Made by a program: the position numbers and the translations under genes. 64,000 nt of DNA, taken from NCBI RefSeq assembly GCF_000003815.2, contig NC_049979.1:3063353-3127352 (forward strand), written 5' to 3'. The notes below the pieces were generated by a model that was not told the DNA's origin, ran no database searches, and worked only from the letters and a program-made list of their open reading frames with translations. Shown piece after piece: positions 1 through 64,000 of this stretch. The DNA comes from Branchiostoma floridae. Its lineage: Eukaryota > Chordata > Leptocardii > Amphioxiformes > Branchiostomatidae. Numbering within the stretch: the stretch's first letter is position 1; every line of letters starts with the position of its first letter.

Positions 1-358
1 TCCACTTTTTCTTGATGTTCCACTTTTCCTAATGTTTCCCAAATGGAAAACATATTGTCTTTCTCTGTCATGAACCAATCAGAGCTTAGAACTGCCGGTC
101 GCATCAGCATAGTAGCTATTACAGCAAATATGAATGAAATATTGCATGTTACAAAAAATATGAAGTCTTTTTGGCAACGCCTCAGGGGTGAGCCTATCAT
201 GGAATAGTATTGTGTGTGAGTACTGAGTAGCTTGACAAAAGGCAAATTACTGGGAAGGAAACATCCTGCACTTTGTCGAAAATGTGCCTTCTAGTCTTTT
301 ACTGTCTTGCCCCTGATTGATACAGTCATGTACATTAGAAATTAATGTCCTTTCTCAG

Positions 359-3300
359 GATTTGGCGGCAAACTTGAGCCTGCGCAAGTCCTCCACCACA
401 ACTGTGACCATCATTGTGACAGATGGAGACGACCAGGCAGTCCAGTTTCTCCCGTGCATTCAGCAGGGAGACATCTGTGGCAGTCCGCTGTACGTCTCGT
501 CTGTCATGGAGAATACAGAACCGGTAAAGATTCTTTATACGCTAGTCATATACTGGATAACTACAGAGTAAGGTTAGGGTTAAGGTACAGATTTTCCATC
601 ATGGAGAACAAAGAACAAATAAGGAGTCTTAACTTACCGGCAAACTGGTAAGAAATTGAATATTATAACAATTACAAAAGAGCAAGAGTCTGGGACAAAA
701 TGATGAGCTGCTGAATATGTTTCCGTGCCATGTTGTAAACTTTCCATCACAAGAACTCAAGTCAGACACAAAATGCCAGTGAATGTTTAAAAAAAGAAGT
801 CTTTTTCATAATTTTATAATTGTTCAAATCGAAAGAAACTGATGAAACTGCTGCTGCTGGTGTTCATTCTAGGACATGCTGGGCTTTGACAATAACAATA
901 CATGTATGTGTTTGTTGCAGCTAAACCAGCCCCTGACCTTTGACCCTGCACCTGTATTTGCCATAGACCTTGACACAGGTGTCCAGGGACCTCCTGGCAT
1001 AGTCTACAGTTTCTTAGCAGGTAGGTGTCTTTCTTCAAGATTTTTCAAAGTCAAAATGGGTGCTATGTGCTTTATGTGGGTTTTCATCTCATATATTGTC
1101 ATACTGCAATCAGTTTAGGCATTCTTGGTTAGCTTCATGAAGGTCTTGAATGCTGACATTTGGACCCACTTCCCTGAGGTTCCTGACATGCTCCCTGTAA
1201 GGTCAGAGTTCAAGGTTACTCCAAGGTAAACAAGAAAAGAAATTTAGCTTAATATGACACTTGCCTGATACATTGTGTTTTAGTCTGAAAAAAAAAATGG
1301 TGTAGTTTAGGCATTCTTAATACATGGCAGTAGCAGTTAAATACTTGATTATATGTCATCTTACTAAAGCTCAACTTAAGACAGACCTTTTCACTTTGTC
1401 AGGCTCCCCAAGTGATTTCCGGGACTACTTTGACATAGACGGGCCAACAGGGAACATCTCACTGAAACGACCCGTGGAGAGGACACAAGTAGAGGAGTTC
1501 ATCATCACCATCAAGGTCATTCATCGTTTGCATTTTTCAATACCAAGATAAACTAGAGATGAGATATTGAGCATCTATTTGCAAAATTTTGAATGACTAA
1601 TAAGATTTCATTTTTACTCATTCATTTTCAATACACTTAACCAGAATGATAAATTTTCAAATTTATCAGAAGTTTCAGACAGGCTGTCTTTCATAAGTTT
1701 TGCATCAAGACTTGTCAGTCTTTCATCAGGGACTTTTATCGGTCCAGTAACTATTGAAGGGCTGCATATATATGCTTTCTGAAACATCTGACCATGTACC
1801 TTTTGTATTGGGAATGAATGAATGTCTAACCTTTGCCTACATTCCTTGCTACATCCATCCATCCATCCATCCATCCATCCAGGCAGAGCAGGATGACAAC
1901 CCCTTACGGTACGCCACAGCAGACGTGAAGATTGGTGTAGAGGACGACGACGTCAACAAGCCTTACTTCTTCATCTCCACTGGGGAGTCGCAGTTCAAAG
2001 GTTATGTGCGAGAGTTCACAGGTCAAGCCGTCATCGTCTTCAAATATGACGAGTCACCTCTGCTGCTAGAGGTCAGGGATGACGACTTCACTGACGTAAG
2101 TGGCAGTACTTTTGATTGGATCATGGCCATGTGCTCACAATGAAGCATGGAGTTGATATAAGCAAGCTTGTCATATTGAAACTACTGGAAAATAAATAAT
2201 CATCCTGTAAAAGCACTATTTTTAAAACAACATTTTACATTAAAATTTTGGATATAGGCCACTTTGTATGTTAACTGATTCATGCTATGTAAAGATACAT
2301 GTATCATCACCAAAAGTTAGGCATTAACTTCTTTGACCTTATCCTTGTTAGTGTGGGGTTGTGTGGTGTAACTGCAGGGCATTTGGCTGAGGACCCAGAG
2401 CTCTGAATCCTGTAATGATCTAGTGCCCTTGGGAAAGGCACTTTACATGACTTTCCTCACCCCACCCAGGTGTAAAAATGGGTACCTGACTCCATTTGGA
2501 AAGGTTAAAAGGCGGTGGGAGGACAGAGTTGGGCTCCGCCTCCCAATATGTGCCCTGCATGGACACAGTGGATAACGACCCTCGGGCTTTAGAAAGGTTA
2601 ATAATAGTGTATCTTTACTTCCTTGATGAGTATCTCCATGTATTCTACCATTTACAGAAGGTAGTTCCTAAGGGAGCCATTCGCTACGAGCTGACAGACA
2701 CTAGCGGCAGATTCGAAATTACACATACGGGCTATCTCCTCGTGGACGCCAACCAGTTGGACATAGACATTCAGAGGGAGTACCGGATGACAGTGAGCAA
2801 CTTAAAATCAATGTGCTTTGATTTACATACATCATGATGATGCACATCATAGACTTTATTCAAATGTTTTATCACAGTTTTGTATTCTATACATTGTAAT
2901 GTAAGAATATGCAGGCCATGGCTATAACACACAATGCACTGTCATTCTCATAGTTACATAAACTCACCCTCACACTCAGGGTGACAATCACGGCAAAGCC
3001 TATGATATCACCCCTGACAACTCAGCCACAGTATTCGGTTATTAGGGGTGCCTTGCTTATGAATATTAGTGAGCTTGCCTGATTTGTCGCAGGCCAATCA
3101 GCGACCGGATTGCAAGTTTCGAACAAACAGCGTACGCATGTTACGGCGCGGCGTGCATAAAGATCTGTTTATCTTTGCGTGACGGTAATTTTTTTTTTTC
3201 ATATGCTANNNNNNNNNNNNNNNNNNNNNNNNNNNNNNNNNNNNNNNNNNNNNNNNNNNNNNNNNNNNNNNNNNNNNNNNNNNNNNNNNNNNNNNNNNNN

Positions 3301-5938
3301 NNNNNNNNNNNNNNNNNNNNNNNNNNNNNNNNNNNNNNNNNNNNNNNNNNNNNNNNNNNNNNNNNNNNNNNNNNNNNNNNNNNNNNNNNNNNNNNNNNNN
3401 NNNNNNNNNNNNNNNNNNNNNNNNNNNNNNNNNNNNNNNNNNNNNNNNNNNNNNNNNNNNNNNNNNNNNNNNNNNNNNNNNNNNNNNNNNNNNNNNNNNN
3501 NNNNNNNNNNNNNNNNNNNNNNNNNNNNNNNNNNNNNNNNNNNNNNNNNNNNNNNNNNNNNNNNNNNNNNNNNNNNNNNNNNNNNNNNNNNNNNNNNNNN
3601 NNNNNNNNNNNNNNNNNNGTTGTCAGGGGTGATATCATAGGCTTTGCCCGTGATTGTCAACCCTGAGTGTGAGGATGCATAAACTTTGATAAAAGTATTC
3701 TTCTGAAGTGCTGATACATGTAGAATGCATGTCTATTGCAGGTGAGAGCTATAGAGACAACAACATTTCAGAAGCTATCTACCGACGACGCGACTGTAGT
3801 CGTCACTGTCCTCAATGGTACAGGTATAAAGTCAGTCTAATAGCCTGCTTCTGTGTAAGGATAGACGCAGAACAATATTGTTTCCAACTGTGTACATATT
3901 CCTGACAGGTCAATGACATATCTCCATTGTTGTTTATCCTTATAAATTACTACTACATGATTATGAAGATGCTTGAAAACTATGATGATCTTCCCAATTA
4001 TCTAAGTTAATTGAAATGTTATTATACGTGTAAATGTATACTAAGTATATATATATATGTAGTTGTATATATATATGTAGTTTGTTGACTAAACTGCTGC
4101 AATACATAAATCTAACCAACCTGCTACAATGCTTACCTCACAAGTCACACAACCTCTCATTTCTAGGTTGACTTTGACTTCTACACTTCCATTCATACTA
4201 CACTTTCATTCACCTAGAGTCCCATCCTCATCAAGAGGGTCAGGGACCATGGTTGCATTACTTTGGGTTAAAATAGCAATGATCAAATCTTTCAGCCGAG
4301 GGGCCTTATCAAGGAGGTTCTACCGGCCATGTATCCATTGCTGGTTAGTAACTTATCAATCTATGTCACAAAATTTACAGGTAGATTTTGTGTTGTGCAA
4401 TCACAAAATACTTAACTGGAATTGGAGGAACAACTTCTGCCTCATGAATTTCTAGTATGAGCCTTATATTGTCATCACCATGCTGAAATATTCCTATTTT
4501 TCAATGCTGTTCCCCCTTAAAACTTTTTCAGAAAAACATTACACATCATCAAAACGGCTGCAAATTTTAAGATCAGTCAGTTTGTCCTCTGTGTGTTTTA
4601 TCCCATGACAATACATGTATTAATCTTCTATAGCTGTATGTAGTTTAGCAGTTTTTTTTTTGTTTTTTTTTTGTTTTTAATCAGGTTCGTAGGGCCTGAT
4701 GTTACCATCATGAAGATGAAGAGCAGCCCATAGCGATAACTGTAGCAGCATCTCTTCTCCCTAAGTCAGAAACATCAAGCTTAGGCAAGCTTGACTTCAC
4801 TGACTCAATAAGCGAAGCTGGGGTTATTGCCATTACATGTATGTTGTATCCTATACAGATGCTGAGCAATTAAGTTCATTCATTTATTCTCCCCAGCAAT
4901 GGCCAGTGTTGGTGTTGTTGCAGCACTCCTGCTGATCGGGCTTGTTGCAGCAGTGACTTATATTGTTGTTTCAAAAAGAAAGTAAGTAGTACAAGTTTCT
5001 TATTCATCTTTTTAGAAGGAATAAGGTTGCTCACAATAGGCCATAGTACAAGCAAGATGTACAAATCTACATGTATAAAACTGCTATCTTTGAGAGTCGT
5101 TAGACATAAACGGATATTAAGAACTTCTCTATCATGGGCCATTGATTTAAAATAGGAGCCACACCCTACTCTCCAAGCAGAGGTTGGTGGGAAAAATCGT
5201 GACCTTTTCCAACCTCTGCTTGGAGAGTACCACACCCAACCTATGGGGAACCCCCTCTATTTGGTTCCTAAAGTAAAGGGAAATCCACTTTCTTCAGCAC
5301 ATGAGGGGAAATGGTGCTCTCCAAGCAGAGGTCAGCTACTTGTATCTGACAGAAGAAGATGGCATATATGGAAAAGTGGCTAAGGTAAAGGTAATATGGT
5401 GTTTGTGGGCCAAACTAGTGCTCCAAACTGCCAATAAAGTGGCAATGAAGATAGCTCTAAAATCAACATGTATATGTAAGGAGGACTTTTTTGTATATCA
5501 TGTGTGAGGTATCTCTTCAGTATACAAAATGGAGGACCTAAGTCTAAGTAAACCAAACTTTAATTTTCTTTTAGAGATGGTACACCTCGAGCTTCGAAGA
5601 CAGCTGAACACCGTCGTAACCCGGGCACTACATGTAGATCAGTCCCAACATTTGACAATCAAGCCTTTGATGAAGTTGGCAACGGCAACATCACAAATCA
5701 ACGTCAGGCCATATCAGCTGATACTGATAGTGAGTATGCTGTTCCTGTTGTGGAAAGGAATGGCCACATGGAAGAGGGAGCCTACCAGCCACTGGACCCA
5801 AATACTCGAATAAACAGCGACTATCAGAAACTAGAGAGAGGCACGATTACTCAAGACAGTTCGTTCGACGACACGTACTACACAGACACTAGAACAAACC
5901 GCTCGAGCGATGACGGCACTTACCTTGAAGTTATGTGA
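359..5938 (+). CDS. CDHR5-like: CDHR5-like cadherin (mu-protocadherin type), 3' nine exons
   Basis: Exons 359-523, 921-1020, 1403-1515, 1883-2095, 2658-2792, 3742-3823, 4296-4343, 4897-4981 and 5575-5938 (stop TGA 5936-5938). All have AG/GT borders and every phase matches, giving 434 residues; the 5' end lies outside the window. The ectodomain is cadherin-like: a C-containing linker (QFLPCIQQGDIC), then diverged repeats with YFDIDGPTGNISL, a PLLLEVRDDDF stretch and REYRMTV. One membrane segment (MASVGVVAALLLIGLVAAV, exon 4897-4981) is followed by SKRK. The tail has FDNQAF, which I recall from vertebrate CDHR5 tails, plus tyrosine motifs SEYAVP, AYQPL, SDYQKL and TYLEVM at the C-terminus. The order of linker, repeats, TM and FDNQAF fits CDHR5, a microvillar intermicrovillar-adhesion cadherin; the mucin-like repeat region of mammalian CDHR5 is absent or reduced to one 16-residue exon (4296-4343). 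Family call is from memory; a more general protocadherin-like protein is the alternative. Confidence 0.78.
1855..1882 (+). repeat. (CCAT)n microsatellite acting as polypyrimidine tract
   Basis: About seven CATC units run directly into the AG acceptor of the CDHR5-like exon at 1883, so the 3' splice site pyrimidine tract is a microsatellite. Confidence 0.8.
2365..2590 (+). mobile_element. SINE-like repeat in CDHR5-like intron
   Basis: Shares the block CCCTTGGGAAAGGCACTTTA and following ACGACTTTCCTCACcccaCCCAGGTGTAAAA-type sequence with the repeats near 32740 and 63800. No clear tRNA head here, so 5'-truncated or decayed. Confidence 0.55.
2968..3674. mobile_element. Inverted-repeat element spanning the first assembly gap
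   Basis: A 54-56 bp arm at 2968-3021 recurs as its reverse complement at 3619-3674 (two single-base indels), with 410 N between. CATAAAC occurs a few bases outside each arm (2957-2963, 3678-3684), a possible target-site duplication. It sits in the intron between CDHR5-like exons 2658-2792 and 3742-3823. Either a transposon with long TIRs or a fold-back assembly artefact. Confidence 0.5.
3209..3618. other. Assembly gap (410 N)
   Basis: Unsequenced bases; any ORF running through it is meaningless. Confidence 0.99.
5167..5229. mobile_element. 63-bp hairpin MITE, family A (TACTCTCCAAGCAGAGGTT)
   Basis: TIRs TACTCTCCAAGCAGAGGTT and its reverse complement enclose about 25 bp. Flanked by direct repeat CCACACCC (5159-5166 and 5230-5237). 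In the last intron of the CDHR5-like gene; a solo end of the same family is at 5318-5333. Confidence 0.8.
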
Positions 5939-6983
5939 TTACAACACCACCAAATGCCAGGGTCAGTCTTATGGGACCAGCCCACATGGGGAACACAAGT
6001 TTCTGGGTGTCTGCAGTGAGAGGGGAGCCTATAACATAGACCTTGGACCCACGCATGCACGCTTGAGAAAGGAAACAAAGAATACCAGAAACTGTGAGCA
6101 GCCTTAGATTAATGTGACATAGACCATTAAGGGTGACAACATTTTTCCATGTTGACTTTTCTTGGGCTTACGGTAGCACTATACTATTATTACCTTCACC
6201 AAGGCTATATTTTCTGTTTGTTGTGTGTTTTGTGTCATGTCTGTTGAGTTTGTGAGTTCTTAACATGCTACGGTTGATATTTTTGAGTGATAGATAACTC
6301 TAAGACTTGTATTGCTTGTATAATATAGTAGTAGCCTAGCCTCCCACCAGAACAACTAGATTTCATACACACATGCTATTGATCTTTTCACCGTGTCTTC
6401 AAATAGATATGTATGAATGTTCAAGACAAATACAGGGCAGTAGCATAGTTCATGGAAGATGCTAAATTTCACTATGTTCTGCTTCATCTTTGTATGAAAT
6501 GTATTTTGTTGATGACAAGCTACATTAGCTATATCAGTACTGTTGATGACTGTATCTATATTTTCTTACCTTAAGTATATTCAGTGATTATCTCTATCGA
6601 GAAATGATGTATCTTTGAAGGAACTTAGACAAACAAAATACCAGTAGGATATCATTTATTCTTCTTTCAATTTTGCATACATTAACATTGAACTTAATGT
6701 GCTTCAGATATTGTGCTTTCTACTTGGGATTGGCTTTGTATTAAAGGTTTCCCTTCAGACATGTTATTTTCCGTCTTTGCAATGATAACAAGGGCATTTC
6801 TTCAGGGATAAAAAAACAATGTTGACCCTTAAATCCTATAACAAAAGCTGTCCATGGCGCAGACAAGATGTCAACAACCAGAAAATGAAAACAAGACGGT
6901 GCTACGATGAGGTCATTGAAACATTTGATATGTGACCTTGTGATATAGAAGTGGACTGGTGGCCGAGCATATCTTGTAAATAC
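5939..6983. other. 3' flank / likely 3' UTR of the CDHR5-like gene
   Basis: No ORF of note. ATTAAA at 6740-6745 and AATAAA at 7371-7376 are possible poly(A) signals; neither is proven. Confidence 0.35.
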
Positions 6984-7587
6984 GGTGTATTCCGTATCAC
7001 CCGAGGTACCAGCTCGACAGCGGGAAGGATCGCCTGAAGGCCGGAGGGTGATCCGACCCGCGGGAGGGCTGAGACCGAGGGTGATGCGGAATACACTGTG
7101 TTATATTTTATCTATGTCATACCCACCTGTCAGGAGAAAACACGTTTTGATGCAAAATGCACCAGAAGATGAGAAAATGTTGTGTCCTCAAACAAAAGAT
7201 TGTAACAACTGCAATTCTAACGTTCGAATCCGGTATTCGAATTTTCAACCGTGCCGTATTCGGCCCGTTGAAAATAGTTTGATTTACTCCAAGGAAGCCA
7301 GTGTGATACAACTTAGAACCCATGTGATACAGAAAGTTATCGAACGTTTTTGAGGCCCAGGTATGACATAAATAAAATTATTCTATCAGACTTAGTACTG
7401 ATATACATCCAGTACTGACCCAACTGCACGTTGCTCAACTTCCGAGATCAAGGGATTGGGTGTATCAAAGGTAGTTATAGACTCACACAATGAAGCATGA
7501 ACCAAGACAAACAGAATACCCTCAGAATATCATTTATTCTCCTTTCACTTTTGTATACGTTTACAATTAGCTTAATTAAATGTGCTT
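6624..7587. repeat. Diverged direct repeat pair about 80 bp long
   Basis: 6624-6706 and 7497-7587 share GACAAACAAAATACC-type start, ATATCATTTATTCT and AATGTGCTT. They bracket about 800 bp that includes an inverted repeat. Confidence 0.45.
6984..7111. repeat. Imperfect inverted repeat (GTGTATTCCGTATCACCC)
   Basis: GTGTATTCCGTATCACCCGA at about 6986 is mirrored by GGGTGATGCGGAATACAC near 7079-7098. Likely a MITE or an end of a larger element. Confidence 0.55.
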
Positions 7588-8136
7588 ATTTGAATTTACT
7601 TACAATGAGCTAGACAGTTGTTACATGTTAATTGATGTGCGGACACATAAAACACAACCAAACGTTTGCCTTGTGTCCTCTCAAAACATTCCATATTAAC
7701 ACAACCTAACTCTCCTTTTCAAGCTAATTTTTTTTTTTCAGTCCAATTGCAAACCTTGCTCCATCTGAACTGAAATGATAATAAGGAGGATAGGGCTTAT
7801 ACTCCAATATCTGTAGATGAACCAACCTGATGAAACTATACAGAGATTTATTATGCTTCATTTCACTGCTGATCATACTAGAGGTTACGGCCAATACCGG
7901 TACTTAATTCATTTTTTGGTGTCATAAAGTGGCGTAATGCAACTTCTTGTAGCAAAGTGGCATTGCTGCAAGTTCATTCCCAAAGGCTTATTTAGTAATT
8001 GCAAGTACAAGGTAGAAACATACATAAGAGAAATATATATGACAATGGATAGTAAGTTTCATAGGCATCTGAAAAATTGCAGGTCTGATTGTATTGGAAA
8101 GAAAGTCACCTTCACATGATCAATTCAGATATAGTA

Positions 8137-8545
8137 AGGCCATGTTCATTTGATTACATGGATGACATCTGTGTGGGCATCAGTTTTTGAATGTTTCCAA
8201 AAAAAGTTTTCAACCATACTGCAAAGCCAGTGTAAAATGAGAAAATGTGTGCCATAGACATCGGAAAACGTAAAATGCGTAATATTACTTAGTCATGGAA
8301 TAATAATTAAGATCCATAAAAAAGTCATAGAATGCTAATGTCGATTTTAATGTTAAAAATGTGGAAGAAAAAATATTGAAAATCTGTATATTCAGCCAAT
8401 TGTTTAAACCTTCCTGGCTATATTTCATGATATAGGAAACTTCTTTTGGCCAAACCTTTTTTTGTTTTATTTGAATCCTTGCATCAGTTTTGGGGTACTC
8501 AGAGGATGTCATCTATATAATTCATAATCATATCAACATGGCCTA
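8137..8545. mobile_element. MITE family K (AGGCCATGTTGATTTGATTA)
   Basis: Ends AGGCCATGTTCATTTGATTA and the inverse of AGGCCATGTTGATATGATTA, with GATGACATC subterminal. Other members: 45634-46013, 57835-58252, partial at 33803-33990 and 40790-40840. Confidence 0.75.
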
Positions 8546-9129
8546 ACTTGTACCTTTACAGCACCCAACTTTCTTAAACTGTGCATTTGGAGGGACTACA
8601 GATAATAAGATATCCACACAACCTTCGTGTATACTACAGAGAATAATAATTTTCCCTTCACAACGATACAACTCCGTCCATGACTATCAATTCCATTTCT
8701 CATAAATAAGAAAAACTCTTGCTTTAAGCTATCAAAGTATCACATTCATAAAGAAGTCTCCTTTCAGGACTTAAAACTACCAATATACAGGCCTGTGCCC
8801 TATTCTTCACATCAGTAACTTCCTGACTTTGCCAGGTTATCAGGACACTACATAGTGTTTGGAAGCTGGGCATATTAGTTTTCCCAACAAATTTCATCTT
8901 TATGATGATGTCTGAGGAGAAAATCTCAGCGACGACAAATCAAATTGCTGAGGCCCATGCTACTCCTCTTTGCCCTCCTTTCTCTTTCACAACTACCAGA
9001 AGGAAAGCTTTGTCTTTGAAACAGTAGCGAGGTAGACATCATTATTTCTTTAATTACGTGTAATACACACATTTGTGCTATCAGCAAACTGGTACCATCT
9101 TCTTGCACAATTCTCGAACACCAAGAGAC

Positions 9130-9493
9130 AAAGGCCCAATCTACACACAGTTTTTACCGATATCTGTGGAGATGTCGGGAGGGATCTAGAACGTAGGGGG
9201 CCGGACACCCATGGCGCTTGCAGTCATAAACATATAGCGCAATTTTCCAAATGGCGTTATATGCTAATGAGCCTTCCCAAAGTCGGGAAGCATCTACACG
9301 CGTGCGAAGCTGTTGGGGACCCCTGCTAAGCTATCGGTAAGGTATCGTACGAATGGCCCGGACCTTTCGGGAGAAATTTTCCCGATATCGTAATGGCGAT
9401 ATAGTAGTTCCATCTAGACGATGAAAAAAAGCTGTCGGCGAGAGGTTGTAGGCTCACCGATATCGGGAAAAACTGTGTGTAGATCGTGCCTTA
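9130..9493. mobile_element. MITE family G (TAAGGCACGATCTACACACAG), copy 1
   Basis: Inverted ends AAGGCCCAATCTACACACAG and TAAGGCACGATCTACACACAG followed by TTTTTCCCGATATC. Near-identical interior to the copy at 20676-21018 (CTTGCAGTCATAAAC, GGCGATAT, GCTGTCGGCGAGAGG). Confidence 0.85.
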
Positions 9494-10189
9494 ACTGCAA
9501 GTCAACTACAGTAGTCTCCTACCTCTTTACCCTATCACATCCTGATTACACACAACTTCCCTGGAGCTGTTCAAAAACAGAGGACATTTTGTGCAAGGTA
9601 AAAGATACTCCAGCAAGTTAATACATGACGTTTACAAAATCTACTAAGTTGCGCGTGTAATCGCGGATCTTTTTACCTGCATGGCTAATCTTCATCAACG
9701 TAACTGAGAACAATACACGAATGTTAATATGGCACAGAGAGGCAGCATTCTGGATATTTCGTTTAGTATACAAGTACACCAAGTGGTGAAATTAGGCTAG
9801 CCCTGGGGTCTCTATACACCACACCCCTTCCAACAAACTAGTTTTGTAGACGATCATATATGTACATAAATTGTGCACAGAGACATTAGATTTCACTGTA
9901 GCTTTCCCATGTGAGAGGAGATCCCCAGATTGCAGTTGCAGTTAAAAACTCACACTGGGACTCGAAACGTATTCCTGCTACCTGCATTCTGTAATTCACA
10001 AAAGCAAGACTCAATCATCTCATACATGTAATTACCCTGGAAAATTGACAGCTGTTTAAATGGATTTTTTTCCCTGCAATCTCAAAGCTGCAAATTGTAG
10101 GTTTGTATTTTGAGCAATGTCAACTTGGATTGTGGGAAGTCTAGTAGTACACCACTCAGTTTGTACTGGTTCAGTATAAGAGCACACTT

Positions 10190-10385
10190 CTTTCATACCT
10201 GTATCCTGTATAGTCGATGTGACTACCCTTCAGTGTAACACACCAGCTTCTGTATCTGAGCATGTACAAACGTACATGTATAGCCAGTATAACCACGTGC
10301 ACCCTTCGATGTAAGTTATCCGCTTCTGTATCTATGTCTAGATATCTGCTGGTATAATTGCCCTTCAGCATAACACATCAGCTTT
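10190..10385 (-). repeat. Dispersed copies of the 56-bp minisatellite unit
   Basis: On the minus strand, units with AGCTGGTGTGTTACACTGAA and GATACAGAAG match the tandem array at 33222-33515, more diverged. Confidence 0.5.
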
Positions 10386-10401
10386 GCACATGGCGCAGTA
10401 G

Positions 10402-11189
10402 TAGACTCTACCAGGCTTCGTGGATCGGTGGTCTAGTTGTCGAAATTGGACAAATAGAATCTATAGTACGCTAGGGGAGTTAGCCGGCCAGAAGAGTACG
10501 TTTCCTCACCACGAAGACTGTGCGGGGTCGCTACGTTCTTTGAAGTCCACTAATCGCTATCTAATAGGTGCAAAATGGTTTATTACTTTCCGACTCGCCC
10601 GTGACGGGTCTTGACTGCAGCGGCCGGGACTTCTCACGGGGACCGGCAAAACATTTTGTTTACAAGCCATCCCGTCCTGCATCAAACGTTTGGTATCGTC
10701 ATAAGCCCTCGGGTCGGCCATTGCATCCCAAAATGAGTCCTTTTTGCCTCCAAACTTCACCAAAAAGGTACAGCTTGGCCACACTCAACAGGGAAAAAAT
10801 GCGATCTCTTTTCGCGACCGACTGCTGCAGATTGACCGCACAGGAATTTACCTACAGCGTAAACTGTTATCATGTTACATTTCATCGCAAAATTAACCTC
10901 ACTCTAGCCTACATTGTTTCAAAAGCATTTATGTTTTAGCAAAAAACGCCGTCCAAAACATCATTTTTGCCGCGTTTTGTTGTCGATCCCAGTTTGACCT
11001 TGTTTGACTTTGAGCTGTTTCCCACTGGGCACTGGCCGATTTATGACTTAAATTATCTCCAGCGCTGGGCTACTTCCTTTGTACAAATAACGGGGGGATT
11101 AATTCTCTGTCGTTTGTTCTTAGCGACCCCGCACAGGCTTCGTAGTGAGGATAATGATTCCACCGATCCACGGAGCCTGGTAGAGGCTA
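10402..11189. mobile_element. Mutator-like element family C with 9-bp TSD
   Basis: 788 bp, TIRs TAGACTCTACCAGGCTTCG and TAGCCTCTACCAGGCTCCG continuing TGGATCGGTGG; subterminal CACGAAGACTGTGCGGGG also inverted. Perfect direct repeat GCGCAGTAG at 10393-10401 and 11190-11198. No recognisable transposase; the 123-codon ORF inside (10568-10939) has no family signal. Confidence 0.88.
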
Positions 11190-13570
11190 GCGCAGTAGCA
11201 GCTGGTTACATGTACACATGTATATTACAGCTGTCACACCTAACCTTTGCACAAACAACCCCATGGGACACATAAAACTGGAAACTTTTGCCATTGCTTT
11301 CTTTTCATTCTTGACAAACCTACCCACACAGTAGGTGACGAAATGTCCACATTGCTCGTAATCATATTTAGCAAGTCAATTAGATGAACAATCCAAAATA
11401 ACACAGCTGTCCCTATGGAAGACTGGCTATCAGATATCGCTTCCTTTACTGCACTATTTCGATTATGGCAGGGTTGTACAACCAATCACAGATGCTGTTA
11501 CAAAGATAACTGCCCAATGGCATGACACCTTGCAAACTGACTTAGGGAAAGAGTCTCAGAGCGAACAATCCTCAAAGGAATGTTAAACTTCTGATTAACA
11601 TCTTTAGCCGAAAGTTGTTTGGGCAAACAAACAAAAATATTTACCCCTTCTTCTTATGAAATTCTTTGGTTTCTCTTGATATTTTGCCTGATGGTTCAAA
11701 TGTCACCACTGTTTGTTTCAAAGCTTGTGATGAACTATCTTTACTCTAGCACATTTTTGACACCTGTGTTGTTACGGAAAGTTCTATAGGGCATATGTCA
11801 CCATTGAGTTGACCGTAGAGGGCTTAGACTGAGAATATGATTACAGCAATAGCTAAAATCCTTGAAAATCCTACCTTTCCTTGAAAATTTTGGCCCAATC
11901 TGGATACTTTTGGCTTAGAAGGAACAAGTAGGGTCTACGACACTTCCCCATTTCGGTCACAATTTCTTCAGTTCAGCAATTTAGTTGGTTTAAGGACAGA
12001 TTTGAGCTGTTGGGTCCTGGTGGATACAGAAGAAAACCAAAGGTGATGTTTCTTTCATATATAGTGAGCTTTTCTCAGAGTTTGAGCTGGTTGACGCAAT
12101 TTTCTTTGGTTAATTGTTAAAAAGAAAACACTTGTGACTTTCTGATGGAGGAGAATTCTAAAGATTGAAATTTGTGTCAATAATTTCATGCAGGGCTGTT
12201 GTAGGGTAATTCAACATGCTTTCCAATGGCAGGTGTCTGCCCTTCAAGTAGTGGTGACAGTGGTGTTTATAATAATATAAACCTACAGGAGTAAATATCA
12301 TCACATCGTTAACTTTATCACCTGGAGCACTTGGGATTAATCAATTATCTTACGCCTAACTACAAGGTGCTAATGCTGTGTGATATAATATAATATAAGC
12401 CTGTCATGAAGTTTGCCGAGAACGTGTAACAGTGATGCCCCCTGGCTGTCACCCCAGGCACTGCATCCAGCTGGAGAGCTATAGGTGTGAACAAAATGGA
12501 CAACAGTGTCAGGACTCGACCCTGTATGGGGAAACAGTGTTGTCATGACGACAACTACGACTGTCTGCCATCGCCACATCCGGTTTGCGTGTCAGTGAAT
12601 CGTAGCTCCAGCTTGCACATTGTCCTGTTCTACATTGTATATCAGCCAGCTTTCAAACATTCTTTTGTGTTACTATTCTTAGAGCTTTGGACACTTAAGT
12701 CTGTTTATCTCAGATAGTGAAAGTTGGAAGATTTCTTATTGTTTGACAATGCTGAAGCTACAATTCACTGAAATACAAATAGGACACAATTCATTGGTGA
12801 AAGATCATGTGACTAAATGCTACCTAATGCTCTGCAACCAACCAGAAAATAAAAGCAAGCAAGAAGAGCTGAGATGGTATAAACAAATAATAAACAAACA
12901 ATAAAGCAACACGGGGAGGAAAAACGAAAGATGCTTGTTTACTTAATTTTTCTTAAATTTAATCTCATAATCAATTCAGACTTGGGACCAAAAAGCTTCC
13001 TTATGCTTCGGTCTAATATGGCAACTCCGGTTACATGTAGTTTAGGGACAGTCTTTCTAGCCCCATAGCTGGGCCCCTACATTTTTTTAAAACTCACAAT
13101 TAAATTCATCCTGGGACCTGGCCGCAAATGGAAGCCATGACCTACTCATCAAAAAAATGTGCGGTACCCCCCCGTATCTGTTAGTCCCCCGGGATAAATT
13201 TTTGGACATCGGAGCCTGGCCGTGGTTACAACCCTAGAGGGCACTGGTGCAAATTGGACCGCAGTATAACTGTATAGGCTGTAGCAATAGCTGGGAGCAG
13301 GTTAGACACCAAGCGTTGATGGCAAAATGAAAGCAAGAGGGTTGGCAGCCAGTATCAGTAGTGGCTACATTCATATAGTTAGCAAGTGTGTATGGTAAGG
13401 GTAAAGGAGGCAAGCCATTGCTACTAACTACCATACAAGCCAGTGTTTGGGGGGGGGGGGGGCTGTGACATGTATGCAGAGAGCAAGCAAAATTAGAGCA
13501 ACAACTTGAAGACAAAACAGGCAAGAAAGCACCACTGGGGGGTAAAGGAGGCCATTTACATAAGAGCACA
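11190..13570. other. Intergenic stretch without recognised genes
   Basis: Only short, signal-free ORFs and AT-rich sequence; a poly-G run at about 13448-13462. Confidence 0.5.
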
Positions 13571-14786
13571 CAGTGTTCTCACCAGGATTTTTTCTCAGCG
13601 TCAGGGCAGGGGTCCGGGGGCCGCCGAAGGGGCAGAGCCCCGGTTGGGGGGACCCAGGGGGGCGAAGCTCTTGCATTTTAGGCTATTCAGAAGGCTTATT
13701 GTATCAGTTTTTAGGGGCATATATACGATAATTGTAGCAGTTTGACGTAACGATACTTTGAGTCAAAGCATCAAAGACAACTAAAAACTCATAAACAACA
13801 TACTTTACTCAGCTCAACAGTACTTTAATAAATATTGTCCGGTTTGCCACCAACTTTATCTAGATAAACAACTTTGACAGTCTCTGTTTTCATCGTATTT
13901 TTTTTCATCGTAAACAGAACAAAACACGCAGAAACATGTGCTCGGCACGGCCCAGGGAGTCCCCGGCCGACTTTCAAGTTCGCGATCGGCGGACGAATAA
14001 TGCGTTCACATAAGAGGTGTTGGACGTAAAAACAACAAGAATACCTTTGCTTCCTTTTGATATGAGTTTTGGGCCCGCAAAATCTCCAAAACGGCAGAAA
14101 TTTTCGGGGTAAAATACGGTAAAATTTGCTCCAAAAATGGCGGTCGCTGCTGTTGTTTATCCTAAAGTCTTTGCCTAAACCAATGAGATCGCTAGTTTCC
14201 CCTGACGTCACAGAGACGCATCGATCTCGCGAGAATTTTTTGCGAGATTTTACGATGTTTTCGCCGCCATTAACGCCAGCTGCCTGCATGCATGCAGGCA
14301 CGATGTTTTTCATCATTTCTCAACGCAAATTTCTCGATCTTTGGAAGGTTTTAGATGATTTACAAGTATACTGCAACATAAAAGGGAATATATACAAGTG
14401 CTATTTTTGTGCAAGTCCAAGAAGCGTTTCTTGCCGTTCCGATTTTGACCGGACTTGAACCGAAACTTTTTACAAGTTTTGTGCCGGTTCTCTGTTTACA
14501 GTACAGAACGCACGCCGCGCAAGGGGCGGTCCTGGGTGGTGGCTGCGAGATAGCGGTACGCGGGGTGCTGTAAAACACCTCCCTTCGAGCTGAAACTTCC
14601 TGAAACAGCGGAGGCGCGTGCTTGGCACGTGCTTTCGTATTTTTACTACGGTATTTTTCCAGTTTTCCCCCATTTTTTGGCCGCTACGCTGGGTGAAAAT
14701 ACAGCGTAGCGGGCTTTTTACAGCGTCATTTTTCCAGCCCACAGCGTATCGGCCCGCTATGCTGAAAAGGCCTGGTGAGAACACTG
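13571..14786. mobile_element. hAT-like non-autonomous element (CAGTGTTCTCACCAGG)
   Basis: 1216 bp with ends CAGTGTTCTCACCAGGATTT and, inverted, CAGTGTTCTCACCAGGCCTT followed by TTCAGC. Subterminal ACAGCGTAGCGGGC repeats. GCACA-rich flanks overlap but no exact 8-bp TSD. No intact transposase. Confidence 0.7.
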
Positions 14787-15536
14787 GCACACCAGCCGAC
14801 ACTTAACAGAGACGGGGGCCGATACTGCCTGCCAGGCATTTATGATTTGTTACTGAGTAACTGAATCATCACTCCTGTAGAAGGTCGACGGAGGTGCGAC
14901 TGAAAATTCGAGGTAAGCAAATTTTGGCGTTGTATGACAGTGGAAAATCTTCAATAAAGATAGCACCACTTCCAGGTACAGCTTTGCTTGTGTTATACAG
15001 AACTACCAGGCTTCATGCCAAAGAACAGCAGTAGCAGCAAGGGAACAATGCACAAGGAGAACATGCACAGCAAAGGATTTTGCAACCTCAACACTGGGCT
15101 GAGAATACCTGCAGAGTTCCCATATATTACTGAATAATGAAAAAACTTGGTCATTGCTTAGATTAATGCCCTAAAAATATTACTACTGTTTCATTCACTG
15201 AATGGTTACAATCAGGCTTTAAGCCAGGCATGCGTCCAGGCATCCTTTGGATGCACTGTTCGAAAAATAATAAAGAAATTGGACCCACTGAAGAGAGCAG
15301 TTTCTCTGACAAGCATAAAATTGATTGGATTGACCAGGGATGCTACTAGGTCCTGGTGTGACCTGTCTGACAGTAAATTTACTGTATTCCACAAAATCTG
15401 CACATCGTGTAGTATTTCAAAGTGTTATGAATTTCAAAGTTTTCTTTGCAGCATGGCAAGAAATGAGGACCCCTATGATAAAATCCTAGCTAAAAGCCTG
15501 ATTCCCATCCACTGCAATCATCAACATCAACTGTAC

Positions 15537-15650
15537 AACATATGCCAAAAAGCAGTTACTCAAGCAACTGGATATGATTTAGGAAACGGTCAGACGTCTC
15601 AGATGGTATCCACCATCTTTCGTTAGTGACACTGCTTTTTGGCATATCTT
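15537..15650 (-). ncRNA. Hammerhead-like structured repeat, copy 1
   Basis: On the minus strand: an outer stem (ATATGCCAAAAAGCAGT pairs with ACTGCTTTTTGGCATAT), CTAACGA, a 7-bp hairpin AGATGGT-GGAT-ACCATCT, then GAGACG-TCTGAC-CGTTTC. Related copies at 27110-27195, 31905-31990, 51600-51640 and 60070-60155. See the finding on covariation; probably part of a dispersed retroelement. Confidence 0.5.
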
Positions 15651-15705
15651 ATTACCTGGATGTCTAATCTTCATCGACGCAACAGTACAACACTTACCCA
15701 CCTCT

Positions 15706-22496
<6,791 letters not shown>

Positions 22497-22501
22497 CTTG
22501 T

Positions 22502-22561
22502 CGTGACGTCACGCCTGTTGTTTACAATCACTGCGCCTGCGCCGGAAAACAAACGCACGTG
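22502..22561 (-). promoter_or_regulatory. CRE and HRE/E-box motifs upstream of EGLN start
   Basis: TGACGTCA (22504-22511) lies 8 bp upstream of the ATG and GCACGTG (22555-22561) about 60 bp upstream. The latter contains ACGTG, the HIF response core; EGLN genes are known HIF targets in animals. Motif match only. Confidence 0.3.
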
Positions 22562-22614
22562 TAAAATGTTTGGCATGGTTTCTGGTTGGCACGTTGGCCA
22601 AGTGCTGAACGATG

Positions 22615-22730
22615 TCAATGTGCTCTGTGCGGCAAAAACTGACGATGTGGCAATGTGCTGTGTGTGGCAGAAACCGCCGATGTGGCAATGTGCTGTGTCA
22701 GGTGACAGAAACCGCCACACATAGCACATT
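22615..22730. repeat. Short tandem duplication upstream of EGLN
   Basis: GATGTGGCAATGTGCTGTG recurs with AGAAACCGCC in two to three diverged units of about 40 bp. Confidence 0.6.
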
Positions 22731-22947
22731 GACGAGTCATTGAAACTTCGTGCAGAACTTGGCAAATTTCCGCGCACAAGCTTTTTTTGGCCCCCAGAAG
22801 CAAATAGGAGAAGAGGACGTCCATACCTCACGCTAAAGGAGTATTGAAGTATTGTACTAGACTGGTCTATATGATAAGGATCTCATTGAACTGATGAAAG
22901 ATAGAACACAATGAAACCAAAACTATGTGAATGCTTCAACTTGTTAG

Positions 22948-23311
22948 TAAATGCATTTAAGTTCGCGGGGATTTAATTTCGCGGAAACGGGAAAAACGAC
23001 TTTTCGCGGTGGTTTTATTTTCGCGGTAGTACCACAGACTACAGTCTTATACCATAATAGAAAAATGTTCGCGGTGGTTTTTAGTTCGCAGTGAAGTGGT
23101 CACCGCGAAAACCGCGAACGTTAACAAGTGGATTAATGTTCGCGGTTTTCGCGGTGACCGCTTTACCGCGAACTTAAAACCACCGCGAACATTTTTTCTA
23201 TTATGGTATTAGGCTGCAGTCTGTGGTGCTACCTCGAAATTAAATCCACCGCGAAAAGTCCTTTTTCTCGCTACCATGAAATTAAATCCACGCGAACTTA
23301 AATGCATTTAC
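22948..23311. mobile_element. Large near-perfect palindrome rich in TTCGCGG
   Basis: About 360 bp; arms start TAAATGCATTTAAGTTCGCG on each strand and stay complementary through the centre (GTCACCGCGAAAACCGCGAA / TTCGCGGTTTTCGCGGTGAC around 23100-23155). Probably a fold-back MITE. Confidence 0.85.
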
Positions 23312-23716
23312 AGTATGTATGTATATATGTAAGCTTTTACGAGAGAGGATGAAAGTGAAAGTGGATATGGCTGGAATCGCCGGCCTATGATGTTGACAAG
23401 CCCCCGCGCACGTAGACCCACCCCGCCTGGCATCCTGCCAGACTTGGAGGCGCCAGACGCGGATTCGCAACGCGCGAACGTGAACGTAACGTTAACCTTG
23501 TAAAATCGGTAACATCATTGTCACCGAATCCTCCACAGGAGTCAGCGAAACGACATCCGCAACAGCGAAACCGCCTGTCTGGATGTGCGGTTTCGCTGTT
23601 GGAACTTGGATGTCCCTGCTTAGGAGGATGCGAAACGAAGGACAGGTTCGATTCTGGACCACTTAAATGCTTCCTGCTGTATACATCTGGTGTTCTGGAC
23701 TTGCTTGGGAAGTGGG

Positions 23717-23945
23717 TAACGCTAGTTCACCTTTATCCGCGGGTAACCGATATCCGTTGCTTTTAGAAACTGGATATCAAGTCGACGGATGTGTTTTCAA
23801 ATTGCAATATCTTAAAAATATCACAGTTTGAAACCACCGTTCTTAGACGTGATGTGCCTTAATACCCTGTTTTTGAAAGCAACGGTTATAGATCACCCAG
23901 CGGATAAAGGTAAACTAGCGTTACCCGGTAACTAGCGTTACCATC
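23717..23945. mobile_element. MITE family E (TAACGCTAGTTCACCTTTAT), copy 1
   Basis: Ends TAACGCTAGTTCACCTTTAT and inverse (GGATAAAGGTAAACTAGCGTTA). The right end is followed by a second GGTAACTAGCGTTACC, a partial tandem duplication of terminus plus flank. Other copies: 42477-42780, 44919-45390, 46839-47069. Confidence 0.8.
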
Positions 23946-24098
23946 CTAGTAAAAACAACGCTAATGCTTTGGTGGGAAGTTTGGTCACATTTCCAAACCG
24001 GAAATTTTGCACCTGAGTGGAGTAAAGAAAAGTAGTGAAAATTGCCTTTCCCAATGGCATAACAATCGGCAGCATGGCAGGAGTAGAACCCAATTAAG

Positions 24099-24800
24099 AC
24101 CGATTTCTTGTCTATTAGTGAAATATTGTGATAGCAGCCCTCTATCATAGCCTCCATAACAGGCTCTCTTGGAGGCCGGCATTCAGAAAACGCCAGCAAT
24201 CAGCGACCGAGTACAAATAGAAATGGCCAGCAAAAGTGTATTATGGGTCCCAAAAAAAGGCCCCAGAGAGCCTGCAATGGAGGCTTCCTCTATCACATTA
24301 TTTTACTTGTAAGAGATAAAAAGGCTTGTCTATTAGTGAAATAATGTGATAGCACCCCTTTATCACATTATTCTACTAGGAACAGAAAGGATCGGTCTAT
24401 CCGTGAGAGTATGTGATAGCATTCCTCTATCACATTATTTTACTTGTAAGAGATAGATAGGCTTGTCTATTAGTGAAATAATGTGATAGCACCCCTTTAT
24501 CACATTATTCTACTAGGAACAGAAAGGATCGGTCTATCCGTGAAAGTATGTGATAGCATTCCTCTATCACATTATTTTACTAGTAAGATACAAAGCCTTG
24601 TCTATTAGTGAAATAATGTGATAGCAACCCTCTATCACATTATTCTACTGGGAACAGAAAGGATCGGTTTATTCGTGAAAGTATGTGCCTGATAGCATTC
24701 ATCTCTCACATTATTTTACTAGTAAGACATACAAAGGCTTGTCTATTAGTGAAATAATGTGATAGCACCCCTTTATCCCATTATATTACTAGTAAGAGAA
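24099..24800. repeat. 69-bp satellite in 138-bp dimers, each monomer a hairpin
   Basis: CTTGTCTATTAGTGAAAT starts at 24107, 24324, 24462, 24597 and 24738 (period 135-141). Each dimer has two related monomers, both with AATGTGATA-N9-TATCACATT or a close variant, a 9-bp stem. Degenerate units continue to about 24945. Confidence 0.9.
24148..24286. mobile_element. Mutator-like MITE inserted in the satellite, 9-bp TSD
   Basis: 139 bp, TAGCCTCCATAACAGGCTCT ... AGAGCCTGCAATGGAGGCTT, flanked by CCTCTATCA (24139-24147, 24287-24295). Related to 31655-31856, with one shortened arm. Confidence 0.88.
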
Positions 24801-25806
24801 GTTAAGTATTTTGCTAGTAAGAAAAAGACAGCTACTGGTGAAAACGTGTGATATCATTGTGCCAATCATTTATCGCATGCGAAAGAAGTTAACACGGTTT
24901 TCGACAGAAACACATTTTGAATTAAAATAATGTGATAAAATATACAGTGCTTCTGTCTTGGTTCTAGGCCAAACATCCTTCAGTCCCACCACGAGACGCC
25001 ACTGAGCTGGCCCTATACATACTGACGATGCCTCCAACTGCGAACCCAGTGCGCGGCAAAACAACATGACCTCAGACGACCCGGTACCCTACTCCGATGT
25101 TTGACATAACATGACTCCAGGCACGCTTCACCGCAATTCGAAACGATACAACAATAGTAGCTCTGAACTTGTTGTCGTCTCTGTATATGCCGTATCAGAT
25201 CAGATCTTGACTTGTTGTCAAGATCCGCGCTAGGGCAGAAGAAAACAACGTAGAACAAAACAAAACTGGAAAGAAATGATTATATTTCACGCATCGCCTC
25301 CCTGCCATGGCCACATTTTAACCAGTGTTAAGCTTTTAGAACAAACTGTAAACATGCATTTTAGTGAGCTGTGATAAAAGTTTATTGGTCGTGGATTTTG
25401 CAAACTGTGATCTGTTGATGCAGTTCATGTGGTATTAAAAATGTAATATGCCAAGCCAAAGAGGAATAAAGCTGCAGAAGTTAGTTTTATCATTTAAGGT
25501 AACGTTTAGTTATATACAAGAAAGTTAGTATTTGTAAGATTGCAGAATGTTTACCTTTATTTACATGGCCTAGACCTGGCCTAACATTTTCTACCAAGAT
25601 GGCAACTCCACATACCATAGGTCACTTGCGTGCTCCAAATCTGCGGTCATTGAACTTATTTCGAACATGGTTCAATTTAAATTCGAAAAGGTTCTAAAGT
25701 TCGATTTTGTGTTTAAATGCCACTTGTTGACTTGTTTTCACGTCAATGTAGGGATGGTTGGCCTTCTCCATGGTGATGTTGTAAAAACGCAACACGTTAA
25801 GATCTA

Positions 25807-26763
25807 AAGCTAAGGGCACAACCCGCCGTGCGTTTTATTTATTCGTACGTTTTTTGGGAGGCCACGTATGTCCGCCACGTTTTTCTAAAACTTCTTCTTA
25901 CTTCTTACTGTTTAGGTGGCTACCATCATCTTGTTGATGTGTGGAAGGAATGGCAACAGCAGGGAGGACTGTAACGTTACAGGGCAGGCGTGTTGCCCCG
26001 GTGCCGGCTTGTACGGGGGTGAATCCGCAGCCGGAATGCAGAGAAAGTCAGTTTAGGTGGGGTCACACATGCGTGTATGTTCAAGTCCGTTTGAGGTGCG
26101 TATGAAGGTCTTAGTCTCTACCAGGCTCCACAGGTCGCGGGAAAAATGGTACAAATTGGACAAATATAGATACATAACATGCCAGATGAGTTAGCTGACC
26201 GAGAAGTATGGTTAGGGACCCAGCTAACTCGTCTGACATATTACCTGTTTACGTTTGTCCAATTTCTATCATTTTTACAACGACCTGAGGGGCCTGGTGG
26301 AGGCAAATACTCCCATGCGCGCCTCATGCGCACACAAATATATACGCAGCTGTGACCCCACCTTTTGCATGCACGTAAAGTGCTACGGCGTGTCTGCGTG
26401 CTCCCAAATCTGTTGGATTCCGTACGATTTCGTACGGAGGCGGTACTTACCAGTTACGGATCCCAAAAGACTGCCCACGTTTTGGCACGTAGACACCACG
26501 TAGACCTCCTGACCAAATTGTAGACCTGGATCGGATTTATGGATTGTGATTTTGATTTGTCTGCCGTCTTTCATGTTTCATTTGCATTTATATGTTCCGA
26601 AGTGTATGTCTATTTATTTTCTTTGTAATATGCTTTTATTTCCTTGTATGTAAATACTGGGCCCTATTGAAAACCAGTTTCTCTAAACTGAATAGGCCAC
26701 ACAGGCGTTTGAAAATAAACAAACAAAACGCAGTTTCACATACGGCGGGTTGTGCCCTTAGCA
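25807..26763. mobile_element. TIR element family D, long copy with nested MITE
   Basis: Ends AAGCTAAGGGCACAACCCGC / GCGGGTTGTGCCCTTAGC, TA at the left border. Interior (CCAAAAGACTGCCCACGTTT) matches the 255-bp member at 43769-44023 in inverse orientation. Confidence 0.8.
26112..26305. mobile_element. Family C MITE nested inside family D element
   Basis: Palindromic: TAGTCTCTACCAGGCTCC ... GGCCTGGTGGAGGCA, with AAATTGGACAAA in both arms. No clear TSD. Confidence 0.7.
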
Positions 26764-27109
26764 TAAAGCTCGTACGTAAAGTAGCTTTACAAAAATATCC
26801 CCATCCGTTTCAGACACATGGGCTGTAGTTTGCACAGCACGTGCTTCACGTGGTCCACGTGCTTCACTTTGTCTCTACCGATCGATTTCTAAAAGTAACG
26901 TTACATCGTTACGTACGTGACGTTAACGTTGACGTTAGGCCGTGGCACGTAAATTTTATGGATGACATCAGCGCACTCATTAATTTTCGCCCGATTTTGA
27001 AAAAAACAAAACAAGAATCATTTCCCGTCCAGAGATGGTGAACTTAGTCATTTTTTTAACTTAGTAATTTTTCTTTGTTTTATTTCTTGGAGTTTAGACA
27101 TCCAGGCAT

Positions 27110-27195
27110 AAGATAGGACAGATAGCAGTTATTCAAGTAATTCGATATGATTTTGGAAACGGTCAAACGTTTCAGATAGCATCTGACCCACTGCC
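27110..27195 (-). ncRNA. Hammerhead-like structured repeat, copy 2
   Basis: Minus strand CTGACTAAAGG ... ATGCTATCT GAAACG-TTTGAC-CGTTTC. Stem II is distorted by an insertion. Confidence 0.4.
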
Positions 27196-27669
27196 TTTAG
27201 TCAGTTATGCTCTATTTTGTTCATTTGTGCCTCCCCTCCTTCATTCAGGAACTCAGATCAGTCCAAGACATCAAGCTTTTTTTATTGAGGTCACGGGGGC
27301 AGAAGGCTTGGGTCAAACAAGGATATTCTTAACATAGGCCCAGATAGAATGCATAGTCCAAGTCCAAATATTCACTGAACGTTATATAAAGAATGGATGA
27401 AAGACCTTTATTGTACATTTATGCTCCAACAAGTACAGGACGTAGCGATAAGGCACAATTTCATCTACAGAGACGTCGTGCTTTTTTGTGTACGCAGCAT
27501 GACATTGAATGATGCGTGCATATTTAGACACTTCTCAAATAGACTTTTGTACCTTAGATTAATGATCAACACGTCACCTCTAGCAGCTCGGGAGTGAACT
27601 GACATGCGGATAGACTTAGTCTACATCGCAGGCTCCTCGCCGGGCTCTCCGTGGTGCATGTTCAGCGGC

Positions 27670-27885
27670 TGTTTTTCTTAGTCTTCAAGCCCAAACCGGG
27701 GCCCGGCCAGGATGTTTAAAGAAACGAAAAATTGAAATGTATACCTTGAAATATACACATATCATGCCCATGATTCTTATCTTGACATTTGGTGTATTTT
27801 TATGCCTTTTATATCATATTTTTCGCTCCCAAAAGCTGCCCGGCCGGGCCCCGGATTGGAAATGTAACCTAAGCCTAATCAGGTT
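27670..27885. repeat. Inverted repeat with CCGGGGCCCGGCC arms
   Basis: AAACCGGGGCCCGGCCAGG near 27691 and GGCCGGGCCCCGGATTGG near 27841-27858, about 130 bp of AT-rich sequence between. Probable MITE. Confidence 0.55.
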
Positions 27886-28971
27886 TTCGTCAGAACTGAT
27901 CATGATACATTAATAGCGCAAAAACAAATGATAACGTTACGTTCATAGACGTGGTTTGGCGATGTTTACTGAAAATCGAATGCCTACAAATAAACCTCAA
28001 GCCCATAACTTAACAAACCCTGCACCACAAGACGGGGATACATGTATCTATATCTACAGGGCGCCAAAATATACCAATATCAAATCAAAGATCTGCATGG
28101 GGTGATATATGGCCAGCTCCTATTCCAGACACTAGAGTCCATTCCAAGACACCATGAGGGTTTTTAGGCGATATTTGTAATTAGTCTGAATTATTTTGAG
28201 TAAAAGAATATCTGAGCCACAATAATTAAATTATTTTCAAAAAATTGACTAAGAAAATACTCATTTATTTGAATTTCTTTGAATATTTTAGAAACATTTT
28301 GAAAGTAACTGTACAAAAATATCTTTATTTAGAATAATTGTGAAACCTCTCTGTGATTATTTCACATTTACAAATATTTACAAAAAATGGTAAACCTGGC
28401 CAAATGGTAAAATTAGTTTATTGCCCCCATAAAAGTAAGCCCTATTGTTGCATCTGTATATTTTTAGATTTCACTGCTGGGCACTGGTGGATCCTTTGTG
28501 ATGGGCCATTGTTGCATGGCACCCAACCCAACCATACTTTGCAAGAATGTGTGAATTGCTATCTTCACAGCCCACCGAACCATTTACAAAAAATGGTAGA
28601 AAATGGTAAATAATGGTAGAATGCTGTTATCATTATTTAGAAACCATTAGAAGTATCCAATTCCACACCATGAATATTTCCAAAGTTTTACAGGACCAGG
28701 GAAATATTCATAAAGTTGAAACAGTGTTAAAAATATTTCTGAAGTATCAAATGTCCTAGACATATAATTACAAAACTTTAAAATCAATTCTAAACAATGG
28801 CAACAAACATCCGCATGGTGTCTTGGAATGGACTCTATCATGTGTTCTTTTATTTTTACAATTTCGTTCTGTTTTCTGATCGGTTAACGTTCCCATGGGA
28901 TAACATGCACTTACAGATTAATACTAGTACTGTAAATACTGGAATTTGCATGGTCCCTTTCCCCATACGAA

Positions 28972-29136
28972 ATGCCCTCGAAGAAGTCTGTAGTTGGAGG
29001 CTATCAGGTGGCCTACGTGCGTAGCCCCACCGAGAAGCCTGTAGTTGGAGGCTATCAGGTGGCCTACGTGCACTACTCCACGGAGAAGCCTGCAGTTGGA
29101 GGCTATCAGGTGGCCTACGTGCACTGCTCCATGTAG
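28972..29136 (+). CDS. Possible 54-residue repeat microprotein
   Basis: ATG 28972 to TAG 29134-29136. Three 54-bp units each encode 18 residues around VVGGYQVAYVHYSTEKP. The repeat length keeps frame on both strands, so an 84-codon minus ORF also exists; no splice, promoter or homology evidence. A plain minisatellite is at least as likely. I do not recognise the peptide. Confidence 0.25.
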   Translation: MPSKKSVVGGYQVAYVRSPTEKPVVGGYQVAYVHYSTEKPAVGGYQVAYVHCSM

Positions 29137-29687
29137 CGCGCTTGTTCTTGAAGTGGGAGGGAGGAATGACGTCATCAATGTTGTATAATTGGTCTATTTT
29201 GAGTCCACGGGAGAACTTGAACCCGTCACAAAACCGGCCATAAAAGTAGCCGACTTGCTGTATTACTAGCTCAGTCTAAGTAAGTCCAGTCTGGGAAAAT
29301 AAAGTAGCCCCAACTACCAAGGTGTATGTGAATACGATAGAACCAAAAGTGTGAATGACATGCTAGACCCAACATGTCGACTTATTTATATCTATTGAAA
29401 TTTATATTACGTTATGTCTGTTTGGTGTACTGTAAGTAGTTGTTATAGACCTTACGAAAGTTGCAGTCATTTTTTTCGTGTTATTAAAGATTTCTATTCT
29501 ATTCTGTGAATCTTAAATTACCTTTAATCGATCTCACCTGACTCATGATGAAACGTATTTGAGATGAAAGCTTGTTAATGACTGTACGGACGAAAAATAA
29601 CAACGTCGGTTCGGACGTGCAAGCTTTCCTGCCCTGATTTGGTATTGGTTGGGCGGACTACTTCTTCGCAGCCAGGGACTGAATTGC

Positions 29688-29821
29688 ATATCTCCGAGCA
29701 GATCATACAGTGGCATGCATAAGATACCAGAGGTGCCCGTTTGACTCCCTTTGGCCGGCTCCACTCCTTGGCCAGCTTTGATACTATCTTATGGCACCAG
29801 GTAGGATCTGCTTGGAGATTA
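29688..29821. mobile_element. Family B MITE with perfect 9-bp TSD
   Basis: 134 bp, ATCTCCGAGCAGATC ... GATCTGCTTGGAGATTA, flanked by CTGAATTGC (29679-29687, 29822-29830). A second, decayed copy lies at about 30004-30128 and a third at 39457-39614. Confidence 0.85.
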
Positions 29822-30130
29822 CTGAATTGCTAGGAGCTTATGGGGGGGGGGGGGCAGCTTTGGGGGCTATATCGCAAGGGTCTGTCAGGCCATACATATC
29901 ATTTCGTAGTATAGATTTATGATACAATGTAGCCTCCCGTGACCAGGACTTGCTACGGGGGTTATGGGGATGGTAGAATTCCAGAAAAAAAAATCGGGAA
30001 AAAATCTCCAACTAGATCCACGGTGCGTAATGTATAGTATCAAACGCCCGTTTGACTCCCTTAGCCGGCTTTACTTCCTGGCCAGCTTTGATACTATCTT
30101 ATGGCACCGTACGATCTGCTTGGAGATTTG

Positions 30131-31645
30131 AGGTTACTGGCGTGAAGGGGTATTCCACTCCAGAAGCGAGTGTTATTTTCTGATAGATGATATTTTGGAG
30201 GGATACAAATGCACCCGACTTTTCGCAAAGTTATCTCATTTGTCTTTTCGACAATAAACCCAAGCAACCCCATGCGGCCCCGCTCCTAATGTACTGCGCC
30301 GTATACTAAGTCCAATACAGTATGCTTCGGCGACTTTAGTCACACTTCCTCGCTATTAATAAACGCGGTTGTCGGGATGAGCTTGAATAAGCAGTCAAGT
30401 GACTATTACACATTCAGTAGGGAGATACAAAGTTTCAAGACTATCTCATCTTGGAATACAGACATCTGGGCACTTTAGTATAAGAAGTTGAAAGTAGGTA
30501 AACGTAAAATGGCGACGCCAAAACTGTTTGTGTGACCGACTTCGGTACAACGGTCACGAGGGCAACTAAGTTGAGCAGTTGAGTGACAGTCAGACATTTA
30601 GGAAGATACACACAAACATTGAAGACTAGCGATCCTCAGAATACAGAGATTTGGTCCCTTTCATGGACCATTCTTCTTGGACCATCTATGCTAATTGTAA
30701 TTGGAATTATGATTGACGAAGTTTAATTGCAAGTTCGTGCCCGAGGGCTAATTGCAAGTACATGGTATGGACATAGTAGATATACAAGTGATAATGGATA
30801 GTTATGAACAATAGTCTACTCTAATACTAGTGTTGGCTATTTCTAAACAGGTTGGGTTTGACTTCTTTTTTTGGAAGCATAGGGAGACGAAAAGCCCCAC
30901 CTTTTCTACAATTTGTGGGTTCTGCGATTTCAAGAGAAAAGTGATTATAATTAATAGCCATTTCTGGAGTGGAATTCCCCCCGAGGCTGAATAAAGGCCC
31001 TATTGTAGCAAAACTCGATTGCCAGGCAACTTATTTTCCCTATCATAGCCATCGTAGTCAGTCATGAACAGTATAGGCTAGAAGCATGTACGTATTTCTT
31101 AACCTAATTCATGAATGAGACCTTATAGCTGTTATCACATGGTACACACGCAGTTAAACACATTACAAGAGAAACCAAAGAGATCGTACCTGTGCTGTAG
31201 ATCTGTGTTGTGATAATGTGGAAGATTCTTTCCCGACCTGAGTGTTTATATGGGAAGTCCTATATGGAAGCATGATAACAGTAACAGTTGATAACAGTCC
31301 TCTGTTGAAATATGATAGAACTTTTTCAGGTTTTTACCCCCCAGTTCTGTTTGGTCGACCCCCCCCGTCGACGCCCCCCCCCTCCCACGTTACCCCCAAC
31401 GAGCCCCTCCCTCCCCGGAGTCGTTCCCAAACCGCCCCAAACCCTGTCTGTAATCTTAAGGGTAGTTGCCACCAAAACGTAACGAGGAAGCTGCCGCGGT
31501 TTCTGTAATATTGTGAGATGTCCCGCGCTGTCATGTGACAGGTGAAGGTGCCAACACTGTACTGGCTAATGCTTTTCGGGAGCTAGGAGGACGTGTTATT
31601 TTGGAGAGTATCAATGCATTTAAAAATGCACATCATGTACAGGAG
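30131..31645. other. Stretch without recognised genes
   Basis: AT-rich, short ORFs only; C-rich tracts at 31338-31420. Confidence 0.45.
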
Positions 31646-31654
31646 CACTTGAAC

Positions 31655-31856
31655 TAGCCTCCATAGCAGGCTTTCTGGGGCCTTTTTTGGCTCATAATAC
31701 ACTTTTGCTGGTCATTTTTGTTTGTACTGGGTCGCTGATTGCTGCATGGCCGGCAGTCAGAAAAAGCCAGCAATCAGCGACCCAGTACAAACAGAAATGG
31801 CCAGCAAAAGTGTATTATAAGCCAAAAAGGCCCCAGAGAGCCTGCTACGGAGGCTA
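31655..31856. mobile_element. Mutator-like palindromic MITE, 9-bp TSD
   Basis: 202 bp; TAGCCTCCATAGCAGGCTTT ... AGAGCCTGCTACGGAGGCTA, arms of about 90 bp including CATAATACACTTTTGCTGG and TACTGGGTCGCTGATTGCTG. Direct repeat CACTTGAAC at 31646-31654 and 31857-31865. Confidence 0.93.
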
Positions 31857-31904
31857 CACTTGAACGGACAATGGCAACTATTAAACAGGCTGTGAACATA
31901 GTGT

Positions 31905-31990
31905 ATGTGTCACTGACGAAATATAGTGGATACTATCTGAAACGCCTGACCGTTTCCAAAATCATATCCAGTTGCTTGAGTAACGTAACT
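31905..31990 (+). ncRNA. Hammerhead-like structured repeat, best-preserved core
   Basis: CTGACGA at 31913, hairpin ATATAGT-GGAT-ACTATCT, then GAAACG-CCTGAC-CGTTTC. Canonical stem I partner sequence was not found. Confidence 0.5.
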
Positions 31991-32673
31991 GTTTTTTGGC
32001 GTATGGTTTATTTGTTGTAATTTCGTATGAATATAAAAAAGTAGTATTGGAACAGCTAACACTCGTTTGCCAGGTCATTTTTATTTTCATCTTTTCGCTG
32101 AGGTCACGACAGGAGACAGAGATAGAATTAGCTTACGCAGTTTACGTGCACCAAGACTTGGCAACGCCTTCTACTACAGCCATGCCAACTGTGGAACTCC
32201 CCTCCACCCAACACATGTAAAGCTTCTTCTAGATCTGTCTTTATTCAAACAAAAGCCTGGATCTCGCTTGGGGACCCGTTTTCTTTGTACAAACTAATAA
32301 AGGTAGTACTTACGCCACGAAATGTCTTACTGACTTACAACAGTTCAATTCAGTTTATATGGCGATTCTATAATTATCATCATGAAGTGCTCACTCACTC
32401 CCATTGTGATAGTCTGATGAGCTATTATACATGTCAGAAAACACGGGAAAACGTGCAGCACGTAAGCTGTGTACTTCAACAGTTCCAGCGCTACGCTTAA
32501 AATTGCACGTACGCCAGTTCGCTTTACTCTTAGCTTAGTCTCCCACTTATTTTCGGGTTTTGGGAGCTACTTCTTGTCTATTCCTCTTTTATTTTGTAAA
32601 ATAAAGTCGTCAGACTGTGGATGGGAAACGAGCGTGGGGCCTAAGGACAAAAATGTGCTTTCGGTTTGGGTGT

Positions 32674-32850
32674 GGGGCCGTGTGGCGCAATAGGCAGGAT
32701 GTTCGATTCATAACCAAGAGGTCCCGGGTTCGAATCCTTTGATGTGCCACCGATCTTGTGCCCTTGGGAGAGACACTTTACACGACTTTCCTCAGGTGAA
32801 AATGAGTCCCTAGCTTCGATTAGGGTCGTACCTGGGATAGGACGTTAAAT
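32674..32850 (+). mobile_element. tRNA-derived SINE
   Basis: tRNA-like head with box A TGGCGCAATAGG and box B GGTTCGAATCC (anticodon-loop CAT), followed by CCCTTGGGAGAGACACTTTA and CGACTTTCCTCAGGTG, the body shared with 2365-2590 and 63650-63900. Confidence 0.8.
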
Positions 32851-33221
32851 GGAGGACCCGTGTTTGAAGCACTAGTACTTTGAGCACGTTCAAGATCACA
32901 CTGCACACTGCGCTGAAAAAGAGTAGGGGTTCTTCCCGATGTGAGTGGTTCAAATACATCTGTCCGGATATGCAGCTTGCACTGCGCAGTACAAACCTGG
33001 TGTGTTACGCCATGAGGCGGTTTACCGGGTATGTAAAGCATACAAACAAAATACACGATCAACCCTAGCAAAAGCCTGCTGTGGGAATATCGTGCAAACC
33101 GTGTGGCGAAGTAGACAACAAAAGACTCTTCTTTTATCGATCGGCCGCAGCGACACCGTCAACGCAGCATACCGCAGTCAAGTGAGATGCCCGCTTTATA
33201 ACTCGACTGATGAGATGGTAT

Positions 33222-33515
33222 ATAGATACAGATACAGAAGCTGGTGTGTTACACTGAAGGACGGTTATACCGGCTTTATAGATACAGATTCAGAAGCTGG
33301 TGTGTTACGCCGAACAGCGGTTATACCGGCTATGTAGATACAGATACAGAAGCTGGTGTGTTACACCGAAGGGCGGTTATACCGGCTATATAGATACAGA
33401 TACAGAAGCTGGTGTGTTACACCGAAGGGCGGTTATACCGGCTATGTAGATACAGATTGAGAAGCTGGTGTGTTACACTGAAGGGCGGTTATACAGGCTA
33501 TATAGACACAGATAG
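33222..33515. repeat. 56-bp minisatellite, five units
   Basis: AGCTGGTGTGTTAC starts at 33239, 33295, 33351, 33407 and 33463, exact 56-bp spacing; unit includes GGCGGTTATACCGGCTAT and AGATACAGATACAGA. Confidence 0.95.
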
Positions 33516-33802
33516 AGACTATTGTCTCCCGAAAACTCCAACATCTAATTGATCAAATACTCGTGACGTGGTCTTTACCGTAGTATTGGGGACTAGGTGT
33601 ATTCAGTCTGATGACAAATGTACTGCGGACCACTCTCAAAATGACTCAAGTTGCCCGCTGGTCCTGCTTCCTTAGCCGAGGCGCCGACTGGCGGGTTGTT
33701 GCGGTACAGCATAACGTGCCTGTTCGGATGGCGAAATCAGCACCGCGGTCAGGGCACAGTCTTTTCACTTGACGCCGGCCTTAACCTGCTATCGATATAA
33801 CT

Positions 33803-33990
33803 TAGGCCACATTGATTTGATTCTATGGATAACATCCCATGGAAACCCCAAACCGATGCGAGCGTGCAAATAAAAAAGTTGGCCGAAAAAAAAGGTGCAT
33901 TCATTGTGAAATAAGTATATGTTTGTTATGTGGTTAGGTTGAACAAAACACTTGACGCACAGAATATGGTGCACCAAACAATACATACTT
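33803..33990. mobile_element. Partial MITE family K
   Basis: AGGCCACATTGATTTGATTC then CATCCCATGG and CCCCAAACCGATGC match one arm of the family; the other end is missing. Confidence 0.55.
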
Positions 33991-34414
33991 CATAGTTCTT
34001 TTTCCACATCTTCTTCTTTAACCTTGGAATTGAAGTTGGCATTCAATGACAGTAGTGTACGTTTTCCGCTATCATTTCTGAAAACTACGGTATATATACA
34101 TAGTTTTGCAGCTGCTTTGTAAGATTTGCAGTATGGTTGAAAACATTCTTGCGCGTGGATGTCATAAAATCGTGATAATATCGATTTATCGTATAATAAT
34201 ACCGCAAGACATTGCCGCGAGAGTCAACCCTGGGTGGGAGGGTGGAACAGCGAACCTACAGGTCATTTTTAGGCCTCACCAGTTTGATTTTGTCGTTCTT
34301 GCAATTGGATATTTCTTCTTCTGTTTTGATGGGCCTCAACCACAAGATACTTATATTCTGGTGTCAGTTGAGAAAATCCTTGAGAACTACGAATATTCTT
34401 GACTTCCGATTTGT

Positions 34415-34420
34415 TTTATT
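34415..34420 (-). terminator. Candidate poly(A) signal of the C-type lectin
   Basis: AATAAA on the minus strand, about 345 nt past the lectin stop codon. Confidence 0.35.
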
Positions 34421-34764
34421 CTGCCCTAAACGTAATCCAGTCTTGAGTGCTGATCTTGTGGCTCCGTTTTGGTCTGTCAGAGGATGCTACTTTCCTTTTT
34501 TATCTTCCCAGTCAACTCGATTCATTTCCTAAAGAAATCCAATAACCGAGAAACTATAGATAACCGTGGCCCAAGGGACGTTTTCGTGAAGTGTCTCTAT
34601 TCTTCATCCTGTCTAGAGACGTGCTAGAAAAATGAGGAGAATTAGAAGCGATGATATGTGTAATGATGTGTTTTTATGTGATTTACAGCAAAAGCAATGG
34701 TGGTGTAACGCTCATGGTCTGATGGAAACTCAAATCTTCTGCACGTTTGCCAGAGGGAAGGGTT

Positions 34765-37700
34765 TCAGGAAATGGGACGGTTATAAGAATTAGAAGTTCC
34801 CGGATCGGCCTGACATATGAAGAAAAACGTCTCGTCGCATCTTGCGTCGTTCCACTTGTCTTTCCAGGCTTTCCTGTAGGCGTAATGAACGCAATCTTCA
34901 GCGCCGTCATAGTTGTCCGGTTGTCCCGGAGCCCAGGAATTATACGTCCCAAGTGCAGAACCATCCACCCACTCAAAGCTTCCCTCTTCGCGCTGATCGC
35001 GCAGGCCGAACCAGAAGGCCCAGAAGTCCAAATCGGCGCCCACGGGGGTGTACAAGGAGATCAGAATGGCGTTAGCCACAGCGTCTCGGGGCATGGCGAG
35101 GGTGCCGCCGTCTTCACGACAGGTCGCGGCCGCTTCGCTGAAGTTCTTTTTGGTGTCGAAAGCCTTGTAGCAGATTCTGTGCCACGTTGTGTAACCGTTG
35201 GGGCAAGACGCTAGAAAAGATTTTGCAACAACAATAGGATAAGAAGAAATGAACGGAAGTGATGTAGATAAATGCAGCACAAGTCATAACATCTACTTAA
35301 ACAAAAGTTCTTTATTTTGTATACTTATATTAGATACCAGTAGATCTAATAACAGTCAGTAAAATATGATGTTGAAACAGAAACATGTACACGTAAGTAC
35401 ATATTGATCATACAAATGATATCATAATCAATGGAACAAGATGTGCTTAATTTACTAATGCAAATTATCCTACAGGTATAGGTATTACTGACTGCAAAAT
35501 GATGTAAGATAATCAACATTAATTACATTAAGATAATGGTAGCCAGTGCCCGAAAATGTCCTGTATACTAAATAGTATACATAACACCAATCTTACCTGG
35601 CACCTTACTCATCTCGTGAAGACGCTGCTCCAAGGTGGCGGTCCGGTTTCGCTCCTTGTCCAGCTCGCGCGTCAAGGCATGAACAGCTGTGGACAGTTGG
35701 CGCATGTCATCTTGGCCTCGCTTCAATGCGTCAACAGATGCAGACAGTTGAGATATTTCCTTTAAAATGTTTGTCAGAAATCCAGAATTTCAAATGTAAG
35801 AAATGAAGTGAGGAAAAATGTCTTGACAGCCGAAAGAAAGTGTCAGAAAGCTTGTTAGTTGGCAATTCACATTACAAATTGTTTTACCTCTTTATTCATG
35901 AACATAAGGGGGAAGATTCCCACAACGACCAGGCTTAGCAGCAAGACCATGCCGGCCGCCATGCAGCTGCTGTGGGAGCGGATGAAGCTACAGAGAGCAC
36001 GGCGGTCGATGAATCCACCCAAATAAATGTGGCCTGTATAAGGATAGGAGCATCAACTTTACGTTACTGACGATAGCCTTTATTGTACATTCATACCTTA
36101 CCAGGCTAAGCACAGACATACAAAGGCCGTAATAAAGTACACATGGTGACATTAAGATGACTTCTAACACTAATCTAAAACGTGTGTTCTAAAGACTGAC
36201 CAAACAAGGCAAGAAATAATTCAAATGGCACATGCACTAAAGCCATACCCACATCGAGATTTGGGACAACCCTGACTTATTGTCAACGAAAGTTCCACGA
36301 CCTTCGTACCCTGGGAGACATCCGGGATCGGGCAGCTAGGACAGTTTACTCGGTGGCCCAAGACAGGCCCGCCGAGCTCCTATTAGCGCTACGGGGAGTT
36401 TAAGCCCGATTAGGTCCACCTGCCCTAGTGTAGCGATAACTCCTTCGGGCTTAAACTCCCCCGGAGCGCTAATGTGAGATCGGCGGGCTGACGGCCTTCG
36501 CTCCCCGAACAAAACTCGCTAGATGCCCGGTCCTGTCTGGCTTTCAGGGTACGACCTTCGCCAAATGATCCTAACCTTTACAACCGCTTTGTTCATTGTG
36601 TTTTTCATTAATTATGCAAATAAGGTTCTCATTTGCATAAGTTATATTACTTGATCATCTCCACCAAACAACAGACGTACACAATCTATGTTAAGAAAGA
36701 AGGCTTTTATAGCATTTGCATTCACTTTCTATGTAAATGTGGTATCATCGCAGATGACTGTCTTATCTACCGACCTATAGATTCAGAAGAAGACCAAGAA
36801 GACCTTCAAAAAGACCTAGGCATACTATGTGCTTGGTCAGATAAAGGGCAGCTCAGGTTCAATGTAAAAAAGTGTTGTATCATTCATGTGCATAAGTCCA
36901 AACATAGATTACTCTACATGTATACAATGTTTGCAGAACCCCTAGAAGTGACTACCCAGCACCCTTACCTGGGGATCATTCTCTCACATGATCTACAATG
37001 GATCAACAACATCACAGCCAAGGCAAATAGCACACTGGGATTTCTCAAGAGGAATATAAGGGGGGGGGGCTGATAGACAGGTGAGATCAAAGGCATACAC
37101 TAGCTTAGTAAGACCCAAACTGGAATACGCTTCTACAGTCTGGGATCCATGTAGACGTCAATACGCACAGTCAAATGTTTTAGAAGATAAGATCGAATCA
37201 GTACAGAACAGGGCAGCCAGGTATGTATCCAATGATTACAGAACCACCACCAGTGTGTCCCAACTCAAGACCAACTTGGGATGGCCTACTCTCACTAAAA
37301 GAAGACAACACGCACGTCTGACCCTCCTATACAAGGCCATCAATGGCCTGGTAGGCATTCCCATCCACGATTATATTATAAGGAACAAGAATCCCACCAG
37401 AGGCAATCAACATAGATACTATACATTCTCATGCAGAACAGACACCTACAGATTTAGTTACTTCCCCAGAACAATACCACAATGGAACACCCTACCACCA
37501 CAGCTTGTCACATCTCCATCACTGACAACCTTCAAGACGGGGCTGGCCCAACACATGGGCCTCCCCGTCCCCCACATGTAGATACATACCATTAGTGCGG
37601 CCATCACCTCACCTTTTTGTTTTGTTGTTACTTTTTGATGCACTCGCTAGTTTTCTGTTTCGGAGCACCACCACCACCACCGGCCGCACTAGTGCCGTGC

Positions 37701-38658
37701 ACCTCGTTTTTCTCACCTGGGCGGGATGCCCCTAAAAGGGGCTTTGCCCAGTACAGCATAGAAATAGAAATCTCACTGCGAGATACCACCTTTAGGCCGC
37801 GGACTTCACGGCCGGACGATTCAAGGTGTAACAGTGTTTCAAGCTACGTNNNNNNNNNNNNNNNNNNNNNNNNNNNNNNNNNNNNNNNNNNNNNNNNNNN
37901 NNNNNNNNNNNNNNNNNNNNNNNNNNNNNNNNNNNNNNNNNNNNNNNNNNNNNNNNNNNNNNNNNNNNNNNNNNNNNNNNNNNNNNNNNNNNNNNNNNNN
38001 NNNNNNNNNNNNNNNNNNNNNNNNNNNNNNNNNNNNNNNNNNNNNNNNNNNNNNNNNNNNNNNNNNNNNNNNNNNNNNNNNNNNNNNNNNNNNNNNNNNN
38101 NNNNNNACAGCAATCGCATCAAGTGGGAAAGTCCAGCGGCAGCACAGCAAAGTCAAGTTTAACTGATCTGATTAGTCATCCAGCTTAGGGGGTCTAAATT
38201 TGCAACAACAAAAAATGCCAGCAGGACAAGGGTTAAGAGAAAACTAGCATTTACTGGCCATTTATGCAAAAAACGAAAGCCCGACAACATCGCCCCCCCC
38301 CCCCCCCCCCAAAAATGTAAAAAACAGTCGGAGCCGAACCTTTGTTTGCAGAGTGAGGAGGGGGTTGGGGCGGCGGCCCGCTTGTTTTAACGCCCGCCTG
38401 GGGTGACGCCTGCTGCCGCCTCGCCCCGTGTAAAGACGGCGGCAGATCTTCGTCCCTGATTGTGTAGTACACTCTCTCGGCTTCTTCGCACGTGTCGGAA
38501 GAAGTTCCGTGCCCCTCCTGCCGCATTCTGGGAGCGTCGTTCAGCTGATGGACAGGAGGGGGTTGGGGCAGCGGCCTACTGGCTCGGCCACTGCAGGGGC
38601 CCAGGGAAAGGGACCGGGTTGGCTCTGCTCGCTCGGGCATGTGGACCGTACTGTGCAT
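34765..38658 (-). CDS. Type II membrane C-type lectin with coiled-coil neck
   Basis: Exons (minus): 38658-38340 (cytoplasmic, tentative), 36033-35888 (TM), 35759-35597 (neck), 35210-34765 (lectin domain and stop). Phases 1, 0, 1 agree, giving 357 residues. The cytoplasmic exon is proline-rich with ERVYYTIRDEDLPPSLHG. TM segment is MAAGMVLLLSLVVVGIF after FIDRRALCSFIRSH. The neck (EISQLSASVDALKRGQDDMR onward) has heptad-like hydrophobics. The lectin domain has paired cysteines from SCPNGY, the WVDG core, QPD (galactose-type site) at PGQPDNYDGAEDC and WND before ARCDETFFFIC, so Ca2+-dependent sugar binding is likely. It resembles vertebrate CLEC/asialoglycoprotein receptor layout. The first exon could instead begin at an acceptor near 38681, with the true start further upstream. 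A CR1-like LINE and the second gap lie in intron 1. Confidence 0.85.
36307..36551. mobile_element. Palindromic MITE, 9-bp TSD (TACCCTGGGAGAC)
   Basis: 245 bp, TACCCTGGGAGACATCCGGG and inverse TACCCTGAAAGCCAGACAGG; AGTTTAAGCCCG and GGGCTTAAACT in the arms. Direct repeat CGACCTTCG at 36298-36306 and 36552-36560. In lectin intron 1. Confidence 0.88.
36633..37770 (+). pseudogene. CR1-like non-LTR retrotransposon, reverse transcriptase 3' part, frameshifted
   Basis: 36720-37073 encodes the RT catalytic box region ADDCLIYR, then YLGIILSHDLQW and TLGFLKRNIR. A run of nine or ten G at 37062-37071 shifts the frame into TGA (37071-37073); the next piece, 37081-37581, continues with SKAYTSLVRPKLEYASTVWD, NRAARYVSNDY and ends after FKTGLAQHMGLP. 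About 190 bp of 3' UTR follow. The 5' part (endonuclease, early RT) is missing, as in typical 5'-truncated LINE insertions. Inserted in the lectin intron, opposite strand. Confidence 0.85.
37850..38106. other. Assembly gap (257 N)
   Basis: Unsequenced bases within the lectin intron 1. Confidence 0.99.
38265..38354. mobile_element. Family A MITE end overlapping the lectin cytoplasmic exon
   Basis: Plus strand GAAAGCCCGACAACATCG, poly-C, AAAAAACAGTCGGAGCCGAA, then CCTTTGTTTGCAGAGT, matching the right arm of the complete family A copy at 40125-40308 (GAAAGCCCGATAAAAACG ... AAAAAACAGCCGGAGCCTAA). Left arm absent. Confidence 0.65.
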
Positions 38659-38699
38659 ACAGCCGCCGCGCAGTCCCAAACTGCGAAAAATACCTTAAT

Positions 38700-39447
38700 T
38701 AGTCTGATGACATACAGTAAACTCCGCATTTGCGTTTTTCAAGAGGTGACGTGGCGTTATCAGGTGGTGCGATTTGTTTTTCTGTGGGTGGCAGACTAAT
38801 TTTCTTTAAAAATAAGTTAATCTAGGTTGGTTTTGCGTCATTTAGGTGATCCATTTCCTTCACCTTTTATAGGGCCTTCACACTGAATCAAGCAAAACCA
38901 GCCGGGATGAAGTACGTATTTGCAAAATTCGTGCCACATTCGGGTGGGAATTCCAAATAGACCTAATATCCTCATCACACGAGAAGGAATCAGCCAAAAT
39001 GCCGTCAGAATGAAAATTATTCCTGGGAGTTGTAGTGTGTTCTAGAAAATTCTCACTGCATTCCAGATATTCTTTTGGCTACATTCTGGCAAGATTCAAA
39101 GTGGCTTGCCGTTTCGGTTCTCCATCGAATGAAATAAGAAAGTTTCTAGTAATGTTGGAATGCCGTAGAATGCGGTCATACAGCAGTTAGAATACAGTAG
39201 TTAAAATAACTAAGAATACACTTTGAATGCCGTACGATATTTCTCCACTTCAAATACACATCGAAAGTTTTTAGTATGTCAAAAAGTTTCGGGCCAGCCA
39301 AAAGAAGGGGCACAAATATCTGAAATGCGGTGAGAATTTCTACAGTAACGAATCCCAAGGTGTAGAAAAGAATTTTCATTCTAAAGGCATTCCGGCTCAT
39401 TCTTGCTCTCATGTGAAGAAACCTTAACCAGCAGTAATGTTCTTGTA
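38700..39447. other. Stretch without recognised genes
   Basis: No coding signal seen on either strand. Confidence 0.4.
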
Positions 39448-39456
39448 CACATGTTC

Positions 39457-39614
39457 TAATCTCCAAGCAGATCCTACGGTGCCAAAAGATAGTATCAAAG
39501 CTGGCCACGGGGAGTCAGACGGGCACCGGTAGCATATACACTCCTAGGCTGGCTTCACTCCTCTGCCAGCTTTGGATAGCATCTCATGCTACCGTAGGAT
39601 CTGCTTGAAGCTTA
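39457..39614. mobile_element. Family B MITE, 9-bp TSD with one mismatch
   Basis: TAATCTCCAAGCAGATCCTA ... TAGGATCTGCTTGAAGCTTA; flanks CACATGTTC (39448-39456) and CACATTTTC (39615-39623). Confidence 0.85.
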
Positions 39615-40124
39615 CACATTTTCCCGTTGATTAGCGGGTGTTGAAGGCCAGATCAGACCTCAGTATTTCCTACTCTCCAAGCAGAGGTTCGGCTGTGGCT
39701 GTTTCTGACGTGTTTGTAGGTGTATTTTTTTAATTCTTTCTGCTGTTTGTATCATTTTGTGTATTATATCTGTTTGGCCGCGCGCACTATCCACAGAAAA
39801 TTTGCGTCTTATAGTTAAAGTGATCCGTTTTCTTCGCCTTGTACCACCAGTAGTCTTCTAGTACACATTTTCCAGTAGATTGGCAGGTGCTGAAGATTAG
39901 ACATCAATATTTCCATCCCTTACGAAACAAGAGGACCTTGAACAAACCAGAAGCCAAACGAACACAACGCTGGAGAACTGCACCCCATTCCTTACTTTCT
40001 TATCAAAGTTCCGTCCCATCATATAGAATATCTAAATATAACCTCCTCGGTTCCATTAAATTCCATGCTATTTGCAGCAATTCATTAGCATATTGTTACG
40101 CAAAAGACCGTTGGTAACAATCGC

Positions 40125-40308
40125 TACTTTCCAAGCAGAGGTTAGGCTCCGGCTGTTTTAGTCGTTTTTTATCGGGCTTTCTATTTTGTCATTTTCTTGA
40201 AGTACGTTAGGTTTTGCCACAGCAAGATGCAATACAAAATAGAAAGCCCGATAAAAACGACTAAAAACGTTAAAAAACAGCCGGAGCCTAACCTCTGCTT
40301 GGAGAGTA
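40125..40308. mobile_element. Family A MITE, complete, perfect 9-bp TSD
   Basis: 184 bp palindromic element, TACTTTCCAAGCAGAGGTTA ... TAACCTCTGCTTGGAGAGTA; arms of about 70 bp. Direct repeat AACAATCGC at 40116-40124 and 40309-40317. A truncated end of the family is at 39669-39700. Confidence 0.93.
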
Positions 40309-40987
40309 AACAATCGCGTATCTTGAGAGACTAATTAAGCCACGAAAACAACAACGCTGTAAAAATCTAATCTCACCTCATTCTGGGCAAACGTATGAAA
40401 ATAAAAACATTGCCACATTCATTTACCGTCTACTTTTATTTCTATTTTTAAAACTTCCATAGTGTTGTTTCGTTAATGATTCCATTTCAGTTTGCATCAC
40501 ATTTCCTTCCATTTCTCACTTTCTGTACATCGGGAATTTTACACTGCATTCCACTTGTGAGTCGACTTAAAGTAATAGCAGCTGCTTTTCGTTGGTTTAG
40601 AAACATCATTGATAGAAACCACCACAAGCAAGAAATATTCTTATTCAACAGATACCATATTTTGTACATATATGAAGTATTCGTACATACAGGAAGTGTT
40701 GCCCCCCCCCTCTCTCTCTCTCTATATATATATGTGCGCGTGTGTGCGTAAAATACATCAGAAAATGATAACATAAGAAATAAGGTTCAAACCCAGAGGA
40801 CCTCATCCATATAATCAAGTCAACATGGCCTTGAAAGTACCACATTAAGGTTCATTGTTTTTGGTATTAACAGAATCTCATATGATGATAACAAGGCAGG
40901 AAAAAGCAAGTCAAAATATCAATATACATACTAGACTTTGGTCAGACAACCTTCAAATACTGTGAATTTGGAAATAATTGTGGTGGT

Positions 40988-40993
40988 TTTATT
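40988..40993 (-). terminator. Candidate poly(A) signal of the mucin-like gene
   Basis: AATAAA on the minus strand about 303 nt past the stop codon at 41296. Confidence 0.4.
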
Positions 40994-41295
40994 CTTAAGG
41001 TTTTCGTTCTATTCGTTATTGTTTCAACTGCGGACTCAAAACATTGCAGAAACCCTCTGTCTATCGAACTGGATTGAAAATAAAATATTCGAATTCAAGG
41101 TACTAAAACCAATGTAAAAGGTGCTATTTCACAGCAGTGGCTAACAATTGGAAATATTGAATTCCTTTGGGTACAATGTCCTTTAATGTTAGATTTTCTG
41201 TAAGATTCTGAAATGTGTCTTGTTTTTCTATGTCCGATTTCTTTCCACATTATACTCTTTCATTCCATGGAATTTTTGCACTCCTAGAAGCAAGT

Positions 41296-44200
41296 TCAAA
41301 GTTCAGTTGTCATCATTTGGTCTTTTTGCTCTTCCTCTTCGTGGTACTGTGCCAGAGCAGTGCTGTCGAATGTTCTCATGGCTTCCGCTACGCTCTGGCT
41401 GTAGGATCTGTTCTTGCTGTCATCAGAAACGTCAGACTCACTCATGTAAACACCTCTTTTCCTCCCCTGCGATCTCTTTGGTACAGTCTGTTCTGCAGCC
41501 AGCTGATATGGAAGGGAAGAGACGAAAAGAGGTTAATCATAAAAAAAATTAAGTATTATTCATTGTGGCTATAGTGCTACTCTCACTTGATTTGTTTGCA
41601 TCTCTTGCTTTGATTTCTTGTATTTCCTTTTGTATTTGCTAACAGATAATTCTATAACTTCGACTTATTTCTTTATGATTCTGTAGATTATGTTTAGTTT
41701 TTCATGACTTGCAGTGTTATGATTTTCTTTGTGTAGTTTCAATTAATTTCGTTTTGTTGTTATTATTTAGCTTTGACTATGTATATTATGTTTCATTGTT
41801 ATTTAGAGGGGAACCATGAAAAGTGCATAGGCTTCTGTCCCCTCCTTGCACATTTTCTTTCATTCTATTTATCATTTGGCTTTAATTTTTGTATATGTGC
41901 CAAACGAATTAAAAAAATCATGTGAAGAAGAAAGGTCTCAGATGCTGATGTCGTTTTAATGTTGAAGAAAATTTGTACATGTATAGAGGAGATTTTTGCA
42001 TTTATATTAAATCCGTTTCAACTTGGAGTCACTCAAATCCAGATTCATAAAGAGACCATCGATTTATTAATATCCAAGCAGATATTCGGGTAGAAAATCA
42101 TATGCTTTATCAAGGAGGTTAAATGGTTTTATTATCATATTCTGTTTCATTTCTCTGACAGTGACCATGACAGTTAAGAAAACGCCATGACTTTCTCTGC
42201 TTGGAGATAATCTCAGTATGGAAAATAATACAGATTCATTTTCTAGTCCAATGAGAGGATAACAAAAGGGCCAAGGGGCAGTATTGATATATCAGAGCTG
42301 AAACATTTAGTGTAAGCCAAAACAGAAGCTGGGTAAGACCATCTAGAAAAGGACAGACAACCTTAAACCGACTGAAGGCAAGGTTACATATAAGTGACCA
42401 TCGGGACCAGACCTAAGCTAACAAGGCTGGGCTTAGGCTACTGAAGTCTGTGCCTTTGGAACATTGGTTATGCTATCAATGCTAGTTCACCTTCATGCAT
42501 GGGCCACAGGGAATCATATATCTGTTGTTTTAAATATCAGGTGTTCAGGGATATAGGTTCATAGAAGGAGATGGAAAACCTACGTTGATGGCATTGCTGC
42601 CCCTACGGCCGATGAGGCTATGGGACCGGTGAGGTGAGGTGAGGTGAGGTTCAGGGATATGAAGTCAAGGGACAGCGGTTTCAAATTGCATTATATTTTC
42701 AAAATATTAGATATTGCAGACTGTCTGTTGATCTTAGATCAAACATAGGTTATCTGGTGGATAAAGGTGAACTAGCATTATGTCCTTACCAAACTAGCGT
42801 TATGTCCTTACCAAACTAGTGTTATGTCCTTACAAAACTAGCGTTATGTCCTTACCAAACTAGCGTTATGTCCTTACCAAACTAGCGTTATGTCCTTACC
42901 TCCTGCTGCCCCCCTCCCGCAGCCTGGTCGCTGTTGCTTGACCTCTGCGATGACCTTTCGTTGTGCTCGTGAGTGTGGATGGACACCTCGGTCACCATGG
43001 TGTGGTTACTCGTTTCGCTGACCTCATCTCCCGTCGGACTGTCGCGTCCTGCAAGGCGGAGGGCACCGTTACTAAACACCAGGGCTGTCGCTAGCTTGAT
43101 TTAATCTCGCGTATAGCAGCCCGCCCAACTTCTGCCGGCCCCCGCGGGGAGGGGCCAGTTACAACACCGGACAGCAGAGTTTGTGTTACACAGACCAAGC
43201 TGTCTCCTGGCCGCGCGCGCATGCAGTTTTAATTTTTTTTCCTGTCCCACTCATTTGTTGGGAGCCAATGTTGTTAGTTTTTCTTACAAATCTGTCGTTT
43301 GAAAGCTTGGAAAAAATACATTTTCATCAATTTCTTGTCACAAAGTCCGGATTTTTGGACAGAAGGAGTGAAATGTTTTCCCATCCCAACAAGAAAGTCT
43401 CCATTCCAGGATGGGGGGATAGGACCTGTAGACAACCCTGAGCTTATTAAGATGAGACCAAGGATGTCTTCAGGACAACAATGCATAAATATAAAGAAGA
43501 CAGCAGAACATCACAAGCAGTCTAAGCACCTAATGTCGGACAGCTTCAAACAGTAGCTGGAGAAAACGTCAGTCAAAAGCAAGAGGATTCTGATGCACTA
43601 CGTCACCTACAAGAGAGAATGGAATGACTAGATTAATACAGTCAGGAAGGTGGTGACCAGATGAGCTGGCTAGCTTAGTGTGCCTGTATAGAAGACAGAA
43701 ACTGTGCTGCATTTCCAGTGACAGACGGTGGCCGTTATGCCTCAATGTTCTGATACCTCCTAACCCTAAAGCTAAGGGCACAACCCGCTTTGTGCAATTA
43801 TACGTGTTGTCTACGTGCCAAAACGTGGGCAATCTTTTGGGATCCGTAAGTTGTACGTACCGCCTTTGTACGAATTCATAGGGAATCCGACAGATTTTGG
43901 ACCACGCAGACATGCCGTAGTACCCCCCATATGCGCCAAACATTTTCAGAAATACTTGGCAGACGCGGCCTTCCAAAAAACGTATGGACAAATTGCATGC
44001 ACGGCGGGTTGTGCCCTTAGCTTTACATAGGGGTGTCAGAACAGAGGAGCATTGTCGGGGAGAAATAACATTGTCAGAGCTAAGCAATGGTGTTGGTTGG
44101 CTTCAGCATTGCTTGCATGTTGGTTGAGGACCAGTCTACTGTAGATACACTTTGTATTAGCGGTGGATAAAAACGACAGAAAGTGGAAGCAGTGGCAGCC

Positions 44201-46100
44201 TGCATCAGCTGCTAAAGTGGTAAGCAGGAAGGTGTTTAGTTGCTGCCATTTTATCACCACTCACTAGGGGCGGGTACCGGTACAAAACATTCAGGTACAG
44301 GTATGGTCCAGAGGATCGGATATAGAGGTCTGGACCTGAATTCGGACCTAATTGCCCGTGATAACTTGTGAATGGTCCATTTCGCTACTAAGGATTCCGT
44401 TTGGTGGAGCATCCGATGTCATTGGCGTTTTAAAATCCTTATGTAAACAACACTAAGTTTGACTTTGGAAACTTGGTGAAGATGACTATCAAGTCTCCTT
44501 CACTTCGCTCTTGTCATTTTCTTTGACCAGTAAGCCCCAAAATGCTTGTATGCCTGCCGATATGATCTACTCATTTTCTAGTCAGTCCAAGATCCGGTCC
44601 ACTGTTTTTTGGCAGGTCCGTTTTTTCTGGACCGGTCCAATAAGAAAAAAATGGTTTTGTACAAAAATGGTTTTGTACCGGTAATCCCTACTGGAACCCA
44701 CCCCTATCACTCACCAGTTTCATCCTCGCCCTGCTGAAATATGTCCAGGTTGATGGCTTCCGAATACTTCTTGGAGCGGCTTGCATCTGTGTTGGATTTA
44801 CGCTGTGATTTTAATCTATTCATTTATCTATTCAATCAATCATCTCAGTAGATATATTGGACACTATAGAGCAGGTGTATTTCAGAAACTGTATAACAAA
44901 ACTACAAAGTAAAAGTCGTTAAACACTAGTTCACCTTTATCTGCAGGGTAACCTATATCCATTGTTTTTAAAAACAGGGTGTTGAGTGATATCAAGTCGA
45001 CGGACGCTGGTTTCAAACTGCAATAATTTCAAATAAGAACAATTTTGAAATAGCACAGTTTGAAACCACCATCCGTCGACTAGATATAACGCTAGTTCAC
45101 CTTTATCTGTGGGGTGACCTTTATCCGTTGTCTTTAAAAACAGCACATTTAGGAGTATTAGATATGTGGACTGTAGTTTCACATTTGCCATATTTTCAAA
45201 ATGTTCCAATTTGACACCACTGCCCGTTGACTTCATATCCCTAAATACGTTTTTTCTTACAAACAACGAATATAGGTTACCCTCGGATAAAGGTGAACAG
45301 CGTTATACCTAAATGCTCTATAAATATAAATGTTTTTTTTTTAAATAACGGACATAGGTTACCCCATGGATAAAGGTGAACTAGCATTAATCTTCCGGCA
45401 GGTTTCTGTGTTTTATGCCTTGAGTCTGCTTGAAACATTTTGTCCTCTTTTCTAACATTGAACTTGAAAACAATTTGCCTCATACTATGGGGAGGTAGCT
45501 TCAAGAAAATAACCATGAAGGCCTGAACAATTCATGTCTCTGAGATTAACAAGATACTGTCTACCTGACTCATGAGGTCTTCAGAACCTAGAGACACACA
45601 TACATACATAGGAAAATGTCATTATTGTATATATAGGCCAAGTTGATTCAATCACATGTGTGACATCCAGACACACACCAATTTTTGCCTGTCCAAAAAA
45701 TAATGAGTTCTCAACCAAACTAAATCATATGAAGCAGCTACAAAATTTGGTAAAAAGATGTATGCCAAAATTTAGAAATGAATAACGCATAATGAATGTC
45801 ATAGAATGCCAAGGCCAATTCCAAGGTGAAAGAAGAAGATGTGAAAGACCAAAAATGAAGAATCTATTGTGCAGTATACCATACTTGCTGTGTATTTAGT
45901 CATTTGTTCAACCTTCCTGACCCCCTTTTTTTAAAAACTTTTTTTATTGGCCACTCGCATCAGTTTTGGATTTCCTATAGGATGTAATGCACATCATTGG
46001 ATCAATATGGCCTTATTGATAACAAAAAGAAAAAGGTTCTATCTATAGCTATATCTATGTCTAGAATCTATTTATCTTTATATATAATATATACATACAT

Positions 46101-46165
<65 letters not shown>

Positions 46166-49100
46166 GATAACATGTCACCTAACCTTTACACATCTATCTG
46201 CAAGCGTTCTTTTAAACTATCTAACGAAGATGCCCCTTGGTGATAACGAGACAGGCAACAAAGACGTCAAACACATACAAGTCATTTACCTGGTAGCATC
46301 TCTATGACCCCTCTCAATGGGTTTCTTCTGATTCCTGGATCTCCAGTCTAAAGAACAAACACAAATGGAAGCAAGCATTATTTACTGTTGCAAACTGCAC
46401 TGCGTGGAGCTAAGTTGACAAATATGCTTGTGTAGATTGGACCCACTGAAGCCAATTTAATTTCAATTCAAAGAAAGCAACACCACACAGATAGACGGAT
46501 TAAAGAAAGAAATGAAAAGTAAGAAAAAAGCTTAAGGTAACTAAGTCAGTTTTGCGACACATTTTTTTGTCTTTTAGTTCAATTACCAACTTTAGATGTC
46601 TACACTACAGAAAAATGATACATTTAGTGTTAGAACACACCATTTTGTTGGTTCTCTGATTAGAAAAAAAAAATTTTGCAGAAGTGGAATTTCAACATGT
46701 GTGAAAACAGAGTCAGAGGGGAAACTCTCGACATTTCCTCCTCGCCTGCTATTTTCATCTTGCTCAACAGTCCCAGAATCAAGAAAATAAATGCGTGAGA
46801 CCAAAACAAAGGGAAGCATGTATTGCCAAACTTCCTTCTAATGCTAGTTCACCTTTATCCATGGGGTAACCTATATTCATTGTTTTTAAAAACGATATTA
46901 CGGGATACCAAGTTAATGGACCGTGCTTTCAAACTGCAACTATACAAATTTCAAAATACTGCAGTTGGAAACCACTGTCTGTCGGATTGATATCCCTAAA
47001 TATCTCGTTTTTAAATGCTGCTGATATAGGCTACCTCACAGATAATATTTACAGGTGAACTATGGTTACATCTGGAAGAAGTTTGAGTGAAATGATGAAA
47101 TGATTCAATTGACAGTCTTGGAATTTGCAAATTCACTCAAAGTGCATTTGACAAAGTTCAGCATGCAACATGCTAACATGACAAAAGCATCTTACTGTGT
47201 AGGAGCTTCCTTCATCATTGTCGAGATTTTGGGGTGCCATGTACTGAGGAAAATTGAAAATTAAAGAACAATCACAACTTGACCAAAAATATAAACTAGT
47301 CTGACTATCATGCTGATTTCAAAGGCTTTCAAGATTATATCATAATTATAGTTATCATGATTATACTGTCATCAAGATTTAAGGGCTCCTTTCTGCTGTA
47401 AGTGGTTCATATATATACAGTGAGTTCAATGGCCGCAACTGGGGCAATCACTGAGTATTGATGTCATTGTGCTGTGTACAGGCTGCCTTGACAAACCCTT
47501 CCTACATAGTCTCTCCCTCATAATTCAGCCCCGCAATAAAAACAGGTGCAGGAAAAGGGGGAAAACTGCGAACAGCTTGTGCTATGCCCTCCTCCTCTAT
47601 TCTTAACAAGACAATATGATAATCAATAGTTGTCCTTGCAATAAAGAAAATTAACACAAAAGGATGTGATAATGATACAGAAGGGTAATCAGATAATAAT
47701 AGTAATATAATTATAGTAATATTCTGCCCACACAGTTGAGCATTTCACTCTGGGTTAACCTTTAAACTGCCAAACCCGGATATATCCGAACACATATACA
47801 TGTCCTGTGTGTCGCACCCGGATATATCCGGGATAGCGTATTCCCCCGTAGTAGCAACGAACCCCTGAAGTTAGGGACTTCGGCCTTGTTCGGGGGGTTC
47901 TTTTTGGAGGTCAGCAGCCAACCCTGGCACTGATAGCATTTTATAGTGCTGAAACTCTGGCAGTTTAAGGGTTAAGAAAGTTAGCTGCAGTACCCTGTGG
48001 AAGGAGTGTTGGTTTCCCGTGGACCAGTGCAGGGTGCTGGTGTTGTTGTAGCTGCCGACTTCCGTCACGCGAGTCATGTCCATCTCCAGGGCCTCGTGGG
48101 ACTCGGACTTGGAGGGGGAGAACGCGGACGTGTCCCGGAAGTCCTGCCGAGAGAAGCAGCGGAGGCAACTGCACGAACAGCCCCTGCGTTTTCCTGCTGC
48201 GGCTTTGGGCTGCGTACAACTCCAGTCCTAGAATAGAGAATAGATAGAATATATATTGTGGCTGGACAATATTAAGACATGGACTGGCCTAAGCACTGAA
48301 CAGCTCATCAGAGGGGCAGAGGACAGAGCAAGATGGGCACGGATCACTGCTACTGGATGTCGAGGAGCCCCTACAACCGCTGAGGTTACGGGCCGTGAGT
48401 GAGTGAGTGAGTGAGTGAGTGAGAATATAGGTTACAGTCTTTGATGACTCTGCAAATAGTTTTAATACATCAATTGAACATAGTCTTCAGAAGACTGTGT
48501 TCAAGTCGTTGATAAAGTTCAGAGTTACGCAAACATAATTGAAACTTTTACCACCTCACCTGTTTGATTCCTAAATCTAGTAAATGCATTTTGTAAAAGT
48601 TTCAGATGAAAATATTAGTTTTGACATTCCTACAAGTGACTTAAGCAAGCGGCTGTATGCATATGGTTATGCATATGCCATACTTTGTACCTTGTACAAT
48701 TGTTGTGCAATAAAGTTATCATTATGTATCTTATGAATAGATGTATATACATGTAGTGTCACGCTTTGGTACTTTCCTCGTCTGTTAAGTAATAGATATA
48801 GGACCACAGGAAGAATAGCTAACAGAAATATCAAGCTAACTGTGAATACAAATAAAATCGAACACGCTACAGAAAGCGATCACTGGGCCCAGATAGAATA
48901 CTCACACTGAGGAGGAAGAGACAGAATCCCGTGCACAGCATGAACAACAGGATGATGCTCACTACCACAACGATGACTACTGTCTGATCTGACGTGCTTC
49001 CTGTGTCTGTTGTAGTGTTGGAGTTTCCTGTGGAGTTTCCAGGGACGTCTCCAGCATTGGTGGAGTCAGCCGTGGTACTGAATTCCCCGGTGTTAGAGCT

Positions 49101-51358
49101 CGATCCATCTGTGGGGTTTGCAGTGGGAAATTCACCAACTGTTGTGGCCGTACTGTTACTGTCAGAGTTTTGTCCCTGTGTGGTCTGTGCTGTAATGTTC
49201 AGAGGGACAACACTACTGGTACTTGCAGGGGCAGTTGTGATGATGGTGGTGGTGTCAGTGTTGGCCATGCTTTTTGTGCTCGCATCTTTTGTGGTCTGAA
49301 TGTTTTTGGTTGTGGGAGCACTAGGGGTACTTGCAGCAGTAGTTCTGTCCAAGGTTGTTGTGGCTGAACGAGTGGTGCTGGAAACAAGACTGGTGGCGCC
49401 TGTTGTTGCTACTGTCTCTGCTGTAATGACCATGTTGGAAGGGGTGGTTTGAGCCTGCGGTAATGGAAAATTATTGGTTAGCATTTAGAAATATACCTTT
49501 CAATCATGACTGCTACTGATGCATTTACAATCATGAATTGTTTACAGGTCTGAGCACCATGTTGCTGTCTTGGACATGTCAATGGACCATAGATTGCAGG
49601 GTTTCCTAAATCTACTGGCAACTACATGTATTCCTCTGACATTTCCTTTAGTTATTTGAGAGGGACAGATGATCTTGAGATGTCTGAAAACTCTTAAGCT
49701 ACTTTGATGAAATGCAAATAACTTAAGATGTGTTTGGTACCGCATTGTGTCCCTATAACATCATGGAAAAACACTCAAACCATTTAAAATTTCTCCCTGC
49801 TGCTTGTTTCAACTGTCACCAAAAATAGTACTGTCACAGTGATGGTCAGGCTCCTGCCTTGCTTGGAGGGTCTCTACAAAGGGATCTATTGATGCTGTCA
49901 AGCTAGACTGGAGAACTCAATTGTGCAAACTTCAATTGCAATTCTCACAAGGACAAAGTACAAGTTAAAGATATCGTTTGTTGTAGGCTATAATCAGAAG
50001 AAAAAGGGTTAATAAGATTTTAGGCTATTTGATCTGCAAAGGCAAAAAGAAAATGGGGCAATGTCACCCTATATGTTAACATGCATTGGCATAATACCGG
50101 TAGCAAGACTTATACCGGTAGATTAAAAATACTGGAACTTAAAGAGATCTACACATGCAACAATAGTTATTTCTGAGCTGTGCACACTTCAGACATCTAG
50201 GTGTCCAATATACCATTTACAAAGCATCGATAACAATGCATTCGAAGACAACAAGTCCAAAAGTTTTCAGTATCTTTTTCGGGGTAGGCAGCTCGTCGTG
50301 GGACGAACACACTGTCACATTCATTGCCAAATTTATAGATCATAATTACACATGCTCACGGCACAAGACGAACATGATTCAACAACAATCTTGAATTTCT
50401 GTTGGTGACCTACAAATCATGTAAAAGTGTGAAGAACCGTTGCATAATAGCCCGGATCTACGACTGAATGGGCAAAATTGAACGTACGCAGCCATTTTCC
50501 CGCCATTTTTATATCTACGCTAGCAGTGAAGTGTTACGTCATAGCGGTTGTGACGGACAGAAGTTAAATGAAAATTCTTGACAGTATACGTCCGTTTTCT
50601 CATGACATTTTGTATGCTCATGCAGGTTTATGTTTTATGCATTTACTGACACTAAAGGAAGGAACATCAGAGGATGTATAAATGTACATAGCGGCAGTTA
50701 ATTGTGCCGTGTTTCTTCCTACCGGTATTTTTTACCCCCTCCCAACCAGGCGCCCGTTCGCCGTGTAATTCCGCGGCGTGTTACAATTACAATATTACGC
50801 TTTTAGCAGGACAAGAGTGGCAGAAAAGTTACACAGTAGAAGTGGCAAGGGTAACCTATAACAGCAACATGTAACTGGAGAAAATGATGCGTTGACAATT
50901 TGTCAATTCAGTATGGCTAGAGAAATCGTCGTAAACGTACCGGTATTATGATAACAGATGTTAAATGCCGTGGATATGCAATGAATATGGTATGACAGCT
51001 GTATGACTGTTGGAACATAGAACTGTTGAAACATTTGGTTGTCACAACATAGGCATGGAACCATATGTAAGAAGCTGTAGATTGTGAGTGAAGGTTTGTT
51101 TTGTACCTTTAATTTACTTTCACATCATTGTTATTTATATTTTTTGTAACCCATGTTTATGATAACTCAACTGTCTCCAAGATGAATATCAAATAAATAA
51201 ATGGCCCAAGAAATGAATCATAAGAAGGAACAAATTGAAAAATAGCCCTTTGACACATGATCAACTATTTATGGTTAACATACCTGACACAGGTGGAGGA
51301 AGGCAAGAAGATTGACGCCTGTCAGAAACATCATCCTAGGCCCAGCCATGCTGATCAT
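41296..51358 (-). CDS. Mucin-like type I membrane protein, complete, unrecognised
   Basis: Exons (minus): 51358-51284, 49454-48906, 48227-47994, 47243-47196, 46347-46290, 44786-44715, 43048-42900, 41502-41296; 1392 nt, every phase agrees, 463 residues. Exon 1 encodes a signal peptide (MMFLTGVNLLAFLHLCQ). Exon 2 is a Ser/Thr-rich ectodomain of about 155 residues with several NxS/T sites and no cysteine-rich domain, then TM VVIVVVVSIILLFMLCTGFC. Exon 3 opens with a cysteine cluster (CSCSCLRC), a likely palmitoylation zone. The roughly 250-residue tail is Ser-rich and charged, has tyrosines (YMAP, SKKYSEAINL, GVYMSESD) and ends MMTTEL, a class I PDZ-ligand pattern. I do not recognise the family; it could be a mucin-type adhesion or signalling receptor. 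Alternative starts are the inner ATGs. Exon 8 could also start at the AG at 41492 region. Confidence 0.8.
42069..42208. mobile_element. Diverged MITE with CCAAGCAGATAT ends
   Basis: AATATCCAAGCAGATATTCG and, inverted, TATCTCCAAGCAGA near 42195-42208; a variant of family B ends. No TSD found. Confidence 0.55.
42477..42780. mobile_element. MITE family E, copy 2, carrying a LINE stub
   Basis: AATGCTAGTTCACC ... GGATAAAGGTGAACTAGCAT; interrupted by the 94-bp insertion at 42555-42648. Confidence 0.75.
42555..42648 (+). mobile_element. 94-bp LINE 3'-end stub with 12-bp TSD
   Basis: GTTCAGGGATAT at 42543-42554 and 42649-42660. Encodes APTADEA then a (GGTGA)n tail, like the longer stub at 48258-48424. 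Confidence 0.75.
42775..42905 (-). repeat. 22-bp tandem array repeating the exon 7 splice donor
   Basis: Plus-strand unit AACTAGCGTTATGTCCTTACC with one more A, about six copies. On the minus strand each gives GGTAAGGACATAACGC; the first is the real donor of the mucin-like exon 7 (GAG|GTAAGG, exon ends 42900). The non-donor half is the terminus of MITE family E. Confidence 0.92.
43081..43441. mobile_element. CAGGG-ended element in mucin-like intron 6
   Basis: CAGGGCTGTCGCTAGC ... ACCTGTAGACAACCCTG; interior TGTCCCACTCATT and CATCCCAACAAGAAAGTCTC shared with 55850-56093. Confidence 0.65.
43769..44023. mobile_element. MITE family D, short copy, TA target duplication
   Basis: AAGCTAAGGGCACAACCCGC ... 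GGCGGGTTGTGCCCTTAGCT; TA at 43767-43768 and 44024-44025. Interior matches 25807-26763. Confidence 0.85.
44265..44706. mobile_element. hAT-like MITE family L whose TSD is the exon 6 donor
   Basis: TAGGGGCGGGTACCGGTACA ... CCCACCCCTA, 8-bp flanks CCACTCAC (44257-44264) and TCACTCAC (44707-44714). Other copies 56166-56588 and 58287-58705. Confidence 0.85.
44919..45390. mobile_element. MITE family E, nested or tandem composite
   Basis: Two left-type ends (44919, about 45087) and two right-type ends (to about 45306 and 45390), all with CTAGTTCACCTTTATC or its inverse. Confidence 0.75.
45634..46013. mobile_element. MITE family K
   Basis: AGGCCAAGTTGATTCAATCA and inverse AGGCCATATTGATCCAATG; CATCAGTTTTGG subterminal. 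Confidence 0.65.
46094..46163. repeat. (CA)n microsatellite
   Basis: About 70 bp, in a mucin-like gene intron. Confidence 0.95.
46839..47069. mobile_element. MITE family E, copy 4
   Basis: TAATGCTAGTTCACCTTTAT ... ACAGGTGAACTATGGTTA with GGTAACCTATATTCATTG. Confidence 0.75.
48258..48424 (+). pseudogene. LINE 3' end with (GTGA)n tail
   Basis: Encodes WLDNIKTWTGLSTEQLIRGA, then DRARWARITATG, the C-terminal pattern of a non-LTR retrotransposon ORF, stop, then a TGAG microsatellite tail. 5'-truncated, in mucin-like intron 2. Confidence 0.75.
50079..50961. mobile_element. 883-bp TA-flanked TIR element, copy Y1
   Basis: Ends ACATGCATTGGCATAATACC and ACATCTGTTATCATAATACC (then GGTA), TA on both sides. 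No transposase ORF. In intron 1 of the mucin-like gene; nearly identical to 52046-52928. Confidence 0.85.
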
Positions 51359-51758
51359 CGGGTGTTCTTGGTGTTGTCTAAAAGCAATGAGCTAGTGGGG
51401 AAAGCAGACGTCTGTTAGATGTTTGTTTTGTTTGAACCTTTGTTAGTGTAGGAAAGCTTAAATCGAAAGATCCCAGAATAACTGAAAAGGGTTATATGAA
51501 ACTTTGGCCCCAAAAAAAGGAATTTGGCCCATCAAATTCTTCAAATATTCACAGTTTTATTAAGTTTTTGGGATAAGTCGATGAAGGTTCGACATCCTGA
51601 CAATAAGATAAGGCAACTGGATATGATTTTCAAAAAGTTACGGGTCCCAAGTGCAGGAAGGTTCAATATGCAGGCCTACTTTCCTGCTTAGGGTGGGAAA
51701 TACACAATGCTGAGCTCTACATATGACTTTCATTGTACATGTATTAGTACTGTACTAT

Positions 51759-52045
51759 TGCTTCAACTTTAAACTTGGAAAAAAACTGGTAAAATCTCCT
51801 TTTTCTTCCAACCAAGAAATAAAGTCCCTGCGAAGTAAACTAAATCTGCAGTATACAAAACAATACACTTACATTATGTAAATATTGCAGGGGACACTGA
51901 TAAAAAAAGTACAAATCCTCCTAGGGGTAACTAATAACAATGCACACTGTCACCCTCCCTCAGCTAAAGTGCAACACCTTTAACCTTGCCCTTGTTGCAC
52001 CTTTACAGTAATGCTAAAGTTCACCTCAGCCGTCCCGTTGATCTA
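51759..52045. repeat. Duplicated upstream segment X1
   Basis: About 287 bp nearly identical to 52951-53233; 400 bp upstream of the mucin-like start codon. Confidence 0.9.
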
Positions 52046-52928
52046 ACATGCATTGGCATAATACCGGTAGTAAGACTTATACCGGTAGATTAAAAATACT
52101 GGAACTTAAAGAGATCTACACATGCAACAATAGTTATTTCTGAGCTGTGCACACTTCAGACATCTAGGTGTCCAATACATCATTTACAAAGCATCGATAA
52201 CAATGCATTCGAAGACAACAAGGCCAAAAGTTTTCAGGTCATTTTCGGGGTAGGCAGCTCGTCGTGGGACGAACACACTGTCACATTCATTGCCAAATTT
52301 ATAGATCATTAATTACACATGCTCACGGCACAAGACGAACATGATTCAACAACAATCTTGAATTTCTGTTGGTGACCTACAACTCATGTAAATGTGTGAA
52401 GAACCGTTGCATAATAGCCCGGATCTACGACTGAATGGGCAAAATTGAACGTACGCAGCCATTTTCCCGCCATTTTTATATCTACGCTAGCAGTGAAGTG
52501 TTACGTCATAGCGGTTGTGACGGACAGAAGTTAAATGAAAATTCTTGACAGTATACGTCCGTTTTCTCATGACATTTTGTATGCTCATGCAGGTTTATGT
52601 TTTATGCATTTACTGACAGAAAAGGAAGGAACATCAGAGGATGTATAAATGTACATAGCGGCAGTTAATTGTGCCGTGTTTCTTCCTACCGGTATTTTTT
52701 ACCCCCTCCCAACCACGCGCCTGTTCGCCGTGTAATTCCGCGGCGTGTTACAATTACAATATTACGCTTTTAGCAGGACAAGAGTGGCAGAAAAGTTACA
52801 CAGAAGAAGTGGCAAGGGTAACCTATAACAGCAACATGTAACTGGAGAAAATGATGCGTTGACAATGTGTCAAATCAGTATGGCTAGAGAAATCGTCGTA
52901 AACGTACCGGTATTATGATAATAGATGT
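52046..52928. mobile_element. 883-bp TA-flanked TIR element, copy Y2
   Basis: Same length and ends as 50079-50961; inserted at TA in the junction between X1 and X2. Confidence 0.88.
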
Positions 52929-52950
52929 TACTGCTAGCTTTGACAAGTTG

Positions 52951-53249
52951 CTTCAACTTTAAACTTGGAAAAAAACTGGTAAAATCTCCTTTTTCTTCCA
53001 ACCAAGAAATAAAGTCCCTGCGAAGTAAACTAAATCTGCAGTAGACAAAACAATACACTTACATAATGTAAATATTGCAGGGGACACTGATAAAAAAAGT
53101 ACACATCCTCCTAGGGGTCACTAATAACAATGCACACTGTCACCCTCCCTGCTAAAGTGCAAAACCTTTCACCTTGCCCTTGTTGCACCTTTACAGTAAT
53201 GCTAAAGTTCACCTCAGCCGTCACGATGATCTACTGCTTTGACAAGTTG
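52951..53249. repeat. Duplicated upstream segment X2 with empty-site junction
   Basis: Matches 51759-52045; ends GATCTACTGCTTTGAC, the unoccupied form of the Y2 target. Confidence 0.88.
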
Positions 53250-54114
53250 AAACGTTGCATGTTTACATAAGAACGAAAACTTTTGTTGCATAGCAAGGCG
53301 ACCGCGGTATTCGTAATTGTTACACCCCTATATTCCGACACCACAGACAAACACACGCACTCACTATCCAGTTTATCATCTGATTTTACGAGAAAAGTGG
53401 TTTTCTGTTCATCCGTAAGTGTGGGAAAGATGGGGAATTTGAATACAATATAAAAAAAAGTCTTCCAATGTGGGTACGGTTTATAGGATTTGGCCAAAGG
53501 GAAATTGGCCAGTAGAATTCAGTCCACGATAAGGTTAACATACCATGCCACCAGTATGAAACCCTCTAGTTGTCAAACTCCCGTGGCAAATGTTTTCCCT
53601 ATAGCTAGTGTAGTTAGCCAGGTAGACACTATATAGGAGTTAATTCTTTAGACTTTAGTCACACAACACAGGTGTGGCTCTGTGAATCATTGGTCAAAGG
53701 TCTCACATCTGTGATAGTAGTGTTGGTTGTCAGGCTCAATGTAAATAAAATGGACTCCCTTTTTTGTTCTAAGAGGCTGGCTTGTTTGGGCACTCTGAGA
53801 GATCAGCATAAAAACATAGTTTAAGAAGTCTGCACCCTAGGATACACAATCCAGGGCACTATAACTATATACACACAATCTCTATATATATAGAGAGAGA
53901 GAAAGAGAGAGACACTTAATGTTAAGGATAAGGGATATACATGTAACCCTATTTTCCGACACGCCCTAACCATAACATAGGAGGTGTTGTACAAATGTAA
54001 AATAGAGTTTTCCCCTTGGGAACAAGTGTACACATACCTGTATAGGGAATATTCCTACTGCAGGTTGCTTCTCACACAGCTCAGTCGGTCCTAAATTGGT
54101 CAGTGCAAATGTTC
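53250..54114. other. Stretch without recognised genes
   Basis: Short GA/TA repeats at 53880-53912; nothing else supported. Confidence 0.4.
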
Positions 54115-54240
54115 AGGTACGTGGGCTCGGACCTGTAGCTCAGCAATCCAGTACTTCTGGATCAGAAGTTGGAGGGTTCGAATCCCGGCAGTTGTCGCTC
54201 AGCCGACGTGTCTACTGCTGGAAAGAGCTGGTTGTTAGGA
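54115..54240 (+). mobile_element. tRNA-derived SINE head
   Basis: TAGCTCAGCAATCCAG (box A), ACTTC-TGGATCA-GAAGT anticodon arm, GGGTTCGAATCCC (box B). The loop lacks U33 and no acceptor stem closes, so a tRNA gene is unlikely. Confidence 0.6.
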
Positions 54241-55849
54241 GGGGACGTTCGGCCATGTTCCAATGTTTAACAGTTACTACAAGAAACTTCTCTGGTAATG
54301 CCACTAGCGCTTTGAATCCATGCAGAAACTGTTCATAGCCCTTTTCACCATTGGTAAAAAATGATTGTTACACAAGCTAATCTGATTCAAGACGCATTTG
54401 AAACGATGACAAGAAAAAGCCGCTAGTAAGAAAAACCCCTGCCCCATAGCCCAGAGGCACGTCTAGTCGGGTCACATTTTGACCCACAACATACACATTA
54501 ACCACCCAACACCACACCCTCCCAAATGCAACATAACAAACCCATAGATTTTTAAGTAACTACTGTAAGAATTTCAACTCACAAGGAACACATTAAAGAT
54601 CTACCCACCTTTTCTTAAGAAACAGTCCTGGTAACTTCTTTTCCTTATGGTGTCAGCCGATGAAATGACCTGCTACGTGCTCCAACAAGGAAGTTGCCCC
54701 GAAAATGTTACAGTAATAATTAACAACCCCGGCATAGGTGTTTGCTTTGGCAAACACACATGTAGCTAAGCACTGAATAAGCCTCCCGGACTGAACGCTA
54801 ATGAATAACCACACAAAACTCACGGAATGGCCAGTTCTGGTCAGTGTTTTAATCAAACATCTTTCACAAGGTTGAAACAAACATTCTTGCTTACTTTCTT
54901 ACTGTACAAGTATATCTAATTCTGGAACATGACTGTACATGTACTTTGACAGTAGTATTGACAAGAACGTACACCTCACATGACGTAATATCAACAGCAT
55001 CTTATCAGAGCATCTACAGGCCTTAAGACAAACATCTGACACACTTTGTTGGTTCAGCAGTTACCTTACGCAAGCAAGCAGAGCCCTTTGGTTCAAGAGT
55101 TGACTCACAATCTCTTTGCCACAACTCTCAACTTTTCGGAACGTTATTTCTAAGGCCACATCAAATTGGTTGTTTCTTTTTGTGAGTTTTGTCAATGAAG
55201 TGAAGCATCAGTGATTAATGACAAAAGGAGGGTGCATTACTTATTAGATGATTTGAGTATTGAACTGCACGCATCATACACACTGCAAGCCTTTAACAAA
55301 GAGCACATGTCAAGGTTCTCACCACCACCCCTTATTCTGTTGTCTGACAAAAGTTTGGTTGTTTCTTAACTTTTGACAAAAGTTGACATTCTGCCACGAA
55401 AGGCAAATGTTGGAGTTGAGCTTAAATTATGACAGAACAAGATAGAGAGTTGGGTAGAACACTGATCAACTCGAAGAAGATAAACCTAGCATGTATTGCA
55501 TCTCTACACTTCATCAGTATATTGCCATTGTTGCACTTAACTAGTAGAAAACAGTCTGATAAAAGTACCAGTGAGACATGTATGACATCTAGTCTTATGC
55601 CTGATTAATGTTACCTACTCTAATCTAACAGATTCTCTTTGCACGAAGATGAATTTTTCTGCTCTGTCACAGAGAAATGACATTAACTCTTAGAAACTTA
55701 CAAAAGTGACACAAGAACTTCAACTACATGTACCTTTATGTTAGCATTCTGATTCACCATGTAGTCTGGCTACTCTTTCTCTCCAAGACACCTAGCCTTC
55801 TAATATATTTTTTCCCAAAGATTCATTCACGATATTCACTATGTATCAT
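54241..55849. other. Stretch without recognised genes
   Basis: AT-rich; no coding or repeat structure that I can support. Confidence 0.4.
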
Positions 55850-56093
55850 AGGACTGTCTCCAGCTTAACATTTTTTTCTGTCTCACTCATTATTTGAGAC
55901 TGCATGTTACTAATTTCTGTTGTTATTACATGTATTAAATTATGTCATTTCAAGCTCACAAAATACATTTTCATAAATTTCATGTCATAAAATTCAAATT
56001 TCTTTTGGACGAGACTGGGTGAAATCTTTTTCTGTCCCAACAAGCAAATCTCTGTCCTGCGATGGAGGGACAGGTCCTAGAGACAGTCCTGAA
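55850..56093. mobile_element. MITE with GGACTGTCTC ends
   Basis: AGGACTGTCTCCAGC ... GGTCCTAGAGACAGTCCT; interior shared with 43081-43441. Confidence 0.65.
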
Positions 56094-56165
56094 GGCTTGT
56101 TTGTGTCCCTGGTTCATTGGACATTTTATAAGCAACTGGCAGGAAAGAAAACTTGAATGTGACTG

Positions 56166-56588
56166 TATTACCGAGGGGTGAGTACAGGTACAGAAAAGTC
56201 AGGTACAGGTACAGTTCAGGTCCAGAGGATTAGGACCTCAACCTGGACTGGATTGTTTGTGAAAACTTGTGAACTGGCGAATCTCAAAACAATGGTCCAT
56301 TTAATTTTGCTACAAAGGAATCTGTTTGATGGAGTATCAGACTCTCACTGGCATTTTAAAATCCTGTCTTCATGTAAACAATGCTGACTACCAAAGAGTC
56401 TGTACATTTGCCTGTTAACTTAACACTTGGTAGAAATGACTGATACAAATTCTACCCAGCATTGTTTTTTTTTGGACGGTCGGGAAGTGCCCAAACTCCA
56501 TAATCATGATCTGTTCATTTTCGATTTGGTCCAAAATCTAGTCCACTGATTTTTTCAGGTCCGTTTTAGGTCCGGAAATCCCCTACTG
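56166..56588. mobile_element. hAT-like MITE family L
   Basis: GAGGGGTGAGTACAGGTACA ... CCGGAAATCCCCTA; no clear TSD. Confidence 0.65.
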
Positions 56589-57834
56589 AGTGTACCAATT
56601 GCAAGGCACTCAGGTTTTGTTTTCATTAATACGTTTTTTTTCCAGGCAAGCATATTTTTTAAAAAATCCGAGCACCAACAAATTAAACCGGGGTGTCCTT
56701 ATCATCCATAGGAATGGCAACGTAAAGGTATTACTAAGCTATTGCACAATGTTTGCATCATGAACACATACTGGTAACAGAAATACATGTACATGTAGTC
56801 GTTGCACTCAAATGAATCTTTACAATCAGAATCGACATCAACATGATGGAAACACTTACAGTCACAAACTACTTTCATCAATACACATTTTAACAACTTC
56901 TAACTATGGCAGAAAAGTACATTGACAGAATATCCTCCAAACATTTAGAATAAAAATGATCTTGCACTGCATGGACGACACTCTATTACTTTTTCATACC
57001 CATTTCAGAGCAACCCTACTTTTTTATGGTCTTTATCACCAGGGCTGCAGATGCAATGGCCGAGTCGGCAGAGTTGCATTTGGTACCTTGTGAGTTCATT
57101 TTTAAAAAAATTGCGGCCAGTTTTGTACCGGAAAGGTAAATGCTACCCGGCATATATTTTTTTCCTGGCATAATAACCTTCCCGGAGCAAAAACCTGGCT
57201 GCCATGTGTTCAAAATGACGAATGCCACCCCCAGCCCCCTGCAAACAAACTTACGCCAACGCCCACAGAAAGGTCGGTGGAGGATGATAAGGGTTTAGGT
57301 GGCATTATAATCGTATATTTTGTGTCCTATACTGCACAACATAACAGTTACTGTGACGTCTGCCCTGAAGCCAAATCAGTCCTTCTTTAATTATTACATC
57401 TATTGAATGAACTGAAAGAGTATGTTTTTTTAAGACATCTACAATCTTGCCATGATATGTGTCCAACTTTCATGGTTTCTAAAGATTCTTAATATCTGAT
57501 ACAATATCTAAATGTGTATTAATCCAAAATCTGACTCCACCAATGTTACTTCTCCACCTATATTCATTCTGTTGGTCGCTCTAGTGTACTATTTGGCATA
57601 TTTCACAACAACAACAACAACAACAATAGGTGTGTTTGATTCTCTTAAACTCGATCAGTTTTGGCACAATTGGTTACAGATAACTTATTATCAATCATCA
57701 ATGTTTTAAGTTCATGATCAGACTGCTCCTACATGTAATACTGCCACACTCTTCAAGCATCTGCAGACATCACCACCCCTGGTAGTTGAACTTGAAAATG
57801 CAGTTCTGAGGACCATTCTCTTCAGCACATCATG

Positions 57835-58252
57835 AGGCCAATGTTGATTTGATTGTATGGATCTGCACGGGCATCGATTATTGGCATCCCCCCCCCCCCA
57901 AAGTTTTCAATTGTACTGTATATCGTAAAAAGCTCCTGTAAAATGAGCAAATATATGCCGTAGATTGCAAAAATTTCATACGGATACTAATATCATACAA
58001 TGACAAAGTCAATTCTAAGGTCAATGAAGAATATGTGAACGACAATCAAGGCTCTTTTATTTGGTATATCATACTCTGTGATTTTATTCATTTAAAGTCA
58101 TCATTTTGTCCAACATTCCTGACCACTTAGATTTCATAATGAAGGCAACTTTTTGGGGGGATGGGGGGGGGCGCAAGTTTTATTTTATTTTCACGCTTTC
58201 ATCAATTTGGGGTTCCCAGAGGATGATCCATATAATCGAAACAACATGGCCT
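57835..58252. mobile_element. MITE family K
   Basis: AGGCCAATGTTGATTTGATT and inverse AGGCCATGTTGTTTCGATTA; poly-C and poly-G tracts inside. Confidence 0.75.
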
Positions 58253-58286
58253 ACCTTATCAAGAGAAAAAAATATTCACTGTGGAC

Positions 58287-58705
58287 TAGGGGTGGGTACC
58301 GGGACAGGAAATTCAGGTCCAGGTACTGTACAGCCCAGGTCCAGAAGATCAGGGTTCCAGACCTGAACCTGATTGTCTGTGAATGAGCGATACACAAAAA
58401 AATGGTCCATTTCCCTTCAAAGGATTCTGTTTAGTGACTTCTATTTACCTTTTTAATATCCTATCTTCATGTAAAGACTGTACAAACACTTCATGTTTGA
58501 CTGTAGAAACTTGGTAAACGACCGAAAACTCCCCTTTACTTCGCTCTTGTTATTTCCTTGGGCCACAAAATGCGAGAACGCCTGCTGATATAATCTGTTC
58601 ATTTTTTAATCTGTCCAAGATCTGGTCCACTGATTTTTTCAGGTCCATTTTTTCTGAACCGGTCCAACAAAAAAAAAAATAGTTTTGTACCGGTACCCAC
58701 CCCTA
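58287..58705. mobile_element. hAT-like MITE family L, complete
   Basis: 419 bp, TAGGGGTGGGTACCGG / CCGGTACCCACCCCTA; flanks CTGTGGAC (58279-58286) and CTTTGGAC (58706-58713), 7 of 8 identical. TAGGG ends and 8-bp TSD fit hAT. Confidence 0.88.
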
Positions 58706-59520
58706 CTTTGGACACATCTAGTGCCTAGCAAGGACGGTAAACACCCCCCCTCCCGACTACATTGTACTTTCAAACAGTTTGTATTGCTGGGTAAAGCTTG
58801 AACGTCTGCAGACTCTTATCAATAAACCAATCCGTCAATAAAACGATCAAACACTAATCAATAAATACAATAAATACATATCTGAAGCACAATAATCAAC
58901 ATCCTATAGTCACTGACAAGCTTCTTGACATTCATTATTATTATCATCAATACGTTACTGTGTCAGATAAGCTGGACTCCTTTTTAAGTAACAGAAATAC
59001 CAACAACAAATCAAACATGAATGAAACATACATGTACAACGATGAAGCAACTTATTGCTTTAGTACTTAAACTTAAAGAAATTCAAGGCCTAGGAAAAAA
59101 ATGCTGTGTTTCAAGTTACCTGACCAACCCAAGCAAATTCTGCATTTTTTGGTCAGTTGCTAGCAAATGGTATACAATTTTCAATCAAACATCTTGGTCA
59201 CAAAGTTCCAAACAAACTTCCTGTATTTCACACCCTGTTCAATGCTTTGAACAGTTGATGTAAGAAATGTGTACAGACATAGTAAACATTGTACCCCTTT
59301 CTTCAATTAACAACATACTTGACGTAAATGTACATTGTTTTTTGACAATGTTTCTTTTGTATCTTTACAATGTTGAAAATGGTGAATGCTGAAGAATTAC
59401 AGTTTTTAAGACAGTAACCAGAAACACAACAATTGTTTTTGCTAGGCCCTACCAACACAGATGTACTTTCCTGTAGACACTAGTACTGGTGTCCAGGGGT
59501 CTTTAGACAGCGGCGGCGAG

Positions 59521-59814
59521 TCACCCCTCGTTGGTGGGAGGTGGTGTGTGGACCACCTGCGCATCCCCGTGGGAGTTCCAGATCTTGTACTCAGAAGACG
59601 TGAACTCCTTTGCTGCAGGGCAAAAAATTTTCTTACAATGATATCTCAGTTCTGAGGAAGTCTCAACTACTAGTTACTGTTCACATATAGAGGAATACAA
59701 AGCTGCAATATACAGTTAGTGCTAGTGTTAGTTAACTAATCCCTGTTGAAGTTATCATAACATTTATCTATCTATCTATCTATATCTATATAAAAAAAAT
59801 TATGTACAGATAGA

Positions 59815-59850
<36 letters not shown>

Positions 59851-62800
59851 TAGAGAGAGAGATAGATAGATATATATATTGTATTGTACTCAATGGTGGT
59901 GCATCAACCATACAGTATCTGATCATCATTCACATTCTGATCATCATTCACATTCAGTTCCTCAAATCAGTGACATAACCATAGTCATAAAGACTGCAAC
60001 AGAATAACGTTGACAAAGGTATAACATCAACAAACATAAAACAAGAATACTCTCCGAGTCAGTTATTCAATCAAGCAACTGGATAATATATGATAATTTT
60101 GGAAATGGTCAGACATTTCAGATAGCATCCAATACCTTCCGTGACACTGAAGAGATCTGGCAGAAACCGGTTTTTATGTGCTAACTGTAAATATATCCAA
60201 TTCTGAAGACAATTGTTGGATTGTCCAATAGGAAAAAAAGGTAAGACAAAGTCAAGATGAAGTTGATGCAAATCGGAGCCCATTAACTCCTGTAGTTTTA
60301 GTTACAGGAGGTAACGTTTTGTTGTGGGGGTGGGGGCACTATGTCCCAAGAGCTGAAAAGTCCACCTACCCCATTGAGGGTGGGATTGCGCATTCTCTCA
60401 TCATACATAACCTCTCTGACTTCCTGTTTGAAACAATCCAGTTTCTATTTTGTATTGTGCGATATCATAGAATAAGATGGTGTTTGAAATGTCTGTATAT
60501 TTGTCTGTATCAACGCATCCACTTCCGATTCATTCTGCTAGAAATGTGTACGTCTGCCTTACTGATGATAGCCTTGTAGTTAGTTAGAAATGTGTGCCTT
60601 ACTGCCTTGTGGTTAGTTAGAAATGTGTGCGTCTGCCTTACTGATGATAGCCTTGTAGTTAGTTAGAAATGTGTGCGTCTGCCTTACTGATGATAGCCTT
60701 GTAGTTAGTTAGAAATGTGTGCCTTACTGATGATAGCCTTGTAGTTAGTTAGAAATGTGTGCCTTACTGATGATAGCCTTGTAGTTAGTTAGAAATGTGT
60801 GCCTTACTGATGATAGCCTTGTAGTTAGTTAGAAATGTGTGCCTTACTGATGATAGCCTTGTAGTTAGTTAGAAATGTGTGCCTTACTGATGATAGCCTT
60901 GTAGTTAGTTAGAAATGTGTGCCTTACTGATGATAGCCTTGTAGTTAGTTAGAAATGTGTGCCTTACTGATGATAGCCTTGTAGTTAGTTAGAAATGTGT
61001 GCCTTACTGATGATAGCCAGTAGTTAGTTAGAAATGTGTGCCTTACTGATGATAGCCTTGTAGTTAGTTAGAAATGTGTGCCTTACTGATGATAGCCTTG
61101 TAGTTAGTTAGAAATGTGTGCCTTACTGATGATAGCCTTGTAGTTAGTTAGAAATGTGTGCCTTACTGATGATAGCCTTGTAGTTAGTTAGAAATGTGTG
61201 CCTTACTGATGATAGCCTTGAAGTTAGTTAGAAATGTGTGCCTTACTGATGATAGCCTTGTGGTTAGTTAGAAATGTGTGCGTCTGCCTTACTGATGATA
61301 GCCTTGAAGTTAGTTAGAAATGTGTGCCTTACTGATGATAGCCTTGTAGTTAGTTAGAAATGTGTGCCTTACTGATGATAGCCTTGTGCTTGGTTAGAAA
61401 TGTGTGCCTTACTGATGATGGACTTGTGCTTGGTTAGAAATGTCTGTCTTACTGATGATGGACTTGTGCTTGGTGCTGGGGTGGACCTGGATGGAGCGCT
61501 GGTCGATGTAACAGCCGCTCTGCGTGTAGTCGCTCACTCGGAAGTACAGCTGCAACATCGGGGCGAGAAGTCGCATTGTAAGGTTACCATGGAAACCACA
61601 TGTGCAAGGTTACCACAGAAACAACAAAAATAGTGACTGTGCAGAATTGCTTATAGGGGTGGCACCCATCTCCATTTTGAGTAGCCCTTGGGCCACACTT
61701 TTGTGCAAGCCACTACAGCAGAGGGCTGCTTTGCTGGTAGTTTATGTGTGTTTAACTCCCATACTCTTCCTTATTTAGTGCTGAGTGCTAAGCAGAGAAA
61801 GCAGCATGTACTATTTTTAAAGTCTTTGGTATGACTCGGCCTGGGATCGAACTCACAACCTACCTACCGAATGCAAGGCGAACACTCTACCCACTCGGCC
61901 ATTGCACCGGTCGTTAGAATAGAATGCTTAAGCTAACTATAAACCAGAACATGCCTGGTACCTAGGTTATGGTTCTAAACATTTTAGTTTGACCTCTGAT
62001 CTCCCACCTCCACTCTAAGTTACTTCAGTTGATTTTGTTACTTTTCTGTTTACTTATTGTACATGTCAAGATTTGTTGCTTATGTTTTGTATTTATTGTT
62101 TTATGAATTGTAGGACTCCAGGAAGAATAGTGATACTACATTTAGTATCACTAATGGAGATCCAAATAAAACAAACAAACAAACAAACAAACATTTTGCC
62201 TAACGGTTGTATATTTTGCAAATGTATATTGTTACTATTGTATATATCATTGTATTGTATATTGTGTTGCGCTATAAATGTTTTGTACGGGAGGGCAGCC
62301 TACAAAGGTGAATTTTTGCACCTGTTTTGTCCTCCCTTTCACTATGTGTAAAACCCAAACAAACAAACAAACAAACAAACAAACAAACAAACCTGAGCGT
62401 AGGAGTTGAGGCCGGTACAGAAGGGGTCCTCCTGCAGCAGGCTGTGCGGAGGCGTGGCCATGTTGTCTGCAAACGTCACCGTCGCGTTCATCTGGACCTC
62501 CAGCGACTTGGTGGGGAACTTCTGACCTGCAGGTCACGTGGGAGGGGAGAGAAGATTATCGTTCCTCACATTTTCTTTGCAAGTTTCCACAAGTTTCAAA
62601 TTCAATAAGTGTAGCAATAAAAACTATTGCCATGGCGATGGTTTTATCATTTATAAGTTTTAATCATTGTTGTTGTAGGTGTGTTGCATGTTTGTGTTCT
62701 ATGCTTTCGCCTACTGTATGTACGAAGATTGTTTTACACGATGGATGTTTGTAGGGCATTGCTGTTATATTAACAAGAAAGGCCTTCTCTTGTGACGAGT

Positions 62801-63533
62801 GACCTATCATAAATGTTTCTCATTGATTATACAAACGAGGTTCTCAAAAAAGCTATAACTTGAAAAGAAGTCACTTGTAAAGGAGTGCATCTACATGTAA
62901 CCCTCTCAGCTTTCCACCCAATATATAGTAATGTTGGCATCACACAGCAGCAAAATAGCTCGCCCAATCCAACTAGTCTGTGAGCTCTGACTGGACATTT
63001 TCAGCACCAATATAGTCGGCGTATTCTTGTTCGGTGTGCAATTTTTGTCGTTGTTTGCAGGTGACTAAGATCAGTTGGAAGCGCGGTGTGAAGCCTTAAG
63101 CAGCAGCAGTATAATCAAATATGGATACTACTAGTACCTTCTTTGGTCAGTACTGACCATAGTAAAATCTTAGTTGATATCAACCGTACAGCTTCTGCTA
63201 TGTCTAAAGAGTCCTATGCCAGAACGACAGTCTCTACCACATAGGTCACATCTGTAAGCTAACTCATGAGTCTTTTGCAAAGTTCTTTTCTCTTGATCAG
63301 TCTGGCTTCTCCTAATTTTAGCTGCCTGGACAGTGCGCATGGACACTATAATATATAAGACATGTAGTTCTCTCTTTCTGTATCCATATTATATATTGAG
63401 CTTGAGAAAGCATGCAAACAAACAAACAAACAAACAAACAAACAAACCAATGTTCCATGCCAGGATCCTCCTGTCCGCTGACAGAACAGTGGAGCCCACA
63501 GAGGGAGTTGTTTTGTACGTCTGGATCGGGCCC
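59521..63533 (-). CDS. AP5M1: AP-5 complex subunit mu-1, 3' four exons
   Basis: Medium chain of the AP-5 adaptor, which acts at late endosomes/lysosomes in retrieval to the Golgi; this part is the C-terminal mu-homology domain that would contact cargo. Exons (minus): 63533-63448, 62526-62393, 61549-61453, 59612-59521 (stop TGA 59523-59521). Phases agree (2 in; 1, 0, 1), about 135 residues; the N-terminal part lies beyond the window. Key matches to my memory of vertebrate AP5M1: GPI..YKT at the start, WNIGQKFP across the first junction, DPFCTG, LYFRVSDYTQSGCYIDQRS, and SSEYKIWNS near the end. Order and spacing are those of AP5M1 rather than AP-1 to AP-4 mu chains. The donors of the first two exons lead into (TTTG)n and the third donor is part of a minisatellite. 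Confidence 0.92.
59764..59880. repeat. TATC and GA/GATA microsatellites
   Basis: ATCT repeats then GAGA and GATA repeats, in the last AP5M1 intron region downstream side. Confidence 0.9.
60070..60155 (-). ncRNA. Hammerhead-like structured repeat, copy in AP5M1 intron 3
   Basis: Minus strand AGGTATT-GGAT-GCTATCT then GAAATG-TCTGAC-CATTTC; four bases of the CTGACGA box are deleted. Confidence 0.4.
60545..61490 (-). repeat. 40-bp minisatellite made of the AP5M1 exon/intron junction
   Basis: About 23 units. Minus-strand unit carries CATCATCAGTAAGGCACAC and ATTTCTAACTAACTAC. The last unit (61441-61480) is the real junction of exon 61549-61453: CACAAGTCCATCATCA|GTAAGA. A few units have a 6-bp insertion (GTCTGC). 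Confidence 0.97.
61650..61915 (-). mobile_element. tRNA-derived SINE in AP5M1 intron
   Basis: Minus strand: box A TGGCCGAGTGGG, anticodon loop TTGCATT, box B GAGTTCGATCCC, then a non-tRNA body ending with GGAGATGGGTGCCACC. Confidence 0.75.
62343..62392 (-). repeat. (TTTG)n starting at an AP5M1 splice donor
   Basis: Exon ends CAG at 62393; the intron reads GTTTGTTTG for about ten units. Confidence 0.95.
63412..63447 (-). repeat. (TTTG)n starting at a second AP5M1 splice donor
   Basis: Exon ends ATTG at 63448; the intron opens GTTTGTTTG for about eight units. Confidence 0.95.
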
Positions 63534-63635
63534 CTGGACAGAAGACAAGACAGTTTACAGTAGTGGTAAAATGTTGCACAGAAGTTTATGCACATGCAAT
63601 TAACCAATGAAGGCCTGCAAAAGTAGATAGAATGT

Positions 63636-63900
63636 TCCTATAGCTCAACTGGTAGAAGCCTTACAGTGGAGCTCTTGGTTCCATTTGGCTGGACCTGATC
63701 GGCTCAGCTCTTCTCCTTTGGAAGGGACATAAAATAGGGGTCCCATATGCATCTTTGAGGAGTTGCCCAGAGCACGCATGTTGAAATGGGAAGGGCTAAC
63801 AATCCCTCCCTTTACACGACTTTCCTTGCTCTACCCAGGTGTAAAACGGCTACCTGGCTTTGTTTGGAGAGGTACATGTAAAAGACATCCGTGTTGGAAA
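63636..63900 (+). mobile_element. Decayed SINE
   Basis: Box-A-like TAGCTCAACTGGTAGA, then TTTACACGACTTTCC and CACCCAGGTGTAAAA-like body shared with 2365-2590. Confidence 0.6.
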
Positions 63901-64000
63901 ATCGTCTGATCCTGAAAAAAAGTTCCCCTCCGACCCTTCTATAGAAACTTGCTGACCAATGTGCAACTAGGCACAAAAAGGGGAACAACACAACAACAGG

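Follow-up and report, generated by a model that had tools for sequence, protein, structure and literature searches.

Here, we asked how a coding exon can come to be followed by a row of near-identical 5' splice sites, and which of them would be used. The exon lies in a stretch of 64,000 nucleotides of the Branchiostoma floridae genome (the window), which is part of contig C1; the searches covered the genome of 513 Mb in 431 contigs. An initial annotation of the window had noted a tandem donor array at 60545-61490, at an exon of AP5M1, and we find the array close to that position, at 61474-60539. Judging from its predicted product, the gene carrying the array is most likely AP5M1, and its exons are named accordingly in the following list (window coordinates).

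63448..63533, minus strand: AP5M1 exon 12 (GPIQTYK...WNIG), matching AP-5 mu-1
62393..62526, minus strand: AP5M1 exon 13 (QKFPTKS...NSYAQ), matching AP-5 mu-1
61453..61549, minus strand: AP5M1 exon 14, 97 nt, ending CATCATCA/GTAAGA, with a protein match to AP-5 mu-1
60539..61474, minus strand: 40-bp minisatellite of 23 units with 23 CAGTAAG donor motifs; unit 1 overlaps exon 14, the others lie in intron 14
59521..59612, minus strand: coding part of the last AP5M1 exon, acceptor CCCTGCAG/CAAAGG, matching AP-5 mu-1

The gene spans about C1:3149850 to 3122873 on the minus strand, and 14 of its 15 presumed exons were located; exon 3 was not found, and the corresponding part of L010 holds an N gap. 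Joined together, the 14 exons encode 469 residues, of which residues 70-461 match the solved AP-5 mu-1 (8yab_E) with E = 7.3e-103, while the N-terminal stretch matches more weakly. If exon 14 is spliced from its first donor, the junction is ungapped in this alignment. The introns flanking exon 14 measure 843 and 1840 nt. In intron 13, a tRNA-derived SINE-like stretch (GGCCGAGTGGGTAGAGTG...GTTCGATCC) was seen by eye (window 61900-61835, minus strand).

The repeat begins inside exon 14 and occupies the first half of intron 14, with the donor G at window positions 61452, 61412 and so on down to 60562. As had been proposed, the unit consists of an exon end and its donor: unit 1 is made up of the last 22 nt of exon 14 and 18 nt of intron. 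TRF calls the array at window 60634-61467 with a period of 40, 20.6 copies and 95% matches. We count 23 units in one assembly, the exact copy number being the assembled one. Seventeen units have 40 bp, four (units 5, 20, 21 and 23) have 46 bp owing to 6 bp that are absent from the middle units, unit 12 has 39 bp and unit 22 has 33 bp.

All 23 units contain CAGTAAG, and ATCATCAGTAAG is found in 22 of them, the exception being the truncated unit 22. The donor region reads CATCATCAGTAAGA in unit 1 and TATCATCAGTAAGG in units 3-21 and 23; the earlier statement that every unit keeps CATCATCAGTAAGG was inexact, as this 14-mer occurs once on the minus strand of the window, in unit 2. The exon bases fade with distance. 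Unit 2 retains all 22 of them and unit 3 the first 12, whereas from unit 4 onward the exonic half is CTAACTACAAGGC or near it, and the units read ACTAACTACAAG or near it. This is the drift that the initial annotation had described, and it supports the proposed growth from the junction into the intron. Eleven middle units (8-11 and 13-19) are identical; the boundary units (1-3 and 20-23) and unit 5 differ from them, and units 6, 7 and 12 do so to a small extent. With diverged edges and an identical middle, the array has edges that escape homogenisation.

A genome search with a 120-base query (units 1-3), in which very common words were skipped, gave nine overlapping matches, all in the AP5M1 array and none elsewhere. 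Since this search found no second genomic place for these units, the array most likely grew in place, and since the exonic half is coding and ungapped against AP-5 mu-1, the exon is the likely source of the unit. One could also imagine the opposite course, in which an intronic minisatellite came first and then extended into the exon, taking the place of its end. The identity of unit 2 with the exon end over 22 nt would fit this course, which we nevertheless regard as very improbable: the exon end keeps its K-x-K and its ungapped alignment, and the drift rises with the distance from the exon, units 2 and 3 being intermediate. Slightly less credible still is an assembly artefact that multiplied or collapsed copies. 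The PGBD5 repeats do vary in copy number between assemblies, 2 versus 7 and 3 versus 6 (PMC3902484), but the AP5M1 units differ by ordered substitutions and indels, and similar arrays recur genome-wide.

Repeats that span exon/intron boundaries have been reported from amphioxus, where they were named mirages in Adh3 and seen in globin genes (PMC3087553). Our preferred reading, to which we assign a probability of about 0.8, is that the AP5M1 array is such a mirage minisatellite, which arose by duplication of the junction, grew into the intron, was homogenised inside and is tolerated through exon definition. At the junction of exon 14 and intron 14, a tandem duplication would have taken in the 22 bases at the exon end and the 18 intron bases next to them. 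Slippage or unequal exchange may then have expanded the duplicate into the intron (the anatomy is observed, the mechanism presumed), and the inner units would have been homogenised during this expansion. With its 97 nt, exon 14 is probably recognised by exon definition, which would favour the 5' splice site nearest to the upstream acceptor. The array would be tolerated because exon definition removes the 22 downstream copies as intron.

Which donor would the gene use? In conceptual splicing, donor 1 restores the conserved C-terminus of AP5M1, and donor 2 or any later donor loses SSEYKIWNS. As the initial annotation had stated, the second donor adds 40 nt, shifts the frame and leads to an early stop, here after 20 foreign residues. 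Donors 3-23 all run into a TAA inside donor 2, and all 22 alternative donors truncate the protein. From these reading frames we infer that donor 1 is the one used in vivo. A stop codon more than 50-55 nt before the last junction usually leads to nonsense-mediated decay (NMD). The TAA lies 36 nt before that junction for donor 3 and at least 76 nt before it from donor 4 on, and products of the latter donors should undergo NMD. If splicing leaked to any of donors 2-23, the conserved C-terminus would be cut short.

Donor 1 has a predicted pairing energy with the U1 5' end of -4.5 kcal/mol and the other donors have one of -5.0 kcal/mol, against -11.6 kcal/mol for CAGGUAAGU; in addition, base -1 is A in all units, so that calling the motif a good donor was too strong. 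The copies pair slightly better with U1 than donor 1 does, and strength alone would therefore not select donor 1. Position may do so: under exon definition and with long introns, competition between 5' splice sites of near-equal strength is reported to favour the upstream one, which is closest to the acceptor across the exon (PMC9225289). The overall choice of the upstream site in near-equal competitions is given there as only 60%, which, with 23 donors, predicts leakage and counts against a clean use of donor 1. For mirages, the authors of PMC3087553 suggested from the Adh3 data and globin RT-PCR that regular splicing is not disturbed.

Alternatively, selection could maintain the tandem donors for a function of their own: they might serve as backups, form a ladder for recursive splicing, or act as decoys by which splicing is delayed or isoform ratios are set. 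The intact CAGTAAG in 23 of 23 units speaks for this, as does the report that AGGT can be a dual-specific splice site and that introns so spliced are enriched 8.4-fold in human tandem-repeat genes (PMC10809524). We consider selection unlikely. The AP5M1 donor is CAGT, not AGGT, every alternative donor truncates the protein, and neither the 40-bp unit nor 13 of 20 measured mirage-like periods are divisible by 3. Moreover, the donor is matched in its invariance by ATTTCTA, which lies outside it at the far end of the unit (23 of 23), so the homogeneity of the units is no evidence for selection on the donor, and copying alone accounts for it. Of the options named in the initial annotation, the use of the exon-proximal donor is thus favoured, as only donor 1 preserves the conserved C-terminus, whereas redundancy, recursive splicing and length variation are conjectural as functions, the donor being no more conserved than the far end of the unit.

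Next to the large array, do other junctions of AP5M1 carry repeats? TRF arrays touch (lie within 3 nt of) six of the 26 located junctions, and all six are donors, out of 13: those of exons 2, 5, 9, 12, 13 and 14. When the same 22 arrays are placed at random within the 27 kb of the gene, 2.4 contacts result on average (P = 0.038), and without the exon 14 array five contacts are observed against 1.5 by random placement (P = 0.020). This excess is suggestive, not strong. The donor of exon 5 carries a clear small mirage of 41 bp, with the exon end AAAAACATCACCAAG/GT present three times. The other repeats at junctions in and near the window are as follows.

Window 63415..63447, minus strand: (GTTT)8 microsatellite, starting exactly at the exon 12 donor
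Window 62356..62392, minus strand: (GTTT)9 microsatellite, starting exactly at the exon 13 donor
Window 42770..42900, minus strand: array of six 22-bp units (GTAAGGACATAACGCTAGTTTG), beginning at the donor of what is probably an exon in a different gene
L009 1885-2153 and 1604-1766 (C1:3128884-3129152 and 3128603-3128765): repeats flanking AP5M1 exon 9, acceptor copies and donor array

The probable exon at the 22-bp array (window 42900-43048, ...GGGQQE/GTAAGG) is an open frame with no Pfam match. Exon 9 has repeats on both sides: a GTCAGGGGTCATG array starts at its donor, and upstream there are two extra copies of the acceptor with the first exon bases, 110 and 119 bp apart, which lie outside the 3-nt test. 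At the exon 2 donor a TTAGGG-rich, telomere-like 6-bp array starts (L010 6053-6180), and behind it the exon end occurs in a further copy. On the plus strand, at window 1852-1881, (CATC)7 runs straight into a probable acceptor (ATCCATCCAG/GCAGAGC) ahead of an open frame, for which no Pfam match was found.

Such anatomy can be counted in the genome as a whole. Three CAGGTRAGT motifs in tandem (gaps 4-34) gave 135 + 117 = 252 matches, which are not independent arrays, against 2 + 0 for the reversed pattern. For single CAGGTRAGT sites the numbers are 7520 + 7614 = 15134 and 3540 + 3499 = 7039, so the ratio of forward to reversed is 126 in tandem and 2.15 for single sites. For triple GGTAAGT (gaps 6-36) we obtained 192 + 884 matches against 129 + 187 reversed, many of them from few long arrays. 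Of the first 100 single CAGGTRAGT matches listed, which all come from C1, 54 are grouped in 8 tandem clusters; minus-strand sites are apparently under-listed, and the figure is no estimate for the genome. CAGG-rich motifs may also be prone to repeat for other reasons.

To see what lies upstream, flanks were taken from 12 of the 13 distinct GGTAAGT arrays among the first 100 matches listed (an array on C4 was omitted) and from 20 of the 21 further CAGGTRAGT arrays among the matches listed on C1-C6. Protein support in frame into the donor was found in 5 of 12 and 5 of 20 flanks, respectively, the matches of L033, L051 and L052 being under the curated Pfam cut-offs.

GGTAAGT arrays: L032 and L033, dynein heavy chain; L036, PAM; L037, COP9 subunit 2; L041, GPCR
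CAGGTRAGT arrays: L044, dynein; L045, TALPID3; L051, BAR; L052, helicase; L053, Na/Ca exchanger

L032, L044 and L033, the three dynein loci, are found in a stretch of about 34 kb and possibly belong to a single gene. At L037, some 35 nt or more of intron precede the array. Judged by eye, 11 of these 20 CAGGTRAGT arrays are anchored at an exon and 7 lack such an anchor; the remaining 2 allowed no call. An open frame of at least 45 codons leads into the donor in 7 of 12 GGTAAGT and 12 of 18 CAGGTRAGT arrays (two omitted, lying inside the array or containing N), compared with 35% of 2510 random GGTR sites; for at least 55 codons the numbers are 6 of 12 and 8 of 18 against 26%. The excess is moderate, and the test is also passed by L035 and L049, which were judged non-exonic by eye. 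The periods measured in 20 of 21 arrays range from 20 to 71 bp, the last perhaps being two units. At L044, L051 and L055 the unit, by eye, resembles the exon end minus an internal piece. The dynein heavy-chain exon at L033 (C1:253300-254040) has a 33-bp repeat on the acceptor side (TATTTTGTTTCCATAG plus exon start, four copies) and a 33-bp repeat on the donor side.

A good part of the sampled arrays thus appear to start at coding exon ends, and the counts suggest that mirage anatomy is widespread in the B. floridae genome. On the other hand, 20 random 10-kb stretches (200 kb in total; period at least 10, at least 2.5 copies) held 23 TRF arrays, and the flanks of the ten that were read gave no clear mirage, which counts against a very high frequency. 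Matrix-based scoring of the units for donor-likeness was useless: the unit of AP5M1 itself obtained p = 0.32. The sampled arrays are crowded towards the contig ends: of 23 distinct CAGGTRAGT arrays among the matches listed on C1-C6, 12 lie at most 1.5 Mb from an end, compared with 2.1 expected (P = 1.8e-7, with gene density uncorrected and all arrays treated as independent, which those of the same gene are not). Subtelomeric minisatellites elsewhere show similar end-crowding. The crowding suggests growth linked to recombination; AP5M1 itself lies 3.1 Mb from the contig end.

A second class of donor-anchored repeat is CAG(GTTT)5 starting at the donor. In 286 kb (window plus L009-L031) there are four (GTTT) runs of at least six units, two of them exactly at AP5M1 donors, and genome-wide CAG(GTTT)5 occurs 48 + 77 = 125 times against 3 + 6 = 9 reversed. 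The matches listed up to C8:5.6 Mb represent 24 distinct places; upstream flanks were taken at 20 of these, and the four omitted include AP5M1. Open frames of at least 45 codons were found in 18 of 20, and of at least 55 codons in 16 of 20 (random GGTR sites: 35% and 26%). Peptides from 13 of the 20 flanks were compared with Pfam, and eight match in frame into the donor.

Pfam-matched CAG(GTTT)5 loci: L066 (just under the cut-off), L067, L069, L072, L074, L078, L079, L083

Two other sources of these repeats were considered and rejected. If the tail of one transposon family or an introner had supplied them, the sequences behind them should be related; when nine downstream flanks and the two of AP5M1 were compared with one another, no match was longer than 17 bp. 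The 38-75 bp matches of AP5M1 intron 12 to L027 and L033 lie farther in and belong to a dispersed repeat, which begins at a distance of about 115 nt from the donor. Nor does every GTNNGT donor seem to seed a tetranucleotide repeat, as the (GTGA)n pattern CAGGTGAGTGAGTGAGTGAG occurs 3 times against 3 reversed, unlike CAG(GTTT)5. At L086 (C1:3483213-3483413) and L088 (C1:21370008-21370208), in arrestin and myosin genes, a second, altered exon end was seen by eye after the donor-anchored (GTTT)n. Furthermore, CAG(GTTT)5 recurs 10 times at C8:5625073-5626516, 6 times at C2:33952976-33953653 and 7 times at C7:18163412-18163987, with a spacing of 76-303 bp, and exon end and microsatellite may there be duplicated together.

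It is a tentative idea, somewhat short of probable, that 5' splice sites are hot spots for the growth of tandem repeats, both minisatellites and donor-starting (GTTT)n, in many genes and preferentially near chromosome ends. If true, splicing, transcription or the donor sequence itself would be coupled to DNA duplication, and the genome would offer a large natural experiment in which one exon faces many equal donors. With near-identical 5' splice sites in a row at each exon, amphioxus RNA-seq would be a direct measurement of the proximity rule across numerous loci that differ in copy number. What was a curiosity in a handful of genes becomes, through the genome-wide excess, a phenomenon that can be counted. 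It has been suggested that mirages supply the material from which new introns arise (PMC3087553), and the mistaking of repeat units for exons by gene predictors is discussed for PGBD5 (PMC3902484). Gene predictors may likewise take mirage units for exons.

How does the AP5M1 array compare with known systems? An ordinary intronic VNTR or minisatellite also has a period, a homogenised middle and diverged edges, but here one edge is the end of a coding exon, from which the unit is apparently copied. The tandem units of polyubiquitin UBC, like those of AP5M1, each carry a splice motif (dual-specific sites, PMC10809524); however, the UBC repeats are coding and spliced between units, whereas the extra AP5M1 units are predicted to be intron. 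The AP5M1 array is not of this dual-specific type, since its units read TCAGTAAG (GCAGTAAG in unit 22), with no AGGT at the donor.

The lancelet PGBD5 gene has tandem repeats of the mirage kind that abut or overlap splice sites, as in AP5M1, although their units are longer (60 and 108 bp) and their copies few (PMC3902484). About 0.2 Mb from AP5M1, L066 (C1:3343370-3343613) carries a CAG(GTTT)n array with a spacing of 108 and 112 bp and matches DDE_Tnp_1_7 (Pfam); because of this match and spacing we take it as the published PGBD5 mirage, in which case it would be a positive control.

In the literature searched, which lacked most subscription papers, we found no genome-wide survey of mirages. 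The Adh3 mirages (Canestro et al. 2002, as cited by PMC3087553) have units of 10-72 bp. Those of Adh3 and of the globin genes BflGb6 and BflGb9 resemble the AP5M1 array in their boundary-spanning unit and in the splice signals found in many units, and regular splicing is suggested for Adh3 and the globins (PMC3087553). The BflGb6 haplotypes have 6 and 3 units, compared with 23 in AP5M1 (PMC3087553). In summary, with a unit that spans the exon/intron boundary, a splice signal (CAGTAAG) in 23 of 23 units and boundary units that escape homogenisation, the AP5M1 array is by its anatomy a mirage minisatellite, a kind already described in amphioxus. It is ordinary in kind and striking in degree; what is new here is the scale on which this anatomy recurs in the genome.
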